Below are positions 1 through 64,000 of a stretch of 64,000 nucleotides of DNA, in pieces. The stretch is taken from the NCBI GenBank assembly GCA_000403215.2, contig KE159538.1, forward strand, positions 1 to 64,000, written 5' to 3'. Each line of letters starts with the position of its first letter. Position 1 is the first letter of the stretch. The position numbers and the translations under genes were made by a program. The DNA comes from Lachnospiraceae bacterium A4. GTDB lineage: Bacteria > Bacillota > Clostridia > Lachnospirales > Lachnospiraceae. A model generated the notes under the pieces. That model was not told the origin of the DNA, did not search any database, and saw only the letters and a list, made by a program, of their open reading frames with translations.

Positions 1-292
1 AAATGATCTGTCTTGTTTGATTCTTGCACCAGTTAAACTGGCTAATTCATCCGTTGCATTTTTGATGCGGTTGCATAAAAAATGCTTTTACTTTTTAAAG
101 GTTTTGTTCTCTGAACATTCTATACCAGAATCTTCTATAATAAAAATTTCTCTTTTAGAATTTTCAGGGTTGCATTACTGTTTATTTGTCAAGGTTCTTA
201 TTGCTTAAACCGCTGTGTTTTTTATCACTCGCGACAGCTTTTATAGGTTATCACACTTTGTTGTTTTCTGTCAAGTACTTTTTTCCACTTTT
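1..292 (-). promoter_or_regulatory. Probable rRNA operon promoter and leader (16S gene outside window)
   Basis: No credible protein is encoded here; the plus-strand reading frames are short, phenylalanine-rich and lack ribosome binding sites. On the minus strand there are two TTGACA boxes, at 269-274 and 187-192, followed by an AT-rich leader that includes a segment reading TGAATTAGCCAGTT (about 37-50). From memory this arrangement resembles the leader in front of 16S rRNA genes in Lachnospiraceae. The first box would serve as the -35 element, with a poor -10 at about 245-251; the second box has no -10 and is more likely part of the conserved leader. The 16S gene would start beyond the left edge. 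This is inference from recalled pattern, not from alignment. Confidence 0.45.
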
Positions 293-465
293 TTTTATTT
301 TTTTCCACTTTTTTTCAAATTTTACTATTTTCTATCGTTTTTTCTCATTTGGAAAGTGCTTGTACCGCATAGTATTCCTAAATTTACACCCACTTGACAG
401 CTCTGAAAACGAACAATTATCAATGTAGTATCGCGATCGTATAAGCTCTCCTCAAGTGAAATTTG

Positions 466-1299
466 TTATTTTTTTGATATTTTTTTCAAATCCCCTTTTT
501 CTAAGTCATAATAAAAGAGATACTGCTGTAGTATCCCGCTGTTTTTGCCGTACTTTTCAAACGGGAACCCCTCTGGGTACTGCAGTTCGAGCACCTTGTT
601 GATATGCGTGTCTCTTGGAAAGGCGTCTGTTTTATGCAGTGCAAACAGGCAGATACAATCGGCAACCTTTGTCCCAACGCCATATAGTTTTAACAATTCT
701 TTTTTTGCGGCAGCATAATTCATTGTCCACAGCGCTGACAAATCAAGCTCGCCGGAATATATGCTGTTGGCAGTTGCATGAATATACTTACTACGATACC
801 CCAGACCACAGGCATACAAATCTTCGAGCTGCGCCTCTGCCAAGGACTGTGGCGTCGGAAAGTCATAGTATGACACGCCATTTGCACTCTCTCTTTTTTC
901 ACCATATTTTTCACATAGCTGGTTGATACATTTGCGGATTCTTTTGATATTATTCTGCTGTGAGATTAGAAAGGATATAATCATCTCCCACAAGTCCTGA
1001 TGAAGTATCCTGATGCCTTTGCCATAGTCTGCCGCTGCCGACAAATAAGTGTCCTCGGCGTCAATCCCAGCTATAATCTGGGCGTAGTCTGTCTCCATAT
1101 CAAAATAATCCTTCCAGACCGTATGGTATTCCTCCTGTGTACAGTCAAATAGAATGTCCTCCTCCTGCTGCGCCAGCTCGAGGTATTTTCCTTTTGCCAC
1201 AAGGCGGTATCTATTTTCACCGCACGCTTCCATTCTGAAGCACTGGCCAGACATACAAATTTGTAATGCGGAGAAATTTTTGCTTTGTATTGTTATCAT
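466..1299 (-). CDS. 8-oxoguanine DNA glycosylase (OGG1 family)
   Basis: This 277-residue protein should excise oxidised guanine from DNA and nick the abasic site. An N-terminal OGG-type domain (about 1-100) precedes a helix-hairpin-helix GPD fold. The segment SFLISQQNNIKRI (109-121) matches the asparagine-containing base-recognition segment of OGG1, the hairpin reads LYGVGTKVADC with the predicted Schiff-base lysine at K211, and the catalytic aspartate is D230 in AFPRDTHI. Length fits bacterial and archaeal OGG1-like enzymes. It stands alone: the neighbour upstream on the same strand is a wall hydrolase about 80 bases away. AlkA-type glycosylases share the fold, but the spacing of K211 and D230 favours OGG1. 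Confidence 0.85.
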   Translation of the reverse strand: MITIQSKNFSALQICMSGQCFRMEACGENRYRLVAKGKYLELAQQEEDILFDCTQEEYHTVWKDYFDMETDYAQIIAGIDAEDTYLSAAADYGKGIRILHQDLWEMIISFLISQQNNIKRIRKCINQLCEKYGEKRESANGVSYYDFPTPQSLAEAQLEDLYACGLGYRSKYIHATANSIYSGELDLSALWTMNYAAAKKELLKLYGVGTKVADCICLFALHKTDAFPRDTHINKVLELQYPEGFPFEKYGKNSGILQQYLFYYDLEKGDLKKISKK

Positions 1300-1382
1300 G
1301 TTTTATTCCTTTTGCAGCTTTTTCTTTTCAAACTGAATCTGTCAGAAGTATAGCACAACTTGGCTGGAAAAGCTACAACATT

Positions 1383-1979
1383 TTATCTGGCGTAAAAATC
1401 GTGTCCTCCATATGAAAACAGATAGGTCAGCTGGCTGTCAAACCATGCTACATTCTCGGGAACAGCATATTTTCTTGCCATAAAAAACAGCGCGCCGCCT
1501 GAGATGTCCTCTCCTCTGAGAGCACTGTATACAACCTCCTTTGTTTCTTCTGATATGGTTACTTCGTCAATCCTTCCATTTGATACTGGGGAAAACTGCG
1601 TCACATTCTGCGCTTTCTGATAGACGACATCGGTGACATTGTTTGGAAATTTTTTGTTTCGGACACGATTGATTACCACATTTGCCACCAGTAGTTTTCC
1701 TGTCCGGTCCTCTCCTCCCGCTTCTGCCTCGACAATTCTCATGAGCGTGTCCAAATCTTTTTCAGACACTTCTATACAATACCGCGGCTTTAAGATTTCA
1801 TATGGGATAATGCGTTCTAACGACTCGAGCCGTTCCAGAGAAACATGTTCTGTCACAACAGCAGCCTTCTCCTGCTTGTCAACACTTTCCGCCTGCACTT
1901 CATACTGCTTCGAAAGTATCAGCAAGCCTGTAAATATGGTGTATGCGATGAATAAAAGGATATTGCTCTTTGAATACAT
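1383..1979 (-). CDS. SleB/CwlJ-type cell wall hydrolase
   Basis: This 198-residue protein has an N-terminal hydrophobic segment (about 7-25) that would export or anchor it, a short linker, then a Hydrolase_2 (SleB/CwlJ) domain from about residue 75 to the end. The domain starts with RIVEAEAGGEDRTGKLLVAN, which holds the predicted catalytic glutamate and is typical of the family. Such enzymes cleave peptidoglycan, in Bacillus the cortex of germinating spores, but in Lachnospiraceae the domain also occurs in vegetative wall enzymes, so a germination role is not shown here. No LysM or SPOR repeat is present. It lies on the opposite strand to the LytTR system that follows. Confidence 0.8.
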   Translation of the reverse strand: MYSKSNILLFIAYTIFTGLLILSKQYEVQAESVDKQEKAAVVTEHVSLERLESLERIIPYEILKPRYCIEVSEKDLDTLMRIVEAEAGGEDRTGKLLVANVVINRVRNKKFPNNVTDVVYQKAQNVTQFSPVSNGRIDEVTISEETKEVVYSALRGEDISGGALFFMARKYAVPENVAWFDSQLTYLFSYGGHDFYAR

Positions 1980-2076
1980 ATGCTGTTATTCGTTCCTTTC
2001 TTCGAATCTTATTTCCAATTTTACCTTTTATTAGTCTATTCGCTTGTCCCTCAAAAAATACTTAAAACTTTCTTAA

Positions 2077-2108
2077 AATCATACCTGAAACGATACTGGA
2101 ATCATACC
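2077..2108 (+). promoter_or_regulatory. Direct repeat, candidate LytTR-binding operator
   Basis: The nonamer AATCATACC occurs at 2077-2085 and again at 2100-2108, giving a 23-base period. It sits 11 bases upstream of the -35 box of the adjacent response regulator gene. LytTR-domain regulators typically bind paired direct repeats of about 9-10 bases, spaced by roughly two helical turns, just upstream of -35. The placement suggests autoregulation. The repeat is seen directly; its binding role is inferred. Confidence 0.45.
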
Positions 2109-2119
2109 CAAATCTCTGA

Positions 2120-2149
2120 TTGCAGAATTTCTAAAGGTCATGATATAAT
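2120..2149 (+). promoter_or_regulatory. Promoter of the LytTR/GHKL two-component operon
   Basis: TTGCAG (2120-2125) and a consensus TATAAT (2144-2149) are separated by 18 bases. They lie about 45 bases ahead of the response regulator start codon, downstream of the direct repeat at 2077-2108. Confidence 0.6.
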
Positions 2150-2194
2150 TGATTGCATCAAAAGTATTTATAAAAAAGTCAGGAGGAGTCCGCG

Positions 2195-2908
2195 ATGCTG
2201 CAAATTGCAATCTGCGATGATGAACAATTTTACCGGGAAAAGCTTCTCTCCCTCGTAAGACAGTATTTGGAGCAGCGAAACCTAGCGTATACCGCCCAGC
2301 TCTATGCGTCTGGAGAACAGTTCTTAGCCCAGTATGAGAACAATGTAAAATATGACATTGTTTTTATGGATATCAGCATGAAGGAGCTTGACGGCATTTC
2401 GACTGCCGCGCAGATGTGCGCTTTTCACAACACGACCTATCTTGTATTTGTGACAGCTTTTATCGACTATGCGTTAGAGGGCTATAAGGTCAATGCTGTG
2501 CGTTATATCATGAAGGACACGCTGGATACTGCAATCCCGGAGTGCATGAATGCAATCTTACAAAAAATGCAGTTATCCAAAGTCACATTTTGTTTTATGG
2601 ACGGAGAACGGACTTTGTATACCGACAATCTTCTATACATTGAGAGTCAAAAGCACAAAGCCTTTTTCTATTATATGCAGGCTGGCATCACAACCTTTCA
2701 GCTCTATGAAAAGCTGGATCACATCGAAAAGCTGCTTTCTGCGCATGGATTTTTAAGAATCCACAAGAGCTATCTTGTCAATATGAAGCATATCCGTAAA
2801 CTTTGCAACTATTCTGTAGTGCTTGACACGGGAGAAACGCTGCCTATCCCACGGCTGAGATTCCAGACGGTCAAGGAACAGTTTATCACCTACAAAGGAA
2901 GCTTTTAA
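2195..2908 (+). CDS. LytTR-family response regulator
   Basis: This 237-residue regulator has a receiver domain (about 1-125) with the acidic pair in ICDDE near residue 8 and the predicted phosphoacceptor D59 in IVFMDIS, followed by a LytTR DNA-binding domain (about 135-235). It belongs to the AgrA/VirR type and should act on promoters once phosphorylated. The start follows a strong AGGAGGAG site. The partner kinase begins 10 bases downstream with its own AAGGAGGG site, so the two form one operon. No agrB- or agrD-like peptide gene is visible nearby, so the signal is unknown. The direct repeat just upstream is a plausible self-regulatory target. Confidence 0.9.
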   Translation: MLQIAICDDEQFYREKLLSLVRQYLEQRNLAYTAQLYASGEQFLAQYENNVKYDIVFMDISMKELDGISTAAQMCAFHNTTYLVFVTAFIDYALEGYKVNAVRYIMKDTLDTAIPECMNAILQKMQLSKVTFCFMDGERTLYTDNLLYIESQKHKAFFYYMQAGITTFQLYEKLDHIEKLLSAHGFLRIHKSYLVNMKHIRKLCNYSVVLDTGETLPIPRLRFQTVKEQFITYKGSF

Positions 2909-2918
2909 GGAGGGTTTC

Positions 2919-4223
2919 ATGGCGTATTTATTCAGATGTCTGATTTTATCCCTGATCACAGGCATTAGCTGCCAGCTATTCTATGAAACATTTGTTCCCA
3001 GAAAGCAATGGCCGCAGAGGTGGGCTGAGTATACAATACTCCCCGCATTCACGGCAGTATTTTTGCTGATCAGTGTCACATGGCTCCCTCCTTTTGTCTT
3101 GCGTCCTGTGCGCATTATCCTTGTGACGGCGCTCATTGCACAGATTTATTTTCAGATTCATATGATCAAAAACCTGATTTTATCTGTGACCTTCTGCGGC
3201 ATTTATTGGAGTATCTCGACGGCTGTCTGGTCTGTGCTCTCACTGTATATGGATTTCACCAGCGAAGTCTCCCGCCAGTTTCTCGAAAACCTGACAGAAG
3301 TGCTTCTTTTGAGTCTGATTATGGCATTTCATTACCGCTGGAAAAGCCGTTTTCACAGATTTGCGGAGGCACGCTGGAAAAAAACAGGAGTTATTCCATT
3401 TTTGTATTTGATTACCATTCTTGCACTCAGCATGATAAACGAAAGTCCGACTGTCACAGACACTTATGCCAGACTCACGGCTGTATCCGGTTTTGGTATT
3501 CTGAGCCTCCTGTTATTTTATTTTACAATGCGTGTGCTGGAAAAGGAGGAGGCTCTCCAAAAACTGCGTCTTAGAACAGAACATGCGCAAAATCAAATGG
3601 CAGTGTATCAGACGATGCAGAAGCACTATGAACAGCAGCGCAGCTTCCTCCATGACTATAAAAACCAGCTAAACTGTATACAGGGACTTCTCAACTGCGG
3701 CAAACTATCAGAAGCCTCGGACTATATTACCCGTATTACTGGGACACTGCGGGAACAGTTTGGCGATATCAACACAAATCACACCATTGTGAATATCCTG
3801 CTAAACCAAAAGTACCAGACAGCCTGTTCGAAAGCTGTCACAATGACGTTTGCCATCAATGACCTGTCAAAACTCACCATGGCAGAAGAAGATCTGGTCA
3901 CGCTCTTAGCAAATCTGCTTGACAATGCGATTGAAGCCTGCGAAAAACTGGACGCTGAAAATACAGCACTTCGCAAGAACATTCACTTTAAAATGGTCTT
4001 GGAGGAGGGGCAGCTTATCCTGTCTGTGCGCAACCCTGTGAGCACTCCTGTACAGATCAAAAATAACATGGTTGTCACCACCAAAAAGGATTCCCTTCAC
4101 CATGGCATTGGCTTGTCAAACGTGGAGGCTGTTATTAAAAAATATGGCGGGACAAGCGTCCTAGCTTGCGATAACAGGTGTTTTTCATTTTCTGCACTCC
4201 TTTATAACCCGCTCTGGGAATAA
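2919..4223 (+). CDS. GHKL-type sensor histidine kinase (AgrC-like)
   Basis: This 434-residue membrane kinase has an N-terminal half made of about six hydrophobic segments (residues 5-205), a coiled linker (about 207-240), a predicted phosphorylated histidine H245 in SFLHDYKNQ, and a C-terminal ATPase domain of the HATPase_c_5/GHKL class with the N-box LLANLLDNAIEAC and the G-box HHGIGLSNV. This is the standard layout of peptide-sensing AgrC-type kinases that pair with LytTR regulators. Its gene follows that of the regulator by 10 bases. The ligand cannot be read from sequence because no cognate peptide gene is next to it. Confidence 0.88.
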   Translation: MAYLFRCLILSLITGISCQLFYETFVPRKQWPQRWAEYTILPAFTAVFLLISVTWLPPFVLRPVRIILVTALIAQIYFQIHMIKNLILSVTFCGIYWSISTAVWSVLSLYMDFTSEVSRQFLENLTEVLLLSLIMAFHYRWKSRFHRFAEARWKKTGVIPFLYLITILALSMINESPTVTDTYARLTAVSGFGILSLLLFYFTMRVLEKEEALQKLRLRTEHAQNQMAVYQTMQKHYEQQRSFLHDYKNQLNCIQGLLNCGKLSEASDYITRITGTLREQFGDINTNHTIVNILLNQKYQTACSKAVTMTFAINDLSKLTMAEEDLVTLLANLLDNAIEACEKLDAENTALRKNIHFKMVLEEGQLILSVRNPVSTPVQIKNNMVVTTKKDSLHHGIGLSNVEAVIKKYGGTSVLACDNRCFSFSALLYNPLWE

Positions 4224-4265
4224 TGTCTTTTTTTGCTGCCTGAGTGCCGATTCGTGTCAAGGCGG

Positions 4266-4294
4266 TTGTCTTGCCTTCTCCACACAACTATACT
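4266..4294 (+). promoter_or_regulatory. Promoter of the lipoprotein gene
   Basis: TTGTCT (4266-4271) and TATACT (4289-4294) are separated by 17 bases, about 38 bases ahead of the lipoprotein start. This suggests that the gene has its own promoter and does not rely only on read-through from the kinase gene. Confidence 0.5.
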
Positions 4295-4331
4295 GTGATT
4301 ATCAACAAAATAGTAAAAGGAGAATGAGAAC

Positions 4332-5090
4332 ATGACAACCTTCAAAAACAAAATGAATACCGTTATTTTTATCATCATTAGCACCCTGCTGCTGTGCGCC
4401 TGCGGCAAATCAGAGACTGCCGCGCCTCCGCCTGCTACGCCAAAAGAGGCTGCCGAGTGTATCCTGGAGAGCATCAAAAAGCTGGATCTGGAAACGCTGA
4501 ATCAATATTCTGATAATTATGTCCAGACTTACCACAACTGGCTTGGCGTTCCAACAGAGAACGAATACCGCGTCTTTAACGAACTTTTGCAGCCCCGCTC
4601 CAAACGCAGTAAACGATACCAGTCTGCCTACAAACTTGACCAGAAAATCATGGAAAATCTGACATGGGAAATTACAGATGTGCAAACCGATAACGACACC
4701 GCAGTGCTTGACATGGTAATCACCAATATTGATATGGCAAAAGTTCTGGAAATTTACGAAAACAAGCTCTTAGAAAATATGCTGGAAAGCCCCGGCCTTG
4801 GTTTGGCACAGCTGGCAGCAGACATGGCAGAACTGGCAGTAGGAAAAGATACCTTGATTTCTATTATTGAAGATATGGCAAATGATTGGGACAACGGCGG
4901 TCTTATCAGTATCCGTGTCACGGCCTCTGCGTATCAGGACAACGGACAGTGGAAAATTCATCTAAGCCAAGACTTGATCAATGCCTTTTCCGGAAATATG
5001 TACACGGATACCGATACAGATCATCTCGAAGAAAAGGCTGCGGAGTTGGAATACGAGCTTGAAAAGAAATGGGAGAACTGGCTGGAATAG
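4332..5090 (+). CDS. Putative lipoprotein of unknown function
   Basis: The 252-residue product begins with a lipoprotein signal peptide: a basic start, a hydrophobic core (about 10-21) and the lipobox LCAC with the predicted lipidated cysteine at C24. The rest is soluble, acidic toward the C terminus, and resembles in general layout the small-molecule-free NTF2/DUF-type lipoproteins common in Clostridia; I do not recognise a specific family. The start follows AAAAGGAG. It lies 108 bases after the kinase gene, on the same strand and with its own promoter, so it may be a target of the two-component system, but that is only positional inference. Confidence 0.7.
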   Translation: MTTFKNKMNTVIFIIISTLLLCACGKSETAAPPPATPKEAAECILESIKKLDLETLNQYSDNYVQTYHNWLGVPTENEYRVFNELLQPRSKRSKRYQSAYKLDQKIMENLTWEITDVQTDNDTAVLDMVITNIDMAKVLEIYENKLLENMLESPGLGLAQLAADMAELAVGKDTLISIIEDMANDWDNGGLISIRVTASAYQDNGQWKIHLSQDLINAFSGNMYTDTDTDHLEEKAAELEYELEKKWENWLE

Positions 5091-5182
5091 CTGTGCAGGC
5101 TTGACAAACCTACCCCCATACAATACAATTATCATTGCATACTACAACAGTTATATCTTACAGAAGTGAAGGGATTGTGTTG

Positions 5183-5983
5183 ATGAAGGGTACATCTACG
5201 GCAACAAAAAAAGACGGTACGGTCTACTACCGCGCCTCTATTACATACAGGAGAAAACATATCAGTCTCGGCGGATTTGATACCATATCTGAAGCCAATG
5301 CCGCCTATCTTGAGGCGGACAGACTGTTAAACCGCGAACGCCTGAGTATTAATCAATATAAGGACAATTCGCCGCTCCCATTTGAAAAATGGGTGATTTT
5401 GATTAATTTCCGCGATAACGGCATTTACTTTGGCACACCGATTTATGCCCGCTCAAAGTTTTTTTACTATTACCTGTCCCCCACCGATGTGCTCAAATTT
5501 GACATAGATGATTTGTTTTATTATTCCTCACGCAAGATTATGAAACGCAGCGGGCATCTTTTTGTTGCAGACTATGGCATGCAGGTCAATATCCTAAACC
5601 GCTATGGTATCCGAAATTTTGCGGTTGCGGGAAAGGACTATCTTTTTCTCAATGACGATGACACGGATTTCCGACACGAAAACCTTGCTATCATAAACCG
5701 CTATCAAGGCGTCGCCGAGGTCTGTTATAAGGGCAAAACAAAATACCGGGCACGCATCAATGTGCCCGGGTATTACATTATCGGTTATTATCACAGTGAA
5801 ATTGAAGCCGCAATTGCCTACAATAAGGCTATTGATGTGTTAAAGCGTAACGGCGTCCAAAAAAATTATACGCCAAACTATATCGACGGGCTGTCGCCTT
5901 CGGCATACGCTGATCTCTACTCCCGTCTCAAAATATCAGATAAACTGCAAAATTACAGGAAGGTTATTTCGCGTAATCCTTAA
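5183..5983 (+). CDS. Protein with two AP2-like DNA-binding repeats and an HNH-like core
   Basis: This 266-residue protein has an AP2/ERF-like module at each end: about residues 12-45, with YRASITYRRKHISLGGF followed by an alanine-rich helix, and about 190-232, with YRARINVPGYYIIGYY followed by a similar helix. The middle (about 110-180) resembles an HNH homing endonuclease frame, ending in FRHENLAIINRYQGV, which corresponds to the DNRxxNLR segment of HNH/AP2 nucleases, but the catalytic histidines are not evident. A DNA-binding role is likely and nuclease activity doubtful. I chose the ATG at 5183, preceded by GAAGGG, over an in-frame upstream ATG at 5135 that lacks a ribosome site. The 3' end overlaps the convergent GH25-like gene by 20 bases. 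Confidence 0.7.
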   Translation: MKGTSTATKKDGTVYYRASITYRRKHISLGGFDTISEANAAYLEADRLLNRERLSINQYKDNSPLPFEKWVILINFRDNGIYFGTPIYARSKFFYYYLSPTDVLKFDIDDLFYYSSRKIMKRSGHLFVADYGMQVNILNRYGIRNFAVAGKDYLFLNDDDTDFRHENLAIINRYQGVAEVCYKGKTKYRARINVPGYYIIGYYHSEIEAAIAYNKAIDVLKRNGVQKNYTPNYIDGLSPSAYADLYSRLKISDKLQNYRKVISRNP

Positions 5984-7280
5984 AGCTGATACTCATGGCT
6001 GCATCGCCTTGAATCCCTTTGATGCTGGCATCAGAATCGTACTGCCACATGCCAAACTCATACGGATATTCCGGCTCGTCGCTGTCCTGCGCAAACCACA
6101 CTTCATAGTCCTGCAATTCCTCCATATCTACCATCGTGAGAAGCCATTCTTTATCGCCATATATCATCGGTGTATATCCTGCATCTTCTACTCTGTTTAG
6201 GAATGCCTTGGCGATTTGTGTCCTGTCTGTCTGTTCTAGCGCTTCTATCCGCGCCATATCATCATCGACATTTTCCATGACAAAAGCGATCGGATACTTG
6301 ATGGAATACCCTGATATGGCATCCATAAGCTCATCTGCCTCCTCTCTTGCCTCGGACTTATTCAGTGCCTGAGAGCAAAAGTACACGCCAATATCCAGTC
6401 CCGCCTTTTTCGCTGCTTTGAGATTGTCCTCAAGATTTGCGTCCGTCACAATTCGTCCGCTGCTGTAGCCTCTCGCGCCGACCTTAATCATGACAAAATC
6501 ACAGCCTGCGCTTTTTAGTTTGCTGAAATCTACCTCTCCCTGATTCGCCGAGATATCGACCCCGCATTTTGACACAAGTTTGCCATCTTCACGGTAATTC
6601 ATCAGCGGCTTGTCATAAGTCAGATTCTTGTAATCATATTTATTCTTTGGAATATCTTCATTGACCTCCACCCACTCCTTTGTGCCGTCTGCATGTTTTA
6701 CTTGTATACTGGTCACATCGTCCTCGTCATCTTCTTCCTCATCGTCCGCTTGATCACGCTCGTTCTTTTTCTCTTCATTTTGTTCGCCAGTTTTTTCTCC
6801 GTCAAGATTCTCCTTGTTGGTCATATCGTACACCGAAGTTTTTCCATTGGATATTTCATCGGCAGTCCTGGACTGGCTTGTGCCGTCTGAAGCGGTTGAG
6901 GAGCCGTCCACCACTGTCTCCCCTGTCGTCTGGTTTGTCACTGTACCATTGTTTTTATTGGCTGTGGAGGATTTTTTCTCTCTACCGGTATCCGGAAGTG
7001 ACCAGATATCAAGATCGTTTGAGGTGAGTTTGCTCTCTGAAATCACACTCTCCGATGCATTTGCCTCCATCTTTTTGCTTGTCTCTGCCGCTTTTGCCTC
7101 CTTCTGTGCAACTGCTGCCGCATAGCCGCTTCCATCCGATTTTGTCCTTGACTGGTTTGACCAGAATACCAGTGCCATCACACCCAGTATGACCGCCGAC
7201 ATGATGAGCAGCATATAAATATATGTCATTTTAGAGCCTGAGCTGCGTTCCTCCTCATAGTAATCGTCATGTAGCTTCAT
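5964..7280 (-). CDS. Membrane-anchored GH25 lysozyme-like protein, probably degenerate
   Basis: The 438-residue protein has a short cytoplasmic start, one transmembrane segment (about 19-41), a long Ser/Thr- and acid-rich linker (about 45-215), and a C-terminal GH25 (Cpl-1/cellosyl type) barrel. The barrel opens normally with CGVDISANQGEVDF. Two usually conserved acidic positions are changed: the DxE motif at the end of strand 4 reads FVMEN, so the Asp is Val while the Glu stays, and the C-terminal VDxN motif reads GDAAMS. Muramidase activity is therefore uncertain; a peptidoglycan-binding role is possible. The start follows CGGAGG. It converges on the AP2-like gene. Confidence 0.75.
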   Translation of the reverse strand: MKLHDDYYEEERSSGSKMTYIYMLLIMSAVILGVMALVFWSNQSRTKSDGSGYAAAVAQKEAKAAETSKKMEANASESVISESKLTSNDLDIWSLPDTGREKKSSTANKNNGTVTNQTTGETVVDGSSTASDGTSQSRTADEISNGKTSVYDMTNKENLDGEKTGEQNEEKKNERDQADDEEEDDEDDVTSIQVKHADGTKEWVEVNEDIPKNKYDYKNLTYDKPLMNYREDGKLVSKCGVDISANQGEVDFSKLKSAGCDFVMIKVGARGYSSGRIVTDANLEDNLKAAKKAGLDIGVYFCSQALNKSEAREEADELMDAISGYSIKYPIAFVMENVDDDMARIEALEQTDRTQIAKAFLNRVEDAGYTPMIYGDKEWLLTMVDMEELQDYEVWFAQDSDEPEYPYEFGMWQYDSDASIKGIQGDAAMSISFKDYAK

Positions 7281-7448
7281 AAAATCCTCCGTTTCGTGTT
7301 GACCATATTTTCATCTACCATTTCGTATTGACAGGCGACTGCGCTGTCGAAATTTACATAACAAATTTACGAAGTATATTATAAAGCATTTCAGCTACAA
7401 TTTCAATTATTTTCTGATTTTTTAAAAATTTTTTATTCAAAAATATTT

Positions 7449-8675
7449 TTATTCAAACATCCATTTTCCAAGCACTTTGCGAAGGCACCACTCCAGATCG
7501 ACTGCCTCGACTTCGCCAGCCGCTACCAGACGGATGCGCTTCCACTCCTGATTGCCGACTGCGTAACTGATATGCCCGATTTCCTGCCCCTTCACGACGG
7601 GCGCTGTCAGCGCTCTTACTTTCTGCAAGGTGATTGTCACCTTCTCGTCCTCCCGCATAAGAAGCCCTTCTTTCCCAGTCTCCTCCTCCACCATCTCCAC
7701 AGGCAGTTGCAGCTTTTCGCCGATTTTGCTGCCCTGACCGTTGCTCACGATAATGTCCTCTGTGGCTTCTGCGGGAAGCTCGACTTCATCAAAGCGGCGG
7801 TACTGGTACTTTGAAAGCCCGTACTCCATCAGCATTCTCGTGTCACTCCATTTATAAGTCTTGTGGTTTGGCCAGCCGCACGCTAACAGGGCAACGACAA
7901 ACGTTTTCCCATCACGCTGCAAAGCGCCCACATAGCAGTAGCCTGCCTTGGCGGTAAATCCTGTCTTGCCTGACAGTGCACCTGGCATCATGCTCAGAAA
8001 TGCATTGTGATTGACGCAGGAGAAGCTTCTTTTTCCTGACAAATCTGTAAATGTATGGTTTGAAGTTCTTGTGATTTCCAGAAACATATCCTTCTGTGGT
8101 GATTTTGTAATACAATAAGACATGACCAGCGCCAGCTCGCGCGCCGTCGTTGAATGAAATTTATCGCCCTGTACGGCATCGAGACCGTTTGGGGTAATAT
8201 AATATGTATTTTTGCAGCCAATCTCCCGCGCCTTTTGATTCATGAGCGCAGCAAACTGCTCTACGCTGCCGCCCACATGCTCCGCAATCGCCACCGCAGA
8301 GTCATTGTGGGATTCCAGCATCAGGGAGAGCGTCAGATCTCTCAATCGGTACTGCTCGCCATTTCTGATGCCCAGATGCACTGGCGGCATGGAAGCGGCA
8401 TAAGAGGTCACAGTTACTGTATCCTCAAGCTTTGCATTCTCAAGCGTGACAATGAGCGTCATAATTTTGGTAGTACTCGCCATGGCAAGCTGTTCATCAC
8501 CGCAGCGCTCATACAGCACCCGTCCGGAATCTGCATCCATCAAGACAGCTGCCTTGGCATAGAGCCTGAGCGGCGCCTCCTCTGCTGTCACATAAACCGG
8601 CTGCTGGAATACGATTGCAATTGTCAAAAGAATCGCTGTAAGGATAACCCTTTTATGTCTCGGTTCTCTTCTCAT
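7449..8675 (-). CDS. D-alanyl-D-alanine carboxypeptidase (PBP5/DacF type)
   Basis: The 408-residue serine peptidase trims the terminal D-Ala from peptidoglycan pentapeptides outside the membrane. It has a signal peptide (about 9-31), then an S11 penicillin-binding domain with S67-T-T-K70, S122-H-N124 and K237-T-G239, all three active-site motifs intact, followed by a PBP5-type C-terminal beta domain and a short amphipathic end with aromatic and basic residues. It is the last gene of a minus-strand block that starts with a second carboxypeptidase at 12637, about 100 bases after the HPt gene. The two paralogues differ clearly in sequence, so this is not a recent duplication. Confidence 0.92.
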   Translation of the reverse strand: MRREPRHKRVILTAILLTIAIVFQQPVYVTAEEAPLRLYAKAAVLMDADSGRVLYERCGDEQLAMASTTKIMTLIVTLENAKLEDTVTVTSYAASMPPVHLGIRNGEQYRLRDLTLSLMLESHNDSAVAIAEHVGGSVEQFAALMNQKAREIGCKNTYYITPNGLDAVQGDKFHSTTARELALVMSYCITKSPQKDMFLEITRTSNHTFTDLSGKRSFSCVNHNAFLSMMPGALSGKTGFTAKAGYCYVGALQRDGKTFVVALLACGWPNHKTYKWSDTRMLMEYGLSKYQYRRFDEVELPAEATEDIIVSNGQGSKIGEKLQLPVEMVEEETGKEGLLMREDEKVTITLQKVRALTAPVVKGQEIGHISYAVGNQEWKRIRLVAAGEVEAVDLEWCLRKVLGKWMFE

Positions 8676-8775
8676 ATACTTTAATTCCTTTTATAAAAGG
8701 TTCCATAAAAATATATGTTCCGACCACTGTAAATTATCCCTGTTTTTCACGACTTCCCTTTTATCTTTGCCGGAA

Positions 8776-9144
8776 TTACGGATACAGCAGCCGCGTTAGA
8801 TCGCCGCACGCCGCCATCACTTCTCCCAAAGCCTCCGCTGCCCCGTCAGTCTGCTCTGCCCGCAGAATTTCTACCAGCACATTGATTTTATGGCAGACCG
8901 CATCAAGCCCCAAGTTAGCCGCCATGCCCTTTAAGCCGTGTGCGTAGTCAAAAGCAGACCGCACATTCCCTGCCTTGACTGCCTCCTCCAGAGACGCAAA
9001 ATCCGGGTCGGTCAAAAATTCAATCAGAAAATCACGATATGCCGCCGCATTGCCTTTCATGCGCTCAAGCGCCTTGTCCACATTGACGCCCTGTTCTCTC
9101 AGCGCATTACACCAAACTTCATCCTTCTCTCTATCTTTTAACAC
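8776..9144 (-). CDS. Orphan HPt (histidine phosphotransfer) domain protein
   Basis: This 122-residue protein is a single Hpt helical bundle. The phosphorylatable histidine is predicted at H69 in YAHGLKGMAANLGL, the classical HxLKG motif. Such proteins relay phosphoryl groups between receiver domains, as in ArcB/BarA-type relays. I place the start at the GTG at 9144, which sits 7 bases after GGAGG inside the end of scpB; a TTG at 9150 overlapping the scpB stop is the alternative. It is embedded between scpB and a carboxypeptidase gene, far from any hybrid kinase, so its partners are unknown. Confidence 0.82.
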   Translation of the reverse strand: MLKDREKDEVWCNALREQGVNVDKALERMKGNAAAYRDFLIEFLTDPDFASLEEAVKAGNVRSAFDYAHGLKGMAANLGLDAVCHKINVLVEILRAEQTDGAAEALGEVMAACGDLTRLLYP

Positions 9145-9146
9145 TG

Positions 9147-9716
9147 TCAAACCTCCACCTTCACTCCTGCTTCCTCCTCTGCCTGCTTTCTAAAGTCCTC
9201 CACTTGATCTTGGTTCAAGACTGGCAGATCTCCTAGTGATTTCACGCCAAAGGTTCTGAGAAACTCCTCTGTCGTGCCAAACAGCAGCGGACGCCCCGGC
9301 GCGTCAAGCCGTCCCAGCTCTTGAATCAGATGAAACTCTAACAGCTTGTTCACCGCGTGGTCGCTGCTCACGCCCCGTATTTTCTCAACCTCAAGTTTTG
9401 TCACTGGCTGCTTGTACGCTATAATAGATAAGGTTTCCAGCAAGGTATCTGAAAGAACGTATTTTCTGGGTGCTTTTGCCACCCTGATCAGATACTCATA
9501 CAGTTCTGGCTTCGTACACAGTTGAACCGCGTTCTCCAACTCCATGATGTAGATGCCGCGGTCCTGTCTTTTGTATGTCTCATTCATCAGTTGAATCATA
9601 CCGCGTATCTCTTCTTCTGGTATTTCCAGCACATGTTGCAGCTTGGACAGCTCCACAGAGTCCCCCATCGCAAAAAGCACTGCCTCAATCACTGCCATTA
9701 TCTTCTCTTCATTCAT
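9147..9716 (-). CDS. scpB: Segregation and condensation protein B
   Basis: This 189-residue protein matches ScpB: two winged-helix domains, with the conserved segment TLLETLSIIAYKQPVTKLEVEKIRGV, cut here into its recognisable halves at about 93-118, and LGRLDAPGRPLLFGTT near 136-151. ScpB dimers bind ScpA and the Smc ATPase to form the condensin that organises and segregates the chromosome. The gene follows scpA by 27 bases, and its stop overlaps the start region of the HPt gene, so the three are co-transcribed. The start ATG has only a weak AGGTG site, which suggests translational coupling to scpA. Confidence 0.95.
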   Translation of the reverse strand: MNEEKIMAVIEAVLFAMGDSVELSKLQHVLEIPEEEIRGMIQLMNETYKRQDRGIYIMELENAVQLCTKPELYEYLIRVAKAPRKYVLSDTLLETLSIIAYKQPVTKLEVEKIRGVSSDHAVNKLLEFHLIQELGRLDAPGRPLLFGTTEEFLRTFGVKSLGDLPVLNQDQVEDFRKQAEEEAGVKVEV

Positions 9717-9743
9717 ACTTCATTACACCTACCATAAAATCTA

Positions 9744-10493
9744 TTATGCAGCATAGCTCGATGTGATGACAATATCCGCAAATGTATCCTCTTGTTCTAT
9801 AGAGATAATCCCCTGCTTCATCATCTCAAGCACCGCCATAAAGGTCACGATGACCTCCATCTTACTGCCCTGTTTTTCCAAAAGACTCCGAAAGCTAAAC
9901 CGCTTGTGATTCCGCACATACTCCTCTATGTAAACCTGCTTTTCCTCCAGATTGATTTCATCTTTTTCAATCTTGCCAAAGCGGCTTCGAATCGGGTCTA
10001 CCTTCTCCTCCTGACGCCGCATTACCGCCTTAAATATCTCATGAAGCTTGGTAAGGCTTAAACCTCCCAGCAGCTCTTCATAATCTATAGGGTACTGGTA
10101 CTCTGTGACCTCCTTTGGCAGCATCGGCTTTTTATACCAGCTCTTTGCCGCATCCACCTGCTTGTCCCTCAGCTCATAAGCCATGTACTTGTACATTTTG
10201 TATTCAAGCAGCTTCTGCACAAGCTCTGCTCTGGGGTCCTCCTCCTCGCCTTCTTCATTGACTTCTTTGGGAAGAAGCATTCTGCACTTGATGTCGAGCA
10301 GCGTCGCTGCCATCACCAGAAATTCGCTCATGACATTCATGTCCTCTGTCTGCATTTTCCTGATATAATCAAGATATTGTTCGGTGATGACAACAATCGG
10401 AATGTCATAAATGTCAATCTTATTCTTTTCTATGAGATAGAGCAGCAAATCCAACGGCCCCTCAAATACTTCGAGTGTCACGGACAAACCCAT
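9744..10493 (-). CDS. scpA: Segregation and condensation protein A
   Basis: This 249-residue kleisin of the Smc-ScpAB condensin begins with the hallmark LEVFEGPLDLLLYLI, which binds the Smc head-proximal region, and ends in a winged-helix segment that contacts the other Smc head. I start it at the ATG at 10493, seven bases after a run of five G, because the family start is just ahead of the FEGPLDLLL motif; an in-frame upstream ATG at 10559 would add 22 atypical residues. scpB follows directly. A metallophosphoesterase gene ends 67 bases upstream, in the same operon. Confidence 0.95.
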   Translation of the reverse strand: MGLSVTLEVFEGPLDLLLYLIEKNKIDIYDIPIVVITEQYLDYIRKMQTEDMNVMSEFLVMAATLLDIKCRMLLPKEVNEEGEEEDPRAELVQKLLEYKMYKYMAYELRDKQVDAAKSWYKKPMLPKEVTEYQYPIDYEELLGGLSLTKLHEIFKAVMRRQEEKVDPIRSRFGKIEKDEINLEEKQVYIEEYVRNHKRFSFRSLLEKQGSKMEVIVTFMAVLEMMKQGIISIEQEDTFADIVITSSYAA

Positions 10494-10560
10494 ATAAAAA
10501 CCCCCAAATCCATGTAACGATATCTTTTTTATTTTACATAGATTTGAGGGAAAGTTCAAG

Positions 10561-11409
10561 TTATTTTTTGATTTTTAGCTGCACATCATACAATTCTGCC
10601 GGATTAAAAAACCGTAGCGGAATCGTGTGGGAGCCCATTCCTCTGCCTAGCAGCATTGTAGCGCCGCCCGTCCGAAAGACGCCCCCGTCATACTTAGGAA
10701 AAATCTTGTAGGACGGCGCTATGACACCGCCCAGAAGCGGCAGGCGCATAATCCCGCCGTGCACGTGCCCTGAAAGCACCAAATCCGCTCCCCACTGCGC
10801 ATATTCCTCAAAATAATCGGGATTGTGCGCGATCAAAATATTACATTTTTCTTTTTCACATTCAGGCAGTGTCTCCTGCAAATAGCCCGGTTTCATTTTC
10901 TGGATTTTGAAATGCGCAAAATAATCCAAATCCAAATCAAGCCCTGTTATCTTGAGATTGTATTCCGGCAAGAACACCGCCTCATTTTTTAAAACCGAAA
11001 CGTTCTTTCCTGAGACTGCGCGAATCAGCCTGTCATATTTATCGCCAAACTGGTCGGGCTTCTGCCGCATCTTGGACTCGTGATTGCCCAGACCGTAATA
11101 AATCCTGTAGTCCTGACGAAGCGCCCTGAGCAGCTCGATTCCCGGTGTCATATCCTCTCTGAGCTGCGATGTGACAAGATCTCCTGCCAGCACAATAAAA
11201 TCAGGGTTGATTCTGCGAATGGCTTCTATCACCTTATCATTTTTCGTGCCATACACTTTATTGTGCAAATCTGAGAGCAGCACAAACCTGCACTCCTTTG
11301 ACAAGCCTGACAGCGCAAATTCCTTTCGCACTGTCACAAACCGGTTTCCGTCTATAATGCCTACTGCCAACAGTGCAACAGCCAGCATAACCATGATAAG
11401 AAGTACCAT
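10561..11409 (-). CDS. Calcineurin-like metallophosphoesterase, membrane-anchored
   Basis: The 282-residue protein has one N-terminal hydrophobic segment (about 2-20) and a calcineurin-type phosphoesterase domain with the metal-binding motifs in order: SDLHN, AGDLV, GNHES, AHNP and GHVHGG. This is the layout of the YaeI/YkuE group, which includes UDP-diacylglucosamine-hydrolase-like and wall-related enzymes, though in Gram-positive bacteria the substrate is unknown. It starts after AGGAG, 22 bases downstream of the carboxypeptidase gene, in a wall- and chromosome-related operon. The catalytic motifs are complete, so activity is expected. Confidence 0.88.
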   Translation of the reverse strand: MVLLIMVMLAVALLAVGIIDGNRFVTVRKEFALSGLSKECRFVLLSDLHNKVYGTKNDKVIEAIRRINPDFIVLAGDLVTSQLREDMTPGIELLRALRQDYRIYYGLGNHESKMRQKPDQFGDKYDRLIRAVSGKNVSVLKNEAVFLPEYNLKITGLDLDLDYFAHFKIQKMKPGYLQETLPECEKEKCNILIAHNPDYFEEYAQWGADLVLSGHVHGGIMRLPLLGGVIAPSYKIFPKYDGGVFRTGGATMLLGRGMGSHTIPLRFFNPAELYDVQLKIKK

Positions 11410-11431
11410 TCTTATTCTCCTATCCGCGAAC

Positions 11432-12637
11432 CTATATTAAATACTTTATCAATATCTTTTTCAGATAATCAATAAAATATGCCTTCTCCACCGCCTCCGA
11501 GGCAACGATTGGCGTCCTGCCAAGCTCTGTGCCTCCCAGACTGTAACTGATATATCCAACCTCTGTACCCTTCTCGACGGGCGCTGTCACGTTGTCAACA
11601 TACAGATATTTTTTTTGTATTTGGCTAAAATCCGCCCCTGTAGTATCCAGATAGCGGAATATTCCTTTTGGTTCCACTCCAAGCTGGTCCGCCTTGCCGC
11701 CTGTCACCAGAATATCGCCCAGCGGCTCTTTGTTTTCATCGACATACAGCCTTGTCAGCGCAAAACCATACTCAAGCAGGCTCCTCGCCTCAGAAAACCG
11801 TATTTTAAAATCAGGCGCCCCCATAATCACGGCAATCAAATCAATGCCGTCTTTGCTCGCCGTGGCACTAAAGCAGTATTTTGCCGCATTGGTCGAGCCT
11901 GTTTTCAGCCCTGTCGTCCACTGATACTGTTTCAGCAGCTTATTCGTGCTTGACAGGGTAAAGGGCTTGCTGCCCTGTCTGGTCACGTGCGTGATATCCT
12001 CCATCCAGATTTTTGTATAATTATAGATTTGGGGATATCTTGTGATCAGCTCTCTTGACATGATTGCCACATCTCTTGCTGTGGTGTGGTGTGCGCTGTC
12101 AGAACTCAATCCGCAGCAGTCCAGAAAATGCGTGTTGTTCATTCCAAGCGAAGCTGCCTTCTCATTCATCATATTGACAAATTCCGCCTCACTCCCCGCG
12201 ACATACTCCGCCATTGCCACCGAGGCATCATTGCCGCTTGCCACAGTGATGCACTTGATCAGCGTATCCACGGTCTGAATCTCGCCCTCCTCCAAAAAAA
12301 CTTGTGACCCGCCCATAGATTTGGCATAAGCGCTGGTCGTGACCTCATCCTCCAGCTTGATTCTGCCCTTCTCCAATGCCTCAAAAGTAAGAAGCAGCGT
12401 CATAATCTTGGTAATGCTCGCAGGGCTTCGTATCTCGTCTGGATTTTTTTCAAACAGCACTGTCCCTGTAGACGCTTCCATCAAAATCGCAGAAGGAGAT
12501 ACCAGCGTCACCGCCGTCGTGTTGACCGTGTTTCCCTGTTCTGCCCCCTCCTCGGCAAACGCCGTACTTTGTGCCAAAACAACAACCGCCATCACTGCCG
12601 CAAGCATTCTATATATTCGTTTCCTAACCCATTTCAT
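11432..12637 (-). CDS. D-alanyl-D-alanine carboxypeptidase, second paralogue
   Basis: The 401-residue S11 peptidase has a signal peptide (about 8-29) and intact active-site motifs S74-I-T-K77, S134-G-N136 and K245-T-G247, then a PBP5-type C-terminal domain and an amphipathic tail (about 385-401, KKILIKYLI at the end) that should lie on the membrane surface. It would act as a DacA/DacF-type trimming enzyme in wall maturation. It heads the operon that continues through the metallophosphoesterase, scpA, scpB, HPt and the other carboxypeptidase. The ribosome site is modest (TGAGG). Confidence 0.92.
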   Translation of the reverse strand: MKWVRKRIYRMLAAVMAVVVLAQSTAFAEEGAEQGNTVNTTAVTLVSPSAILMEASTGTVLFEKNPDEIRSPASITKIMTLLLTFEALEKGRIKLEDEVTTSAYAKSMGGSQVFLEEGEIQTVDTLIKCITVASGNDASVAMAEYVAGSEAEFVNMMNEKAASLGMNNTHFLDCCGLSSDSAHHTTARDVAIMSRELITRYPQIYNYTKIWMEDITHVTRQGSKPFTLSSTNKLLKQYQWTTGLKTGSTNAAKYCFSATASKDGIDLIAVIMGAPDFKIRFSEARSLLEYGFALTRLYVDENKEPLGDILVTGGKADQLGVEPKGIFRYLDTTGADFSQIQKKYLYVDNVTAPVEKGTEVGYISYSLGGTELGRTPIVASEAVEKAYFIDYLKKILIKYLI

Positions 12638-12746
12638 AAAGCAGACCTCATACTTTACTTATAGGAACTTTATGCGGGTTTTTGATATTATATGACTCTG
12701 AATCGAGTGATGCGCTTCATCTTTCCCTACTCAAACGCCTGTGTGC

Positions 12747-12777
12747 ATAAAAGGAATACCGGCATGCGATATTCCTT
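12747..12777 (-). terminator. Terminator after the CmpB-like gene
   Basis: On the minus strand an 8-base stem (AAGGAATA with TATTCCTT, loop of 11) is followed by TTTTA. It ends the CmpB-like gene and isolates it from the carboxypeptidase operon. Confidence 0.6.
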
Positions 12778-12810
12778 CTTAATGATGATTCAAAATGATG
12801 ATACAGCTTG

Positions 12811-13446
12811 TTATCTGCCGATCAGCCGATGACAAAAATTAACAATTTCGTTCCGCTTCTCGCACAGACCTTCTCTGGTTTCTTCTTTGATCTTGACAGA
12901 CATCGCAAAATGATATCCGAAATCAATAATAACCATCGCAAAAATCAGCGCGATGGTCTTGAGTCCCCACGCCTTAGGATACTGGTCTATAAAACTAATG
13001 ACCTTCTCAAACAAAAATGTGATGATGACGACTGCATACAGCCCCCACGCCAATGTGCTTTCCAGACAGATTACACCTTTATAGTTGCAAAACTTGTCAT
13101 TGTAATCCCACCACACTTCACCAAATAATTTCATCATGAGCCTTGCCACCAAATACTCGAATGCCGTCGCAAGCAGTGCTCCGACTATGTACAACGCAAA
13201 TATATTATCTGCAAAGGGATGCAGCAGTATGTACCCCAGCGTCGCGCCTACGCCATAAATCGGACAAAATGGTCCCGACATAAAACCTCTGTTGGTCAAT
13301 TTTCGATTGCACAGTGACATATATACCGACTCAACCATCCAGCCGATGATACTAAATAAAAAGAATCCGGCAACAAGGTGGTAGAGATCATATCCCGCAA
13401 ACTGATATCTGCTCATCCACATAGATATCTTATCCAATAATTTCAC
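12811..13446 (-). CDS. CmpB-like ABC-transporter type IV membrane protein
   Basis: This 211-residue protein has about five membrane segments and the features of the family called putative ABC-transporter type IV (CmpB): an early FFLFSIIGWMVESVY segment and NRGFMSGPFCPIYGVGA at about 55-71. Proteins of this family are common in Lachnospiraceae, usually single genes of unknown substrate, and the transporter name rests on weak evidence. No ATPase gene is next to it. The start is uncertain: the GTG at 13446 follows GGAG, while a TTG nine bases inside follows GAGGAG with good spacing. Confidence 0.75.
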   Translation of the reverse strand: MKLLDKISMWMSRYQFAGYDLYHLVAGFFLFSIIGWMVESVYMSLCNRKLTNRGFMSGPFCPIYGVGATLGYILLHPFADNIFALYIVGALLATAFEYLVARLMMKLFGEVWWDYNDKFCNYKGVICLESTLAWGLYAVVIITFLFEKVISFIDQYPKAWGLKTIALIFAMVIIDFGYHFAMSVKIKEETREGLCEKRNEIVNFCHRLIGR

Positions 13447-13525
13447 TCCTCACTCCGAACCTTTTAAAAATAATCTATGCAGTCAGCGTCTCTTCATGCC
13501 TGTTATTTTTTTCCAGTTCATACGC

Positions 13526-13553
13526 AAAAATCCTTGGCGTAAACAGCCAAGGA
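13526..13553 (-). terminator. Terminator of rpsU
   Basis: On the minus strand an 8-base perfect stem (TCCTTGGC with GCCAAGGA, loop of 7) is followed by a short run of T at 13526-13530. It lies about 20 bases after the rpsU stop. Confidence 0.75.
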
Positions 13554-13574
13554 CTTTGATTCAATTAATTCACA

Positions 13575-13751
13575 TTAATTATATTTACGCTTTCTAGCTG
13601 CTTCAGACTTTTTCTTACGTTTTACGCTTGGCTTTTCATAATGCTCTCTTTTACGGATTTCCTGCTGAATTCCGGCTTTAGCGCAACTTCTTTTAAATCT
13701 GCGTAAAGCGCTATCCAAAGTCTCGTTTTCTTTAACGATTACATTTGACAT
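13575..13751 (-). CDS. rpsU: 30S ribosomal protein S21
   Basis: This 58-residue basic protein reads [20 protein letters not shown] at its start and continues with [17 protein letters not shown], then a Lys/Arg-rich tail ending KRKYN. That is ribosomal protein S21, which sits near the 3' end of 16S rRNA on the small subunit and helps base pairing with leader sequences. The ATG follows a strong GGAGGGAGG site. It has its own promoter at 13829-13856 and a terminator, so it is monocistronic here, unlike the rpsU-dnaG-rpoD arrangement of enterobacteria. The alaS gene lies upstream on the same strand. Confidence 0.97.
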
Positions 13752-13828
13752 GCTATCACACCTAACCTCCCTCCAGCCTCTATTATTGTGTGCCAGACTG
13801 TTCGGGTATACTTAATTGCACACTTAAA

Positions 13829-13856
13829 ATTATAGCACATATTAAGCATACGTCAA
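13829..13856 (-). promoter_or_regulatory. Promoter of rpsU
   Basis: On the minus strand TTGACG (13851-13856) and a consensus TATAAT (13829-13834) are separated by 16 bases. The leader to the rpsU start is about 70 bases. Confidence 0.7.
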
Positions 13857-13902
13857 TAGTTTTTTCAATATTTTTCTAATTTATTTTATTTTTATTTCAG
13901 AT

Positions 13903-16560
13903 CTAGCGAAGCTGCCCTTCCAGTACTGCCTTGGTCTGCTCAATCGCCTGATTGATACCCTCTGGATTCCTGCCGCCTGCCTGTGCCATATTGGGACGTC
14001 CGCCGCCGCCACCGCCGACAAGACCTGCGATGCCTTTGATCAGATTGCCTGCATGAGCGCCTCTGGCCATCGCTTCGTCTGTCGCCATCGCCACGAGGTT
14101 TACCTTGCCCTCCATGCTGGACGCAAGCACGACAACACCTTCCCCGAGCTTTGCCTTTAGCTGGTCTCCCAGATCTCTCAGACCATTCATATCGACGCCC
14201 TCGACACTGGCTGCCAAGAGCTTGATGCCCTTCACCTCCGTCACCTGATTCATGACATCCCCGAGAGCCTCCTTGGCTGCCTTACTCTTCAGGGCTTCAT
14301 TCTCACTCTGGAGTGCTTTGAGCTCTGCCATCATATGCTCAATCTTTTCGATCAGATTTGCAGGTGTTGTCTTAGCCGCCTTTGCCGCCTGTGCAAGCTC
14401 GTCCTCAAGCTGCCGGTAATACGCAAATACATTGTCTCCCGTGAGCGCCTCGATTCTGCGCACACCTGCTGCGATACCGCTCTCGGACACAATCTTAAAG
14501 GTGGTGATATCTGCGGTACTCTTCACATGCGTACCACCGCAGAACTCCTTCGAAAAATCACCCATAGACACGACGCGCACCGTCTCGCCGTACTTCTCAT
14601 CAAACAGCGCCATCGCACCTGTCTTTTTCGCCTCGTCCATCGTCATGACCTGTGTCTCCACAGCGATATTCTCAGCAATCTTCTCATTGACCATCTGCTC
14701 GACTGCTGCCAGCTCGTCAGCCGTCATCGCCTCAAAGTGGCTGAAGTCAAAACGCGTGCGCTCGCCATCCTGATAAGAGCCTTTCTGCTGTACATGCGTG
14801 CCGAGCACTTCGCGGAGTGCCTTCTGCAGCAAGTGTGTCGCTGAATGATTCTTGCAGATTTTGGTGCGGCGTGACTGATCTACGCGGAGCATCACTTCGT
14901 CGCCCACCTTGATCATACCGTGTGCCATCTTCCCGATATGTCCGACTTTCCCGCCAAGCAGCTTGATGGTATCCTCCACCACAAACTCACCAGAGGCAGT
15001 CGTGATCACGCCGCAGTCTCCCTGCTGGCCGCCCATCGTCGCATAGAACGGTGTCTCATCGACAATAACCGTGCCGATCTCGCCGTCCGAAAGCGCCTCG
15101 ACAAGCTCGCTCTCCGTCGTGAGCACGGAAACCTTCGATGCCGTCTCTAATGTATCATAGCCGACAAATGTCGTCGTGACTGCGGGGTCAATCGACTCAT
15201 ATACCGTTGCATCTGCACCCATATAATTTGTCTCTTTGCGGGCGCTTCTTGCCTTTTCCCGCTGCGCCGCCATCGCCGTGTCAAATCCCTCTCTGTCAAT
15301 AGAAAAGCCTTTTTCCTCCAGAATTTCACAGGTGAGGTCTACAGGGAATCCATACGTATCATATAGTTTAAATACATTCTCTCCTGACAGCACCTTCTCT
15401 CCTGCCTGCTGCATTTGCTCCTCCATATCCGAGAGGATCGCGAGTCCTTGGTCGATGGTCCTGCTAAACTTTTCTTCCTCCTGTGTCAGCACCTTAAAGA
15501 TAAAGTCCTTCTTCTCCTCCAATTCAGGATAACCGTCCCTGCACTCATCAATGACCGTCTTCGCAAAGTCAGCCATAAATGTCCCCGCAATGCCAAGCAT
15601 CCTTCCATGGCGCGCGGCACGGCGGATAATGCGCCTCAGCACGTATCCACGCCCTTCATTGGTCGGCATAATGCCGTCCGAAATCATAAATGTCGCCGAT
15701 CGGATATGGTCTGTGATTAACCGGATGGATACGTCCTTCTTCTCGTCCTCCTGATAGGTTACGCCGGCAAGCTCACACACCCTGTCACGAATCGCTTTCA
15801 TTGTATTGATGTCAAAGACTGTATCGACATCCTGCACAACAACAGCAAGCCGCTCTAAGCCCATGCCGGTATCAATATTTTTCTGCGCAAGCTCCTCATA
15901 GTGCCCCTTGCCGTCGCCGTCAAACTGCGTAAAGACGTTATTCCATACTTCTATAAAACGGTCACAGTCGCAGCCTACCTTGCAGTCAGGCCTGCCGCAG
16001 CCATACTTGGCGCCCCTGTCGTAATAAATCTCAGAGCAGGGTCCGCAGGGTCCAGCGCCGTGCTCCCAGAAATTATCGCACTCTCCGGTTTCCGGGTCAC
16101 GGTAAAATCGTGTGATTTTCTCCGCTGGCACGCCAATCTCATTGACCCATATCTGATAAGCCTCCTCGTCCTCACAGTAGATAGATGGATAAAGCCGTTC
16201 TGGGTCTAATCCTACTACTCTGGTCAGAAACTCCCAGCTCCAGTGGAGCGCCTCACGCTTAAAGTAATCACCAAATGAAAAATTGCCGAGCATCTCGAAA
16301 AAAGTCAAATGCCGCGCTGTCTTTCCCACATTCTCGATATCGCCTGTTCGAACACATTTCTGGCATGTCGTCACTCGACGCCTCGGTGGGATCTCCTGTC
16401 CAGTAAAATATGGTTTTAAAGGCGCCATACCTGAATTGATAATCAGCAGACTGTTGTCATTGTGCGGCACCAGCGAAAAGCTTTTCATTGATAAATGCTC
16501 TTTGCTCTCGAAAAATTCAAGAAACATTCTTCGAAGCTCGTTTACTCCATAGTTTTTCAC
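13903..16560 (-). CDS. alaS: Alanyl-tRNA synthetase
   Basis: This protein of about 885 residues charges tRNA-Ala. It has the class II catalytic core (LINSGMAPLKPYF and RRRVTTCQKCVRTGD near the start), the tRNA-recognition part, an editing domain with the zinc ligands HSATH and CGGTH, and a C-terminal C-Ala domain with a glycine run (GLVGGGGGGRPNMAQAGG). I prefer the GTG at 16560, seven bases after GGAGG, giving a start of VKNYGVNELR as in the family; an ATG at 16566 lies only one base from that site. It is the last gene of the long rhomboid-like to alaS block and follows glyS by 37 bases. Confidence 0.96.
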   Translation of the reverse strand: MKNYGVNELRRMFLEFFESKEHLSMKSFSLVPHNDNSLLIINSGMAPLKPYFTGQEIPPRRRVTTCQKCVRTGDIENVGKTARHLTFFEMLGNFSFGDYFKREALHWSWEFLTRVVGLDPERLYPSIYCEDEEAYQIWVNEIGVPAEKITRFYRDPETGECDNFWEHGAGPCGPCSEIYYDRGAKYGCGRPDCKVGCDCDRFIEVWNNVFTQFDGDGKGHYEELAQKNIDTGMGLERLAVVVQDVDTVFDINTMKAIRDRVCELAGVTYQEDEKKDVSIRLITDHIRSATFMISDGIMPTNEGRGYVLRRIIRRAARHGRMLGIAGTFMADFAKTVIDECRDGYPELEEKKDFIFKVLTQEEEKFSRTIDQGLAILSDMEEQMQQAGEKVLSGENVFKLYDTYGFPVDLTCEILEEKGFSIDREGFDTAMAAQREKARSARKETNYMGADATVYESIDPAVTTTFVGYDTLETASKVSVLTTESELVEALSDGEIGTVIVDETPFYATMGGQQGDCGVITTASGEFVVEDTIKLLGGKVGHIGKMAHGMIKVGDEVMLRVDQSRRTKICKNHSATHLLQKALREVLGTHVQQKGSYQDGERTRFDFSHFEAMTADELAAVEQMVNEKIAENIAVETQVMTMDEAKKTGAMALFDEKYGETVRVVSMGDFSKEFCGGTHVKSTADITTFKIVSESGIAAGVRRIEALTGDNVFAYYRQLEDELAQAAKAAKTTPANLIEKIEHMMAELKALQSENEALKSKAAKEALGDVMNQVTEVKGIKLLAASVEGVDMNGLRDLGDQLKAKLGEGVVVLASSMEGKVNLVAMATDEAMARGAHAGNLIKGIAGLVGGGGGGRPNMAQAGGRNPEGINQAIEQTKAVLEGQLR

Positions 16561-16597
16561 AATCATTCCTCCCAAATCTATATCCTCAGTCCGTGCA

Positions 16598-17989
16598 TTA
16601 AAAATCAAATTTGTCTGCAAAATATGCATCCAGCTCATCAATCTTGATGCGCACCTGCTCCATAGAATCACGGAAACGCACCGTGACTGCATTGTCCTGC
16701 TCAGACTCAAAGTCATATGTCACGCAGAACGGTGTGCCAATCTCATCCTGACGGCGGTATCTCTTGCCGATGTTTCCTCTGTCATCAAACTCGCAGTTAT
16801 ACTTTTTCGCCAGTTGTGCATAAATCTTTTCGGCGCCCTCATTCAGCTTCTTGCTGAGCGGCAGCACACCAATCTTGACAGGTGCAATTGCAGGATGGAA
16901 GTGCAGTACAGTCCTCACATCACCCTCGCCGATTTCCTCCTCGTCATAGGCGGCACAGAGGAACGCAAGCACCACACGGTCCGCGCCGAGAGACGGTTCA
17001 ATCACATATGGTATGTATTTTTCCTTCTTCTCATCATCAAAGTACGACATATCCTGACCAGATGTATTCTGATGCTGTGTGAGGTCATAGTCTGTCCTGT
17101 CCGCAATTCCCCAGAGCTCGCCCCAGCCAATTGAAGGGAACGAAAATTCGATATCCGTCGTCCCTTTTGAGTAAAAACAAAGCTCCTCCGGCGCATGGTC
17201 GCGCAGGCGCATCTCCTCCTCCTTGATGCCAAGGCTCAGAAGCCAGTCACGGCAGAAGCCTCTCCAGTACTGGAACCACTCAAGGTCTGTACCCGGCTCG
17301 CAGAAGAACTCCAGCTCCATCTGTTCAAACTCCCTAATGCGGAAGATGAAATTGCCCGGTGAGATCTCATTGCGGAAAGATTTACCAATCTGACCAATAC
17401 CAAACGGAATCTTCTTTCTGGACGTTCTCTGTACATTCTTAAAGTTTACAAAGATGCCCTGTGCAGTCTCCGGTCTTAAATAAATCGTATTCTTCGCATC
17501 TTCCGTCACACCCTGAAAAGTCTTGAACATTAAATTAAACTGTCTGATGTCCGTAAAGTTGTGTTTGCCGCAGGTCGGGCAAGCGATATTCTTCTCCTCG
17601 ATAAACTGTTTCATCTCCTCCTGCGAGAAGGCGTCAATCGGCTTGTCCAGCACGATACCGTTCTCTCCCGCATAATCCTCTATCAGCTTGTCTGCACGGA
17701 AGCGCTCATGGCACTCCTTGCAGTCCATCAGAGGATCTGAAAATCCGCCAAGATGCCCAGATGCCACCCATGTCTGCGGATTCATTAAGATCGCACAGTC
17801 CACACCTACATTGTATGGATTCTCCATGATAAACTTCTGCCACCATGCGCGTTTTACGTTATTCTTCAGCTCGACGCCAAGATTGCCGTAATCCCATGTG
17901 TTTGCAAGTCCGCCGTAAATCTCCGAACCCGGATACACAAATCCTCTGCTTTTTGATAGCGCTACAATTTTGTCTAATGTCTTTTCCAT
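16598..17989 (-). CDS. glyS: Glycyl-tRNA synthetase, single-chain dimeric type
   Basis: The 463-residue class II enzyme is of the alpha-2 type (as in Bacillota lacking glyQ/glyS pairs), with the starting motif [20 protein letters not shown], split across catalytic motif 1, then [12 protein letters not shown] (motif 2 region) and [13 protein letters not shown] (motif 3). The C-terminal part (about 350-460) is the anticodon-binding domain. I start at the ATG at 17989 after GGAGAA; upstream in-frame codons lie in the lipoprotein gene end. No T-box is visible in front, consistent with it being internal to an operon between a lipoprotein gene and alaS. Confidence 0.96.
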
Positions 17990-18020
17990 CCCACGTTCTC
18001 CTAACCTCATTTTATTCATG

Positions 18021-18665
18021 TTATTTAAATACAATCATTTTGCTGCCTTCCGAATAGGATACATTCACACTCTTTTTCCCGGCAGCGGTGACGCCCTCTC
18101 CCACATACAGGATTTCACCAAAACAGTTGACCCGCAGCATCTCTGATTCCTGTTCCTCTGTGTTTTCTACGATAACGATATGACTGTCCCCCATTCCCAG
18201 AAGCTCTGGTTTGGAAATCGTTCCATTTCCAGCAGACTCTGACACGGCATTCAGCGTCACATCCAAGTCATATCCTGCCATGTTGGCCTCCTTGACTGTC
18301 CCGACGAAAAAATCCTCCTGATTAAATCCTGCATACGCCTGATAGTTGCCAAATTCAATCTCGACATTCGCGACACCGTCCTTTGCCTTACAGCTTTTTA
18401 ATTTGATCTGGGCGTCGGTGTTCTCCGCCTTGTATGCATTGATGGAGGTCTCAATCATCGTCTTTAATCCCTCCACGTCATAATAGCTCTCCACAAAATC
18501 CTCTACAATCGTACTCGAAATACTCCCATCCTTGTTGACGGAAATGGAGGATTTTGCCGCCGATGCCACCAGCTCATCTTTGACCTCCTGCGTTTTTTCC
18601 CCACATGCAGTGAGTCCCAGCATACAGATACACATCATTAGAATTATTGTTTTTCCTGTCCTCAT
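18021..18665 (-). CDS. Putative lipoprotein between recO and glyS
   Basis: The 214-residue product has a lipoprotein signal peptide with the lipobox LTAC and the predicted lipidated cysteine C21. The mature part is mostly beta-rich and soluble; I recognise no named family, though lipoproteins of this size between recO and glyS recur in Lachnospiraceae as I recall. The start is placed at the ATG at 18665, 7 bases after GGTGGAG; GTG and ATG codons at 18677 and 18671 are in frame but badly spaced. The gene sits 61 bases after recO and 31 before glyS, so it is co-transcribed with essential genes. Confidence 0.75.
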
Positions 18666-18726
18666 AACCATCTCCACCCTATATTCATTTCAATCGTTGT
18701 GCGTACTGCGTTATATTATAAACAAC

Positions 18727-19389
18727 TTACTCTATATTTTCAAGTATTTCAAGACTTTTAAAATTTTTGTCCATCACTCTTTTGCACATTCTCCTGCTGT
18801 AAAGTCCTAATTCCTGCAATACTTCCGTCTTTACATGAAATGAATAAAGCTTCTCGACAGGCGTTCTCATTATGTAATCAATTGTGAATGCCGTTGACTC
18901 CATCAGCGTATTTTCTGCTCCCAGTCCGGGAAACTCGCCGCTGAGCATGATGGACTTTAACTCAAATACATACCGCACCAGTTTGTTGTCAAAATTGGGC
19001 GCTGCCAGCGCGCGCAGTGACTGGTACAGAAGTTTGAGCATTTCAGTCTCATCATTGTTCTCTCTTGTGTAGTAATCACAGATTTCCAGAAAGTACATGC
19101 CATAGTAGGCGCCTGCAAAATCCTGCCGCAGCTCCTCAAAATAATTTGAGATATCCGCGTCCGACATCGTGTAGGCGTTTCTGCCTGCAAAGAGCTTGAA
19201 CTGCCCAAAAGAAAAAGGGTTGGTCGGTGCCATCAGCCTGTTGCCGGGCTTCCTAGAAGCCCGGGCAAAGGCTGAAATTTTCCCTCTCTCTTTTGTGAGG
19301 AGAACTACTCTTCTATCGTATTCTCCAATCGGTTCCGCTTTGATAATAATCCCTGTCAGTATTACAAAATCCTGCATCCCTGTACTCAT
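18727..19389 (-). CDS. recO: DNA repair protein RecO
   Basis: This 220-residue protein matches RecO of the RecFOR recombination-mediator pathway: an N-terminal OB fold beginning FVILTGIIIKAEPIGEYDRR, then a helical domain. RecO loads RecA on SSB-coated gapped DNA with RecR. The cysteine pairs that form a zinc finger in some RecO proteins are not apparent here. The start ATG at 19389 follows AGGAGAG. Upstream in-frame sequence is excluded because it runs through the preceding yqzL-like gene. Order era-yqzL-recO matches Bacillus and other Bacillota. Confidence 0.93.
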   Translation of the reverse strand: MSTGMQDFVILTGIIIKAEPIGEYDRRVVLLTKERGKISAFARASRKPGNRLMAPTNPFSFGQFKLFAGRNAYTMSDADISNYFEELRQDFAGAYYGMYFLEICDYYTRENNDETEMLKLLYQSLRALAAPNFDNKLVRYVFELKSIMLSGEFPGLGAENTLMESTAFTIDYIMRTPVEKLYSFHVKTEVLQELGLYSRRMCKRVMDKNFKSLEILENIE

Positions 19390-19501
19390 GTGTCTCTCCT
19401 GCCTTACTGTTGGCTTCTTCCATCTCAGGATGCCTTTTGTAAGCCAGATAATCGTGTACCTGTCCTGTCTGCATAAACCGGCTCCATCCATCCTCGTACA
19501 T
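19313..19501 (-). CDS. yqzL: YqzL-like small protein overlapping recO
   Basis: This 62-residue frame starts MYEDGWSRFMQTGQVHDYLA, which fits the YqzL pattern of Bacillus (Trp, Phe, QTG, then YL and a basic residue) encoded between era and recO. The position is the same here. The family is usually about 45-50 residues and of unknown function. The frame extends 77 bases into recO, whose ribosome site lies inside it; the conserved part ends before the overlap, so the tail is probably poorly conserved. The start ATG follows an AGGGACGA segment. Confidence rests on the motif and synteny. Confidence 0.7.
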   Translation of the reverse strand: MYEDGWSRFMQTGQVHDYLAYKRHPEMEEANSKAGETHEYRDAGFCNTDRDYYQSGTDWRIR

Positions 19502-19579
19502 TGCTCGTCCCTGTCCTTTCTGTATTGTGCACAGCGTCCACATTCATAGAGTGTGCTTATGGGACGATTTTATTCATTT

Positions 19580-20485
19580 TCACACTTCATTTTCTTTGGG
19601 ATCATACCCGAAATTCTTGATCAGAAAATCACTGTCACGCCAGTCCTTCTTCACCTTTACCCACAATTGAAGGTTCACATGCTGCTCTAATAAATCCTCA
19701 ATCTCAGCACGTGCCATTGACCCTATCTTCTTGAGCATCTGGCCGCCTTTTCCGATGATTATTCCCTTGTGCGAATCCCGCTCACAGATAATCGTCGCAT
19801 TGATGTCAACAAGCTTTTTGCCATATTTCATGGACTCGATCGTCACTGCCACGCCATGCGGAATCTCCTCATCAATGCTGCGAAGCACCTTCTCCCGGAT
19901 TAGCTCTGCCACAATCTGCCTTGTCGGCTGGTCTGTGATCGTATCCTCGTCATAAAATGCCGGTCCATACGGCAGATATTTCATAATCTGCGCGAGCAGC
20001 ACCCCGGTATTATCTTTTTTTAACGCCGATACCGGAACAATCTCCGCAAAGTCAAGCTGCTTTCTATAGAGATCTATATATCCGAGAAGCTGTTCTTTTT
20101 TGACGGTGTCTATTTTATTAATCACTAAAATAACAGGTGTTTTTATCTTCTTGAGCTGCTCGATAATATGCTGCTCGCCTGCGCCGATATAGTCTGTCGG
20201 CTCAACGAGCCACAAGATCACATCCACCTCCCGCAGACTGTGTTCTGCCACATTTACCATATAATCTCCGAGCTTGTTCTTCGCCTTATGGATTCCCGGT
20301 GTGTCCACAAAGACAATCTGTCCTTCCTCAGAGGTGTACACGGTCTGTATGCGATTTCTCGTTGTCTGTGGTTTCTTGGACGTAATCGCGATCTTCTGCC
20401 CGATCAGACAGTTCATCAATGTTGATTTTCCCACATTGGGTCTGCCGATTAATGCGGCAAAGCCTGACTTATGCGTTTCATTCAT
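19580..20485 (-). CDS. era: GTPase Era
   Basis: This 301-residue protein is the Era GTPase, which binds the 3' end of 16S rRNA and takes part in small-subunit assembly. It shows the P-loop GRPNVGKSTLMN, the switch II DTPG, the NKID guanine-specificity motif and, at the C-terminal end, a KH domain with GKGGQMLKKIG. Length and motif spacing are standard. The start follows AAAGGG, 37 bases after the M16 peptidase gene, and yqzL and recO follow, as in other Bacillota. Confidence 0.97.
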   Translation of the reverse strand: MNETHKSGFAALIGRPNVGKSTLMNCLIGQKIAITSKKPQTTRNRIQTVYTSEEGQIVFVDTPGIHKAKNKLGDYMVNVAEHSLREVDVILWLVEPTDYIGAGEQHIIEQLKKIKTPVILVINKIDTVKKEQLLGYIDLYRKQLDFAEIVPVSALKKDNTGVLLAQIMKYLPYGPAFYDEDTITDQPTRQIVAELIREKVLRSIDEEIPHGVAVTIESMKYGKKLVDINATIICERDSHKGIIIGKGGQMLKKIGSMARAEIEDLLEQHVNLQLWVKVKKDWRDSDFLIKNFGYDPKENEV

Positions 20486-20522
20486 CTTGTTTATCCCTTT
20501 TTATCCTTTATATTTCCGCAAT

Positions 20523-23450
20523 TCAGTGAAACAGATTTTCCACCTTCATAAACAATTCCTTATTTTCCGCGATCTTCTGCCCGTTGCCCACCACACAGAC
20601 AGCCTCCTCTTCCATGACCGCATCGAGATAACCAGCCAGCCTTCGGATATCCTCTTGACTGCATGAGAGAACCTCATCGCGCTCACGCTGCACCTGTGCA
20701 AAGTCAAGGTTGGTCAGATATGCGCCTAAGGAACGGCTGCCCTTGACAACCGGCGTCATCGGTACGTCCATGTCACTGACAGCGCCGATAATATATTTTG
20801 TCATCGTGCGTTCGTCGGCATGAAATTCTCTTAAATAATCGCCTGTTTTCTCAAAAATGTCAACTGTTTTTTTAAGATTGGGGTCTCTGTACGACACAAG
20901 ATAGCTGTCGCCAGTCCTGCCAAAATTACACATGATGCCGTATGCACCGCCCTTCACACGCACATTAATCCAGAGATAATCGTAGCGCAGCATCACTTTT
21001 AACACCCTGAGCGCACCTGTGTACGCATAGTCTGTATTGTGCATATAGTTTCCTGCCTTGCACACATACTGAATCTGCGCAGAGGTCGAGAAGGCTTCAT
21101 TTTTCTTCACCGTGGCGATCTCAAAACGCTCTTTTTTCACAGGCGTCGTAAAAAGTTTTGCCTTCATCGGCGGCACCAGCTCTTTGATGCGCTCAAAGCC
21201 GTCCTCGGTGGCAGTCATATCAACCATCAGATTTTCCGGACGGAAGATACATTTTGCCAGCTCTTGCAGCTTTGCAATCAGCGCACTCTTGCTGGCGTCA
21301 AAATCCTCAGTAAGCTTCTCAAGCATACGGTAGCAGGGCAGGCCATTCACAAGTTCTGACGCTGCTGCCGTCTCACTAAAGTACGACATCGCCCGCACTG
21401 CCGCAAAGGAATGCCCCGAAGAAAGCATATTGCCCTGCATGATTGATTTTAACTCCTCGAGAATCTCGAGAATCCTGTCCTCGTCCTCAAATTTCGAGGC
21501 AGTCATAATCTCTGTCATCAGCTCAAATGCCGCAGGCAGCTCATCATACATTGCTTTTGTCTTGATTTCGAAGGTAAGTTTGTATTCATCTAATTTCTTT
21601 GCATTCACATACGTGTTGACACTGCTTACAATATCCCCTGTATGAATATTAATCTCATTGCAGAGCTCTCCATAGCTGTATTTATCCGTATCAATATATC
21701 CTAATACATTCTTGAGAATACCGATATACGAAAACAGCTCTTTTGGAATATTGGCGGCATCAAAGATAAACTTGATATAACCAATTCCGTTTGTCTGGAT
21801 ATCATGGAACAGTACTTTTGTATCCCCGATGCTCCGGACTTCATTGACGAAATCCTCCGCCTCTTTTTTCATGTCCTCGCGCTTTAGCATCGGTATCAGG
21901 GCAAGTTTTTCCGGCGTATCCTCCTCTTCCTGATAAGCGCGCAGCGCCTTTGTGTCTGCTACAATCTGTGCAAGCTCCTCCTCTGACAGTCCTGCCTTAT
22001 ACGCCGCAAGGCTGTCTGCAAGTTCTTTCTCGTCCTTTGCAGTAAGCCCCTCTTTGGGCGCCACCACCAGAATTGACTTGTGCTGGTTCTCGATCAGATA
22101 CTTTTCGATCAGTTTTTCATAGTAATCGGTGTTTATTTTTTCTTTTAAATCCTTGAAAATCTCAATTGCCTCGATCATGTCAAACGGCATACGGTCATCA
22201 TACAGCCACGAATCAAGCATCTGCAAGCCGTACATCAGCCCCTTGGGATAGGAGCCAAAATCCGCCTCCCTGTACCGGAACTCATAGTAATTCAGGCCTG
22301 CCAGCAGGGATTTCTTGTCAATTCCCTCTTTTACAATACGGGCAAGCTCCTCCTCAATGGTCTGGACAAATTCTTCTTTTTGAGAAGCGTTCGCATTCTT
22401 AGCCACAATCGAAAAATACGGCTGGTAAATCCCGTTATTGTACACAGAATATACTTCTGTACCTATATTTTTGTGAATCAATGCCAGCTTCAGCGGCGCG
22501 GCTGAGGCAGAGCACAGCGCATACTCCAGAATCTCCATCGCATAATACAGTTCTTTGTCGAGGCTTGTCCCCACAACTGTATTGTACGAAAGATACGTGT
22601 TATCCTCTAAAGACTCTCCCTCCATAATTGGATATTCTTTGGAAGTCTCCACCGGCTTCTCAAACGCCGCCTGCGTCCTTAACGCGGAATCAATCTCTAG
22701 TTTGTCAAACTGGCTCAGATAATGCGCATCTATCCATTCCAGCTTCTCCGCCATATCCATATTGCCGTACAGATAGAGATAGCTGTTTGACGGATGGTAA
22801 TATCTTCTGTGAAAATCAAGGAACTGCTCATAGGAAAGCGTCGGAATCACCTTGGGGTCTCCGCCAGACTCCACCCCGTAAGGCGTATCAGGATACAGCG
22901 AATTGACAACTTCCCTGTCGTGCACCTCGTCCGGCGATGAGAACGCCCCTTTCATCTCATTGTAGACAACACCGTTTAAGGTGAGCGGGCTGTCTGCGTC
23001 CTCCATCTCATAATGCCAGCCCTCCTGCTGGAAAATCTTCTTTTCATGATAGATATTGGGATAAAACACTGCATCGAGATACACATGCATCAGATTCTGG
23101 AAATCCTTATCATTGCAGCTTGCAACCGGGTAGACAGTCTTGTCGCTGTATGTCATGGCGTTGAGAAAGGTGTTGAGAGACCCCTTCACAAGCTCTACAA
23201 ACGGGTCCTTGACTGGAAAATCCTTCGAGCCGCACAACACGGTATGCTCTACAATATGCGGCACGCCCGTCGAATCTGTGGGCGGTGTGCGGAAACCAAT
23301 ATAAAATACTTTGTTCTCATCATCGTTGCTTAACAGCGCAACCCTTGCCCCCGTCTTTTTGTGCTGTAAAAGCCAGCTCATCGCACCGATGTCGTCGATC
23401 TGCCTTTTCTCAATTACCTCATAAGCTGTCAAATCTTCAATTTTTTTCAT
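20523..23450 (-). CDS. Insulinase-family (M16C) metallopeptidase
   Basis: This 975-residue protein is a presequence-protease (PreP)-like M16C peptidase made of four related domains in one chain. The inverted zinc motif H65-I-V-E-H69 lies in the first domain, followed by a GSKDFPVKDPF segment and, about 80 residues later, the third zinc ligand glutamate. Such enzymes degrade short peptides inside a closed chamber. The protein has no signal peptide, so it acts in the cytoplasm. It lies between the 141-residue unknown and era with gaps of 37-38 bases, so it belongs to the same transcription block. Confidence 0.93.
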   Translation of the reverse strand: MKKIEDLTAYEVIEKRQIDDIGAMSWLLQHKKTGARVALLSNDDENKVFYIGFRTPPTDSTGVPHIVEHTVLCGSKDFPVKDPFVELVKGSLNTFLNAMTYSDKTVYPVASCNDKDFQNLMHVYLDAVFYPNIYHEKKIFQQEGWHYEMEDADSPLTLNGVVYNEMKGAFSSPDEVHDREVVNSLYPDTPYGVESGGDPKVIPTLSYEQFLDFHRRYYHPSNSYLYLYGNMDMAEKLEWIDAHYLSQFDKLEIDSALRTQAAFEKPVETSKEYPIMEGESLEDNTYLSYNTVVGTSLDKELYYAMEILEYALCSASAAPLKLALIHKNIGTEVYSVYNNGIYQPYFSIVAKNANASQKEEFVQTIEEELARIVKEGIDKKSLLAGLNYYEFRYREADFGSYPKGLMYGLQMLDSWLYDDRMPFDMIEAIEIFKDLKEKINTDYYEKLIEKYLIENQHKSILVVAPKEGLTAKDEKELADSLAAYKAGLSEEELAQIVADTKALRAYQEEEDTPEKLALIPMLKREDMKKEAEDFVNEVRSIGDTKVLFHDIQTNGIGYIKFIFDAANIPKELFSYIGILKNVLGYIDTDKYSYGELCNEINIHTGDIVSSVNTYVNAKKLDEYKLTFEIKTKAMYDELPAAFELMTEIMTASKFEDEDRILEILEELKSIMQGNMLSSGHSFAAVRAMSYFSETAAASELVNGLPCYRMLEKLTEDFDASKSALIAKLQELAKCIFRPENLMVDMTATEDGFERIKELVPPMKAKLFTTPVKKERFEIATVKKNEAFSTSAQIQYVCKAGNYMHNTDYAYTGALRVLKVMLRYDYLWINVRVKGGAYGIMCNFGRTGDSYLVSYRDPNLKKTVDIFEKTGDYLREFHADERTMTKYIIGAVSDMDVPMTPVVKGSRSLGAYLTNLDFAQVQRERDEVLSCSQEDIRRLAGYLDAVMEEEAVCVVGNGQKIAENKELFMKVENLFH

Positions 23451-23488
23451 CTAAGAAATCCTTCCTTTTTCTATATTAATTTTTTAAT

Positions 23489-23914
23489 TCAGATGCTAAG
23501 TACCATCAGTGCAAGTTTTGAAATCGAAAAATCTTCGATCATCACGTCCTCCTGTGCTGCCAGAGCACGGTATTCCCTGCAAAACTGATGGAGTGGGCAG
23601 GACTTGTGCAGCCATTTCTCTTTGATTTTGCCGCCAAAGCCCTTTTTCTGCACTTTATAACAAATCCGCACTGTCAATTTCAACTGTTCATAAATGTGGT
23701 AGGAAAACGCGCTGTCTGAGATTGTCATAAGATGCTCTGCCATTTTTTTGTCTAAATCTGTATCACGTGCAATATGGGCACTGAGCACCGCCTTGAACTT
23801 AAACGGCACATCTTCCCTGTCCATCATCTCCGCATAGGTCAGCTCCCTGCCAAAATAGATAGTATTTGTATCCTGAAGCACATATTTAAAATCATCATTA
23901 TTCTGTATTTCCAT
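23489..23914 (-). CDS. Uncharacterised 141-residue protein
   Basis: I do not recognise this family. The product is soluble, has no signal peptide or membrane segment, and is mixed charged with two cysteines in CPLHQFCREY (about residues 106-115), a short pattern that could bind metal or be structural. The start follows GGGAGACG. It lies 9 bases after the sigma-like gene and 38 before the M16 peptidase gene, so it is co-transcribed with both. The tight coupling to the sigma-like gene makes a functional link the first thing to test. Confidence 0.75.
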   Translation of the reverse strand: MEIQNNDDFKYVLQDTNTIYFGRELTYAEMMDREDVPFKFKAVLSAHIARDTDLDKKMAEHLMTISDSAFSYHIYEQLKLTVRICYKVQKKGFGGKIKEKWLHKSCPLHQFCREYRALAAQEDVMIEDFSISKLALMVLSI

Positions 23915-23923
23915 GCCGTCTCC

Positions 23924-24661
23924 CTAAAGCGCCATATACTCAATACGGTTTGCGGCAAACTCCGCCGCCTCCCGCACTTCCTCCTCCGAGATGCCAAGCT
24001 CCTGCGCGACCTCCTGCACGGTCACTTTCCGAAGGAGACTGTCATAGAGCTCGTGCGCCTTGTCGTTCACATCATTGACCCTGCCAAGCACATTCTCGTC
24101 AAACTGCCGGTTCTCAGAATCCTCACTGATGAGATCCTCCATCGCATTCATAATCATTCTAACAATAAAGCCCTCCACCTCGTCAAGCCCTTCCACACAG
24201 TCCAGCATCGTCACCGCCGAAGCTGCCGCGACATTGCCCTCTCCGATGAGGTCCTCCACAAGCGCCCCCTGTCCTGCGTAGAGCTTGGAAATTTCTACCA
24301 CCTGCGGCAGATAAATCTCCACAAGCTTTGACTGCGCACCGCCGTCTCCTGCCAGCGCAGACATCATCACAGCACGCTTTTCTCCGTCCGATACAGGCGG
24401 CAGCGCCTCCAGCTCCTTCAAATACATTTCGAGAAAATTGACATCGTCCCCGGAGAGCTGCTCTGCGGTATCCTTCGGCTCATCAATACCAATATGATGA
24501 CTGCGAAAATAATCCTGTACCAGCGCCAGTTGTTCTTCTCCGAGCTGCCACTGCGCAAAAGCCTCATCAAGCTGCCCGCCTGTCAGCATGTTGCCCTGTA
24601 ATCTCGCAGTATCCTTTAACTCCTCAAGCGCCTGCGCAAAATTTGCATGATTGAACTCCAT
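23924..24661 (-). CDS. Sigma-70-like protein lacking promoter-melting and region 4 parts
   Basis: This 245-residue protein aligns by eye with primary sigma factors in order: a region 1.1-like helical part (about 8-60), region 1.2 (MYLKELEALPPVSDGEK, 79-95), regions 2.1-2.2 (LVEIYLPQVVEISKLYAG and DLIGEGN, 113-143), and a region 3-like segment (VTVQEVAQELGISEEEVRE, 213-231). The aromatic residues of regions 2.3-2.4 that melt and read the -10 element are replaced by residues such as Glu, Val and Ile, and region 4 is missing. Core RNA polymerase binding may be kept while promoter recognition is lost. The start at 24661 follows AGGGGAAGCAGG; the frame upstream overlaps the rhomboid-like gene. Confidence 0.75.
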   Translation of the reverse strand: MEFNHANFAQALEELKDTARLQGNMLTGGQLDEAFAQWQLGEEQLALVQDYFRSHHIGIDEPKDTAEQLSGDDVNFLEMYLKELEALPPVSDGEKRAVMMSALAGDGGAQSKLVEIYLPQVVEISKLYAGQGALVEDLIGEGNVAAASAVTMLDCVEGLDEVEGFIVRMIMNAMEDLISEDSENRQFDENVLGRVNDVNDKAHELYDSLLRKVTVQEVAQELGISEEEVREAAEFAANRIEYMAL

Positions 24662-24681
24662 ACCTGCCTGCTTCCCCTTCC

Positions 24682-25569
24682 TCATTGAACATGTGTATGT
24701 GTGAAAAGATGATCCTGACAATACTCATAATTTCCATTACATTTTGAGCAGAACCGAAATTCTGCCTCTGGATTGTCCTCGCTGTTCTTGCCGCAGATAG
24801 CGCACTTGTGCTTTGCGACACTCATCGGCTTTGCCCGCTTGATTTCCCTGTTGTAATCATGCCGTCTCTTCACCTGCTGCGGTGAGAACCGCATCCCAAT
24901 CCCGCTGCTGCGCATCATCATGAAAAACAGGACAAAATTCAACAAAGATGCACCAATGACAATCTTGCCGACAATATCCCTCTGTAAAAACTGCACACCC
25001 AACAGAATTGCATAGGCAATCCCCATCCACTTTACCTTGATTGGGATAATAAACATCAGCAAAACCTGTACATCTGGAAATGTCGCTGCAAACCCCAAAA
25101 AGATTGACATATTCACAAAATAAGTGCTAAAGCTGCCTGACACCATCCTAAAATAATTCTCTGTCCCATACTGAATCGTCCGCACATCATAAGAATATCC
25201 CCCCGGCACATAACTGATGCCCATGACCAAAAAGCTTCCGATAATTGTAAAGAGCATTCCCATCAGGAGATATACATTATAGTAAAACGTCCCCCATGTC
25301 CGTTCAAGACTCGTCCCCACTGAATAGTAAAACATCAGCATCACGATCGTAAATAAATCCAGCCTTGACGGCGGTATGATAATCCATGTGACAAGCCGCC
25401 AAATCTGACCATGCAGTATCAGATAGGGATTTAATGTCAGAAAATCCAACGCTGCCGGACTGACAAACAACAGCACATACCCCAAAATATATCCCATGAT
25501 CAGATATAAAGAAAGATTGGGTATTGCGTATTTTCCAAACTTCCGCTCCATTTTATTCAGAAAATTCAT
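24682..25569 (-). CDS. Rhomboid-like membrane protein with C-terminal zinc ribbon
   Basis: This 295-residue protein has about six membrane segments spaced as in rhomboid-superfamily proteins: an early LYLIMGYILGYVLLFVSP, a WRLVTWIIIPP segment, and YSVGTSLERTWGTFYYN at about 81-97, which matches the rhomboid L1-TM2 border. The catalytic GxSG serine and the later histidine are not seen, so it is probably an inactive member. The C-terminal tail (about 253-295) has CAICGK and FCSKC pairs, a likely zinc ribbon. The start follows GGAAGG. It heads the block that leads into the sigma-like gene, 20 bases downstream. Confidence 0.75.
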   Translation of the reverse strand: MNFLNKMERKFGKYAIPNLSLYLIMGYILGYVLLFVSPAALDFLTLNPYLILHGQIWRLVTWIIIPPSRLDLFTIVMLMFYYSVGTSLERTWGTFYYNVYLLMGMLFTIIGSFLVMGISYVPGGYSYDVRTIQYGTENYFRMVSGSFSTYFVNMSIFLGFAATFPDVQVLLMFIIPIKVKWMGIAYAILLGVQFLQRDIVGKIVIGASLLNFVLFFMMMRSSGIGMRFSPQQVKRRHDYNREIKRAKPMSVAKHKCAICGKNSEDNPEAEFRFCSKCNGNYEYCQDHLFTHTHVQ

Positions 25570-25953
25570 ATTTTACCTTCCTGCCTTTCACCTTTAAAAT
25601 TCACTTGTCTATCCAGTATATCATTGACAACAAAAAATGTAAACCAATCTAAATTTAACCAATGGAAAAATAATACTTTTTTTAGATTTACAGTATTATT
25701 TTCGCCAGTTTCTTCATACATATATACCAATTTCACAGTTCTCTTTAAAAGATTTCGTTAAATTTTTCCAAAAAAGTATAAAGTTTTCACGAACTTTTAA
25801 TCAAGTGGTTTATTGCGTTTTGAAAGACACTGTCGTATAATAGCAAATGTATGTTAAACCCGTCGAGTAAATATTGTTTTTATTTTTCATATAATATAGA
25901 AACTATTTTATTTCAACCATAAAATAGATCTACAGAAAGGCATGGTTATTTAC
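25570..25953. other. Divergent intergenic region between rhomboid-like gene and activase gene
   Basis: This AT-rich 384-base spacer holds no credible reading frame. It contains the plus-strand promoter described at 25813-25841 and must also contain the minus-strand promoter of the rhomboid-like block, for which I see several AT-rich candidates but none that stands out. No hairpin or repeat was noticed. Confidence 0.6.
25813..25841 (+). promoter_or_regulatory. Promoter of the activase-type gene
   Basis: TTGCGT (25813-25818) and a consensus TATAAT (25836-25841) are separated by 17 bases. The leader to the start codon is about 105 bases. Confidence 0.6.
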
Positions 25954-28900
25954 ATGAATAAAAAAAATAAAGAGTTCTATACACTCGGAATTGATATCGG
26001 ATCTACCACGGTAAAGGTTGCGATCTTAGACGCAGGACACAAGCTGCTCTTCTCCGACTACAAGCGCCATTACGCCAATATCCGCGAGACGCTTTCCTCT
26101 CTTTTACAGGACGCATATGCAAAGCTTGGGAACCTGACTCTCCATCCGATGATAACCGGTTCCGGCGGACTGACGCTTGCGAACCACTTAGGCGTACCGT
26201 TTGTGCAGGAGGTTATCGCTGTGTCCACCTCCCTGCAAGAGCTTGCCCCCAAGACAGATGTCGCAATCGAGCTTGGCGGGGAAGATGCCAAGATCATCTA
26301 CTTCGAGGGCGGCAATGTGGAGCAGCGCATGAACGGGATCTGTGCCGGCGGTACAGGTTCTTTTATCGACCAGATGGCTTCCCTGATACAGACCGATGCA
26401 TCTGGCCTGAACGAATACGCCAAAAATTATCAATCGCTCTATACGATCGCGGCGCGCTGCGGCGTGTTTGCCAAGACAGATATCCAGCCGCTGATCAACG
26501 AAGGTGCTACCAAGGAGGATTTGTCGGCTTCGATTTTTCAGGCAGTGGTCAACCAGACCATCAGCGGACTTGCCTGCGGTAAACCAATCCGCGGCCATGT
26601 GGCATTTTTGGGCGGACCGCTGCATTTCCTCTCCGAGCTGAAAACTGCATTTATCCGTACTTTAAAGCTTGATGAAGAACACATTATCGACACTGCCAAC
26701 TCGCATCTTTTCGCGGCGATTGGTTCAGCACTCAATGCCAAGAGCGATGTCCAGTTCTCGATGTCTGAGATGGTGGATAAGCTCTCCTCTGATATCAAGA
26801 TGGAGTTTGAGGTCGCGCGCATGGACCCGCTGTTTGCCGACGAGGCGGAATACGATGCCTTCCAGTCCAGACATGGCTCATATCATGTCAAAAATGCAAA
26901 GCTTCGTGACTATCATGGCAAATGCTTTCTGGGCATCGACGCCGGCTCGACCACCACGAAGATTGCCGTCGTCTCAGAGGACGGCACACTGCTCTATTCA
27001 TTTTATAGCAGCAACAACGGCAGTCCCATAAACACTGCCATCGCCTCCATTCAGGAAATCTACAGCCTGCTGCCCGATGATGCCGCCATCGTTCACTCCT
27101 GCTCGACAGGATACGGCGAGGCACTGTTCAAAGCGGCGTTTATGCTTGACGAGGGCGAGGTTGAGACTGTGGCACACTACTATGCCGCTGCCTTCTTCAA
27201 CCCCAATGTAGACTGTATTATTGATATCGGCGGTCAGGACATGAAATGTATCAAGATCAAAAACCAGACGGTAGATTCCGTACAGCTCAACGAGGCTTGT
27301 TCCTCCGGCTGCGGCTCCTTTATCGAGACTTTTGCAAAATCCTTGAATTACAGTGTACAGGATTTCGCGAAGGCAGCGCTCTTTGCCAAACATCCGATTG
27401 ATCTTGGCACGCGCTGCACAGTATTTATGAACTCGAAGGTAAAGCAGGCACAGAAGGAAGGGGCAGAAGTTTCCGACATCTCCGCCGGTCTTGCTTACTC
27501 TGTCATCAAAAATGCGCTGTTCAAAGTCATCAAAGTCTCTGACGCCAGCGAGCTTGGCAAAAATATTGTCGTGCAGGGCGGAACGTTCTACAATGATGCC
27601 GTACTGCGCAGTTTTGAAAAAATAGCGGGCTGTGAAGTCATCCGCCCTGATATCGCAGGCATTATGGGCGCGTTTGGCGCCGCGTTGATTGCAAGAGAAC
27701 GCTATCAAGCCGCACCGGAAAAATCGACAACCATGCTAAGCATTGACCAGATTAACGCCCTTGCATTCACGACCTCGCTGGTAAAATGCAAAGGGTGTAC
27801 CAACTCCTGCCGCCTGACTGTCAACAAATTTTCGGACGGCAGAAGCTACATATCCGGCAACCGCTGCGAGCGCGGTCTCGGAAAAGCCAAGACAGAGAAC
27901 GACATTCCAAACCTGTTTGCGTACAAGCTGGAAAGACTGTTCTCCTATGTGCCGCTCCCGGAGGTTGAGGCAGTGCGCGGACGCGTCGGCATTCCAAGAG
28001 TCCTGAACATGTACGAGAACTATCCTTTCTGGTTTACGTTCTTTACCAAGCTCAAATATCAGGTAGTGCTCTCACCGCTGTCAAACAGAAAGATTTACGA
28101 GATGGGCATCGAGTCTATCCCGAGCGAATCCGAGTGCTATCCTGCCAAGCTGGCGCATGGCCACGTGGAATGGCTCATCAAGCAGAATGTGGACTTTATC
28201 TTCTATCCTGCGCTGTTTTATGAGCGGAACGAGTTTGATGAGGCAAACAACCACTACAACTGTCCGATTGTAACATCTTATTCCGAGAATATCAAGAACA
28301 ACGTGGAAGCCATCGGACGCGGTGAGGTCATTTTCAAGAATCCGTTTATGTCCTTTAGCAAACCAGCCTTGATTTTGCAGTCACTGGAAAAAGAATTTCC
28401 CGAGCTTCCAGCCGCAGAGTTAAAGGAGGCAGTCAACGCAGCATGGAAAGAGCTGGATGCGGTTCGCAGCGACATGTACAAAAAGGGCGAGGAGGTCCTC
28501 GCATACCTTGAGAAAAATCATGCGCGCGGTATCGTGCTTGCAGGTCGTCCATACCATCTTGACCCGGAAATTAACCACGGCATTCCAGAGCTCATTAATT
28601 CCTACGGCATCGCTGTGCTTACAGAAGATGCGGTATCGCACTTGGCAAAGCCGGAACGTCCGCTGATCGTATCCGATCAATGGATGTACCATTCGAGGCT
28701 TTATGCCGCTGCAAGCTATGTCAAGACGCGCGATGATTTGGACTTAATCCAGCTCAATTCGTTTGGCTGCGGACTGGACGCTGTGACGACCGATCAGGTC
28801 AATGATATATTGACCAATTCAGGCAAGATTTATACCTGCCTGAAAATAGATGAAGTGAACAATCTCGGTGCGGCGCGCATCCGTATCCGTTCCCTGCTCT

Positions 28901-30330
28901 CCGCCATCCGCGTGCGCGACGAGCGCCATCAAGAGCGCACCCTCCAGCCAAGCAGCATGAAAAGAGTGCTGTTCACAAAAGAGATGCGCAAAAACTATAC
29001 GATTCTCTGCCCGCAGATGTCGCCGATTCACTTTGACCTCCTCGAGCCGACATTCCGAAGATGCGGCTATAATCTGGTCATACTGAACAACGACAACAAA
29101 GGCAGCATTGATATGGGACTGAAATATGTCAATAACGACGCGTGCTATCCATCTTTGCTGGTGGTTGGTCAGATTATGGAGGCTGTCCTCTCCGGCAAGT
29201 ACGACACGGATCATCTCGCAGTCGTGATGTCACAGACCGGCGGCGGGTGCCGTGCGACAAACTATATCGGATTTATCCGCCGTGCGCTGGAAAAGGCAGG
29301 TTATCAGCATATTCCGGTCATCTCGATCAATTTGTCGAAACTGGAGAGCAACCCGGGCTTTAAGCTGACGCCCATGCTGCTGCTGCGCGCTGTATACGCC
29401 ATAAACTTTGGGGATATCTTTATGCGGTGTGTCTACAGAATGCGCCCTTATGAGGCTGTTCCCGGCTCGGTGGAGGAGGTACATCAAAAATGGATTCGCA
29501 AATGCTGTGACTTCCTTGGCCGTAAATATATGTCCTTCCACACGTACAAAAAAATGTGCCGCGAGATGATTGCAGAGTTTGACGCTATCCCGGTGCTTGA
29601 TCTCAAGAAACCACGCGTCGGTATTGTCGGTGAGATTTTGGTGAAATTCTCGCCTGCCGCCAATAACCGTCTGGTAGAACTGCTCGAACATGAAGGCGCA
29701 GAGGCTGTCGTCCCTGACTTGATGGATTTTATGTTCTACTGCTTTTACAATCAGCTCTACAAAGCAGAGCACCTCGGCACCAGCAAGAAAGCCGCAAGGC
29801 TTTGCAAAGCTGGCATCAAGGCAATCCAGTCGCTCAGAAAACCGATGAGTGAAGCGTTTGCCGCAAGCCGCCACTTTATTCCGCCTGTGGACATCTTCGA
29901 GACGGCTAAAAATGCAGAGGAGATCGTCTCACTAGGCAATCAGACCGGCGAGGGCTGGTTCCTCACAGGCGAAATGTTAGAGCTGCTTCACACCGATACG
30001 CCGAATATCGTGTGCACACAGCCCTTTGGCTGCCTGCCAAACCATGTCGTCGGCAAAGGTGTGATCAAAGAACTGCGAAAACGCCACCCTGAAGCAAATA
30101 TTGTGGCAATCGACTATGATCCGGGCGCTTCGGAGGTCAATCAATTAAACCGCATTAAATTAATGCTCTCTACAGCACTAAAAAATCTAAATCACGCTGA
30201 GGAGACATCACAGACAAATAACACGATTCAAGGCGCTTCTATCAGCACGAAAAAACATTCAAAGAAACATTCGGGCAAAAAACGCTCAAAGGGCAGAAGA
30301 AAAGACAATGCCAAAAATAAATCAGCATAA
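25954..30330 (+). CDS. Large 2-hydroxyacyl-CoA dehydratase activase-type protein (BadF/BcrAD x2 + DUF2229)
   Basis: This 1458-residue protein joins two ASKHA-fold ATPase modules of the BadF/BadG/BcrA/BcrD type (about 8-270 and 320-580), a DUF2229 module and a C-terminal HgdB-like part. Each ATPase opens with a DIGSTTVK or DAGSTTTK phosphate motif. The iron-sulfur loops read [11 protein letters not shown] and [11 protein letters not shown]; the DUF2229 part starts with KCKGCTNSC. Related activators pass an electron to 2-hydroxyacyl-CoA dehydratases by ATP hydrolysis, but these giant versions are widespread in Clostridia and their substrate is unknown. No dehydratase subunit genes are adjacent. 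The tail is strongly basic. I start at the ATG at 25954; another lies at 25942. Confidence 0.88.
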
Positions 30331-30356
30331 AAAACAGGGCTTTACGCCCTGTTTTT
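30331..30356. terminator. Bidirectional terminator between activase gene and DUF6881-like gene
   Basis: A hairpin AAAACAGGGC-TTTAC-GCCCTGTTTTT has a T run on the plus strand and an A run ahead of it that becomes a T run on the minus strand. It serves both convergent genes. Confidence 0.85.
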
Positions 30357-30367
30357 GCATGAAATAT

Positions 30368-30691
30368 TTATGAAATGAAATCAGCAGTCAAATTTCCGCG
30401 ATATATTTTCGTATTCCATAGTTCGTCAAATTCTTCTTTGGAAATAACCGCCGCATAGAAGCCTTCTCCCCATACCTTTGCATTCAATTCCTCAACGGTT
30501 GGGATTGGACACACTTCGATCACATCACGATACGGGTCATCATCAATCTTTACTGTCCTGTCCGCAAAGACGTTGATCTCTCTAAGTAAAAATCGGTTAT
30601 CTCCCAAATCCACTTCATAAAAATATACCACAGGGAGATCATCAGATTCAAACTCCATAAACAACTTTACATATTCAATCTCGTTTTCCAT
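30368..30691 (-). CDS. DUF6881-like small protein
   Basis: The 107-residue acidic product has the features I associate with DUF6881-type immunity-like domains: an early FESDDLPVVYFYEVD segment, a central REINVFADRTV strand, and a C-terminal ISKEEFDELWN helix. Proteins of this kind often appear as immunity partners in contact-dependent or polymorphic toxin systems, but also stand alone; no toxin gene is nearby. It follows asnS by 21 bases on the same strand, so it is probably co-transcribed with it. The assignment is from memory of the pattern only. Confidence 0.6.
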   Translation of the reverse strand: MENEIEYVKLFMEFESDDLPVVYFYEVDLGDNRFLLREINVFADRTVKIDDDPYRDVIEVCPIPTVEELNAKVWGEGFYAAVISKEEFDELWNTKIYRGNLTADFIS

Positions 30692-30712
30692 TGACGTCGC
30701 CTCGAAAAAGAT

Positions 30713-32095
30713 TTATAAATCGCAGTTGTTGACCGTTCTGGGGAATGGTATCACGTCCCTGATATTTCCCATTCCGGTCAAGTACATCACGCAGCGTTCA
30801 AAGCCAAGACCAAATCCCGCATGTCTGGCGCTTCCGTAACGTCTCAAATCCAGATAAAAGTCATAGTCCGCCGGATTCAGATGGCATTCCTGCATTCTTT
30901 TCTCGAGCACATCGAGCTTGTCCTCTCTCTGGCTTCCGCCGATAATTTCGCCAATTCCCGGCACCAGACAATCCATCGCCGCAACGGTCTTTCCATCTTC
31001 ATTGAGCTTCATATAAAACGCCTTGATTTCCTTTGGATAATCAGTTACAAACACCGGACGTCCAAAAAGCTTCTCTGTCAGATACCGCTCATGCTCTGTC
31101 TGCAAATCACAGCCCCATGATACCTTATACTCAAACTCATCATTGTGCTTTTCAAGCTCTGTGATGGCATCGGTGTAGGTAATATGTCCAAACTCTGAAT
31201 TTGCCACATGCTGTAATCTTTCAATCAGTCCCTTGTCCACAAACTGATTGAAAAACGCCATCTCCTCCGGCGCATTTTCCAGCACATAGTTGATGATATA
31301 CTTGAGCATTCCCTCTGCGAGCATCATATCGTCCTTCAAATCCGCAAAGGCAATCTCCGGCTCTATCATCCAGAACTCTGCCGCATGGCGGGTTGTGTTG
31401 GAATTTTCCGCGCGGAAGGTCGGGCCAAACGTATAAATATTTTTGAACGCCATCGCATAAGTCTCCCCGTTAAGCTGTCCACTCACGGTAAGATTTGTCG
31501 GCTTGTTAAAGAAATCTTTGCTAAAATCAACCTGACCGTCCACCATCGGCAGATTTTTCAAATCAAGTGTTGTCACTTGGAACATCTCGCCGGCGCCCTC
31601 GCAGTCGCTTCCTGTAATCAGCGGCGTGTGAACATAGACAAAATCACGCTCTTGGAAGAATTTGTGTATCGCATACGCGCAGAGCGAGCGTACCCGGAAC
31701 ACTGCCTGAAACGTGTTGGTACGCGGTCTTAAATGAGAAATTGTCCTGAGATACTCAAAGCTGTGTCTCTTTTTCTGCAAAGGATATTCCGGTGTGGAAT
31801 CTCCTTCAATCTCTATCTTCGTTGCCTGTATCTCAAAGGGCTGCTTTGCCTCCGGTGTCAGTGTCACGATGCCTGTCGCAATCACTGCCGCGCCCACGTT
31901 GAGCTTTGAAATTGCAGCAAAGTTGTCGAGTTTGTCGCTGTATACCACTTGGAGCGGCTCAAAAAATGTACCGTCATTGATAACCAGAAATCCAAAGGTC
32001 TTGGAATCCCGCCTGCTCCTAAGCCAGCCGCCGACCGTCACCTCCTGATCTGCATGCTCCTTATAATTGTGCTGTAATTCACGTATGTTTATCAT
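30713..32095 (-). CDS. asnS: Asparaginyl-tRNA synthetase
   Basis: The 460-residue class IIb enzyme has an N-terminal OB-fold anticodon-binding domain (about 15-105, with [17 protein letters not shown]) and a catalytic domain containing the AsnRS-type [21 protein letters not shown] segment and [13 protein letters not shown] (motif 3). It charges tRNA-Asn directly, so the organism need not depend on transamidation for Asn. The start follows AAAGGAA. The DUF6881-like gene follows in the same direction. Confidence 0.97.
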
Positions 32096-32251
32096 ACTTG
32101 TTTTTCCTTTCTTTCATTAAGTATTTGAATGTTTCCCCAAACAGAAAAAAGTCCATTCACCCTGCTTTCCATTATACCCTTTTCAGGCTATGTACGCAAT
32201 CATGTCTGGACTTTTTCCTGAATATTTTTGTGCGGGATACCGCACGCTGGT

Positions 32252-32473
32252 TTACTGGGCAACTTGCATCTGCGCCATCTCAATGATGTCTGAGATCTCC
32301 ATGCCAGATTTCTGTATGACGATTCTAAGTTCGTTCAGCTCCTCCATCTTCTGCATTTCCACAAGCTCATTCAGTTCTTCTTTCTCCTTCTTGATGCGTG
32401 TAGAAAGTGCTTCGATCAGCTCTTCCTTCTGTGCAATTTTCTCCTGTAATGATTTTTTTACTCCTCTTGCCAT
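32252..32473 (-). CDS. Small coiled-coil protein
   Basis: This 73-residue product is almost wholly a charged helix: heptad-like KEELIEALSTRIKKEKEELNELVEM, cut here to its core at about 17-41, then ELRIVIQKSGMEISDIIEMA. In layout it resembles the DUF4315-type small proteins found with mobile elements, but no element is seen here. The ATG follows AAGGAGAA. It lies about 155 bases from asnS and 85 from the hemerythrin-receiver gene, and is probably transcribed with neither or with the latter. Function unknown. Confidence 0.65.
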   Translation of the reverse strand: MARGVKKSLQEKIAQKEELIEALSTRIKKEKEELNELVEMQKMEELNELRIVIQKSGMEISDIIEMAQMQVAQ

Positions 32474-32558
32474 AGTTGTTCTCCTTATACCAACACATAA
32501 TTTTTTACTTTATATGTAAATATTATATGGACAAGAGAGGAAATTTATTCATACTTTT

Positions 32559-33929
32559 CTATTTTTTTACACGTCTTTTCTTCTCAAAAAAGTGATCGAC
32601 TTCTTTTTTGACAGTTTCTGGCGGCATAGATTTTGACAGATATCCTTCCGGTTTCAGCGCAATTACCTTGCTCACGCTCTCCTTGTCTACCTTGCTCGTC
32701 AAAAAGATTACTGGAATATCTGCAAATTCCTTCTCAGAGCGAATCATGCCAAGCACTTGGCTGCCATCACAGACAGGCATCTCGTAATCGAGCAGTATTA
32801 AATCCGGTCTGTCAAGTGTTATCCCCCGGATTGCAGACATTCCTGATTTTGCCGTAAGAACTTCATAATCTTCACGAAGCAAATCCGACATTGCCTTTAA
32901 CATAAAATCCGAATCATCCACCACAAGAACTTTCTTTTTATGGCTGATCTCCGTTTTTTCTACCTTGTTCTGGCTCAGATATTTACCTACCTCAGCCATG
33001 GCATTCTCCGTGATGATCGAGACACCGCCCTCAGTCTGAAGCTGCTCCGATGCAGTTGCACAGTAGGCAAAGTATCCCTTTCCTGTGTCAAACAGCAGGC
33101 TGTACTGCGGGCTCTGCTTCTCAAATACTTTTTGAAACTGCTCATAGGTCAGCAGTTGCTCCTCCTTCAGTTCAAACTGCTCGGAGTTTGGAAAATGTCC
33201 CTTCATGCGTTCTACAAGCTGCTTTGCAACATATCTCGAGGCATTCATCAGCATCACACTCACTGCCTCCGAGCTTGTATCCATCACACTGCCGATCGTG
33301 CTGACGATCAACTGCTCTTCAAATATCAGATAGAACTCCCATCTCTTTTTATCTCTAGTCCGATAGATCAGACGATAATAAATACCATCTCCAAATTTCT
33401 CCCCGCCGTAACAATTGCTGATCAGCCGTGCCTCTAATTGGAACATGCTGTGCAGGAGCCCCGCAAGCGTCTGTGACATCACTGCCTGTTCCTCCTCAGG
33501 CTGAAGATTCTCCCACTGCTTTACGTTCTCACCGCTCACGATCGCATGATCCTCTATCAATGAATGCCCAATCAGCCAGCCTGCACATACCCCCAGAAAA
33601 TGATTGACAGATTCCGGTGAATATTTATTCAACTCTAATTCTCTCTCAAGTGCCGGAATCGTTCTTTCACGAAAATTCCGATGAATGCGCCTGTGTACCT
33701 CAAGTCCCGCATAATCAATCGAAACCATGTATGCCTCCTCATCCGCAAAGTGCTTTAGCGCATGATCCCTGAAATACTTGATCGCCTCCTGACAAACCCA
33801 TTGGCTTTTCTCCTCCTGCTGTCCAAAATCAAACAGCTTGTTTAGAATACTGAACAGTTTCTTGTGTTCCTTGTCTATAATATCTACACCAATATTATAC
33901 CGTTCGTTCCATACTAATTGATTTCCCAT
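32559..33929 (-). CDS. Bacteriohemerythrin-CheX-like-receiver fusion protein
   Basis: The 456-residue protein has three parts. Residues 1-135 are a bacteriohemerythrin with di-iron ligands H22, H60, E64, H79, H83, H122 and D127. Residues about 150-300 resemble a CheX/CheC-type fold with NASRYVAKQLVERM (229-242), but the catalytic ExxN motif is changed to MxxN (M226, N229). Residues 332-456 are a receiver domain with D338, D339 and phosphoacceptor D381. It would sense oxygen, or bind iron or NO, and couple this to phosphorelay. No output domain follows the receiver. A related two-part protein is encoded at 42563-43441. The start follows AAAGGAGAA. Confidence 0.85.
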   Translation of the reverse strand: MGNQLVWNERYNIGVDIIDKEHKKLFSILNKLFDFGQQEEKSQWVCQEAIKYFRDHALKHFADEEAYMVSIDYAGLEVHRRIHRNFRERTIPALERELELNKYSPESVNHFLGVCAGWLIGHSLIEDHAIVSGENVKQWENLQPEEEQAVMSQTLAGLLHSMFQLEARLISNCYGGEKFGDGIYYRLIYRTRDKKRWEFYLIFEEQLIVSTIGSVMDTSSEAVSVMLMNASRYVAKQLVERMKGHFPNSEQFELKEEQLLTYEQFQKVFEKQSPQYSLLFDTGKGYFAYCATASEQLQTEGGVSIITENAMAEVGKYLSQNKVEKTEISHKKKVLVVDDSDFMLKAMSDLLREDYEVLTAKSGMSAIRGITLDRPDLILLDYEMPVCDGSQVLGMIRSEKEFADIPVIFLTSKVDKESVSKVIALKPEGYLSKSMPPETVKKEVDHFFEKKRRVKK

Positions 33930-34137
33930 GTGTTCTTCTCCTTTGCCCTCATAGTAACCGTTGATGAAATATCAATTTAAATAGTTGTATTCCTTAGATT
34001 ATAAAAATCCAGTATAATTCATTATAACATATAATATTAGTAATCGTTACCACTTTTTTCAATTTTTTCTAAATATTCCGCAGCATTCAAATGCGTAATT
34101 TTATCCTTCTCAGTATCGCTGATTTTTCAAAATATGC

Positions 34138-34177
34138 AAAAAAGAAATGCCTAAAATCCAATGTTTTCAAGCACTTC
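34138..34177 (-). terminator. Terminator of ssrA
   Basis: On the minus strand a long stem (34144-34177, about 14 pairs including G-U pairs, loop ATTG) is followed by six T (34138-34143), seven bases beyond the mature 3' end of the tmRNA. Confidence 0.75.
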
Positions 34178-34183
34178 TCTTCA

Positions 34184-34528
34184 TGGAGTAGACGGGAGTC
34201 GAACCCGTGTCCAAAAAACCATCCCATGTACTTCTACAGGTTTAGCTGATTGTTTCGGGCAAAGCCCCATTCCCTTCTATACAGGCGAACCAACACCCCC
34301 ATATAGTTAGTAGCTTCATGATACGCCCACATATGCAAAGCTTAATATGTGTCGTTTCCTACATCATCGATGCCTGAGTCCTAATGTGTAGGTGCACTAG
34401 GTCAGACAGCAGCCATTAGGCTGCGAATGCTAAATTATCTTCAGCGTTTAATTTTAATTGTGGATTTAACGCATACCTGCGGCCTGCTTCTCCATCTTCA
34501 AGTTCCCTGTCGAAACCTTTACTACCCC
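34184..34528 (-). ncRNA. ssrA: Transfer-messenger RNA (tmRNA)
   Basis: The 345-base minus-strand RNA starts GGGGTAGTAAAGGTTTCGACAGGG, cut here to the acceptor part GGGGTAG, which pairs with CTACTCC at the 3' end; the T-arm reads GGTTCGACTCCC and the discriminator base is A. The CCA end is not encoded. The tag reading frame ends LNAEDNLAFAA followed by TAA, typical of the proteolysis tags of Clostridia. The molecule rescues stalled ribosomes by acting first as tRNA-Ala and then as mRNA, with SmpB. The genomic strand also carries the pseudoknot-forming sequences that follow the tag. Its promoter and terminator are both recognisable. Confidence 0.97.
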
Positions 34529-34549
34529 TTGACTCGTCAAGGTTAGTTT

Positions 34550-34578
34550 ATCATATCAAAAAAAAATCAAACAGTCAA
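34550..34578 (-). promoter_or_regulatory. Promoter of ssrA
   Basis: On the minus strand TTGACT (34573-34578) and TATGAT (34550-34555) are separated by 17 bases that include a run of nine T. The 5' precursor would be about 15 bases and includes a CCTTGACGAGTCAAGG palindrome next to the processing site. Confidence 0.75.
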
Positions 34579-34694
34579 TAACTTTGGGCAAAATAAGTCA
34601 AAAATAACTTTTTAACAGATAATATTCTGACAAAAATTATTTCAAAAATGACAAAAATAGGATAAAATAGATTTTATAAGGAAGGAGTCCTCTC

Positions 34695-35117
34695 ATGAAA
34701 AATTATGACGAAATCAGAAACCACTTTTATGGAACACTAGGTTTTATTCAATTGCTTGATATGCGAATCACAGAACTCAAAGAGGGATATTGCAAGGGCG
34801 AAATGCCTCTGAGACCTGAAATTTTAAATCCGCTGGGCACCGTGCACGGCGGCTGCACCTTTGCACTTGCTGACACCATCGGCGGCAGCGCCGCACTGAC
34901 ACACGGCAAAAGTGTTGTGACTGTTGACAGCAATATTCATTATCTAGCGCCTGCATGCAACACCGAAAAACTGATTGCTGAAGCCAAAGAAATCAAGTAC
35001 GGCGCGACCATCGCTCTCTATGAAGTCAACGTCTACAAGGACGACGGCACGATGGTCGCCACCTCCACACAGTCCTATTTTATCGTATCAGACAGAGCGC
35101 CGGGCAGAGAAGATTAA
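34695..35117 (+). CDS. PaaI-family hotdog thioesterase
   Basis: This 140-residue hotdog-fold protein has the PaaI/YdiI-type core LGTVHGGCTFALADTIGGSA (about 51-70), with the HGG turn and the downstream acidic residue (D64) that acts in acyl-CoA hydrolysis. It should hydrolyse aryl- or acyl-CoA thioesters. The start follows GGAAGGAG. It converges on a phenylacetate-CoA ligase gene; together they could form and remove aryl-CoA esters, but they are not in one operon. The stop codon lies inside a perfect inverted repeat. Confidence 0.88.
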   Translation: MKNYDEIRNHFYGTLGFIQLLDMRITELKEGYCKGEMPLRPEILNPLGTVHGGCTFALADTIGGSAALTHGKSVVTVDSNIHYLAPACNTEKLIAEAKEIKYGATIALYEVNVYKDDGTMVATSTQSYFIVSDRAPGRED

Positions 35118-35128
35118 TCTTCTCTGCC
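35103..35128 (+). terminator. Perfect inverted repeat spanning the thioesterase stop codon
   Basis: A 26-base perfect palindrome (13-base arms GGCAGAGAAGATT and its complement) includes the TAA stop at 35115-35117 and is followed by GCACCTTTTC. It probably acts as a terminator for both convergent genes, though the T run is short. Confidence 0.6.
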
Positions 35129-35150
35129 TGCACCTTTTCATATATTACAT

Positions 35151-36458
35151 TTATTTGTTATAAAGATCTCTACTATCAATGACGCGCACTGCCTTGCCCT
35201 CGCTTCTGGTTATGGTCTTAGGCTCTACTACTTTCACATCTACTTTGATGCCCAGCATTGATTTTAAGCCTGACACGATCGAGCGCTCTCGTTCCGCCTT
35301 GTTAAATGCCGCATCTTCTGCCATCTGCGGTGTCTTTTCCACCTGCACCTCGATGGTATCATTGTTTCCGATGCGGTCTACGACAATCTGATAATTCGCC
35401 TCATACCCTTTATTTAAGAGTACCGCTTCAATCTGTGACGGCCATACATTGACACCCTTCACCACCATCATGTCATCGCTTCGTCCCATCGGCTTATGCA
35501 TACGAATGTGTGTACGTCCACAGGAGCATTTTTTTCTCGTCAGATAGCACAAATCGCGCGTGCGGTATCGAAGCAGCGGAAATGCTTTTTTGGTGATACA
35601 GGTAAATACCAGCTCTCCAATCTCGCCTTCAGGAAGCACCTCCCCCGTATCAGGATTGATGATTTCAGGGATAAAATGATCCTCCTGTATGTGCATTCCC
35701 TGCTGCTCCTCACACTCAAAGGAGACGCCGGGGCCAGAAATCTCTGTAAGTCCATAGATATCATACGCTTTGATGCCAAGTGCATTTTCGATACTTTTGC
35801 GCATTTCCTCAGTCCAAGGCTCTGCGCCAAAGATACCTGCCTTCAACTGAATCTTATCGCGAAGCCCTCTCGCGTTGATTTCCTCGCCGAGATTTGCAGC
35901 GTAGGACGGTGTGCAGCACAGAATCGTAGAGCCAAGATCTGTCATAAATTGAAGCTGGCGCTCTGTATTTCCAGACGACATAGGCAGTGTCAGACAGCCC
36001 ACCTTGTGCGAGCCGCCATTTAATCCCGGGCCGCCTGTAAAGAGTCCGTAACCATAGCATACATGGCACACGTCCTCCTTTGTGCCGCCTGCCGCTACGA
36101 TTGCCCTCGCGCAGCACTCTTCCCACACATCAATGTCCTCCTGTGTATAAAAAGCCACCACGCGGCGCCCTGTTGTGCCGCTTGTGGACTGAATCCGCAC
36201 GCACTCTGACAATGGGACTGCCAGCAGCCCGTATGGATACTGGTCGCGCAGGTCATCTTTGTTGATAAAAGGAAGCTTATGTAAGTCTTCGATTCCCATT
36301 ATATCTTCTGGTTTGACCCCTGCTGCGTCCATTTTATCCCGATAAAATGCCACGTTGTCATATACATATTTTACTTGTTTTACCAAGCGTTCACTTTGAA
36401 GCTTCTGAATCTGCTCTACCGGCATTGTCTCAATGTCCGGCTGATAATAATTTGCCAT
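35151..36458 (-). CDS. Phenylacetate-CoA ligase (PaaK type)
   Basis: The 435-residue AMP-forming ligase activates an arylacetate to its CoA thioester. It shows the ATP-binding loop STSGTTGRR (about 91-99), the YGLTEISGPGVSFEC segment with the aromatic-site motif, and a C-terminal small domain ending KAVRVIDSRD, with the lysine that contacts the adenylate. In anaerobic Clostridia such enzymes often accompany indolepyruvate ferredoxin oxidoreductase, which is absent here, so the true substrate may be phenylacetate, indoleacetate or another aryl acid. It starts after GAAGGAG and is divergent from the DUF362 gene and convergent with the thioesterase gene. Confidence 0.9.
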   Translation of the reverse strand: MANYYQPDIETMPVEQIQKLQSERLVKQVKYVYDNVAFYRDKMDAAGVKPEDIMGIEDLHKLPFINKDDLRDQYPYGLLAVPLSECVRIQSTSGTTGRRVVAFYTQEDIDVWEECCARAIVAAGGTKEDVCHVCYGYGLFTGGPGLNGGSHKVGCLTLPMSSGNTERQLQFMTDLGSTILCCTPSYAANLGEEINARGLRDKIQLKAGIFGAEPWTEEMRKSIENALGIKAYDIYGLTEISGPGVSFECEEQQGMHIQEDHFIPEIINPDTGEVLPEGEIGELVFTCITKKAFPLLRYRTRDLCYLTRKKCSCGRTHIRMHKPMGRSDDMMVVKGVNVWPSQIEAVLLNKGYEANYQIVVDRIGNNDTIEVQVEKTPQMAEDAAFNKAERERSIVSGLKSMLGIKVDVKVVEPKTITRSEGKAVRVIDSRDLYNK

Positions 36459-36581
36459 TTATTTTTCTCCTTCGCTTTAAATAATTAAAGTTATACATTT
36501 ATAAAGTGTAGCATGCTTTTTTATAAATGTTAACATTTTTCACTAAATTGTTTTATGGTTATATAAATTCGTCCATGTCAT

Positions 36582-36610
36582 TTGCAAAAAGTTCATTTAT
36601 GCGGTAGAAT
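36582..36610 (+). promoter_or_regulatory. Promoter of the DUF362 gene
   Basis: TTGCAA (36582-36587) and TAGAAT (36605-36610) are separated by 17 bases, about 31 bases ahead of the start codon. The presence of the promoter here rules out the upstream in-frame start at 36582. Confidence 0.65.
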
Positions 36611-36641
36611 AGTCAGTATAAGAATACGAGGAGGTTCAAAC

Positions 36642-37508
36642 ATGAAATCAAAGGTTTACTTTTCCAGGACAATCACACCAGAAAAAGTTGTAGAACTATT
36701 CCAATTAACAGGCAAAACGCTTGACGGCAACACCGCGATCAAAATTCACTCCGGTGAAGTCGGAAACCAGAATTTCCTAAAACCAGATTTCTGGAAGCCC
36801 GTCATCGACCATGTGGGCGGCACTGTCGTGGAGTGCAATACGGCTTATGAAGGCAGCCGCGACACGACAGTAAAGCATATGAAAACGCTGCGCGAACATG
36901 GGTGGAGTAAATATTTTAATGTAGAACTGATGGACGCCGAAGGTCCAGATCTTGAGCTTGCCATTCCCAACGGAAAGAAAATCAAAAAGAACTTTGTTGG
37001 AAAAACGCTGACCAGCTATAATTCCCTGTTGGTGCTCTCCCATTTTAAAGGTCATCCGATGGGCGGTTACGGCGGCGCCATCAAACAGCTCTCCATCGGT
37101 CTTGCGTCCTCCCTGGGCAAGGCTTATATCCACGGCGTGGGCGATACCAATAATTTTTGGGGCTCTGACCATGATTCTTTCCTGGAGTCTATGGCAGATG
37201 CCGCTTCCAGCATTATCGACTACTTTCAGGGCAATATTGTCTATATCAATGTCATGAAAAACATGTCTGTGGACTGCGACTGCTGCGCTGTGGCAGAGGA
37301 CCCCTGCATGGCGGATCTCGGCATTCTGGCATCGCTTGACCCGATTGCGATTGATCAGGCATGTCTTGATCTCGTCTATGCATCGGACGATCCCGGCAGA
37401 GACCACCTGATCGAGCGGATTGAGTCCAAAAATGGTGTCCACACCATAGAGGCAGCCGCCGACTTGGGTTTTGGCTCCCGCGATTATGAACTTATCACAA
37501 TAGAATAA
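36642..37508 (+). CDS. DUF362-domain protein without ferredoxin module
   Basis: The 288-residue product is a DUF362 protein: an N-terminal VYFSRT strand, IKIHSGEVGNQNFLKP (about 31-46) and the central NSLLVLSHFKGHPMGGYGGA segment, shown here as its core HFKGHPMGGYGGAIKQLSIG. A CDCCAVAEDPC cysteine cluster lies at about 209-219. Related proteins can carry two [4Fe-4S] ferredoxin motifs at the C terminus; this one does not. The function is unknown; a role in iron-sulfur or redox chemistry is often suspected. The ATG at 36642 follows GAGGAGG. It is monocistronic with its own promoter and terminator. Confidence 0.85.
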   Translation: MKSKVYFSRTITPEKVVELFQLTGKTLDGNTAIKIHSGEVGNQNFLKPDFWKPVIDHVGGTVVECNTAYEGSRDTTVKHMKTLREHGWSKYFNVELMDAEGPDLELAIPNGKKIKKNFVGKTLTSYNSLLVLSHFKGHPMGGYGGAIKQLSIGLASSLGKAYIHGVGDTNNFWGSDHDSFLESMADAASSIIDYFQGNIVYINVMKNMSVDCDCCAVAEDPCMADLGILASLDPIAIDQACLDLVYASDDPGRDHLIERIESKNGVHTIEAAADLGFGSRDYELITIE

Positions 37509-37512
37509 TTTC

Positions 37513-37540
37513 GAGCACTCCTTTTGCGGGTGCTCTTTTT
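37513..37540 (+). terminator. Terminator of the DUF362 gene
   Basis: A stem GAGCACTCC-TTTTGC-GGGTGCTC is followed by TTTTTG. It also lies at the end of the convergent queA gene. Confidence 0.8.
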
Positions 37541-37541
37541 G

Positions 37542-38579
37542 TTATTTGATAAACATCGCGTCCCCAAACGAAAAAAACCGATACTGCTCGCGCACGGCTT
37601 CCTGATACGCGCTGAGCACATGCCCGCGTCCCGCAAGCGCTGACACAAGCATGATTAGCGTGGACTCCGGCAGGTGAAAATTTGTGATCAGATTGTCCAG
37701 CACCTTGAATTGATATCCCGGATAGATAAAAATCTCTGTATCCCCGCTTCCAGCTAAGACTCTGCCGTCATCCCCGGCGGCGCTCTCCACGGTGCGGCAG
37801 CTTGTCGTTCCCACACAGATTACTCTGCCGCCTGCCTGTTTCGTACTGTTGATCGTGTCGGCAGCCTCCTGCGTCACTTGGTAAAATTCCGAGTGCATAT
37901 GATGATTGAGCAGGTTCTCCTCCTTCACTGGCCGAAAGGTGCCAAGTCCGACATGCAGCGTCACATAGGCGGTCTGAACGCCCCGCTCCTGAACCTTTTT
38001 TAACAATTCTTCTGTGAAATGCAGCCCTGCCGTCGGGGCTGCTGCGGAGCCTTCATATTTCGCATAGACTGTCTGATAACGGCTTTTGTCTGCAAGCTTA
38101 TGTGTGATATAGGGCGGCAGCGGCATCTCTCCTAACCGGTCGAGCACCTCCTCAAAGATTCCTTCATATTCAAACTGTATCAGACGGTTGCCCTCATCGA
38201 CCACACCGAGAACTTTTCCGGTGAGCAGACCGCCGCCAAAATGAATGACGGCGCCCTCTCTTGCCTTTTTGCCGGGCTTTACCAGCGTTTCCCAGATATC
38301 CTTTTCGCGGCGTTTGAGCAGAAGCACCTCAACCGCGGCGCCTGTCTCTGCCTTTGTCCCCATAAGCCTCGCCGGTATCACTTTTGTATTGTTCAGCACG
38401 AGACAGTCCCCTTCATTTAAGTATTCTGTAATATCTGTAAATCTCCTGTGTGCGACTGCACCGGTCTTCTTGTCAAGCACTAGCAGTCTGGAAGCCGATC
38501 TGTCTGCCAAAGGGTCCTGTGCAATGAGCGCTGGCGGCAGGTCAAAATAAAAATCTTTTTTTAATAATTCCTTTTGCAT
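37542..38579 (-). CDS. queA: S-adenosylmethionine:tRNA ribosyltransferase-isomerase
   Basis: The 345-residue enzyme transfers the ribosyl part of S-adenosylmethionine to preQ1 in tRNA to make epoxyqueuosine. It begins with [15 protein letters not shown], has the [15 protein letters not shown] segment and the conserved [25 protein letters not shown] and FSFGDAMFI parts near the C terminus. I start at the ATG at 38579; the GTG at 38585 overlaps the pheT stop. The gene lies 2 bases after pheT and shares the pheST transcript, so its expression may also follow tRNA-Phe charging through the T-box. Confidence 0.96.
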
Positions 38580-38581
38580 AA

Positions 38582-41002
38582 TCACGCCCTGAGCTCGATG
38601 CCAAGCCCTTCCAACCCATTTAATATTTTCTTCATGGCGCCTGACACATCACTCTCCTCAAGGGTTCTGTCCTTTGCCCTGAAGGTAATCGAGTACGCTA
38701 CGGACTTGTAGCCGGACTGAATCTGGGTTCCCTCATAGATGTCAAACAGTTTGTACGTCTCAAGGATTTTGCCGCCGCGCTGCTCAATCACCTTCTCAAT
38801 ATCACCCACTAGGATATGCTTCGGCACCACCATGCTGATATCGCGGGACACCGCAGGATACTTTGCAATCCCCTCGTATTTTCTGTCAAATGAGGCAAAC
38901 GGAAGAAGCGCTGGCATATCCAGTACTGCCACGTACACCTTGGTATCAATACCATAGTTGTCCGTCACCTCCGGGTGAAGTTCACCCAAATATCCGATTG
39001 TCGTCTCTTGGTACTGAATCAGCGCCTGACGCCCCGGATGCAAAAATGGTTTTTCTGCATTTGGAGAATACGTAATCTTCTTGGTCATGCCAACGCTCTC
39101 AAGAAACTCTTCGACAACCCCTTTCATTGTAAAGAAATCGCCGTCGCCGTACATGCCAAGCGTGAACTGCATCCGCTCATCTGGATAATCCGTCACCGGA
39201 AGGCTTTTCGGGATATAGATATTTCCAAGCTCATAGAGACGCACATTCTTATTTCTGCGGTTATAATTCAATGCCAGCGAAGTCAAAATTCCATTCAGGG
39301 AAATCGTTCTCATAATAGAGAAATCCTCCCCTAACGGGTTGGCGATCGTCACGGTCTGGCGCAGCGGGCTGTCGGCTGGCAGCATCAGCTTGTCAAACAC
39401 CTTCGGGCTCTCGAACGAATAGCACATTCCCTGTGAAAAGCCGCAGTACTCCGCGATGTCTCTCGCCTTCTCCTCAACTCTTAGCTTGAATGACATCTTG
39501 CCAGTTGTCGCCTCCCCTGTCGGCAGTGTTGTCGGAATCTTATCATATCCGTAAAATCTTGCGACCTCCTCCGCGATATCTGCAAAGCACTCAATGTCCT
39601 GCCGGAAAGAGGGCGCTGTGATCATGCCTGTGCTCTCGTCATACGCCAGCTCCAGACGTTTGAAAATATCAAGCATTTCTTCTTTTGGAATATCTGTTCC
39701 AAGAAATTTATTAATTCGCTCTGGCTCAAACTTGATTTGTTTTAACGCTGTAAAAGGCTCTTTCACATCCACAATTCCGCCGACAACTTCACCGCAGCCC
39801 AGCTCCTCAATCAACTGGCAGGCTCTGTGAATCGCAGCCTCTGCATTTCTTGGGTCGAGTCCCTTCTCAAAAATGCCGGAAGCGTCTGTCCTAAGTCCTG
39901 CTCTCTTGGAGGACTTTCTGATATTTGCACCATTGAAGGTAGCAGCCTCAAACAAAACAGTCTGTACATCATCTGTTATCTTTGAATTTTCGCCGCCCAT
40001 AATCCCAGCAAGACCAATTTCCTTCTCCGCATCACAGATCATCAGCATCTCTGAATCCAGCTTTCTCACCTGACCGTCAAGTGTCTGAAACTCATCGCCG
40101 TCCTTTGCACGCCGCACAATGATCTTATTTCCAGCCACGTTGTTTAAGTCGTAGGCATGCATTGGCTGGCCGTACTCCATCATGACATAGTTTGTGATGT
40201 CAACAAGGTTGTTGATGGGGCGAATCCCGCACGATGCAAGCCTTCTCTGCATCCACTCCGGCGATGGCGCAAGCTTAATATTCTTGCACACTCTTGCACA
40301 GAACCGTGTGCAAAGGTCCCTGTCCTTGATTTCCACCGAGATAAAATCTGAGACCTTCTCGTCATTTCCCTTGACTTCTACCACTGGCGGCAGAAATGGT
40401 TTTCTGAACGTGGCTGCCGCCTCCCGTGCAATGCCTAAGACGCTGTAACAGTCTACGCGGTTGGAAGTCACCTCATACTCTACCACCGTGTCGCGCAGTC
40501 CGAGCGCCTCGACAGCGTCCTCCCCGGGTGTCACCGGCTTCTGAAATACATAGACCCCGTCTTCTGGCGCCTCCGGGTACAGCTCACGGCTAGAGCCAAG
40601 CTCTTCAATCGCGCACATCATACCAGCTGACTCGATGCCGCGCAGTTTCCCTGCCTTGATCTTAATCCCGTTTTCCGGCAGCGGGCCGCCGTCATGTCCT
40701 CCTGCTACCCTGCCGCCGTCAAGGACAGTCGGAACATAATCCCCTTCTTTGAGATTCTGTGCACCTGTCACTATCTGTACCGTCTCTGCCCCCACATTGA
40801 CCTGACAGACAATCAGCTTATCCGCGTCTGGGTGACGCTCTATTTTCTCAATGTGCCCCACAACAATCTTTTCCAGATTTTTGTCCAGCCGCGTAAATCC
40901 CTCTACCTTTGTCCCTGAGAGTGTCATTGCATCACAGTACTCCTTGTCCCCGCAGGAAAGCTCAGGTACGTATGCCTTTATCCACGATAATGATGTGTTC
41001 AT
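38582..41002 (-). CDS. pheT: Phenylalanyl-tRNA synthetase beta subunit
   Basis: The 806-residue beta chain pairs with PheS in the (alpha-beta)2 enzyme. It begins [15 protein letters not shown], then a tRNA-binding OB domain (about 40-150, with [15 protein letters not shown]), the B3/B4 editing domain that clears Tyr-tRNA-Phe, B5, and a C-terminal FDX anticodon-binding domain ending in [20 protein letters not shown] start it at 41002 after GGAGG; the codons upstream at 41014 would add four residues. It follows pheS by 54 bases and is followed by queA. Confidence 0.97.
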
Positions 41003-41017
41003 TTTATCCTCCAATCT

Positions 41018-41033
41018 ATGACACGCGTGTCAT
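41018..41033. repeat. Perfect 16-base palindrome in the pheS-pheT spacer
   Basis: ATGACACGCGTGTCAT is a perfect inverted repeat between the pheS stop and the pheT ribosome site. It could bind a dimeric protein or be chance; no second copy was noticed in the window. Confidence 0.4.
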
Positions 41034-41056
41034 TTTCTGTTTGTTTTGCTATCTAT

Positions 41057-42076
41057 TTAAAACTGCTTTAAGAATCGGATGTCATTCTCATACAACAGCC
41101 GCATATCGTCAATCTCATACTTTAAGAGTGCGATTCTCTCCAGTCCTACACCAAATGCAAAGCCCGAATATTCCTCGGGGTCAATCTTGCACATTCTCAA
41201 TACTTTGGGATGTACCATGCCGCAGCCCAAAATCTCAATCCAGCCCTCTCCCTTGCAGAACCGGCAGCCGCTTCCGCCGCACTTGAAGCACGATACATCC
41301 ATCTCGGCAGACGGCTCTGTGAACGGAAAGTGATGCGGTCTGAACTTCACCTTTGTCTCCTCGCCAAACAGCTCTCTTGCAAACTCTGCAAGTGTTCCCT
41401 TGAGGTCGGCAAACGTGATATTTCTGTCGATCACAAGCCCCTCAATCTGATGGAACGACGGCGAGTGTGTGGCATCTACCTCATCTGCGCGAAACACACG
41501 CCCTGGCGCGATCATTCGTATTGGAAGTCTGCCTTTTTCCATCTCATGCACCTGTACGCCAGATGTCTGTGTTCTGAGCAGGATATCGCTGTTGATGTAA
41601 AAAGTATCCTGCTCATCCTTTGCCGGATGGTCTGCCGGAATATTGAGCGCCTCGAAGTTATAATAATCTTTCTCCACCTCGGGACCTTCTACAACCTCAT
41701 ATCCCATGCCGATAAAGATGCGCTCTACCTCCTCGAGTGCGATTGTGTTTGGATGGCGGTGCCCCACACTGTTTTTCTGCGCGGGCAGTGTCACGTCAAT
41801 CACCTCCGCCTTCATGCGCGCCTCCCGAAGCTTTCTCTCCATGCTGGTCTTTGCCTCATCGAGCACCCGCTCAATCTCTGCTCTGGCTTCATTTACAAGC
41901 TGTCCGACTTTGGGCCTGTCCTCCGGCGCCACGTCCTTCATACCCTTTAAGACCGTGGTGAGTTCTCCCTTCTTCCCCAGAAAACTGACACGAACGTCAT
42001 TTAATTTGTCCAATGCTTCACTCTCATTGATCTGGCGGATTGCCTCTGCCTTGATCTGCTCTAGTTTCTCTTTCAT
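41057..42076 (-). CDS. pheS: Phenylalanyl-tRNA synthetase alpha subunit
   Basis: The 339-residue alpha chain has an N-terminal coiled coil (about 1-90) that grips tRNA-Phe and a class II catalytic core with HPNTIALEEVERIFIGMGYE, DTFYINSDILLRTQTS and GFAFGVGLERIALLKY, the phenylalanine and ATP-binding motifs. It is the first gene of pheS-pheT-queA and is preceded by a T-box leader. The start follows AAAGGAG. Confidence 0.97.
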   Translation of the reverse strand: MKEKLEQIKAEAIRQINESEALDKLNDVRVSFLGKKGELTTVLKGMKDVAPEDRPKVGQLVNEARAEIERVLDEAKTSMERKLREARMKAEVIDVTLPAQKNSVGHRHPNTIALEEVERIFIGMGYEVVEGPEVEKDYYNFEALNIPADHPAKDEQDTFYINSDILLRTQTSGVQVHEMEKGRLPIRMIAPGRVFRADEVDATHSPSFHQIEGLVIDRNITFADLKGTLAEFARELFGEETKVKFRPHHFPFTEPSAEMDVSCFKCGGSGCRFCKGEGWIEILGCGMVHPKVLRMCKIDPEEYSGFAFGVGLERIALLKYEIDDMRLLYENDIRFLKQF

Positions 42077-42147
42077 TCTCGTTCTCCTTTACATTTCAAT
42101 TTATCCTCGTGCGCTGCTGACACTTTTCCTTTGGACGCCGTATGCAC

Positions 42148-42182
42148 AAAAAAATCCCTCACAGAAAAACTCTGCAAGGGAC
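42148..42182 (-). terminator. Regulated terminator of the pheST T-box
   Basis: On the minus strand the stem CCCTTGCAGA-GTTTT-TCTGTGAGGG is followed by ATTTTTTT. It competes with the T-box antiterminator. Confidence 0.9.
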
Positions 42183-42475
42183 GAATAAACCGCGGTACCA
42201 CCCAAATTCCTATATCAAACAGACAATACGCCTGTTTCCTGTGCCAGTTACACACAATTGCACCTGCACATTCTATAGACACTTCACAGACATAACGTGT
42301 CACTCCGTCTTTTCCTACCATTCTGCCCAGCCGTCAAGTCGGAAACAAAACTTCAAAAAAGCTGCTCCGGTGGGAAATTCGATATCTTAGTTGAACTGGG
42401 GAAGCTTTCAGCCGGTGACTTCCGATCTCTGGCAGAAACTAAGATTCTACTGAACACCTTCATTGCATTTACAAA
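42148..42475 (-). promoter_or_regulatory. T-box leader of pheST (specifier probably UUC)
   Basis: The minus-strand leader contains the T-box core GGGTGGTACCGCG (about 42190-42202) that binds the uncharged tRNA acceptor end, followed by the antiterminator and the terminator at 42148-42182. The upstream part folds as Stem I, with the AG-bulge region around AGAGATCGGAAG and the arms GAATCTTAGTT and AACTAAGATAT. The specifier loop next to the lower arm contains GAATTTC, with UUC, a phenylalanine codon. Uncharged tRNA-Phe should raise pheS-pheT-queA expression. The T-box identity is strong; the exact specifier position is inferred. Confidence 0.93.
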
Positions 42476-42507
42476 TATTTTTATATGAAAGAAAATATCT
42501 AAAAACT

Positions 42508-42536
42508 ATCATATGTTATCCCAGAAAAATTGTCAA
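42508..42536 (-). promoter_or_regulatory. Promoter of the pheST operon
   Basis: On the minus strand a consensus TTGACA (42531-42536) and TATGAT (42508-42513) are separated by 17 bases, just upstream of the T-box leader. The leader would start near 42500. Confidence 0.85.
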
Positions 42537-42562
42537 GCAGTTTTTGGTTCTTATTTTCATTC

Positions 42563-43441
42563 TTATCTCTGTCTGCTGTACAAAATCTCCATCTTGCCGC
42601 AGTCTGTCGCGATCTCAAGAATAACACTGTTAATAATATTGTAATCTGTCTCATTGTATTCATGCACATACAAATCGCTCTGAAACTGGACGCTGCCAGT
42701 GCCGCCCTCGTCAATCGCACTCATGGCATATGTCGTGATGATATTTCCAATTTCCATCAGCGCCGACTTCTCAAGTTCATCCAGAAAATCCAAGTGCGGC
42801 AGGCTCATACCGCTGATTTTATTGTACAGGGTTCCAGCCAGCTCGCTGGACATGCCGTACAAAAACAAATGTTTGCCAGCACCCGCTGCAACTGTCCTGA
42901 CAATGACTGCACCTTCTACATTGCCCTTGTAAATACAGCTCTTGACCCCTTTGATAGGAATGTCATACATCTCTGTGAGAAGTTTATGCGCCACATTCTC
43001 AATAAAACTCTCTGTATTTGCAAAAGACTCAATATTTTGCAGCGGCAGATTCTTCAAAATCTTGCGGTCGCAGACACAGACATGGTTCACCAGCCACGCG
43101 AGCATCGTTCCGATAAAACTCTTGAGCGTCTTTGGCGAAAAATCCTTAGCCAGCAGTTCCTTGTACGCCTGAACCGTATTCTTAAAATCAGTATGTATCT
43201 TGATATGCTGTGCATAGCTCACATACTTCCGTTCGCGCTGGAGTGCCTCCTCCGTATTAAAATGAAAAACTGTGTAATCCACCAGAAAGTCGATAATCTC
43301 CATACATTTCTTCTGGTTGCTGCCCTTGTCACCGCTCTTGGCAATCTCAAGAAGCTGTTCAATTTTGTCAAACAACTGGCGGTGCTGCTCGTCAATTTTT
43401 TCAATGCCTACCTTGTATTCATCTTTCCATAAAGCTGCCAT
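42563..43441 (-). CDS. Bacteriohemerythrin with CheC/CheX-like phosphatase domain
   Basis: This 292-residue protein has an N-terminal bacteriohemerythrin (about 1-130) with di-iron ligands H20, H60, E64, H79, H83, H120 and D125, then a domain that resembles the CheC/CheX fold: LMEIGNIITTYAMSAI (228-243) carries the ExxN motif (E230, N233) of CheC-family phosphatases acting on response regulators. The receiver found in the paralogue at 32559-33929 is absent. It may therefore couple oxygen or iron state to dephosphorylation of a receiver, perhaps that of the paralogue. Start after AAAAGGGG. Monocistronic, with its own promoter at 43490-43518. Confidence 0.8.
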   Translation of the reverse strand: MAALWKDEYKVGIEKIDEQHRQLFDKIEQLLEIAKSGDKGSNQKKCMEIIDFLVDYTVFHFNTEEALQRERKYVSYAQHIKIHTDFKNTVQAYKELLAKDFSPKTLKSFIGTMLAWLVNHVCVCDRKILKNLPLQNIESFANTESFIENVAHKLLTEMYDIPIKGVKSCIYKGNVEGAVIVRTVAAGAGKHLFLYGMSSELAGTLYNKISGMSLPHLDFLDELEKSALMEIGNIITTYAMSAIDEGGTGSVQFQSDLYVHEYNETDYNIINSVILEIATDCGKMEILYSRQR

Positions 43442-43489
43442 AACATAATCCCCTTTTTATAAATCTGTACTTTTGTAATTTATTCCAAC

Positions 43490-43518
43490 ATTATAGCATT
43501 CTCTGGAAAATTTATCAA
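43490..43518 (-). promoter_or_regulatory. Promoter of the hemerythrin-CheX-like gene
   Basis: On the minus strand TTGATA (43513-43518) and consensus TATAAT (43490-43495) are separated by 17 bases, about 50 bases ahead of the start codon. Confidence 0.75.
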
Positions 43519-43572
43519 GCCGCAGCGGACATTAAACGGAATTTATAACAGAATTTTTACACGCCAACAAAC

Positions 43573-44415
43573 TCATAAAATCTGCGAGATGTAATCGTCC
43601 ACATACCCGTCCACAAGCCACTTGTTGACCAAAGCCCCGCAGAAAAAAATATACATGCAAAAATAGAGCCAGATCATCACAATCACAATGCTCGTCAGGC
43701 TCCCATACATGGAAAATCCGCCAAAATAATCAATGTATACAGAAAATCCAAACGAGTAAAGCGTCCAGAATACAGAAGTCACCACTGCCCCCGGATAATG
43801 CTCACGCCACGGCATATGATTGTTTGGCAGCAGGCTGTACATCGTGCAAAAGACCACAGAGATCATGCCCGCCACAAACACATGCCGTATGCCGCCAAAC
43901 ACATGCCACAGCCGCGCAGCAGGACCATAGTCGGGAATCAGCCAGTCCGCAATCGTATTGCCAAAGACAAGCACGCCGGCTGAGAGCAGTATCGCAAGCA
44001 GCAGAAAAATCGTATAAAATGAGGCTTTCAGTCTCAGAAGAAGATATCCCCTTGTCTCCCCCACCTCATAAATATGATTCAGCCCCCTGATCAGCGCCAG
44101 CACTCCCTTTGATGCCGACCACAGCACAACCAGCGCCGAAACTGACAGCAGTGTCAGATTATTTCCGTGGTAGCTGTCCACAATGCTTAGCAGAAAGCTG
44201 TATATTTTTTCTGGTACAACCGCCTGCGAGATGTTCACCATGTCCTTTTTGCGCATCATCTCATGCGGCAGCATTCCGCTGACAATCAGCACCATCGGTA
44301 TCACTGACAGGAATAAAAAAAACGCTGCACCGGAAGCGTAGGTTCCCACCTCCGCCTCCTGAAAGGTTCTGCGTATCTGCTTTTGTAATCCGTATAACTT
44401 TGTATAGATAGACAT
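43573..44415 (-). CDS. YihY/BrkB-family membrane protein
   Basis: The 280-residue protein has about six membrane segments and the family hallmark TYASGAAFFLFLSVIPMVLI at about 25-44. Later parts include LVVLWSASKGVLALIRGLN and PGAVVTSVFWTLYSFGFS. Once called ribonuclease BN, the family is now seen as integral membrane proteins of unknown transport role. The start at 44415 follows AAGGAG; the frame before it overlaps the SpoIID-like gene. It follows that gene by 40 bases on the same strand, so they are likely co-transcribed. Confidence 0.88.
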   Translation of the reverse strand: MSIYTKLYGLQKQIRRTFQEAEVGTYASGAAFFLFLSVIPMVLIVSGMLPHEMMRKKDMVNISQAVVPEKIYSFLLSIVDSYHGNNLTLLSVSALVVLWSASKGVLALIRGLNHIYEVGETRGYLLLRLKASFYTIFLLLAILLSAGVLVFGNTIADWLIPDYGPAARLWHVFGGIRHVFVAGMISVVFCTMYSLLPNNHMPWREHYPGAVVTSVFWTLYSFGFSVYIDYFGGFSMYGSLTSIVIVMIWLYFCMYIFFCGALVNKWLVDGYVDDYISQIL

Positions 44416-44455
44416 TCTGGACAGCTCCTTCTTGCCACGCCAGCCTGCGTGTGCA

Positions 44456-45937
44456 TCAACCAGCCGTCTTGAGCGCATCGACAGCCTTAATCTCTCCATT
44501 ATAATAATATGCCAATATCTCCGCTGCGGTTAATCCTCTTTCAGCAAGTCCCTTTGCGCCGTTCTGAGACATGCCGCAGCCATGCCCGTAACCAGCGCCA
44601 TGTATGATAATCTGTTTTAAAGTATCCCCTTTTTCTCCGTTCTTATCATAAATTTTTTCTATGTAAAAATAGGCGCTCGGAAGCAGCTCACCCATCGTAT
44701 AACTGCTGCCGTCCTTTCTCGTGATGGTATCCTGTACGCAGCCCAGCGCCTGTCTGATTACATGCTGGGTCATCACGCTTACCCGAAAATGCTCTGTCTC
44801 AATCATTATGCCAGCAGCCATGCCGCTCTTTCTGCGCCTCAAAATCCGAATATCGCAAATCCCCTTCTCATTTGGCAGTTCGTCGGAAGAAAGATACTTC
44901 GACCGGATACGCACTTTCTGCGGCTGTGTCTTGGACAATGCATAAAGTTTTTGCAGCATTTTCCTGACAGCATTGTCATCGAGCGTGCGGCGATAGATCC
45001 ACCGGTACCACGCCTCATGATACTCAACATCCGCCTCATTTCCATTGTCAATATACTGACGGTAAGCCTGCTCACCCTCCTCAGAATTTGCCGCAAACAG
45101 CTCATTTCCGGACTCAATCAGATATGCATCTGCCGCTGAAGCCGCATCGTTCCACACCGCGGCGCCTCCATTGTATCCGCTGGAAGTGGAATAATAAAAA
45201 CTCTCCACAACCGCGTTGTCATACGTCAGCACTTGATTTTTTGTGTCGTTCACAGCACGGACTGCACTTGGCGTCTCCTCACAGTTCATATATACCTGAA
45301 ATGCCGTGCTGTCATCCATATGCGCCTCCCATTCCGGATAAGCATAGCTCTTTTTATGAAAATACGTGTACGTCCTCGCACTGATGGCCTGTGCCTTGAG
45401 CGCCTCCTCCGGATAAGCCGAGGGCATCTCACTTGGCACGACGCTGTAGAGATATTCTTCCACGGGAAGCTCGTTGATCACCACAATCCCCTCTGCGGAA
45501 GAAAAACACTCCAGTTTTCCCCGATATTGCGCGGAACTGTTTCTGCCGAGATTTTTGAGTTGCAGCCTGCCTTGATTTTTTCCAGTAATGCAGATGCGTC
45601 CGATTCCCTCAAAATTTTTCGGGGTTAAAACATATTCTGAACCCGATGGAACCATCGAAATTTTACCATCTTGGTCAATCGTCATCTCCTCACTGCACGC
45701 AATGACAAGCTCTGTATGATAAATACTTTGATACCCCTGATTCATAATCAACACGCGCACCTGACCGTCTAGTGCCAGCGCATCATGAACAGGGTCTTTT
45801 GAATTGGGTTTGATTGGTTTGGTATCCTCTTTATTCTCCTCAGGTCCGCTCTCTTCCGCTTTATCCGCTGTATCCTCCTCGAAGTCCGATAAATATGCAC
45901 TGCACCGGTACATACCGACTACGATGACGACCCACAC
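44456..45937 (-). CDS. SpoIID/LytB-domain protein, membrane-anchored
   Basis: The protein of at least 493 residues has an N-terminal hydrophobic segment, a charged linker (about 18-50) and a SpoIID domain: NELPVEEYLYSVVPSEMPSA (about 154-173) holds the predicted catalytic glutamate, followed by QAISARTYTYFH and, near the C terminus, GYGHGCGMSQNGAKGLAERG. SpoIID proteins are lytic transglycosylases that act on denuded glycan strands in engulfment. The GTG at 45937 is the first usable start by the standard rule but has no ribosome site. A strong GGGGAGG lies upstream, 8 bases before an ATA codon at 45982 that would add MLYIKGFFKKLFIVL, an ideal basic and hydrophobic signal-anchor start. Confidence 0.88.
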   Translation of the reverse strand: MWVVIVVGMYRCSAYLSDFEEDTADKAEESGPEENKEDTKPIKPNSKDPVHDALALDGQVRVLIMNQGYQSIYHTELVIACSEEMTIDQDGKISMVPSGSEYVLTPKNFEGIGRICITGKNQGRLQLKNLGRNSSAQYRGKLECFSSAEGIVVINELPVEEYLYSVVPSEMPSAYPEEALKAQAISARTYTYFHKKSYAYPEWEAHMDDSTAFQVYMNCEETPSAVRAVNDTKNQVLTYDNAVVESFYYSTSSGYNGGAAVWNDAASAADAYLIESGNELFAANSEEGEQAYRQYIDNGNEADVEYHEAWYRWIYRRTLDDNAVRKMLQKLYALSKTQPQKVRIRSKYLSSDELPNEKGICDIRILRRRKSGMAAGIMIETEHFRVSVMTQHVIRQALGCVQDTITRKDGSSYTMGELLPSAYFYIEKIYDKNGEKGDTLKQIIIHGAGYGHGCGMSQNGAKGLAERGLTAAEILAYYYNGEIKAVDALKTAG

Positions 45938-46028
45938 AAGTACAATGAAAAGCTTCTTAAAAAACCCTTTGATATAGAGTATTTTTTCCTACCTCCCCAT
46001 ATTGAAATGCACACCTGAATACACCACA

Positions 46029-46052
46029 AAAGCAGCCCGCTAAGGCTGCTTT
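46029..46052 (-). terminator. Terminator-like hairpin of the structured RNA
   Basis: On the minus strand AAAGCAGCC-TTAGCG-GGCTGCTTT forms a stem with a short T run. It ends the structured RNA and lies about 45 bases ahead of the SpoIID-like start, so it may also act as an attenuator. Confidence 0.65.
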
Positions 46053-46192
46053 GCTTCATTTGTGTATCCCCGAAACGCCGGCTCCTGTATTTTGACTCCT
46101 AGCCAATGCTAGGTGGGCAACCGCAATCTTTCTCGCTGCCTTCCCCTGGCCATAATGGGGGGCATGACATTGATCAGACAATATAGGAATCC
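46029..46192 (-). ncRNA. Structured non-coding RNA, 6S-like candidate
   Basis: About 160 bases on the minus strand follow a good promoter (46195-46223) and end in a hairpin terminator. The 5' part (GGGATTCCTATATTGT) can pair with the 3' part (ACAGGAGCCGGCGTTT). Between them lie the hairpin CCTAGC-ATTG-GCTAGG, a GGCAGC-to-GTTGCC stem and a C-run pairing with a G-run. The long closing stem around a bubble and the promoter-terminator pair suggest 6S RNA, which binds the housekeeping RNA polymerase; it also resembles, from memory, RNAs annotated as 6S in Lachnospiraceae. A riboswitch in front of the SpoIID-like gene is the alternative. No protein frame fits the segment. Confidence 0.5.
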
Positions 46193-46194
46193 CG

Positions 46195-46223
46195 TTTAAA
46201 GTGATGTAGGTTCAAAATGACAA
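46195..46223 (-). promoter_or_regulatory. Promoter of the structured RNA
   Basis: On the minus strand TTGTCA (46218-46223) and TTTAAA (46195-46200) are separated by 17 bases. Transcription would start near 46188-46190. Confidence 0.6.
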
Positions 46224-46347
46224 GAGTTATCGCACATTTCAGATTAACTATAGTATACCCTATCATTCTAAAAATATCAACCACTATTCATATTGCATCT
46301 TTACTAATATTTTACAGCAAAATTTTGTTATTTTACATATAGACATT

Positions 46348-49300
46348 TTAACAGCTTAATGCATAAAATTTGTATGAACCTTTGCCCGCTTTTTTTACAT
46401 CATAAAGAACCTTATCTGCCTCTTTCACCATCTTTTCAAGATCTTCCTCTGATGACAGTGCCTTCCTGCTGCTGATGCCAATAGAGCAGGAAATCTGATG
46501 CTCCTTTGGAATGTCAATTCGCTTCCCAAGCTTTTTCTGCACTGCTTTTGAGAAGCCGTCCTCCTGCCCAACCCGGTCATAAATGTCTTTCGCAAGCTGT
46601 CCTGCACAGGCTTCATCATCTGTGTAAAGTGTAATCAAAAATTCATCGCCGCCGTATCTGGTAACAAATCCTTTCTCCCCAACCTCTTTTTGAAAAATTT
46701 CTGCCATACCCGTCAGGATAATATCGCCAACACCATGCCCAAAGGTATCATTGTAGTACTTAAAATTATCTAAATCAATATACATAATCGTGATCGGCAG
46801 TCTCTTTCCTGCCTTGCGCCTGCCTCGAATCATTCTGCTGATATTCCCATAAAATCCTTCTCTGTTGTACAAACCTGTCAGCTTGTCTGTGACTGCCAGA
46901 TGATTGAGCTTATCATTCATATGCTTAATCTTATCATTTGCCTCCAGCATGTCAATCGAGCTTAATAGCTGGCGCATCAAAAATTCAAACACCGCATAAT
47001 CGCTCTCGTCGAGCAGATATCTGTTCGTCGGCGAATGCCAGTTATCCTTCATCTCGATGTAAGCCACCATGACCGCCTTGAGCGTATCGTTATAGTAAAA
47101 TGGAAGGCCCATAATCGAACACACCTTCTTTTTAGCAAACAGTGATACAATATCAAGGTAATCTGTATAATTATTATTCATCTTAGAGGTAGAAAATCCA
47201 AGTCTGTTTCGCTGGAAAAATCCTTCAATGTGCCTTTGCCTGTCGCCCTCAAAAGCATATCCTGTGTTGTTAAAAAGTTCCTCTGGTCCATTGCCGCCGC
47301 ATTTTACCAGCATCAGACGGTCAATATTAAAATTGTGCACAAAGGCATTGATTGCCGGCTTGACAAGCTCCTTCTTAGTCTTTTTGCCAATCTCAATCAT
47401 CTTCTGCCACGCAGACAGGAAATTCATGCGCTTTTGCTGTTCCTGATTTTCCTTGTATACCGAGGCATGTCTCAGTGCTTTGTCAATCTCCTGCTTCAAC
47501 TCCTCCGATAAGCAAAGACTGCGCTTCTGGAACACATACTGCACTTTTTCCAGTTCTGCCGTTAACTGCGCAACCTTTTCCTGACAGTCCTGTCTGTCAT
47601 AAAACTCTATCGCCAGCTTCAGTTGGCGTTCTGCCTCCTCATCATTGCCTAGTATCCGGCACAGACGGGCAAACTCTATCGTGTATTGTCCAAAAATATA
47701 AAACTGATTCCCTACGGACTCGTCCAGACAGCCTTCCGCCAGCTCGAAATTGGTAAAAGCCTCCTCATAGGACTGGTTCTCCATAAGCTGTAGTCCATAA
47801 ATAAAATAATAGATAAATAAATCATCATTGCACATGGTGTAATCATGCACAATTGCCTTCTCCTCCAGCACATAATCTTTATCGATCAGATGCTCAAGAA
47901 AAAGCCTTGTCTTTTCTATGTAGATTGCACATTTGAGTTCATTTCCAATATAGTGACTGCACAGTGCCAAAAGCCCCACAAGCTTCGAGATATTGCACAC
48001 TCGGAGGCTGTTCATCTTCATCTCCTTCACTATTTTGAAGGACATTTCCAGATACTCATACGCATTTTTATAGTCCTGCGTCATAATGCAGTTGATTGCG
48101 ATATTGTAGAGCGTCTCACCCACATAATCAATTCGTTCCATCTTTAAAAAGCTGGACAGCGCACAGTTATAGCAGCGAAAAGCCTTGTCATATTCCTCCA
48201 TGGCGGACGATATATAGCCAACGCCGTTGTAAATCATTGCCTCCTCATATTCATCCTTACCTTTCACCAGCTCATGACATTTCTCATAGTAATAGTTCGC
48301 CGTTTTGAAAAAACCATTTGTGGACGCAATCATGATATTGTTGCGGTACGCCTCCATCATGAAGTATTCGTTGCCAAGCGCCTTCATGACCTCGATGCCT
48401 TTATTAAAATATACAAGCCTGCTATCAATCTGGTTCTCATCGGCAAAGAGCGCTGGCTGGTTGTCATACGCATAGACATAAATGTGCGACAGATGGTTCC
48501 AAAAATGGTATTCCTCAGCCATACGCAGGACTTCCTCATCTACAGAAATATCATTTGCACAGAAAAATATATTGTGCCAGCCTGACATTTTTACCATGAC
48601 GCCCAGAAGCTTTGCGATAAAAATGTCATAATCCGACTGTTGTTTTTCTGCAATCTCAAGACATTTTCCCGCATACTTGTCCGCCTCGTCCAGTTTTCCA
48701 TTATACATGTGCGCCATGCACATAAAATAGTAATATGCATGCTCCAGGGACAAGTCTTTTGACTGGCCCCGCAGCTCTTTTAGCTTTTCACACAATAACA
48801 GCGCTTGGGAAAAATTCTGTGTGTAGATTGACACCAGCGTGTACATCTTGATAATCTCACACTTATAATCCCACGCAATCGTGATCTCCTCCACGGTGAT
48901 CATCTTATAGATAATTTCAAGATAGTAGTTTGCCTGCAAAAAATCAAGGCAGAACAGCAGATTGTTGATTTTAACGATATAGCCGTCCAGACGGTCAACC
49001 GAGAAGATAAAATCATTAAAATTGCCGTTTGGACTGCCCAGCACACCAGCGCTTGTCTCTGTCACCAGCTTTTGTTCACATATATACCGGTAAAATTTAT
49101 CCCACAACGGCTCCATGTGGGATAAAGGTACCTTCGCTTCATTGTAAGCTGCGATGACGATAATATTATGACACGCATCATCTTCAATCAGATTGTGGAT
49201 AAAATGCATGGAGGAGCCATTTGCATACTGCATATCATTCAGCAGAAAAATCACCTGCCTGTCCCCTGCAAGACGCGAGACAATATTGACAACCGCAGAG

Positions 49301-49689
49301 GCGATTTTATCCTGCTCAAACGCGACCTCATCAATCAGAAGATTCTCCTCCCGCACACACAAGCCGTTTAGAAAAAAGCTCTTAAACACGGATTTGTGCA
49401 GGCTATAGACCTTGCATTCCTCGAGAAGCCCGTCAATCTGCTCTTCCGAAAAAGGTCCAAACGCACTCCGCGCAAAATCAAGAAATGGTTCAAACACGCT
49501 GATGATATCTGACACTTTAAAATCATGCAGGCACACAAGCATGTCCGGATTCTCCTGTTCAATCTGCGCTTTCCCGCTCTCCGACAGAACAAGTGTATTG
49601 TAATGCCTCAAGAGCAGGAAATTACCATTGCCTGCATGAAGCCCCAGCCGAACCCTGTTCCGAATACTATTTTCCGCATCACTGTTCAT
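46348..49689 (-). CDS. TPR-GAF-GGDEF diguanylate cyclase with ATPase-like N terminus
   Basis: The 1113-residue protein has four parts. Residues about 1-230 resemble a STAND/AAA ATPase with a Walker B-like VIFLLNDMQYAN but no P-loop GxxxxGK, so it is degenerate or truncated. Residues about 250-700 are TPR-like helical repeats. A GAF-like domain (about 770-930) follows. The C-terminal GGDEF domain has the intact active-site RYGGDEF, so it should make cyclic di-GMP. The product-inhibition RxxD site is absent: the residues before RYGGDEF are GEKGFVT. The start at 49689 follows a GGGG site. The stop of the upstream DUF5722 gene lies 14 bases before it, so they share a transcript. Confidence 0.85.
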   Translation of the reverse strand: MNSDAENSIRNRVRLGLHAGNGNFLLLRHYNTLVLSESGKAQIEQENPDMLVCLHDFKVSDIISVFEPFLDFARSAFGPFSEEQIDGLLEECKVYSLHKSVFKSFFLNGLCVREENLLIDEVAFEQDKIASAVVNIVSRLAGDRQVIFLLNDMQYANGSSMHFIHNLIEDDACHNIIVIAAYNEAKVPLSHMEPLWDKFYRYICEQKLVTETSAGVLGSPNGNFNDFIFSVDRLDGYIVKINNLLFCLDFLQANYYLEIIYKMITVEEITIAWDYKCEIIKMYTLVSIYTQNFSQALLLCEKLKELRGQSKDLSLEHAYYYFMCMAHMYNGKLDEADKYAGKCLEIAEKQQSDYDIFIAKLLGVMVKMSGWHNIFFCANDISVDEEVLRMAEEYHFWNHLSHIYVYAYDNQPALFADENQIDSRLVYFNKGIEVMKALGNEYFMMEAYRNNIMIASTNGFFKTANYYYEKCHELVKGKDEYEEAMIYNGVGYISSAMEEYDKAFRCYNCALSSFLKMERIDYVGETLYNIAINCIMTQDYKNAYEYLEMSFKIVKEMKMNSLRVCNISKLVGLLALCSHYIGNELKCAIYIEKTRLFLEHLIDKDYVLEEKAIVHDYTMCNDDLFIYYFIYGLQLMENQSYEEAFTNFELAEGCLDESVGNQFYIFGQYTIEFARLCRILGNDEEAERQLKLAIEFYDRQDCQEKVAQLTAELEKVQYVFQKRSLCLSEELKQEIDKALRHASVYKENQEQQKRMNFLSAWQKMIEIGKKTKKELVKPAINAFVHNFNIDRLMLVKCGGNGPEELFNNTGYAFEGDRQRHIEGFFQRNRLGFSTSKMNNNYTDYLDIVSLFAKKKVCSIMGLPFYYNDTLKAVMVAYIEMKDNWHSPTNRYLLDESDYAVFEFLMRQLLSSIDMLEANDKIKHMNDKLNHLAVTDKLTGLYNREGFYGNISRMIRGRRKAGKRLPITIMYIDLDNFKYYNDTFGHGVGDIILTGMAEIFQKEVGEKGFVTRYGGDEFLITLYTDDEACAGQLAKDIYDRVGQEDGFSKAVQKKLGKRIDIPKEHQISCSIGISSRKALSSEEDLEKMVKEADKVLYDVKKAGKGSYKFYALSC

Positions 49690-49703
49690 ATCCATTACCC
49701 CGG

Positions 49704-51257
49704 CTACCAAATTATTTCAGACCAATCGCTGATTCCTATGTAAGATTTTGCCCAGTCCAAATATAAATCAGCATTCGCTCCATCCATCTCGTCATAGATT
49801 TTCTGTGAAAATGAGTCGAGCGACGAATCCATTCCCGGATCACTGTAAACTAGCAGATACATCATTTCATCTATCAGTGGATTATCCATGACCGCCGCAT
49901 AGGATGCACACAGCGCTGCTGCCTGAATCTCACTTCCCTGCGCGTTCGAGATCCCCATCTCACTCAGTATGATATGTCTGACATTTCCGTTTGTATCAAG
50001 CATCGCGGGCGTCTGCATAAAGTCGGTGAGCACAGATAAATTCTGAAATGTGACAACCTGTCCCGCCGCAACCTGCGCGGCATACGCATCGCCTTTTTTG
50101 CATCCAGACATGTCCCAGAATTTCGCATATCCCATCGGATTGGTATAGGGATGCTGCGCAACGCCCCAGTTGATATCTCCGCCCTGCTTGATCAGTGCAT
50201 TGAATTTCTCAAGAAAATCTTTCCCATCCATATACTGATAATACTCTTTGTCAGAGGGTGTCAGATTCTTATCCCAGATTTGGTCTAGGCACACATAAAC
50301 CCTCGCATTGGCATTCGTACTCATGATCGCATTGTACATCACTCTGAACGCCTGCGCATACTCCTTGATATATGTATCCCAGTCTGTCCATGCCATATAA
50401 TTCCATGTGCGGGTATTGACTTCATTTCCGATGATCCAGTTCTCTCCGCCCTTGGAGTTTGCCACATAATACTCCATATTGGCAGCCAGTGTCCTGACAC
50501 CCTCCTCATCTGACGCATTAAACATATAGTACATCGGATTTTTAATTCTGCGGGCATCCGCAGCTCTTGCATCTGCTCTCGACATCGGATGTGTCAGCGC
50601 TTCACAGTCTCCGGTATTCAAAACCTGCAATGTCTTAAACACCCAGCCAAGCTCTGGTCCGTAGGTCCCATCCATAAAAACATTATTGAATTCCTCGCCC
50701 TGTGTCGATTTCTTTGTTCTGGGATATCTCATCAATGTATTCCATGCAAGTGCCTCAGGATTCGTAATGTACATCGGCTCTGTCACCAGATGCACTGCAC
50801 CACCGCTTCTTATTCCTATGGCAAACTTTGAATATAGTCTAGTATCCTCCTGTCTGAAATTCACTGGAAACGTAAATTGTACTGTCGTCTGTGACTCATC
50901 CTGCGGCGCAGATGCTATGACATCTGTGTCAGCAGTAACATTGTATTCATAGGGCGCCATCTCAAATAAATACAGCATTCCGTCATCTGAAGCAAACAAT
51001 CCACTGCTCAGGATCGCCTCATAAGTAACCGTGCCATTTTTATCCACTGTACAGCGCACATGACGCACTTTTGCCTGCTGTAATTCGTCCATGGCATCTG
51101 TCTTGATTCCTTCTGGCACCGATATTTCAGCGTTCTCCTCCTCAAACTGCGTGTCAACAACTTCGGCGGCATAGGAGCGCGCCCCCATGCCGCCAGTCAG
51201 CATAACTGCGATCAGACAGATCATTATTGTTTGTTTCATCTCAAAAATTTTTCGCAT
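49704..51257 (-). CDS. Secreted DUF5722 protein, probable GH-A clan glycosidase
   Basis: This 517-residue product has a signal peptide (about 5-30) and, from about residue 65, a beta-rich part followed by a TIM-barrel-like domain that I assign to DUF5722. Two motifs are typical of clan GH-A glycosidases: WIIGNEVN, with N278-E279 as the predicted acid/base pair at the end of strand 4, and HIILSEMGIS, with E433 as the nucleophile at strand 7. It probably cleaves a cell-surface or dietary polysaccharide outside the cell; the substrate is unknown. The start at 51257 follows AAAAGG. It has its own promoter and precedes the GGDEF gene. Confidence 0.8.
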   Translation of the reverse strand: MRKIFEMKQTIMICLIAVMLTGGMGARSYAAEVVDTQFEEENAEISVPEGIKTDAMDELQQAKVRHVRCTVDKNGTVTYEAILSSGLFASDDGMLYLFEMAPYEYNVTADTDVIASAPQDESQTTVQFTFPVNFRQEDTRLYSKFAIGIRSGGAVHLVTEPMYITNPEALAWNTLMRYPRTKKSTQGEEFNNVFMDGTYGPELGWVFKTLQVLNTGDCEALTHPMSRADARAADARRIKNPMYYMFNASDEEGVRTLAANMEYYVANSKGGENWIIGNEVNTRTWNYMAWTDWDTYIKEYAQAFRVMYNAIMSTNANARVYVCLDQIWDKNLTPSDKEYYQYMDGKDFLEKFNALIKQGGDINWGVAQHPYTNPMGYAKFWDMSGCKKGDAYAAQVAAGQVVTFQNLSVLTDFMQTPAMLDTNGNVRHIILSEMGISNAQGSEIQAAALCASYAAVMDNPLIDEMMYLLVYSDPGMDSSLDSFSQKIYDEMDGANADLYLDWAKSYIGISDWSEIIW

Positions 51258-51326
51258 TGCAAACATCCTTTTATATCTAATTCAGTAATTTACCATTGTG
51301 CCCTTTGTGAGCAAGCTTCTATGGAT

Positions 51327-51356
51327 ATTATACCAAATCACGACTATTTCTGTCAA
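51327..51356 (-). promoter_or_regulatory. Promoter of the DUF5722-GGDEF operon
   Basis: On the minus strand consensus TTGACA (51351-51356) and consensus TATAAT (51327-51332) are separated by 18 bases. It lies between the histidine kinase stop and the DUF5722 start. Confidence 0.8.
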
Positions 51357-51372
51357 TGTTCGCATAGTATTT

Positions 51373-54003
51373 TCAATCCTTTGGCGTAATCTCAACAACA
51401 GTCGGAGTATATCTGTTGAATGCAAGAATTACTTTGAATAGATCACCATCTACGACAATCTCCATCTCTCCGTCGATCAGTTTCATCAGACTCTGTGCGA
51501 TGGAAAGCCCCAGACCATGTCCCTCCGTATTGCGCGATGCGTCCCCGCGCACAAAGCGCTCCATCAACTCCTCACCGCTGATATTCAAAGGGTACTTGGA
51601 AATGTTCCGAAACGTGATACTCACACGAGCTGACACAGCTTCCAGATTAACATAGACCCTCGAGCCTGTCTGTGCATACTTGCAGATATTGTTCATCAGA
51701 TTGTCAATAACACGCCACACATGCCGTCCATCTGCCATAATATATACTGGCTCATCGGGCTTGCTGATGATCAGCTCTAGTCCTGCCGCCGCAAGCTTCT
51801 CTTCAAACTCACCGACCGTCTGAGTCATAAACACACCGACCTCAAGCTGCTGGCTGTCAACTGCCAGATTGCCAGAAGATGCCTTGGAGGCTTCCACCAA
51901 ATCTTCAATCAGCTTTTTTAGTTTGGAGGACTGTCTGTCCAGCACTTCGAGATATTCAGCCGCCTTCTCATTGTGCAGTTCTTCTTTCGAGAGCAGATCG
52001 ACGTAGTTGATAATCGACGTGAGCGGCGTCTTGATATCATGCGACACGTTTGTGATCAGCTCCGTCTTGAGACGCTCACTTTTCATGCGCTCATCGACTG
52101 CCTTGGTCATTCCCTTGTTGATTTTATTCAGATTTTCGCCATGCTTTCTGCACTCCCAGAACATTTTCGCCGTGTTGACTTTGTACGACAGATTTCCCTC
52201 TGCCATATTCTGACTTGCCTTTTGCAGCTCATACAACTGGACGAACAGCAAACATAAAACCACGCAAAGCAGGATTTTGCCCAGAAACCAGAACAGCATA
52301 ACCGCACCCCGGTTAAACGCTAGTAAGATAAACAACTCCACAAAGGAGATTCCCCCAACGATAAACACAATCTTCCACAGCAGGCCGATATTGCAAAAAA
52401 TAAACCGAATCCCGTCACGGCACCAGCGATACACACGGTAGCAAATACTGTTCTGCCACCATTTGCCAGCTTTAAACCGTGTGCACAGGCTCAGCACATA
52501 CGCGAGTGCAGCCACTGCCATCACAACCACAAAAGCTCCGATCAGCCCTATACAGGCTTTGGCATAACGCGACATTCCTCCCTCTGCCACCACATAAATT
52601 CCCATAAAAAACAACACGGTTTCCACAATCAATACAGCGATACTAAACACATCAATCGGAATCCTGTCAATCATTGTGAGCACAATCCCGTCGGCTCCTC
52701 TGCGGTGTCCCGCCGCATAGACAAGAAATACAAATGACAGCAGCATCACGGCTAAGCTGATTCCAAGCCCCTGCAAAGGCCCCATCTCGAAGATGTCATA
52801 ATACGCCTCCACGAGCCAGCCCTTCTGATTGTACAGGCTTCCCTCCAGCTCTTTTGGAACAGCGTCTGGCACGATAGAGACTACCCAGTAGCTCTCTGTC
52901 GGAGCCTTTTTTTCAACGACCAGCGTAAAATCCTCGTTGAGATAGTATCCCTCTTTATTGATAAACAGATTTTTAGATAAACTGTCCGAGTCTATCGGGG
53001 TAAGTTCATTCCCTTGGATACTCCTGATATTGTCGAGAAGGATTTTTCCCCAATTCCTGTAATTGAACTCGGTGTTATTCAATGCTGCCAGATTGACAAT
53101 GCTTCCAATATCCATACTTCTGCCAAGAAGTTCTTCAATAGGATCTGTCTTGATGCGCTGCGCTTCCGGCTTATCCGTATGCTCTGATGAAGCTGCTTGT
53201 GTTTTTCCCAATGCCTCTTCTGGTTCCAGTGCCTCTTCTGATTCTAGTATCTCTTCTGGCTCCAGTGCCTCTTCTGGTTGTTCAGAAGAAAATTCATCCG
53301 CCCGCACAATGCCATCTCCTTGCGTCTTATCATTCAGACGGTATGCCTTTTTCTCATAATCATACTGATAATTGTAAGTCGTTTTGCCCTCTGCGCCATC
53401 ATAACACAAGGATACATTCTGCACTGGATAATAATCGCCCTCCGCGCGGTAATAAATGATGCCTTTGACAGTATCAAAACAGATTCGGTCCGCATACAAA
53501 TATGCCCATGTAGAATATTGGCTGTCCAGCTCTCTGCCATCCAACACCGCAATATCATCATACTGACCATAATACCCCATCGTCAAATTACGCCGAAACC
53601 CATTATAATCCCTAAGCACCCGACAAATATACAACTGGTCTGGATCCAACTCCTCAAGCTCACTGTCTGTCAGATTCGTTTCCAGATACGAAGCCTTATC
53701 ATGAAAATTGATGTCCTTGAGACTGTCTGACTTGATAATCCCACACTTAAAATACTGGCTGCTTAGATACTCTCTATAATTATTGATGTCAAAATCAAGA
53801 TGGTTGATTACATCAATCGAATAGTCTACGTTGACACTCTCATAAGCATCTTTTAACATCTCCGAACGTGTGCTGTTGATCATCGAGCTATCCATGATCC
53901 CTACCAGGACACAGATTCCCATCACAGCACATCCCATCGCTGCAATGATACATATTACCCATGCAGCAGATTTTGCGAGCATGGACTCTCTTAACTTTTT
54001 CAC
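51373..54003 (-). CDS. Large membrane histidine kinase (HisKA/HATPase)
   Basis: The 876-residue kinase has an N-terminal membrane anchor (about 12-38), a large extracytoplasmic domain (about 40-410), several membrane segments (about 415-590), then a HAMP-like linker and a HisKA domain with NVSHDIKTPLTSI (H near residue 665), and an ATPase domain ending with RNTEGHGLGLSIAQSLM. The extracytoplasmic part includes a Glu/Pro-rich repeat (see 53212-53279). It is a TCS kinase cognate to the OmpR regulator encoded just upstream at 54126-54818. The GTG start at 54003 follows AAAGGGTGA. A long perfect hairpin lies between the two genes. Confidence 0.88.
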   Translation of the reverse strand: MKKLRESMLAKSAAWVICIIAAMGCAVMGICVLVGIMDSSMINSTRSEMLKDAYESVNVDYSIDVINHLDFDINNYREYLSSQYFKCGIIKSDSLKDINFHDKASYLETNLTDSELEELDPDQLYICRVLRDYNGFRRNLTMGYYGQYDDIAVLDGRELDSQYSTWAYLYADRICFDTVKGIIYYRAEGDYYPVQNVSLCYDGAEGKTTYNYQYDYEKKAYRLNDKTQGDGIVRADEFSSEQPEEALEPEEILESEEALEPEEALGKTQAASSEHTDKPEAQRIKTDPIEELLGRSMDIGSIVNLAALNNTEFNYRNWGKILLDNIRSIQGNELTPIDSDSLSKNLFINKEGYYLNEDFTLVVEKKAPTESYWVVSIVPDAVPKELEGSLYNQKGWLVEAYYDIFEMGPLQGLGISLAVMLLSFVFLVYAAGHRRGADGIVLTMIDRIPIDVFSIAVLIVETVLFFMGIYVVAEGGMSRYAKACIGLIGAFVVVMAVAALAYVLSLCTRFKAGKWWQNSICYRVYRWCRDGIRFIFCNIGLLWKIVFIVGGISFVELFILLAFNRGAVMLFWFLGKILLCVVLCLLFVQLYELQKASQNMAEGNLSYKVNTAKMFWECRKHGENLNKINKGMTKAVDERMKSERLKTELITNVSHDIKTPLTSIINYVDLLSKEELHNEKAAEYLEVLDRQSSKLKKLIEDLVEASKASSGNLAVDSQQLEVGVFMTQTVGEFEEKLAAAGLELIISKPDEPVYIMADGRHVWRVIDNLMNNICKYAQTGSRVYVNLEAVSARVSITFRNISKYPLNISGEELMERFVRGDASRNTEGHGLGLSIAQSLMKLIDGEMEIVVDGDLFKVILAFNRYTPTVVEITPKD
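53212..53279. repeat. 18-base tandem repeat inside the kinase gene
   Basis: About 3.8 copies of an 18-base unit encode the hexapeptide pattern EEALEP / EEILES / EEALEP / EEALGK in the extracytoplasmic part of the kinase. Copies differ by a few bases. The tract lengthens or shortens in steps of six residues without breaking the frame. Confidence 0.8.
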
Positions 54004-54030
54004 GAAACATCACCCTTTTTTACCCTTCTT

Positions 54031-54092
54031 AGGAACTGTGATGAAATTACTTATGACAAGTAATTGTCATGAGTAATTTCATCACAGTTCCT
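54031..54092. repeat. 29-bp hairpin between response regulator and kinase genes
   Basis: AGGAACTGTGATGAAATTAC and following bases to 54059 pair with 54064-54092 across a GTAA loop; the only deviation from perfect pairing is one G-U position. The hairpin fills most of the spacer between the regulator gene, which ends at 54126, and the kinase gene, which starts at 54003. It has no T run on the minus strand, so it is not a typical terminator. A role in differential expression of the two genes or an origin as a small mobile repeat are both possible. Confidence 0.8.
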
Positions 54093-54125
54093 TATATACA
54101 TTGTTTGTTCTTTTTGCGATACCAG

Positions 54126-54818
54126 CTATTTTTCCAGCTTATATCCACGTCCCCAGACAGATTTCAGATATCTAGGCTCTGCCGGATTGTACTCAAGCTT
54201 CTCCCGCAAATGCCTGATATGAACTGCCACAGTGTTCTCTGTACCATATGGACTGTCATTCCATACAGCCGCATAAATCTGTGCCGGTGAGTAGACTTTT
54301 CCCGGGTTTTCCATAAGAAGCTTGAGGATATCATACTCTGTCGGTGTCAGCGCCGCTTTTTCCCCGTCCAGCGTCACCTCCTTGGTGCGGTCGTCAAGCT
54401 CGATGCCGCCGATCGTCAGCGTCTCACTTGCTTTTGTCATCATACCGCTCCCAAGCTGCATATAGCGCCGAAGCTGAGATTTCACCCGCGCCTGAAGCTC
54501 TACTGGGTTAAACGGCTTTGTCACATAGTCATCTGCGCCGATATTGAGCCCCAGCACCTTATCCGTGTCCTCGCTCTTTGCTGTCAGCATGATGACAGGC
54601 ACATTACTCTGCTCTCGAAGCTTTACCATCGCGGTGATGCCATCCATCACAGGCATCATGATATCCATGAGCACCAGATGGATTTCCTCTCTCGAAAGTA
54701 TCTCCAAAGCCTCCTTTCCATTGTAGGCTTCGTACACTTGATATCCCTCGGTCGTCAAATAGATACGCAAAGCCGACACAATATCCTTCTCATCATCACA
54801 CACCAGTACGTTGTACAT
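54126..54818 (-). CDS. OmpR-family response regulator
   Basis: The 230-residue regulator has a receiver (about 1-120) with CDDE near residue 8, phosphoacceptor D52 in VLMDIMMP, and the KPF lysine segment, followed by a winged-helix Trans_reg_C domain (about 130-230) ending GYKLEK. It should control genes with the kinase at 51373-54003, which follows in the same direction. The start follows GGGGAGAG. A promoter is seen at 54884-54912. Confidence 0.93.
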   Translation of the reverse strand: MYNVLVCDDEKDIVSALRIYLTTEGYQVYEAYNGKEALEILSREEIHLVLMDIMMPVMDGITAMVKLREQSNVPVIMLTAKSEDTDKVLGLNIGADDYVTKPFNPVELQARVKSQLRRYMQLGSGMMTKASETLTIGGIELDDRTKEVTLDGEKAALTPTEYDILKLLMENPGKVYSPAQIYAAVWNDSPYGTENTVAVHIRHLREKLEYNPAEPRYLKSVWGRGYKLEK

Positions 54819-54883
54819 GTTCTCTCTCCCCGGTTCGTTTTTTCATTCAGCAGGAAAAATCGCGCTCCTCCCTGCATGTAAAA

Positions 54884-54912
54884 AGTATAGCTGATATATC
54901 ATTAAGTTCCAA
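54884..54912 (-). promoter_or_regulatory. Promoter of the OmpR/kinase operon
   Basis: On the minus strand TTGGAA (54907-54912) and TATACT (54884-54889) are separated by 17 bases, about 65 bases upstream of the regulator start. Confidence 0.7.
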
Positions 54913-55001
54913 TTGGGTAAATGTTTAAGATTTCATTAAGACGATAGCATTTGACGCTGTCCTGCTCCTCAGAAAAGCAGACAGCTATTTTTTAACATAA
55001 A

Positions 55002-56486
55002 TTATTTTCGCTGGGTCGGGTGGCACCGTTCGCACAGCGCCAACATTCCCTCGTCCTCATCAGAATCGCCAGCCGCCGCAGTATCCTTAGGCGAAATCCC
55101 CAGCCAACTGCATAATTTCTCTACACCGCCTCTTTTGTCCGCCTCCCAAGAAACAATCTGAAGGCAGTTTTTTTCTATAAAATATCGTATCTTTGTTTTG
55201 TCAAGCGTCAGGCAGTTCATGACAGTCTCCGCTTGCTGTCTGTCCCATGGTCTGTGCTTCGGGCGTAATAAAGTAATTTTATACAGTGTATCCCGATGGC
55301 GGTAAGCCAGCACCCGAAAAGCAAACTTTTTCTCCAAAACTGACAGTGCTGTCACCCATGTATCTTCCAATTCATAAAAATATTCTCTAACATCAAGCCC
55401 CTCCTCTAACACTAGATGGGCTCCGCCTGCAAAAATACCACCCGCAAACAGATGACGGATTTTGCGGCAGCGCTTGACCGCCTTTTCATACGGCAGCGTC
55501 GTGGCAAAAAATAAAGGGATCGCCTCCCTTGCAAGCGCGTTTAATCCCGCCATTACGCCATCAGAAACCGCATCGCTCTCTGCCTCTGGCAGCAGGGTTC
55601 CCTCAATGTCCAAAAATACCGCTTTCGGACGACGCGGAATGCGAAACAGCGGATACGGGCCAAACAGGATTTGATTCATAAAATCCGTTCTTCCGCCATA
55701 TGCGAGGTAACATGAGCACTGTGTTCTGCTACATTCTGGAGGTGGAAAATTTTCGATTGACTCAAAGCTTGTATGTTGTCTCATAACCGAACTGATATTG
55801 CATGTGTGAAGCTTTCCATCTGCCTCCACAAAAAGCCGCCCCTGACACATTGCTGCATTGGCTGAAAGCAACATCAGTTCCCGCTCAAAATATGGATCAA
55901 TCTCCATAAGCACTTCTAGCTCGTCCTGCGTGTATGCCCGCCGCAAGCCGTCCATTTTATTCACCCAGAGATATATTCCGTCCAGCCCGCGCTTGAGCTG
56001 CCGCAGTAAATCCAAGTTTTCCGGCACGCCAACACTGCCTGCACAGAGCTGAATGCCTTTTTCACGAAGCCGCTTGCACTTGGCAGCAAAATCTGACACG
56101 GTTGTCATTTCAGGGTGAAATGTAGCCCATAGACGCAGTTTCGCAGGCACTCCGCCTGCGCCGACATAGCAGTTCATAAAATCAGTGACCGAAAAACTCA
56201 GGTTTGTCTGTATCCCAACTGCATCGAGCTGTGCGAGTGTACTAAGCTGTGCCAGTCCTTCCCAGTACCACCGATGAATCATCGCCTCGCCATAGGGCAC
56301 GACCATCAATGCTCCGATTTGCATTCTCTCCGCCTTCTCCTGAAAACTTCTGATAAAAGAAAACCACTGCTCTCTGTCTTTTTCAAGCGCCCTCGCCGAC
56401 ATAGGATGCTTGGAAAAGGGACAGTATGAACAGTGGTAATTGCAGCTTTTAAGGCTTCCGCGATACAGTATCATGTGTCTGTCCAT
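55002..56486 (-). CDS. STM4011-type radical SAM protein fused to a HAD phosphatase domain
   Basis: The 494-residue protein begins with a radical SAM domain whose cluster motif is C15-x3-C19-x2-C22 (SCNYHCSYC); further cysteines lie in CSRTQCSC at about 252-259, possibly a second cluster site. This matches the STM4011 family known from the Salmonella STM4010-4015 region. From about residue 287 a HAD-superfamily (Cof-like) domain follows: FLDIEGTLLP, with D293 and E295 where the family usually has DxD, and GDSDEDEG near the C terminus. The fusion is unusual. Start at 56486 after GGGAGGT; the gene overlaps the end of the STM4012-type gene by 38 bases. Substrate unknown. Confidence 0.82.
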   Translation of the reverse strand: MDRHMILYRGSLKSCNYHCSYCPFSKHPMSARALEKDREQWFSFIRSFQEKAERMQIGALMVVPYGEAMIHRWYWEGLAQLSTLAQLDAVGIQTNLSFSVTDFMNCYVGAGGVPAKLRLWATFHPEMTTVSDFAAKCKRLREKGIQLCAGSVGVPENLDLLRQLKRGLDGIYLWVNKMDGLRRAYTQDELEVLMEIDPYFERELMLLSANAAMCQGRLFVEADGKLHTCNISSVMRQHTSFESIENFPPPECSRTQCSCYLAYGGRTDFMNQILFGPYPLFRIPRRPKAVFLDIEGTLLPEAESDAVSDGVMAGLNALAREAIPLFFATTLPYEKAVKRCRKIRHLFAGGIFAGGAHLVLEEGLDVREYFYELEDTWVTALSVLEKKFAFRVLAYRHRDTLYKITLLRPKHRPWDRQQAETVMNCLTLDKTKIRYFIEKNCLQIVSWEADKRGGVEKLCSWLGISPKDTAAAGDSDEDEGMLALCERCHPTQRK

Positions 56487-57768
56487 GTATGACCTCCCAT
56501 TCATGCATTGCTTGATCTACTGCTGGAGAAATAAGCTGCGGTCCAAGATAGTCAGAGACACCCAGCCCAGCCTCCGTCAGTGAAAGAAATCCGTTCTCCT
56601 CCAACACCGCGTATCCCTGCTCAATCCACGCACGCAGCAAGGAGAATGCATCGAGCACATCTTCGCCAAAAAGCTCCTGATACCGCTCCAGCTCCAGTCC
56701 GGGGCGAATCAGTAAATGTCGAATGACATAGCGCCTTTTGATCTCCTCCTCGGACAAGATTATTCCGTGGGTAATTTCCATAAAATCTGCTGTATTCTCA
56801 TAGTCTTTCAGCCGCGCCAGACAGTCACTTCTAGTGATGGCATACGGACTGCAAAAATGCAGTTTCCCCAGATAACTTCTCCCACCGCAGCCCAGTCCAA
56901 TAGAAGTGCCAAAACCACATTCCGAGAAAGCGCGTGCGGTTGTCTGCCGCACAAAACGACGCATGGAATCCTGACGGTATCCATTGCCGCGCAGGAAACT
57001 GCTCGCCGCCTGATACTGCGCAAAGGCAGTCTCCGGTTCCAAAACAACCCCTTCACGCTCCATGCGCGCACCGTGCTTCACATACAGCGGATACAAAAAT
57101 ATTTCCTCCGGCTCAAACTGTAAGGCTTCTTTTAACGACTCCAGCAGACTTGCGGCTGTCTGCCCCGGAATCCCATAGATAAAGTCTACATTGACACAGG
57201 GAAAATCATAAGTTTTTATCAGCGCGAATGCCTGCCGCGCTTTTTCTGCATTATGCTGCCTGCCCAATACAGACAGCTCTTTGTCTGAAAAACTCTGGAT
57301 TCCCATGCTGATTCTCGATACGCCCGCCTGCTTTAACAATTCCAGTTTTTCTCTAGTTGTCTGATTCGGCGCTGTCTCCACCACCAAACTGCGGTTTTCG
57401 CTGAACCGAAAATAGCATGTTACTATATGAAACATACGCTCAAGCTGCTGCACCGTCAAATACAAGGGCGTCCCTCCGCCGATGACCAGCTCGGAAAACT
57501 CCGTTCCAACAGACGTTAAAATCTCCTGATACTGGCTGCTCTGGCGTTCAACCGCCGTCAGATACCGATCCGCCGCCTCCTGTCCCAGCCCTGTCACAGA
57601 GAACAGATTACAGTAACCGCATTTTGACTGGCAAAATGGTATATGAAGGTACAATCCATGCCCTTTGCCTGCGAGTACCGATGCATAATCCCTCAAATAA
57701 ACACCCTTCAACGGTCGATATGCTGTTTTATGCGGATAGCTATACATATATTGAATATACAGCTTCAT
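56449..57768 (-). CDS. STM4012-type HemN-like radical SAM protein
   Basis: The 439-residue protein has the HemN/HemW layout: C46-x3-C50-x2-C53 (CQSKCGYCNLF) in the TIM-barrel start, IGGGTPLYLT, GIQSFSDKELSVLGRQHN, NVDFIYGIPGQT, and a C-terminal HemN-like winged part. The family is named for coproporphyrinogen III oxidase but its STM4012 branch is not shown to act in heme synthesis; here no other heme gene is near. It begins after GGAAGGG, 72 bases after the STM4013-type gene, and its 3' end overlaps the STM4011-type gene. It belongs to the five-gene STM island. Confidence 0.85.
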   Translation of the reverse strand: MKLYIQYMYSYPHKTAYRPLKGVYLRDYASVLAGKGHGLYLHIPFCQSKCGYCNLFSVTGLGQEAADRYLTAVERQSSQYQEILTSVGTEFSELVIGGGTPLYLTVQQLERMFHIVTCYFRFSENRSLVVETAPNQTTREKLELLKQAGVSRISMGIQSFSDKELSVLGRQHNAEKARQAFALIKTYDFPCVNVDFIYGIPGQTAASLLESLKEALQFEPEEIFLYPLYVKHGARMEREGVVLEPETAFAQYQAASSFLRGNGYRQDSMRRFVRQTTARAFSECGFGTSIGLGCGGRSYLGKLHFCSPYAITRSDCLARLKDYENTADFMEITHGIILSEEEIKRRYVIRHLLIRPGLELERYQELFGEDVLDAFSLLRAWIEQGYAVLEENGFLSLTEAGLGVSDYLGPQLISPAVDQAMHEWEVIHGQTHDTVSRKP

Positions 57769-57840
57769 AAATGCTGCCCTTCCTGATTTTATCTTTTCAT
57801 GTACGAACTACTGCTCACACCCTGTTGCTTCGTCATCGCA

Positions 57841-58722
57841 TCAAATAAAGAAATGCTTATAGGGAATGGTATTGACAACTGGATGGTTGACACCGTGAAA
57901 CTGGCAGCCATCCTCTCCATAACAAGTGCCATGATCCGAACAGCAAATCACAAATGTACTGCCCCGCAACTTTTTCCACTCTGTAAACAATCTTCCCAGC
58001 TCTCCATCGACATAGCGAAGCGCCGCCGCATGACTCTGAACACTGTCCCCAAGAGCACCCTCGAGATAAAAATAGTTCGGATAATGGATTGCATCCACAT
58101 TCAGATACAGAAAAATATGCTGGTCTGGATCTGCCTTCGATACTTTTTTCAAAATAAAATCCACTTGGTTTTTCGTGCTGTCCTTCACTGGGCAGCTAAA
58201 GGAAGGGTTCCAATAACTTTTTTGAAAATAAGATGGAAAGACTTTGCCTAAGTCCGAACGCTTATCAAAAAAAGCCACGCCGCCCACACACCACGTATCA
58301 TAGCCTTCTTTTTCAAGCCCTTCCATAATCGTGCTTCCTGAGAAGGCGTATGCACCCTCCGGCGTTTTGTTTCCAAGCCCTATTGCTTTCGGGAAAAATA
58401 GAAGCTCTCTGTCCGCCACGCTTTTTGCATCATACTGACAAGGCAGAAATCCCGCAAACATCGCATGATGTGATGGATATGTAAAATTTCCCGGCGCCTG
58501 ACATTTCTGCCACGAACCATACTGGTTCAGCACAGGTGTGCCGCCTGATGCTTCCTCCTGCACTGCCACATCGTAGCGCAGTGTATCCAGACATACGAAC
58601 AAAATATCCGAAGTTCCAACCACCTGAGCCATATCCACAGACGGTTTCCGATCCTCTCTCGAAGGCGCAAACAAACGAACAGGCACCTCCTGTTCCGTTG
58701 ATCTGACTGTATCTTCACTCAT
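57841..58722 (-). CDS. STM4013/SEN3800-type sulfatase-like hydrolase
   Basis: This 293-residue protein belongs to the alkaline phosphatase superfamily: VCLDTLRYDV holds a metal-binding aspartate, FTYPSHHAMFAG the nucleophile position (Thr or Ser), and CCSDHGTCYGEDG the later metal ligands, with HGVNHP near the end. It should hydrolyse a phosphate or sulfate ester, or transfer such a group. The family name comes from Salmonella STM4013. I start at the ATG at 58722 (GGAG nine bases before); upstream ATG codons at 58743 and 58737 are in frame. It lies 39 bases after the STM4014-type gene. Confidence 0.8.
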   Translation of the reverse strand: MSEDTVRSTEQEVPVRLFAPSREDRKPSVDMAQVVGTSDILFVCLDTLRYDVAVQEEASGGTPVLNQYGSWQKCQAPGNFTYPSHHAMFAGFLPCQYDAKSVADRELLFFPKAIGLGNKTPEGAYAFSGSTIMEGLEKEGYDTWCVGGVAFFDKRSDLGKVFPSYFQKSYWNPSFSCPVKDSTKNQVDFILKKVSKADPDQHIFLYLNVDAIHYPNYFYLEGALGDSVQSHAAALRYVDGELGRLFTEWKKLRGSTFVICCSDHGTCYGEDGCQFHGVNHPVVNTIPYKHFFI

Positions 58723-58761
58723 TTTTATTTTCTCCATTATCATGATCAATTCTTTTCATAT

Positions 58762-59826
58762 TTATAGTGCTTCTTTCAATGCTTCCATTTGCAGCCAATT
58801 TTTGATCATACGCGCCTGATGACTGTAAATTACATTTTCATGATAAATATCTTGATAAATTAAATCTCCCTGCGCATTCATTTCTATAATTCTAGGCCGC
58901 ATATGCCCTTTTTCCAGCAGAATATCAATCCCTGCACTTCTAAGTCCCGGATACGCTTTCACGCAATCCCGGCACAATATCGCAATGTCCTCCAGCAACT
59001 GCTCTGACAGCCCCAGCGCCGTAATCTCCAACGGGTGATTGTTCAGATGAAGGTTTGTGATCGGACCTCCCTTTGAAAGTCTCGCCAGCAGAAAATCTAC
59101 TTTGCCCTCCTGCACGACTGCCCGCAGATCATAAGAACAGCCCTGATGCACCGCTTTGGGATACCATCGCTCTATGATACAATCCAGCGCCAGAATCTGA
59201 CGCAGCAGTGGCAGAATATCCTTGGCTTTCGAAAAGCGGCGCAGACACTTGGTATTGATAAGCCCCGCATCTGCATCCAGCAGCGCACAGGTATAGAGTG
59301 CCATCTGCCCTGTACGCGCATTCCACCGCAGCGCGGATACACCTGCTGCTCCTGAACCCATTACTGGCTTGATAAACACCTGATGCACCCGCTGTCTGCG
59401 CATCTCCTCCAACAGCATCTCCACCGTCAGTTTTCCATCGTTCGAGCAATCCGACAGCCGTATCGTTTCCGTCACAGGCAGCCCCGCCTGCTGTAATCTC
59501 TCTTTGCAAGCCCGCTTGTCCAGCAGTCCCGCAATCACAGAAGGCTCATTTAGAAATGTCACAGCCCGACATTTCGCCAGTCTGCTCAACTGTTCAAGCT
59601 CGTGCATGTAGCCATCTGCCAACTGGTTGAGCTTCGCTAGAGAACAACTGGTCCAGCGCGGCGGGTCGATTTTTACCAGCAGCTCTTCTGCGTCAGGCAG
59701 GTCGTGATACGTCTCCCAGTCCTGCCAATCCACAAGCGTTACAGACACCCCTTCCTGTGCTGCTGCCTTTTCCAGATAGATCGTCCTCTTGGTGTCAGAG
59801 CTGCCTAATATCACTGCCTGTCTCAT
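58762..59826 (-). CDS. STM4014-type ATP-grasp protein
   Basis: The 354-residue protein has an N-terminal alpha/beta part (about 1-95) and an ATP-grasp domain: VFIKPVMGSGAAGVSALRW (about 166-184) with the ATP-contacting lysine and glycine loop, YDLRAVVQEG, and RIIEMNAQGDLIYQD with the Glu and Asn magnesium ligands. Such enzymes join a carboxylate to an amine or thiol with ATP. The start overlaps the stop of the STM4015-type gene in ATGA, showing translational coupling. Part of the five-gene island; substrate unknown. Confidence 0.82.
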   Translation of the reverse strand: MRQAVILGSSDTKRTIYLEKAAAQEGVSVTLVDWQDWETYHDLPDAEELLVKIDPPRWTSCSLAKLNQLADGYMHELEQLSRLAKCRAVTFLNEPSVIAGLLDKRACKERLQQAGLPVTETIRLSDCSNDGKLTVEMLLEEMRRQRVHQVFIKPVMGSGAAGVSALRWNARTGQMALYTCALLDADAGLINTKCLRRFSKAKDILPLLRQILALDCIIERWYPKAVHQGCSYDLRAVVQEGKVDFLLARLSKGGPITNLHLNNHPLEITALGLSEQLLEDIAILCRDCVKAYPGLRSAGIDILLEKGHMRPRIIEMNAQGDLIYQDIYHENVIYSHQARMIKNWLQMEALKEAL

Positions 59827-60710
59827 TCTGTCAACAGCGCATTCATATAAATCCTGCCACCATGCGCCCATGACTGTTCGATCTCAGACGCATCGACTTC
59901 GATTGGAAGCGCTTCTAATTTTTTTGCCATGTTCACTGACAGATAGTTGTGATGTATGTCCAGTTTCCTGATATTTGGATATTGAGGGATTTTTTCCAAA
60001 AGCAGCGCACCGCCCTTGTCTGTCAACGTACCGTTTGACAAGTCCAGCGTCGTAATCTGCTCCATAAATTTGCTGTCCAGCACCACCTCTGTCAGTTCAT
60101 CCTGTATCTCGCTGTCCGTAATGCCAAGCTCGGTCAGCTCCGGGAACTGCGCATGTGCCAAAAGTTCTTTGATCGTATTCTCGTTTCCGTCAAACCCATA
60201 ATTTTCTACACCGATAAAAAGCAGCAGCTTTTTCAGCTTCGGAAGCTTTGCATTTTGTATTGACTGAATGACACTTACAGGAAGCCCGCCGCAGATAATT
60301 GTCAACGCCTCAAGTTCCTCATGACAGATCTCCCCTAACACTAACTCATTGCTTCCCTTGATGGTCAGCTCCCTAAGCTGCGGCATCGCCGCCCACAGCT
60401 TGCTGTAATTTCCCTGCAAAATCCATGATACCTCGCAGGCCTCATAATCCATATTTCCAATGAATACTTTCTGAATATGCGAAAACTTCTCCTTATTTTC
60501 TATGATGCCGTCAATAATCGGCTGACAACTGCCATCCCATGCGCCCCAATTGCCAATGACCAGCTCGTCCAGCTTGGGAAACGCATCATGTGCCAGAATC
60601 TCCTCAATCATGGTTGCCGGCCCCTTGTCATCCTCATACTCTTCGTAATCATAGTAATATGTCTGTTTGGATACATTGATATTGTCCTCTTCCACCAATT
60701 CAAACTGCAC
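59823..60710 (-). CDS. STM4015-type leucine-rich-repeat protein
   Basis: The 295-residue protein is built of leucine-rich repeats: WAAMPQLRELTIKGSNELVL, KLPKLKKLLLFIGVENYG, FPELTELGITDSEIQ and YPNIRKLDIHHNYLS are successive units. It has no signal peptide, so it should act inside the cell, perhaps as a binding scaffold for the enzymes. I place the start at the GTG at 60710, eight bases after AAGGAGG, because the ATG at 60755 lies at the predicted transcription start and has no ribosome site. It heads the operon, and its stop overlaps the ATP-grasp start. Confidence 0.8.
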   Translation of the reverse strand: MQFELVEEDNINVSKQTYYYDYEEYEDDKGPATMIEEILAHDAFPKLDELVIGNWGAWDGSCQPIIDGIIENKEKFSHIQKVFIGNMDYEACEVSWILQGNYSKLWAAMPQLRELTIKGSNELVLGEICHEELEALTIICGGLPVSVIQSIQNAKLPKLKKLLLFIGVENYGFDGNENTIKELLAHAQFPELTELGITDSEIQDELTEVVLDSKFMEQITTLDLSNGTLTDKGGALLLEKIPQYPNIRKLDIHHNYLSVNMAKKLEALPIEVDASEIEQSWAHGGRIYMNALLTE

Positions 60711-60761
60711 TTGTACGCCCTCCTTTTGTATAAACATTCGTTTCGTTTTTAACATAACTCT

Positions 60762-60790
60762 ATCATACTACGTTGATGGAAAATGCGCAA
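60762..60790 (-). promoter_or_regulatory. Promoter of the STM4015-4011 operon
   Basis: On the minus strand TTGCGC (60785-60790) and TATGAT (60762-60767) are separated by 17 bases. Transcription would start near 60755, leaving a leader of about 45 bases before the GTG at 60710. Confidence 0.65.
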
Positions 60791-60873
60791 CTGAAAAGTT
60801 CATATTGACTTTAAATCACTGCTTCCACAATGGGGCTTTTATTTTCTTTTGCCTTCCTGCATATTGCCCATGT

Positions 60874-60908
60874 AAAAGTTTTCGCACTTGCAAATTCTCT
60901 GCAAGCGC
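60874..60908 (-). terminator. Terminator after the Fic genes
   Basis: On the minus strand a 9-base stem (GCGCTTGCA with TGCAAGTGC, loop of 7) is followed by GAAAACTTTT. It separates the Fic genes from the STM operon promoter. Confidence 0.55.
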
Positions 60909-60989
60909 ACGAAGTGCTGTTGTCTTTCCATATTGACGCTCTCTGTTGATCACAAAGTATTAAAATAACGTAACATTTTCTGTCTCCCT

Positions 60990-61652
60990 TCAATGATGAA
61001 ACATCATTCCGTCAATGCAATGATCATATAAAAATTGTTTTAAATCAGATTGATCTCCCGTCTCATAGTATGATGCTAACAACTTGTAAAAATCTTTTAT
61101 ATCTTTTTGCGCGACAGATATGATTCCCTGCCCGTTCTCAATCATTAGTTTATTTCCTATCAGCATCGCAATTCTTTTATTTCCATCGTAAAATAACTGT
61201 GCTCTCATCAAATATAATGTCAGATCTAACGCTTTACTAATGGGAACAGTTTTGCTTTCTAAAATATTCCCTAGTTCACTTTCCGCCTTTTTTTCATCGG
61301 GCAATTCAGGTATCCAGTCCGTACCGCCTATTCTCACTTCATCCCGCCGAAAAGTTCCCGCATTGATGATCGTATATCTTCCTAGTATCATATGTACTTT
61401 CTTTACAAATGCCAAATTAAGTTCTTCACTTATGTTATCGAGCAGAAATTGCCATGCATGCTTTAAGTCATTGATTGCATTAATATCCTCGATTGTATAT
61501 CCAGATACTGCCATTCCATTGTAAATTGCCTGTGTGTCTGGATACGTTACACCGATTCCCTCAAGATTCGCACTCTTCCATATATAATCTACGATATTGC
61601 GTTTTGCCAGAAAAATATTCTCCTTTTGTGTCATATTATATTTTGATTCCAT
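60990..61652 (-). CDS. Fic-fold protein with Gln in place of the catalytic His (downstream copy)
   Basis: The 220-residue protein has the Fic helical core. The active-site loop that normally reads HPFxxGNGR is AQLFYDGNKR, with Q152 in place of the catalytic histidine; the NKR ending is like that of Doc kinases. An inhibitory-type motif (Ser/Thr)xxxE(Gly/Asn) is at S27-A-N-L-E31-G32. Fic enzymes transfer AMP or phosphate to target proteins; without the His such transfer is doubtful, unless another residue serves. The start at 61652 follows GAGGGG. It lies 24 bases after its paralogue at 61677-62306. Confidence 0.8.
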   Translation of the reverse strand: MESKYNMTQKENIFLAKRNIVDYIWKSANLEGIGVTYPDTQAIYNGMAVSGYTIEDINAINDLKHAWQFLLDNISEELNLAFVKKVHMILGRYTIINAGTFRRDEVRIGGTDWIPELPDEKKAESELGNILESKTVPISKALDLTLYLMRAQLFYDGNKRIAMLIGNKLMIENGQGIISVAQKDIKDFYKLLASYYETGDQSDLKQFLYDHCIDGMMFHH

Positions 61653-61676
61653 TTTTCCCCTCAATACTCCTCTCGA

Positions 61677-62306
61677 CTAGAGCTGTAGTGTTTTAATACA
61701 CTTTTTCAGACAGTCTTTCAAAGGCTGCACTTCATCCTTTAAGTACCAATGATTTAACGTTCTGTTAAATTCCTCTGCATAATCTTTTCCAATTGTTAAA
61801 ATGCCTTCTCCGTTTTCGATCAGAATCTTACTGGCAACCATTGTCGAAGTCCGTTTGTTTCCATCCCAAAATAACTGCTGCTTACAAGCATATGCAAAAT
61901 ACTCAAGTGCCCGTTCCGCAGGCGTATTGATGGCGTTGATATGGTCAATTTTTTTCATAACCTCCTCTTTCACTGGAATCGTCGGTATAAAGTCCCCTAC
62001 GCCGACTGTTCCTTTTCTCAATACACCCCACTCCAAGCTTTCGTTTCTTGATACATATTCGTTCACCTTGCAAATATACGCAAGTGTCAATGGTGCATCT
62101 ACAGAATTGATAATAAATTTCCATCCATCTCTAAGATTTAAAACGGTCTGTATATCATCCACAGATACACCATTAATCACAGCGCCATCTATTATTGTCT
62201 GTGTCTGCGGAAAAGTTACATTGCACCCTTCTATATACGCAGTGTTAAATACCAGTTCTGTAAATATCTTCTTTGCCAAAAAAATATTTTGCTGTCTTGT
62301 AAGCAT
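61677..62306 (-). CDS. Fic-fold protein with Gln in place of the catalytic His (upstream copy)
   Basis: The 209-residue protein is a paralogue of the next gene, clearly diverged. Its loop reads QQLFWDGNKR, with Q144 at the catalytic position, and its N-terminal inhibitory-type motif is T22-A-Y-I-E26-G27. The shared change in both copies suggests a subfamily trait, not random decay. It might act as a pseudoenzyme or use a different chemistry. The start at 62306 follows GGAGGT and a promoter is at 62359-62386. No toxin partner gene or immunity gene of the short antitoxin type is seen next to it. Confidence 0.8.
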   Translation of the reverse strand: MLTRQQNIFLAKKIFTELVFNTAYIEGCNVTFPQTQTIIDGAVINGVSVDDIQTVLNLRDGWKFIINSVDAPLTLAYICKVNEYVSRNESLEWGVLRKGTVGVGDFIPTIPVKEEVMKKIDHINAINTPAERALEYFAYACKQQLFWDGNKRTSTMVASKILIENGEGILTIGKDYAEEFNRTLNHWYLKDEVQPLKDCLKKCIKTLQL

Positions 62307-62358
62307 TGATATACCTCCGATCATTGACGATATCTTATATCTATGTATTTTTAATTCT

Positions 62359-62386
62359 ATTATAATCTTTTTTCAACTTAACACAA
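62359..62386 (-). promoter_or_regulatory. Promoter of the tandem Fic genes
   Basis: On the minus strand TTGTGT (62381-62386) and consensus TATAAT (62359-62364) are separated by 16 bases, about 55 bases ahead of the first Fic start. Confidence 0.7.
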
Positions 62387-62438
62387 GGTGCTTTTTGTTT
62401 CAATGCGGTCAATTATATGTTCCATAACTGCAAACACT

Positions 62439-62475
62439 ATAAAAGGCACTAACGAATATTTTCCGCTAATGCCTT
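62439..62475 (-). terminator. Terminator after the hypothetical operon
   Basis: On the minus strand the stem AAGGCATTAGCG / CGTTAGTGCCTT, with G-U pairs and a 9-base AT-rich loop, is followed by TTAT. It separates the hypothetical genes from the Fic promoter. Confidence 0.65.
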
Positions 62476-62490
62476 CGTTATTTCATCAAT

Positions 62491-62613
62491 TCAACTCTCC
62501 CAATGCTTCCGAAAAACTACCATATCGTCTTGTATTGAAATCTCTGGTTTTAACTCAGGATACTTTCCTTCAGAGGGAATATCATTCTGCAAAATAACCT
62601 GTCTGAGAAACAT
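62491..62613 (-). CDS. Possible 40-residue protein
   Basis: A 40-codon frame starts 4 bases after the 407-residue gene stop, reading MFLRQVILQNDIPSEGKYPE and then a mixed charged end with KHWES. It has no ribosome site of its own, so translation would depend on coupling. It could be a genuine small gene or the remnant of a longer one. The terminator at 62439-62475 lies just after it, which supports it being inside the transcript. Confidence 0.3.
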   Translation of the reverse strand: MFLRQVILQNDIPSEGKYPELKPEISIQDDMVVFRKHWES

Positions 62614-62617
62614 ATTA

Positions 62618-63841
62618 TCATAGCTTTGTTTTATCCAAATACCCTATAAGCTTCTGATAAAATCTCCTCTCCTGATCCTTAAAATCCTGCAACGCTGTGC
62701 TGTATTTCGGCTGGCTGGAATCTTTCAGATGAGATAGTGCGGTCTTTGCAAATTCCAGCACACTCTCAACAGTATCTCCGCAGATTCTTGTGCTCTCACC
62801 ACTCATCAGCGCCGACAGATACTGCTTTAGATACTCGGACGGATAAAGCAATGCTCCCTCCTCATCAATTCCCAATCCATCTGTTCCTGCTTCCTCTGCG
62901 GCTTTTTCCCATGCCTGTCTCACAGACTCCGGCAACTGATTCAAAAATTCTGAACGAATCGTTTGATAATCCATTGCTGCTTTCAACGCTTCTGCATCTT
63001 TGCTGCCATTGAGATAGCTTTCCCAAAAGGACTGGTCACTCATATAAAAAGCAAATTCAGAACCTAAGTTACGTGCCTTTTCAAGCATCTCGTGCGAAGC
63101 CTTCATACTCCAGCCTGCGCTCTTGTTCAGATGATTCACATATGTAATCTCACCCTTGCTGTCAAACTGCATTTGCGCATAGCCGCCGTCCAAATCCTGC
63201 ACATAAATTGCATTGTCCACTGGAATCAGTGTATTGGCGTCCACGCGCAGCATTTCCACCTCCTTTGGCATCCCATACGTTTCAAGCAGATGCACCAGTT
63301 TATTCCCATCTGCCACCTGACCGTAAAGTTTCGACGCCATACATGTCTCTTTTTCTTCCTCGACCATAGCAAGCCAATCGCGTTTTTGTCCAAAGCCTTC
63401 TTCCTGACCGGAAGCTGCTTCTGACAGCGCATCATGAACATATGTATTGAGCATGTCCCAACTGCTTTTTGCACCTTCTGTTTTCTTTTCGTGTGCATCA
63501 GCATAACTGCATAGTGCAAACATCTCAAAATCTGACGCAGCGTTGACATCAATTTCATCAATATTAATAATAAACTCCTGCTTTCTTTGGTCTGCGCCCT
63601 CCGCTGTCACCTTCATATAGGGTGTATCTGCCGAAAAATTTTCATCATACGCTGCTGTCAGACGATAGCTGGCGCCTGTTTTTGTATCCCTGTATGAACT
63701 GTTTGCCAGCACGCGCCCGTCCCCTGCTGAATTGCCCAGTTCCATGCTGTACGTCCGGTTTGCCAGTCTGAAATCCTTGTTGTTCTTTACATAGGCTTTG
63801 TACTCCTGATAACTGAATGTGACATTGTTTACTCCTGACAT
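62618..63841 (-). CDS. Uncharacterised 407-residue protein
   Basis: I do not recognise a family. The protein is acidic, soluble and has no signal peptide or membrane segment. The N-terminal part (about 1-110) is beta-rich with TYSMELGNSAGDGRVLANSS; the middle and C-terminal parts are mostly helical with many charged residues. Its stop is followed by a possible 40-residue frame. Its start ATG directly follows the TAA of the upstream gene, with no base between, so the two are translationally coupled. Function unknown. Confidence 0.7.
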   Translation of the reverse strand: MSGVNNVTFSYQEYKAYVKNNKDFRLANRTYSMELGNSAGDGRVLANSSYRDTKTGASYRLTAAYDENFSADTPYMKVTAEGADQRKQEFIINIDEIDVNAASDFEMFALCSYADAHEKKTEGAKSSWDMLNTYVHDALSEAASGQEEGFGQKRDWLAMVEEEKETCMASKLYGQVADGNKLVHLLETYGMPKEVEMLRVDANTLIPVDNAIYVQDLDGGYAQMQFDSKGEITYVNHLNKSAGWSMKASHEMLEKARNLGSEFAFYMSDQSFWESYLNGSKDAEALKAAMDYQTIRSEFLNQLPESVRQAWEKAAEEAGTDGLGIDEEGALLYPSEYLKQYLSALMSGESTRICGDTVESVLEFAKTALSHLKDSSQPKYSTALQDFKDQERRFYQKLIGYLDKTKL

Positions 63842-64000
63842 TTATATACCATTCCTTTCCATTAAAATTCTTGCCTCTCTAAAAAATTCGTAAGTTTCCT
63901 TCCTTTTAAAAATAAATCTCTGACGCTCATTTCCGAGCTCTCCTTCAATAATGCAGATGCTTGCGTGCAAATGCTGATCCAGTTTCTTTTTGCATTCATA
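63842..64000 (-). CDS. C-terminal part of an uncharacterised gene (runs off the window)
   Basis: The minus-strand frame is open from the window edge to a TAA at 63842-63844 and gives 52 residues, ending EFFREARILMERNGI. It is mostly helical and charged with two cysteines near the visible start. The TAA abuts the ATG of the 407-residue gene, and AAAGGAATGG in its last codons provides that gene's ribosome site, which supports this being a real gene. The N terminus lies outside, so no family can be assigned. Confidence 0.7.
   Translation of the reverse strand, partial: YECKKKLDQHLHASICIIEGELGNERQRFIFKRKETYEFFREARILMERNGI

Follow-up and report, generated by a model that had tools for sequence, protein, structure and literature searches.

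Within the 64,000-nucleotide stretch of Lachnospiraceae bacterium A4 DNA analysed here (the window), five genes of the STM4011-STM4015 families form an operon. Its leucine-rich-repeat (LRR) protein, STM4015, has a near-fixed C-terminus ending in glutamate and is thus the likely precursor or carrier within the set. These observations suggest that STM4015 serves the other enzymes as a handle for something that they assemble or modify. All five families are already named in public databases, where they are without a function, and our search of the open-licence full-text literature returned no function for them, only two papers in which one locus name appears once in a table.

The five open reading frames (ORFs) share the minus strand, with outer limits at 55002-60755 and the order STM4015-STM4014-STM4013-STM4012-STM4011, in agreement with the same-direction set proposed in the preliminary description of this DNA:

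59823..60755, minus strand: STM4015-family leucine-rich-repeat protein, 310 aa, proposed carrier or substrate (NF038076)
59826..59852, minus strand: nine-residue tail at the C-terminus of STM4015, closed by Glu in every copy read (tail comparison)
58762..59826, minus strand: STM4014-family ATP-grasp protein; the start in the ATGA overlap gives 354 aa, that at 59871 gives 369 aa
57841..58749, minus strand: hydrolase of the alkaline-phosphatase superfamily (STM4013/SEN3800), with an uncertain start, given as TTG
56449..57768, minus strand: STM4012-family HemN/HemW-like radical SAM protein (NF006067)
55002..56504, minus strand: STM4011-family radical SAM protein that has extra conserved cysteines and ends in a HAD-type domain; may start at 56486 instead
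55026..55628, minus strand: phosphatase-like domain of HAD type fused to STM4011, from about residue 293 to 493 (PF08282)

The ATGA overlap described earlier is real, the STM4015 stop (59823-59825) overlapping an ATG at 59826. This ATG is a better candidate start for STM4014 than the ORF-list start at 59871; the long form from 59871 is matched by the family profile from residue 20 onwards. The overlap between STM4012 and STM4011, previously given as 38 bases, has that length if STM4011 starts at 56486 and measures 56 bases with the ATG at 56504. The earlier gene list was right about the five genes and had missed the HAD-type domain fused to STM4011. Promoter-like sites speak neither for nor against the single promoter proposed earlier: eight were counted in 54700-61100, versus 8.4 expected in shuffles, and the list has none on the minus strand from 60755 to 61100.

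The family names given in the preliminary description are correct, as all five proteins score over the curated NCBIfam cut-offs: STM4015 (NF038076, 314.5 bits, cut-off 275), STM4014 (NF038074, 338 bits, cut-off 175), STM4013 (NF038075, 395 bits, cut-off 250), STM4012 (NF006067, 527.3 bits, cut-off 380) and STM4011 (NF038073, 296.8 bits, cut-off 200). Nor are the genes separately distributed, all five families exceeding their cut-offs in the same 7 of 299 genomes of the source's taxonomic family, and none of the five cut-offs being exceeded in any of 14 control genomes. Near STM4013 (80 loci), STM4014 was found in 70/72 and STM4015 in 71/72 loci with room upstream, and STM4012 and STM4011 each in 68/73 with room downstream; the distance rule scored STM4012 of L077 as a miss, although it is present in the locus listing, and in L078 both radical SAM genes are located upstream. 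Some genes were absent from loci such as L047, L049 and L071, to which assembly faults may contribute. Of at least 587 relatives, the STM4013 contig scan kept the best 80, a set that leans to Lachnospiraceae; among these 80, the nearest three (87-89%) are labelled Lachnospiraceae MAGs, which supports the Lachnospiraceae-like character first ascribed to the window. Gene order was conserved across distant phyla in the loci compared, and the families are spread over at least Bacillota, Bacteroidota, Pseudomonadota, Actinomycetota and Deinococcota. Among the stretches viewed, STM4012-family genes occurred without the other four in one plasmid each of Rhizobium, Cupriavidus and Streptomyces, those of Rhizobium and Cupriavidus each adjoining a methyltransferase gene, and some STM4015 copies have no other member of the set beside them. 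At megablast sensitivity, none of 5,426 E. coli genomes carried 80% of the Salmonella operon, and 94 had a short match to it (3% of the query, inside a HAD gene, in 10/10 among the matches listed). No virus-borne copies were found in one scan with the window STM4015, which reached close relatives only.

A terminal glutamate closes all 98 STM4015 frames above 100 bits and 8 of 8 more (106/106 in total). For the count of distinct frames, the window entry took the place of L007, which is the window's own copy, and L048 (138 bits; also ending in Glu) was dropped. The 105 complete frames reduce to 101 distinct ones, every one of them ending in Glu, as do 25/25 representatives below 60% identity. 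Position -2 is T, S, G or A in 101/101, and either -6 or -8 is occupied by Y, W, F or H, again in 101/101. Mean column entropy is 0.99 bits over the last five residues, compared with 2.00 over residues 281-300 and 1.54 over 60-280, and the terminal Glu is preceded by a more variable acidic linker. Elsewhere in the operon, the commonest last residue is Leu in STM4013 (47/85) and STM4012 (25/85), and the commonest reaches 10/87 in STM4014 and 11/79 in STM4011, with no fixed residue. The terminal Glu is not a by-product of the ATGA overlap, since its codon is GAA in 72 frames and GAG in 29, and 54/100 stop contexts are not of the ATGA/GTGA type. Two weak LRR matches, an unrelated LRR protein that also ends in Glu (L008) and a frame running off its locus (L009), were too few to use as a negative control for the tail. 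As a sequence pattern, this conservation shows that the tail matters, and says nothing of what is done to it.

The enzyme that may act on this residue is STM4014. Among 55 members scanned, 44 matched MptN, 26 RimK, 9 CofF and 5 LysX at E<=0.001, and a D-Ala-D-Ala ligase model also matched 7; these profile matches place STM4014 among the ATP-grasp enzymes, closest to the glutamate ligases. The window protein scores 20.7 bits against the RimK model, below its cut-off of 143.4, and is far below the MptN cut-off. Searches of solved structures gave a best E of 0.087 with the single protein, and with the profile a best E of 0.0078 for a pyruvate carboxylase domain, followed by RimK at 0.012; judged by sequence, STM4014 is without a clear solved relative. 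Structure models were built from alignments of 55/64 selected rows for STM4014 and 57/64 for STM4015 (window included in both). The top two solved matches of the STM4014 model are ArgX with LysW, PsnB comes third and Ddl after it, and the top 50 also contain RimK, RimK:RpsF and LysX. The scores of PsnB, a graspetide ligase, and of the D-Ala-D-Ala ligases come close to that of ArgX, with identities of 12-19%.

Among the closest known systems are LysW/ArgW with LysX/ArgX, where, as for STM4015 and STM4014, a protein ending in Glu is paired with an ATP-grasp ligase. In the passages of the source cited here (PMC10433800), AAA is joined by LysX to the C-terminal Glu54 of LysW, an ArgW E54A mutant is an arginine auxotroph, and the GSWGR motif recognises EDWGE. 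LysX and ArgX carry GSWGR in that account, whereas STM4014 does not (0/87), and LysW is described there with zinc-binding cysteines and an EDWGE end, unlike the LRR protein STM4015. No EDWGE ending occurs among the STM4015 tails listed (98 + 8 frames), and the LRR model and LRR solved matches of STM4015 differ from the small zinc-binding fold of LysW/ArgW. The partners in the operon, radical SAM and phosphatase-like enzymes, are also unlike those of LysW/ArgW systems. RimK, which in the cited excerpt adds glutamates to the RpsF C-terminus (PMC10092738), resembles STM4014 as an ATP-grasp ligase working on the C-terminus of a folded protein, and differs from it by the score given above. On pearlins (TglA, TmoA), the cited section reports an amino-acid unit built on the carrier C-terminus and then cut off, in one case with radical SAM chemistry (PMC9303977); loading there is by a tRNA-dependent PEARL, whereas the operon has an ATP-grasp enzyme and an LRR candidate carrier, and no PEARL ligase was found among the five proteins (NCBIfam; Pfam at E 0.01).

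The remaining enzymes keep their putative catalytic residues. STM4012 has C46, C50 and C53 in 85/85, and scores below the cut-offs of HemW (169.1 bits vs 205.4) and HemN (160.3 vs 324.95). STM4011 has C21, C25, C28, C220, C235, C263 and C265 in 79/79 and C258 in 78/79. Its C-terminal HAD-type domain matches PF08282 (38 bits, cut-off 20.9, residues 437-492) and, below cut-off, the NCBIfam models PRK01158 (294-490) and Cof (409-491). The fusion is present in 53/79 distinct frames, window included; in Salmonella, the same five families in the same order are followed by a Cof-type HAD as a separate last gene (L010). STM4013 (Pfam Sulfatase, 42.7 bits) has D55, T90, H222, D248, D272, H273, H285 and H289 in 85/85. 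A reading as sulfatase plus maturase was set aside, since the position that we take to be the nucleophile is Thr in 85/85, where formylglycine sulfatases have Cys or Ser. A defence system was likewise rejected, PADLOC giving weak matches only (PDC-M51A at 2.8e-9 on STM4012, pVip at 0.0086 on STM4011) and none to STM4013, STM4014 or STM4015.

The earlier statement that the operon has no small precursor gene holds for the ORF search, and is qualified by STM4015 itself, the likely precursor or carrier lying within the operon. When ORFs of 18-120 codons were compared over 159 flanks, none longer than 800 bases, no small ORF group common to different lineages was found among the 12 largest groups, the largest of which span 5 loci, all Paenibacillus. 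Neighbour clustering returned many shadow frames of operon genes. Within the loci, a MATE gene is found no more than 300 bp from the operon in 6/152 flanks with room, as against 0/148 at 0.3-1 kb and 2/138 at 1-3 kb; one more, at 312 bp, belongs to a short locus (L003) outside the flank count, and the score rule excluded L011. The case for MATE as an operon-linked exporter is suggestive but thin.

We infer that the five genes encode a biosynthetic or modification pathway, in which STM4015 would be an LRR platform whose C-terminal tail presents the terminal Glu. By analogy with LysX/ArgX acting on LysW and RimK on ribosomal protein S6, STM4014 would use ATP to activate this residue (through its gamma- or alpha-carboxylate) and join to it an amine, most simply an amino acid. 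STM4011 and STM4012 would then alter the tethered unit, or the tail plus the unit, STM4013 and the HAD domain would remove phosphate groups, and the finished unit would be released from STM4015. Against this scheme, no peptidase that could carry out the release was seen among the five proteins. That STM4014 loads the terminal Glu, and that the two radical SAM enzymes and the phosphatase-like domains act on the attached unit, we regard as an even bet. A more tentative proposal, falling somewhat short of even chances, is that STM4015 proteins make up a new carrier class, in which the LRR platform must end in Glu; an amine loaded there by an ATP-grasp enzyme would be converted to a widely distributed small molecule by two radical SAM enzymes and phosphatase-like enzymes.

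Alternatively, the STM4015 tail could be the core of a RiPP and the LRR domain its unusually large leader, with STM4011 and STM4012 modifying the tail, STM4014 making an intramolecular bond or capping the Glu, and the tail being cut off as the product. Tandem STM4015 copies (two or three) in seven loci (L014, L070, L072, L076, L085, L099, L105) have identical last four residues despite 53-99% body identity, which would suit such a product as well as the carrier reading; the third rank of PsnB among the matches of STM4014 would also suit a RiPP. STM4011 also contains C-x9-G-x4-C and further conserved cysteines, an arrangement typical of peptide-modifying SPASM/twitch enzymes. We nevertheless consider this unlikely: no peptidase was seen among the five proteins, and the aromatic residue shifts between -6 (55/101) and -8 (82/101), leaving no fixed cross-link pair apart from Glu. 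A PQQ-like Tyr-Glu cross-link was set aside because of the same movement.

It is rather improbable that the tail is a structural cap or docking peptide, with STM4015 an assembly scaffold whose enzymes act on a free small molecule. The AlphaFold2 model of STM4015 (mean pLDDT 91.6) has high confidence in the tail (mean 95 for residues 291-300 and 91 for 301-310), so the tail may pack on the LRR domain rather than form a free arm. The solved matches of STM4015 are LRR proteins, the best being PDB 2RA8 (B. fragilis Q64V53), a solved orthologue named as an uncharacterized protein, with 39% identity to the model and an N-terminus longer by about 68 residues. The alignment of its sequence includes the terminal Glu, after which come 8 further residues, probably a tag; the first 354 of its 362 residues align to the end of a B. 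finegoldii protein, and 351 are in the structure library, so that the tail may well be ordered. A cap, however, would not obviously need a fixed last residue beside a variable linker. Least probable is a regulatory role, in which STM4015 would be an effector and STM4014 would extend or cap its C-terminus, as RimK does with S6, the remaining enzymes making or removing that group with no released product: RimK and RimK:RpsF among the fold matches and extra off-operon STM4015 copies in the same record (Streptomyces cadmiisoli, Embleya) agree with it, but two radical SAM enzymes and two phosphatase-like domains appear to exceed the needs of capping, and the distribution in 7/299 genomes is sporadic.

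With STM4015 as the carrier, the fixed C-terminal Glu turns what stood as an unknown pathway with no precursor into a simple test, namely whether a single residue of one protein bears an adduct. If true, this reading would add a tRNA-free, LRR-based carrier system to the amino-group carriers and pearlins, and would point to an undiscovered, widely distributed small-molecule metabolite.

The operon lies on the reverse strand, where its five open reading frames share one direction:

55002-60755 (-), STM4015, leucine-rich-repeat (LRR) protein; STM4014, ATP-grasp enzyme; STM4013, alkaline-phosphatase-superfamily hydrolase; STM4012, HemN-like radical SAM enzyme; STM4011, radical SAM enzyme

All five proteins passed the curated NCBIfam cut-offs, so that the names STM4011-STM4015 assigned in the preliminary description were correct; these families are already named and uncharacterised. 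STM4011 has a HAD-type domain in its C-terminal part; PF08282 exceeds its cut-off there, and the NCBIfam HAD models stay under theirs. HAD is likely a sixth part of the set, since a Salmonella plasmid locus (L010) keeps the identical gene order and, after the five genes, carries a stand-alone Cof-type HAD gene. Of 79 distinct STM4011 frames, 53 had a HAD match, with 54 long and 25 short forms, and the nucleophile motif DxDGT or DxEGT was found in 38 of the 53 fused frames. Short forms occur in Salmonella, Paenibacillus, Streptomyces, Nonomuraea, Embleya, Deinococcus and Methylobacterium, as well as in some Lachnospiraceae and other Clostridia.

Separate distribution of the five genes, which would have spoken against a single set, was not seen in a scan of 299 genomes from the taxonomic family: each model exceeded its cut-off in 7 of them, the identical seven for all five (G000, G029, G111, G172, G194, G195 and G264), and in none of 14 control genomes. 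At E<=0.001, ignoring cut-offs, matches were found in 9 (STM4015), 24 (STM4014), 31 (STM4013), 31 (STM4011) and 297 (STM4012) of the 299 genomes, the last presumably through HemN/HemW relatives. Among 80 loci from an STM4013 search, restricted to those with room to look, STM4014 was nearby in 70/72, STM4015 in 71/72, and STM4012 and STM4011 in 68/73 each. The misses, under a mechanical distance rule, were L047, L049, L071, L077, L078, L085 and L091; L077 was missed through a flaw in this rule, and in L078 STM4012 and STM4011 lie upstream. Records of Salmonella, Methylobacterium, Streptomyces, Deinococcus and Paenibacillus also showed the complete order, as did Nonomuraea and Embleya by profile. 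Exceptions, in the stretches viewed, were an STM4012-family protein without the other four in one Rhizobium, one Cupriavidus and one Streptomyces plasmid. On the Rhizobium and Cupriavidus plasmids (L013:8944-11261 and L018:8887-11222) this gene and one for a class I methyltransferase overlap; the enzyme may have another use there. In a Bacteroides finegoldii plasmid copy, STM4013 is reduced to a weak remnant (82 bits) and STM4012 gave no match; other Bacteroides loci (L084, L087) hold complete sets.

Several other features were observed in the window:

34181-34528 (-), tmRNA gene
42174-42472 (-), T-box leader, scoring barely above its gathering score
51373-54003 (-), histidine kinase, just downstream of the operon
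54126-54818 (-), response regulator with a C-terminal DNA-binding domain, just downstream of the operon
60990-61664 (-) and 61677-62324 (-), tandem Fic/DOC-family genes, upstream of the operon
62618-63841 (-), 407-residue protein, zero Pfam matches at E 0.001

Both Fic/DOC-family genes read QLFxDGNKR, whereas the canonical motif starts with His, so that the catalytic His seems to be absent from both proteins. Elsewhere, a DUF6745 gene and a gene for a protein of about 100 residues adjoin the operon in six loci (L012, L014, L015, L099, L104, L105) of Methylobacterium, Streptomyces, Deinococcus and Nonomuraea, the six DUF6745 proteins having in common a short C-terminal pattern, Y-x-P-x-x-x-[TA]. 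In Bacillota and Bacteroides loci (L003, L011, L021, L022, L062, L082, L087, L092), a MATE-family exporter gene stands no more than about 320 bp away from the operon and possibly exports the pathway product.

STM4011 carries CxxxCxxC, C-x9-G-x4-C and C-x4-C-x-C, kept in 78 or 79 of 79 frames; its extra cysteines resemble a SPASM/twitch auxiliary cluster. Many SPASM/twitch enzymes have peptide substrates. A sequence search found no solved relative of STM4011. The window STM4012 is HemN/HemW-like yet under the NCBIfam HemN/HemW cut-offs. STM4013 carries Thr where the nucleophile is likely to be, together with invariant Asp/His residues (85/85), which makes a phosphatase or phosphodiesterase more likely than a sulfatase; searching solved structures by sequence gave it weak relatives, the best at E 0.0079.

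The last residue of STM4015 was Glu in 98/98 frames over 100 bits, window copy counted, and in 8/8 further frames from actinomycete and Deinococcus loci, including copies outside the operon, despite wide divergence of the protein bodies; this held after duplicate removal (101/101) and in representatives under 60% identity (25/25). The commonest last residue at the same loci was Leu in STM4013 (47/85) and STM4012 (25/85), and reached at most 10/87 in STM4014 and 11/79 in STM4011. The penultimate residue (-2) was one of T, S, G and A, and -6 or -8 held Y, W, F or H, in 101/101; the preceding stretch varies more and is acidic (35% D/E across residues -30 to -10). Mean entropy was 0.99 bits over the last five residues, 2.00 over 281-300 and 1.54 over 60-280, and tandem copies (two to three, seven loci) have identical last four residues. 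Overlap with the STM4014 gene does not explain the Glu, because both GAA (72) and GAG (29) are used and 54/100 contexts are other than the ATGA/GTGA type.

The partner STM4014 keeps ATP-grasp-like residues, among them K168, D316 and N332, in 86-87 of 87 members. When 55 members were scanned singly, glutamate-ligase models were matched most often, namely MptN (44), RimK (26), CofF (9) and LysX (5), and a D-Ala-D-Ala ligase model matched 7; for the window protein, these models were far under cut-off. Sequence searches of solved structures gave no clear relative. The predicted model (mean pLDDT 91.0) best matched ArgX with LysW (ranks 1-2), then PsnB and D-Ala-D-Ala ligases, with RimK, RimK:RpsF and LysX within the top 50; E-values are near one another and identities are 12-19%, so that fold alone cannot pick the closest system. 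STM4014 is not itself a LysX, as the GSWGR motif that LysX carries was found in 0/87, but it may still function in a LysX manner. LysX/ArgX join a substrate amine to the C-terminal Glu of the carrier LysW, and E54A in ArgW causes loss of function (PMC10433800); RpsF receives glutamates at its C-terminus from RimK (PMC10092738).

The preliminary description had noticed no small precursor gene inside the operon, where intergenic gaps are 12 and 72 bases, and the wider search agrees: across 159 flanking stretches, each at most 800 bases long, none of the 12 largest small-ORF groups was common to different lineages, the widest covering five loci, all Paenibacillus. This supports STM4015 itself as the precursor or carrier. 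Its predicted model is an LRR fold (mean pLDDT 91.6) with residues 1-25 low and the tail high. That high confidence speaks against an arm that swings freely and is the chief weak point of the carrier reading. The sequence of a solved orthologue (2RA8, B. fragilis Q64V53, 39% identity) aligns as far as the end of ...YPMITE, followed by 8 more residues, probably a tag.

In open-licence full texts, the five locus names led to two papers, PMC3844500 and PMC2784778, each of which mentions one of them once, in a table; no mention was found of the family names, SEN3800 or DUF6745, nor of leucine-rich repeat, radical SAM, ATP-grasp and precursor combined.

Given the terminal Glu in every copy read and the glutamate-ligase-like partner, a carrier-protein or tail-modification mechanism is the best-supported reading, one that we consider evenly balanced between right and wrong and that is directly testable. 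The new element is this terminal Glu, present in every STM4015 copy read, alongside a glutamate-ligase-like STM4014.
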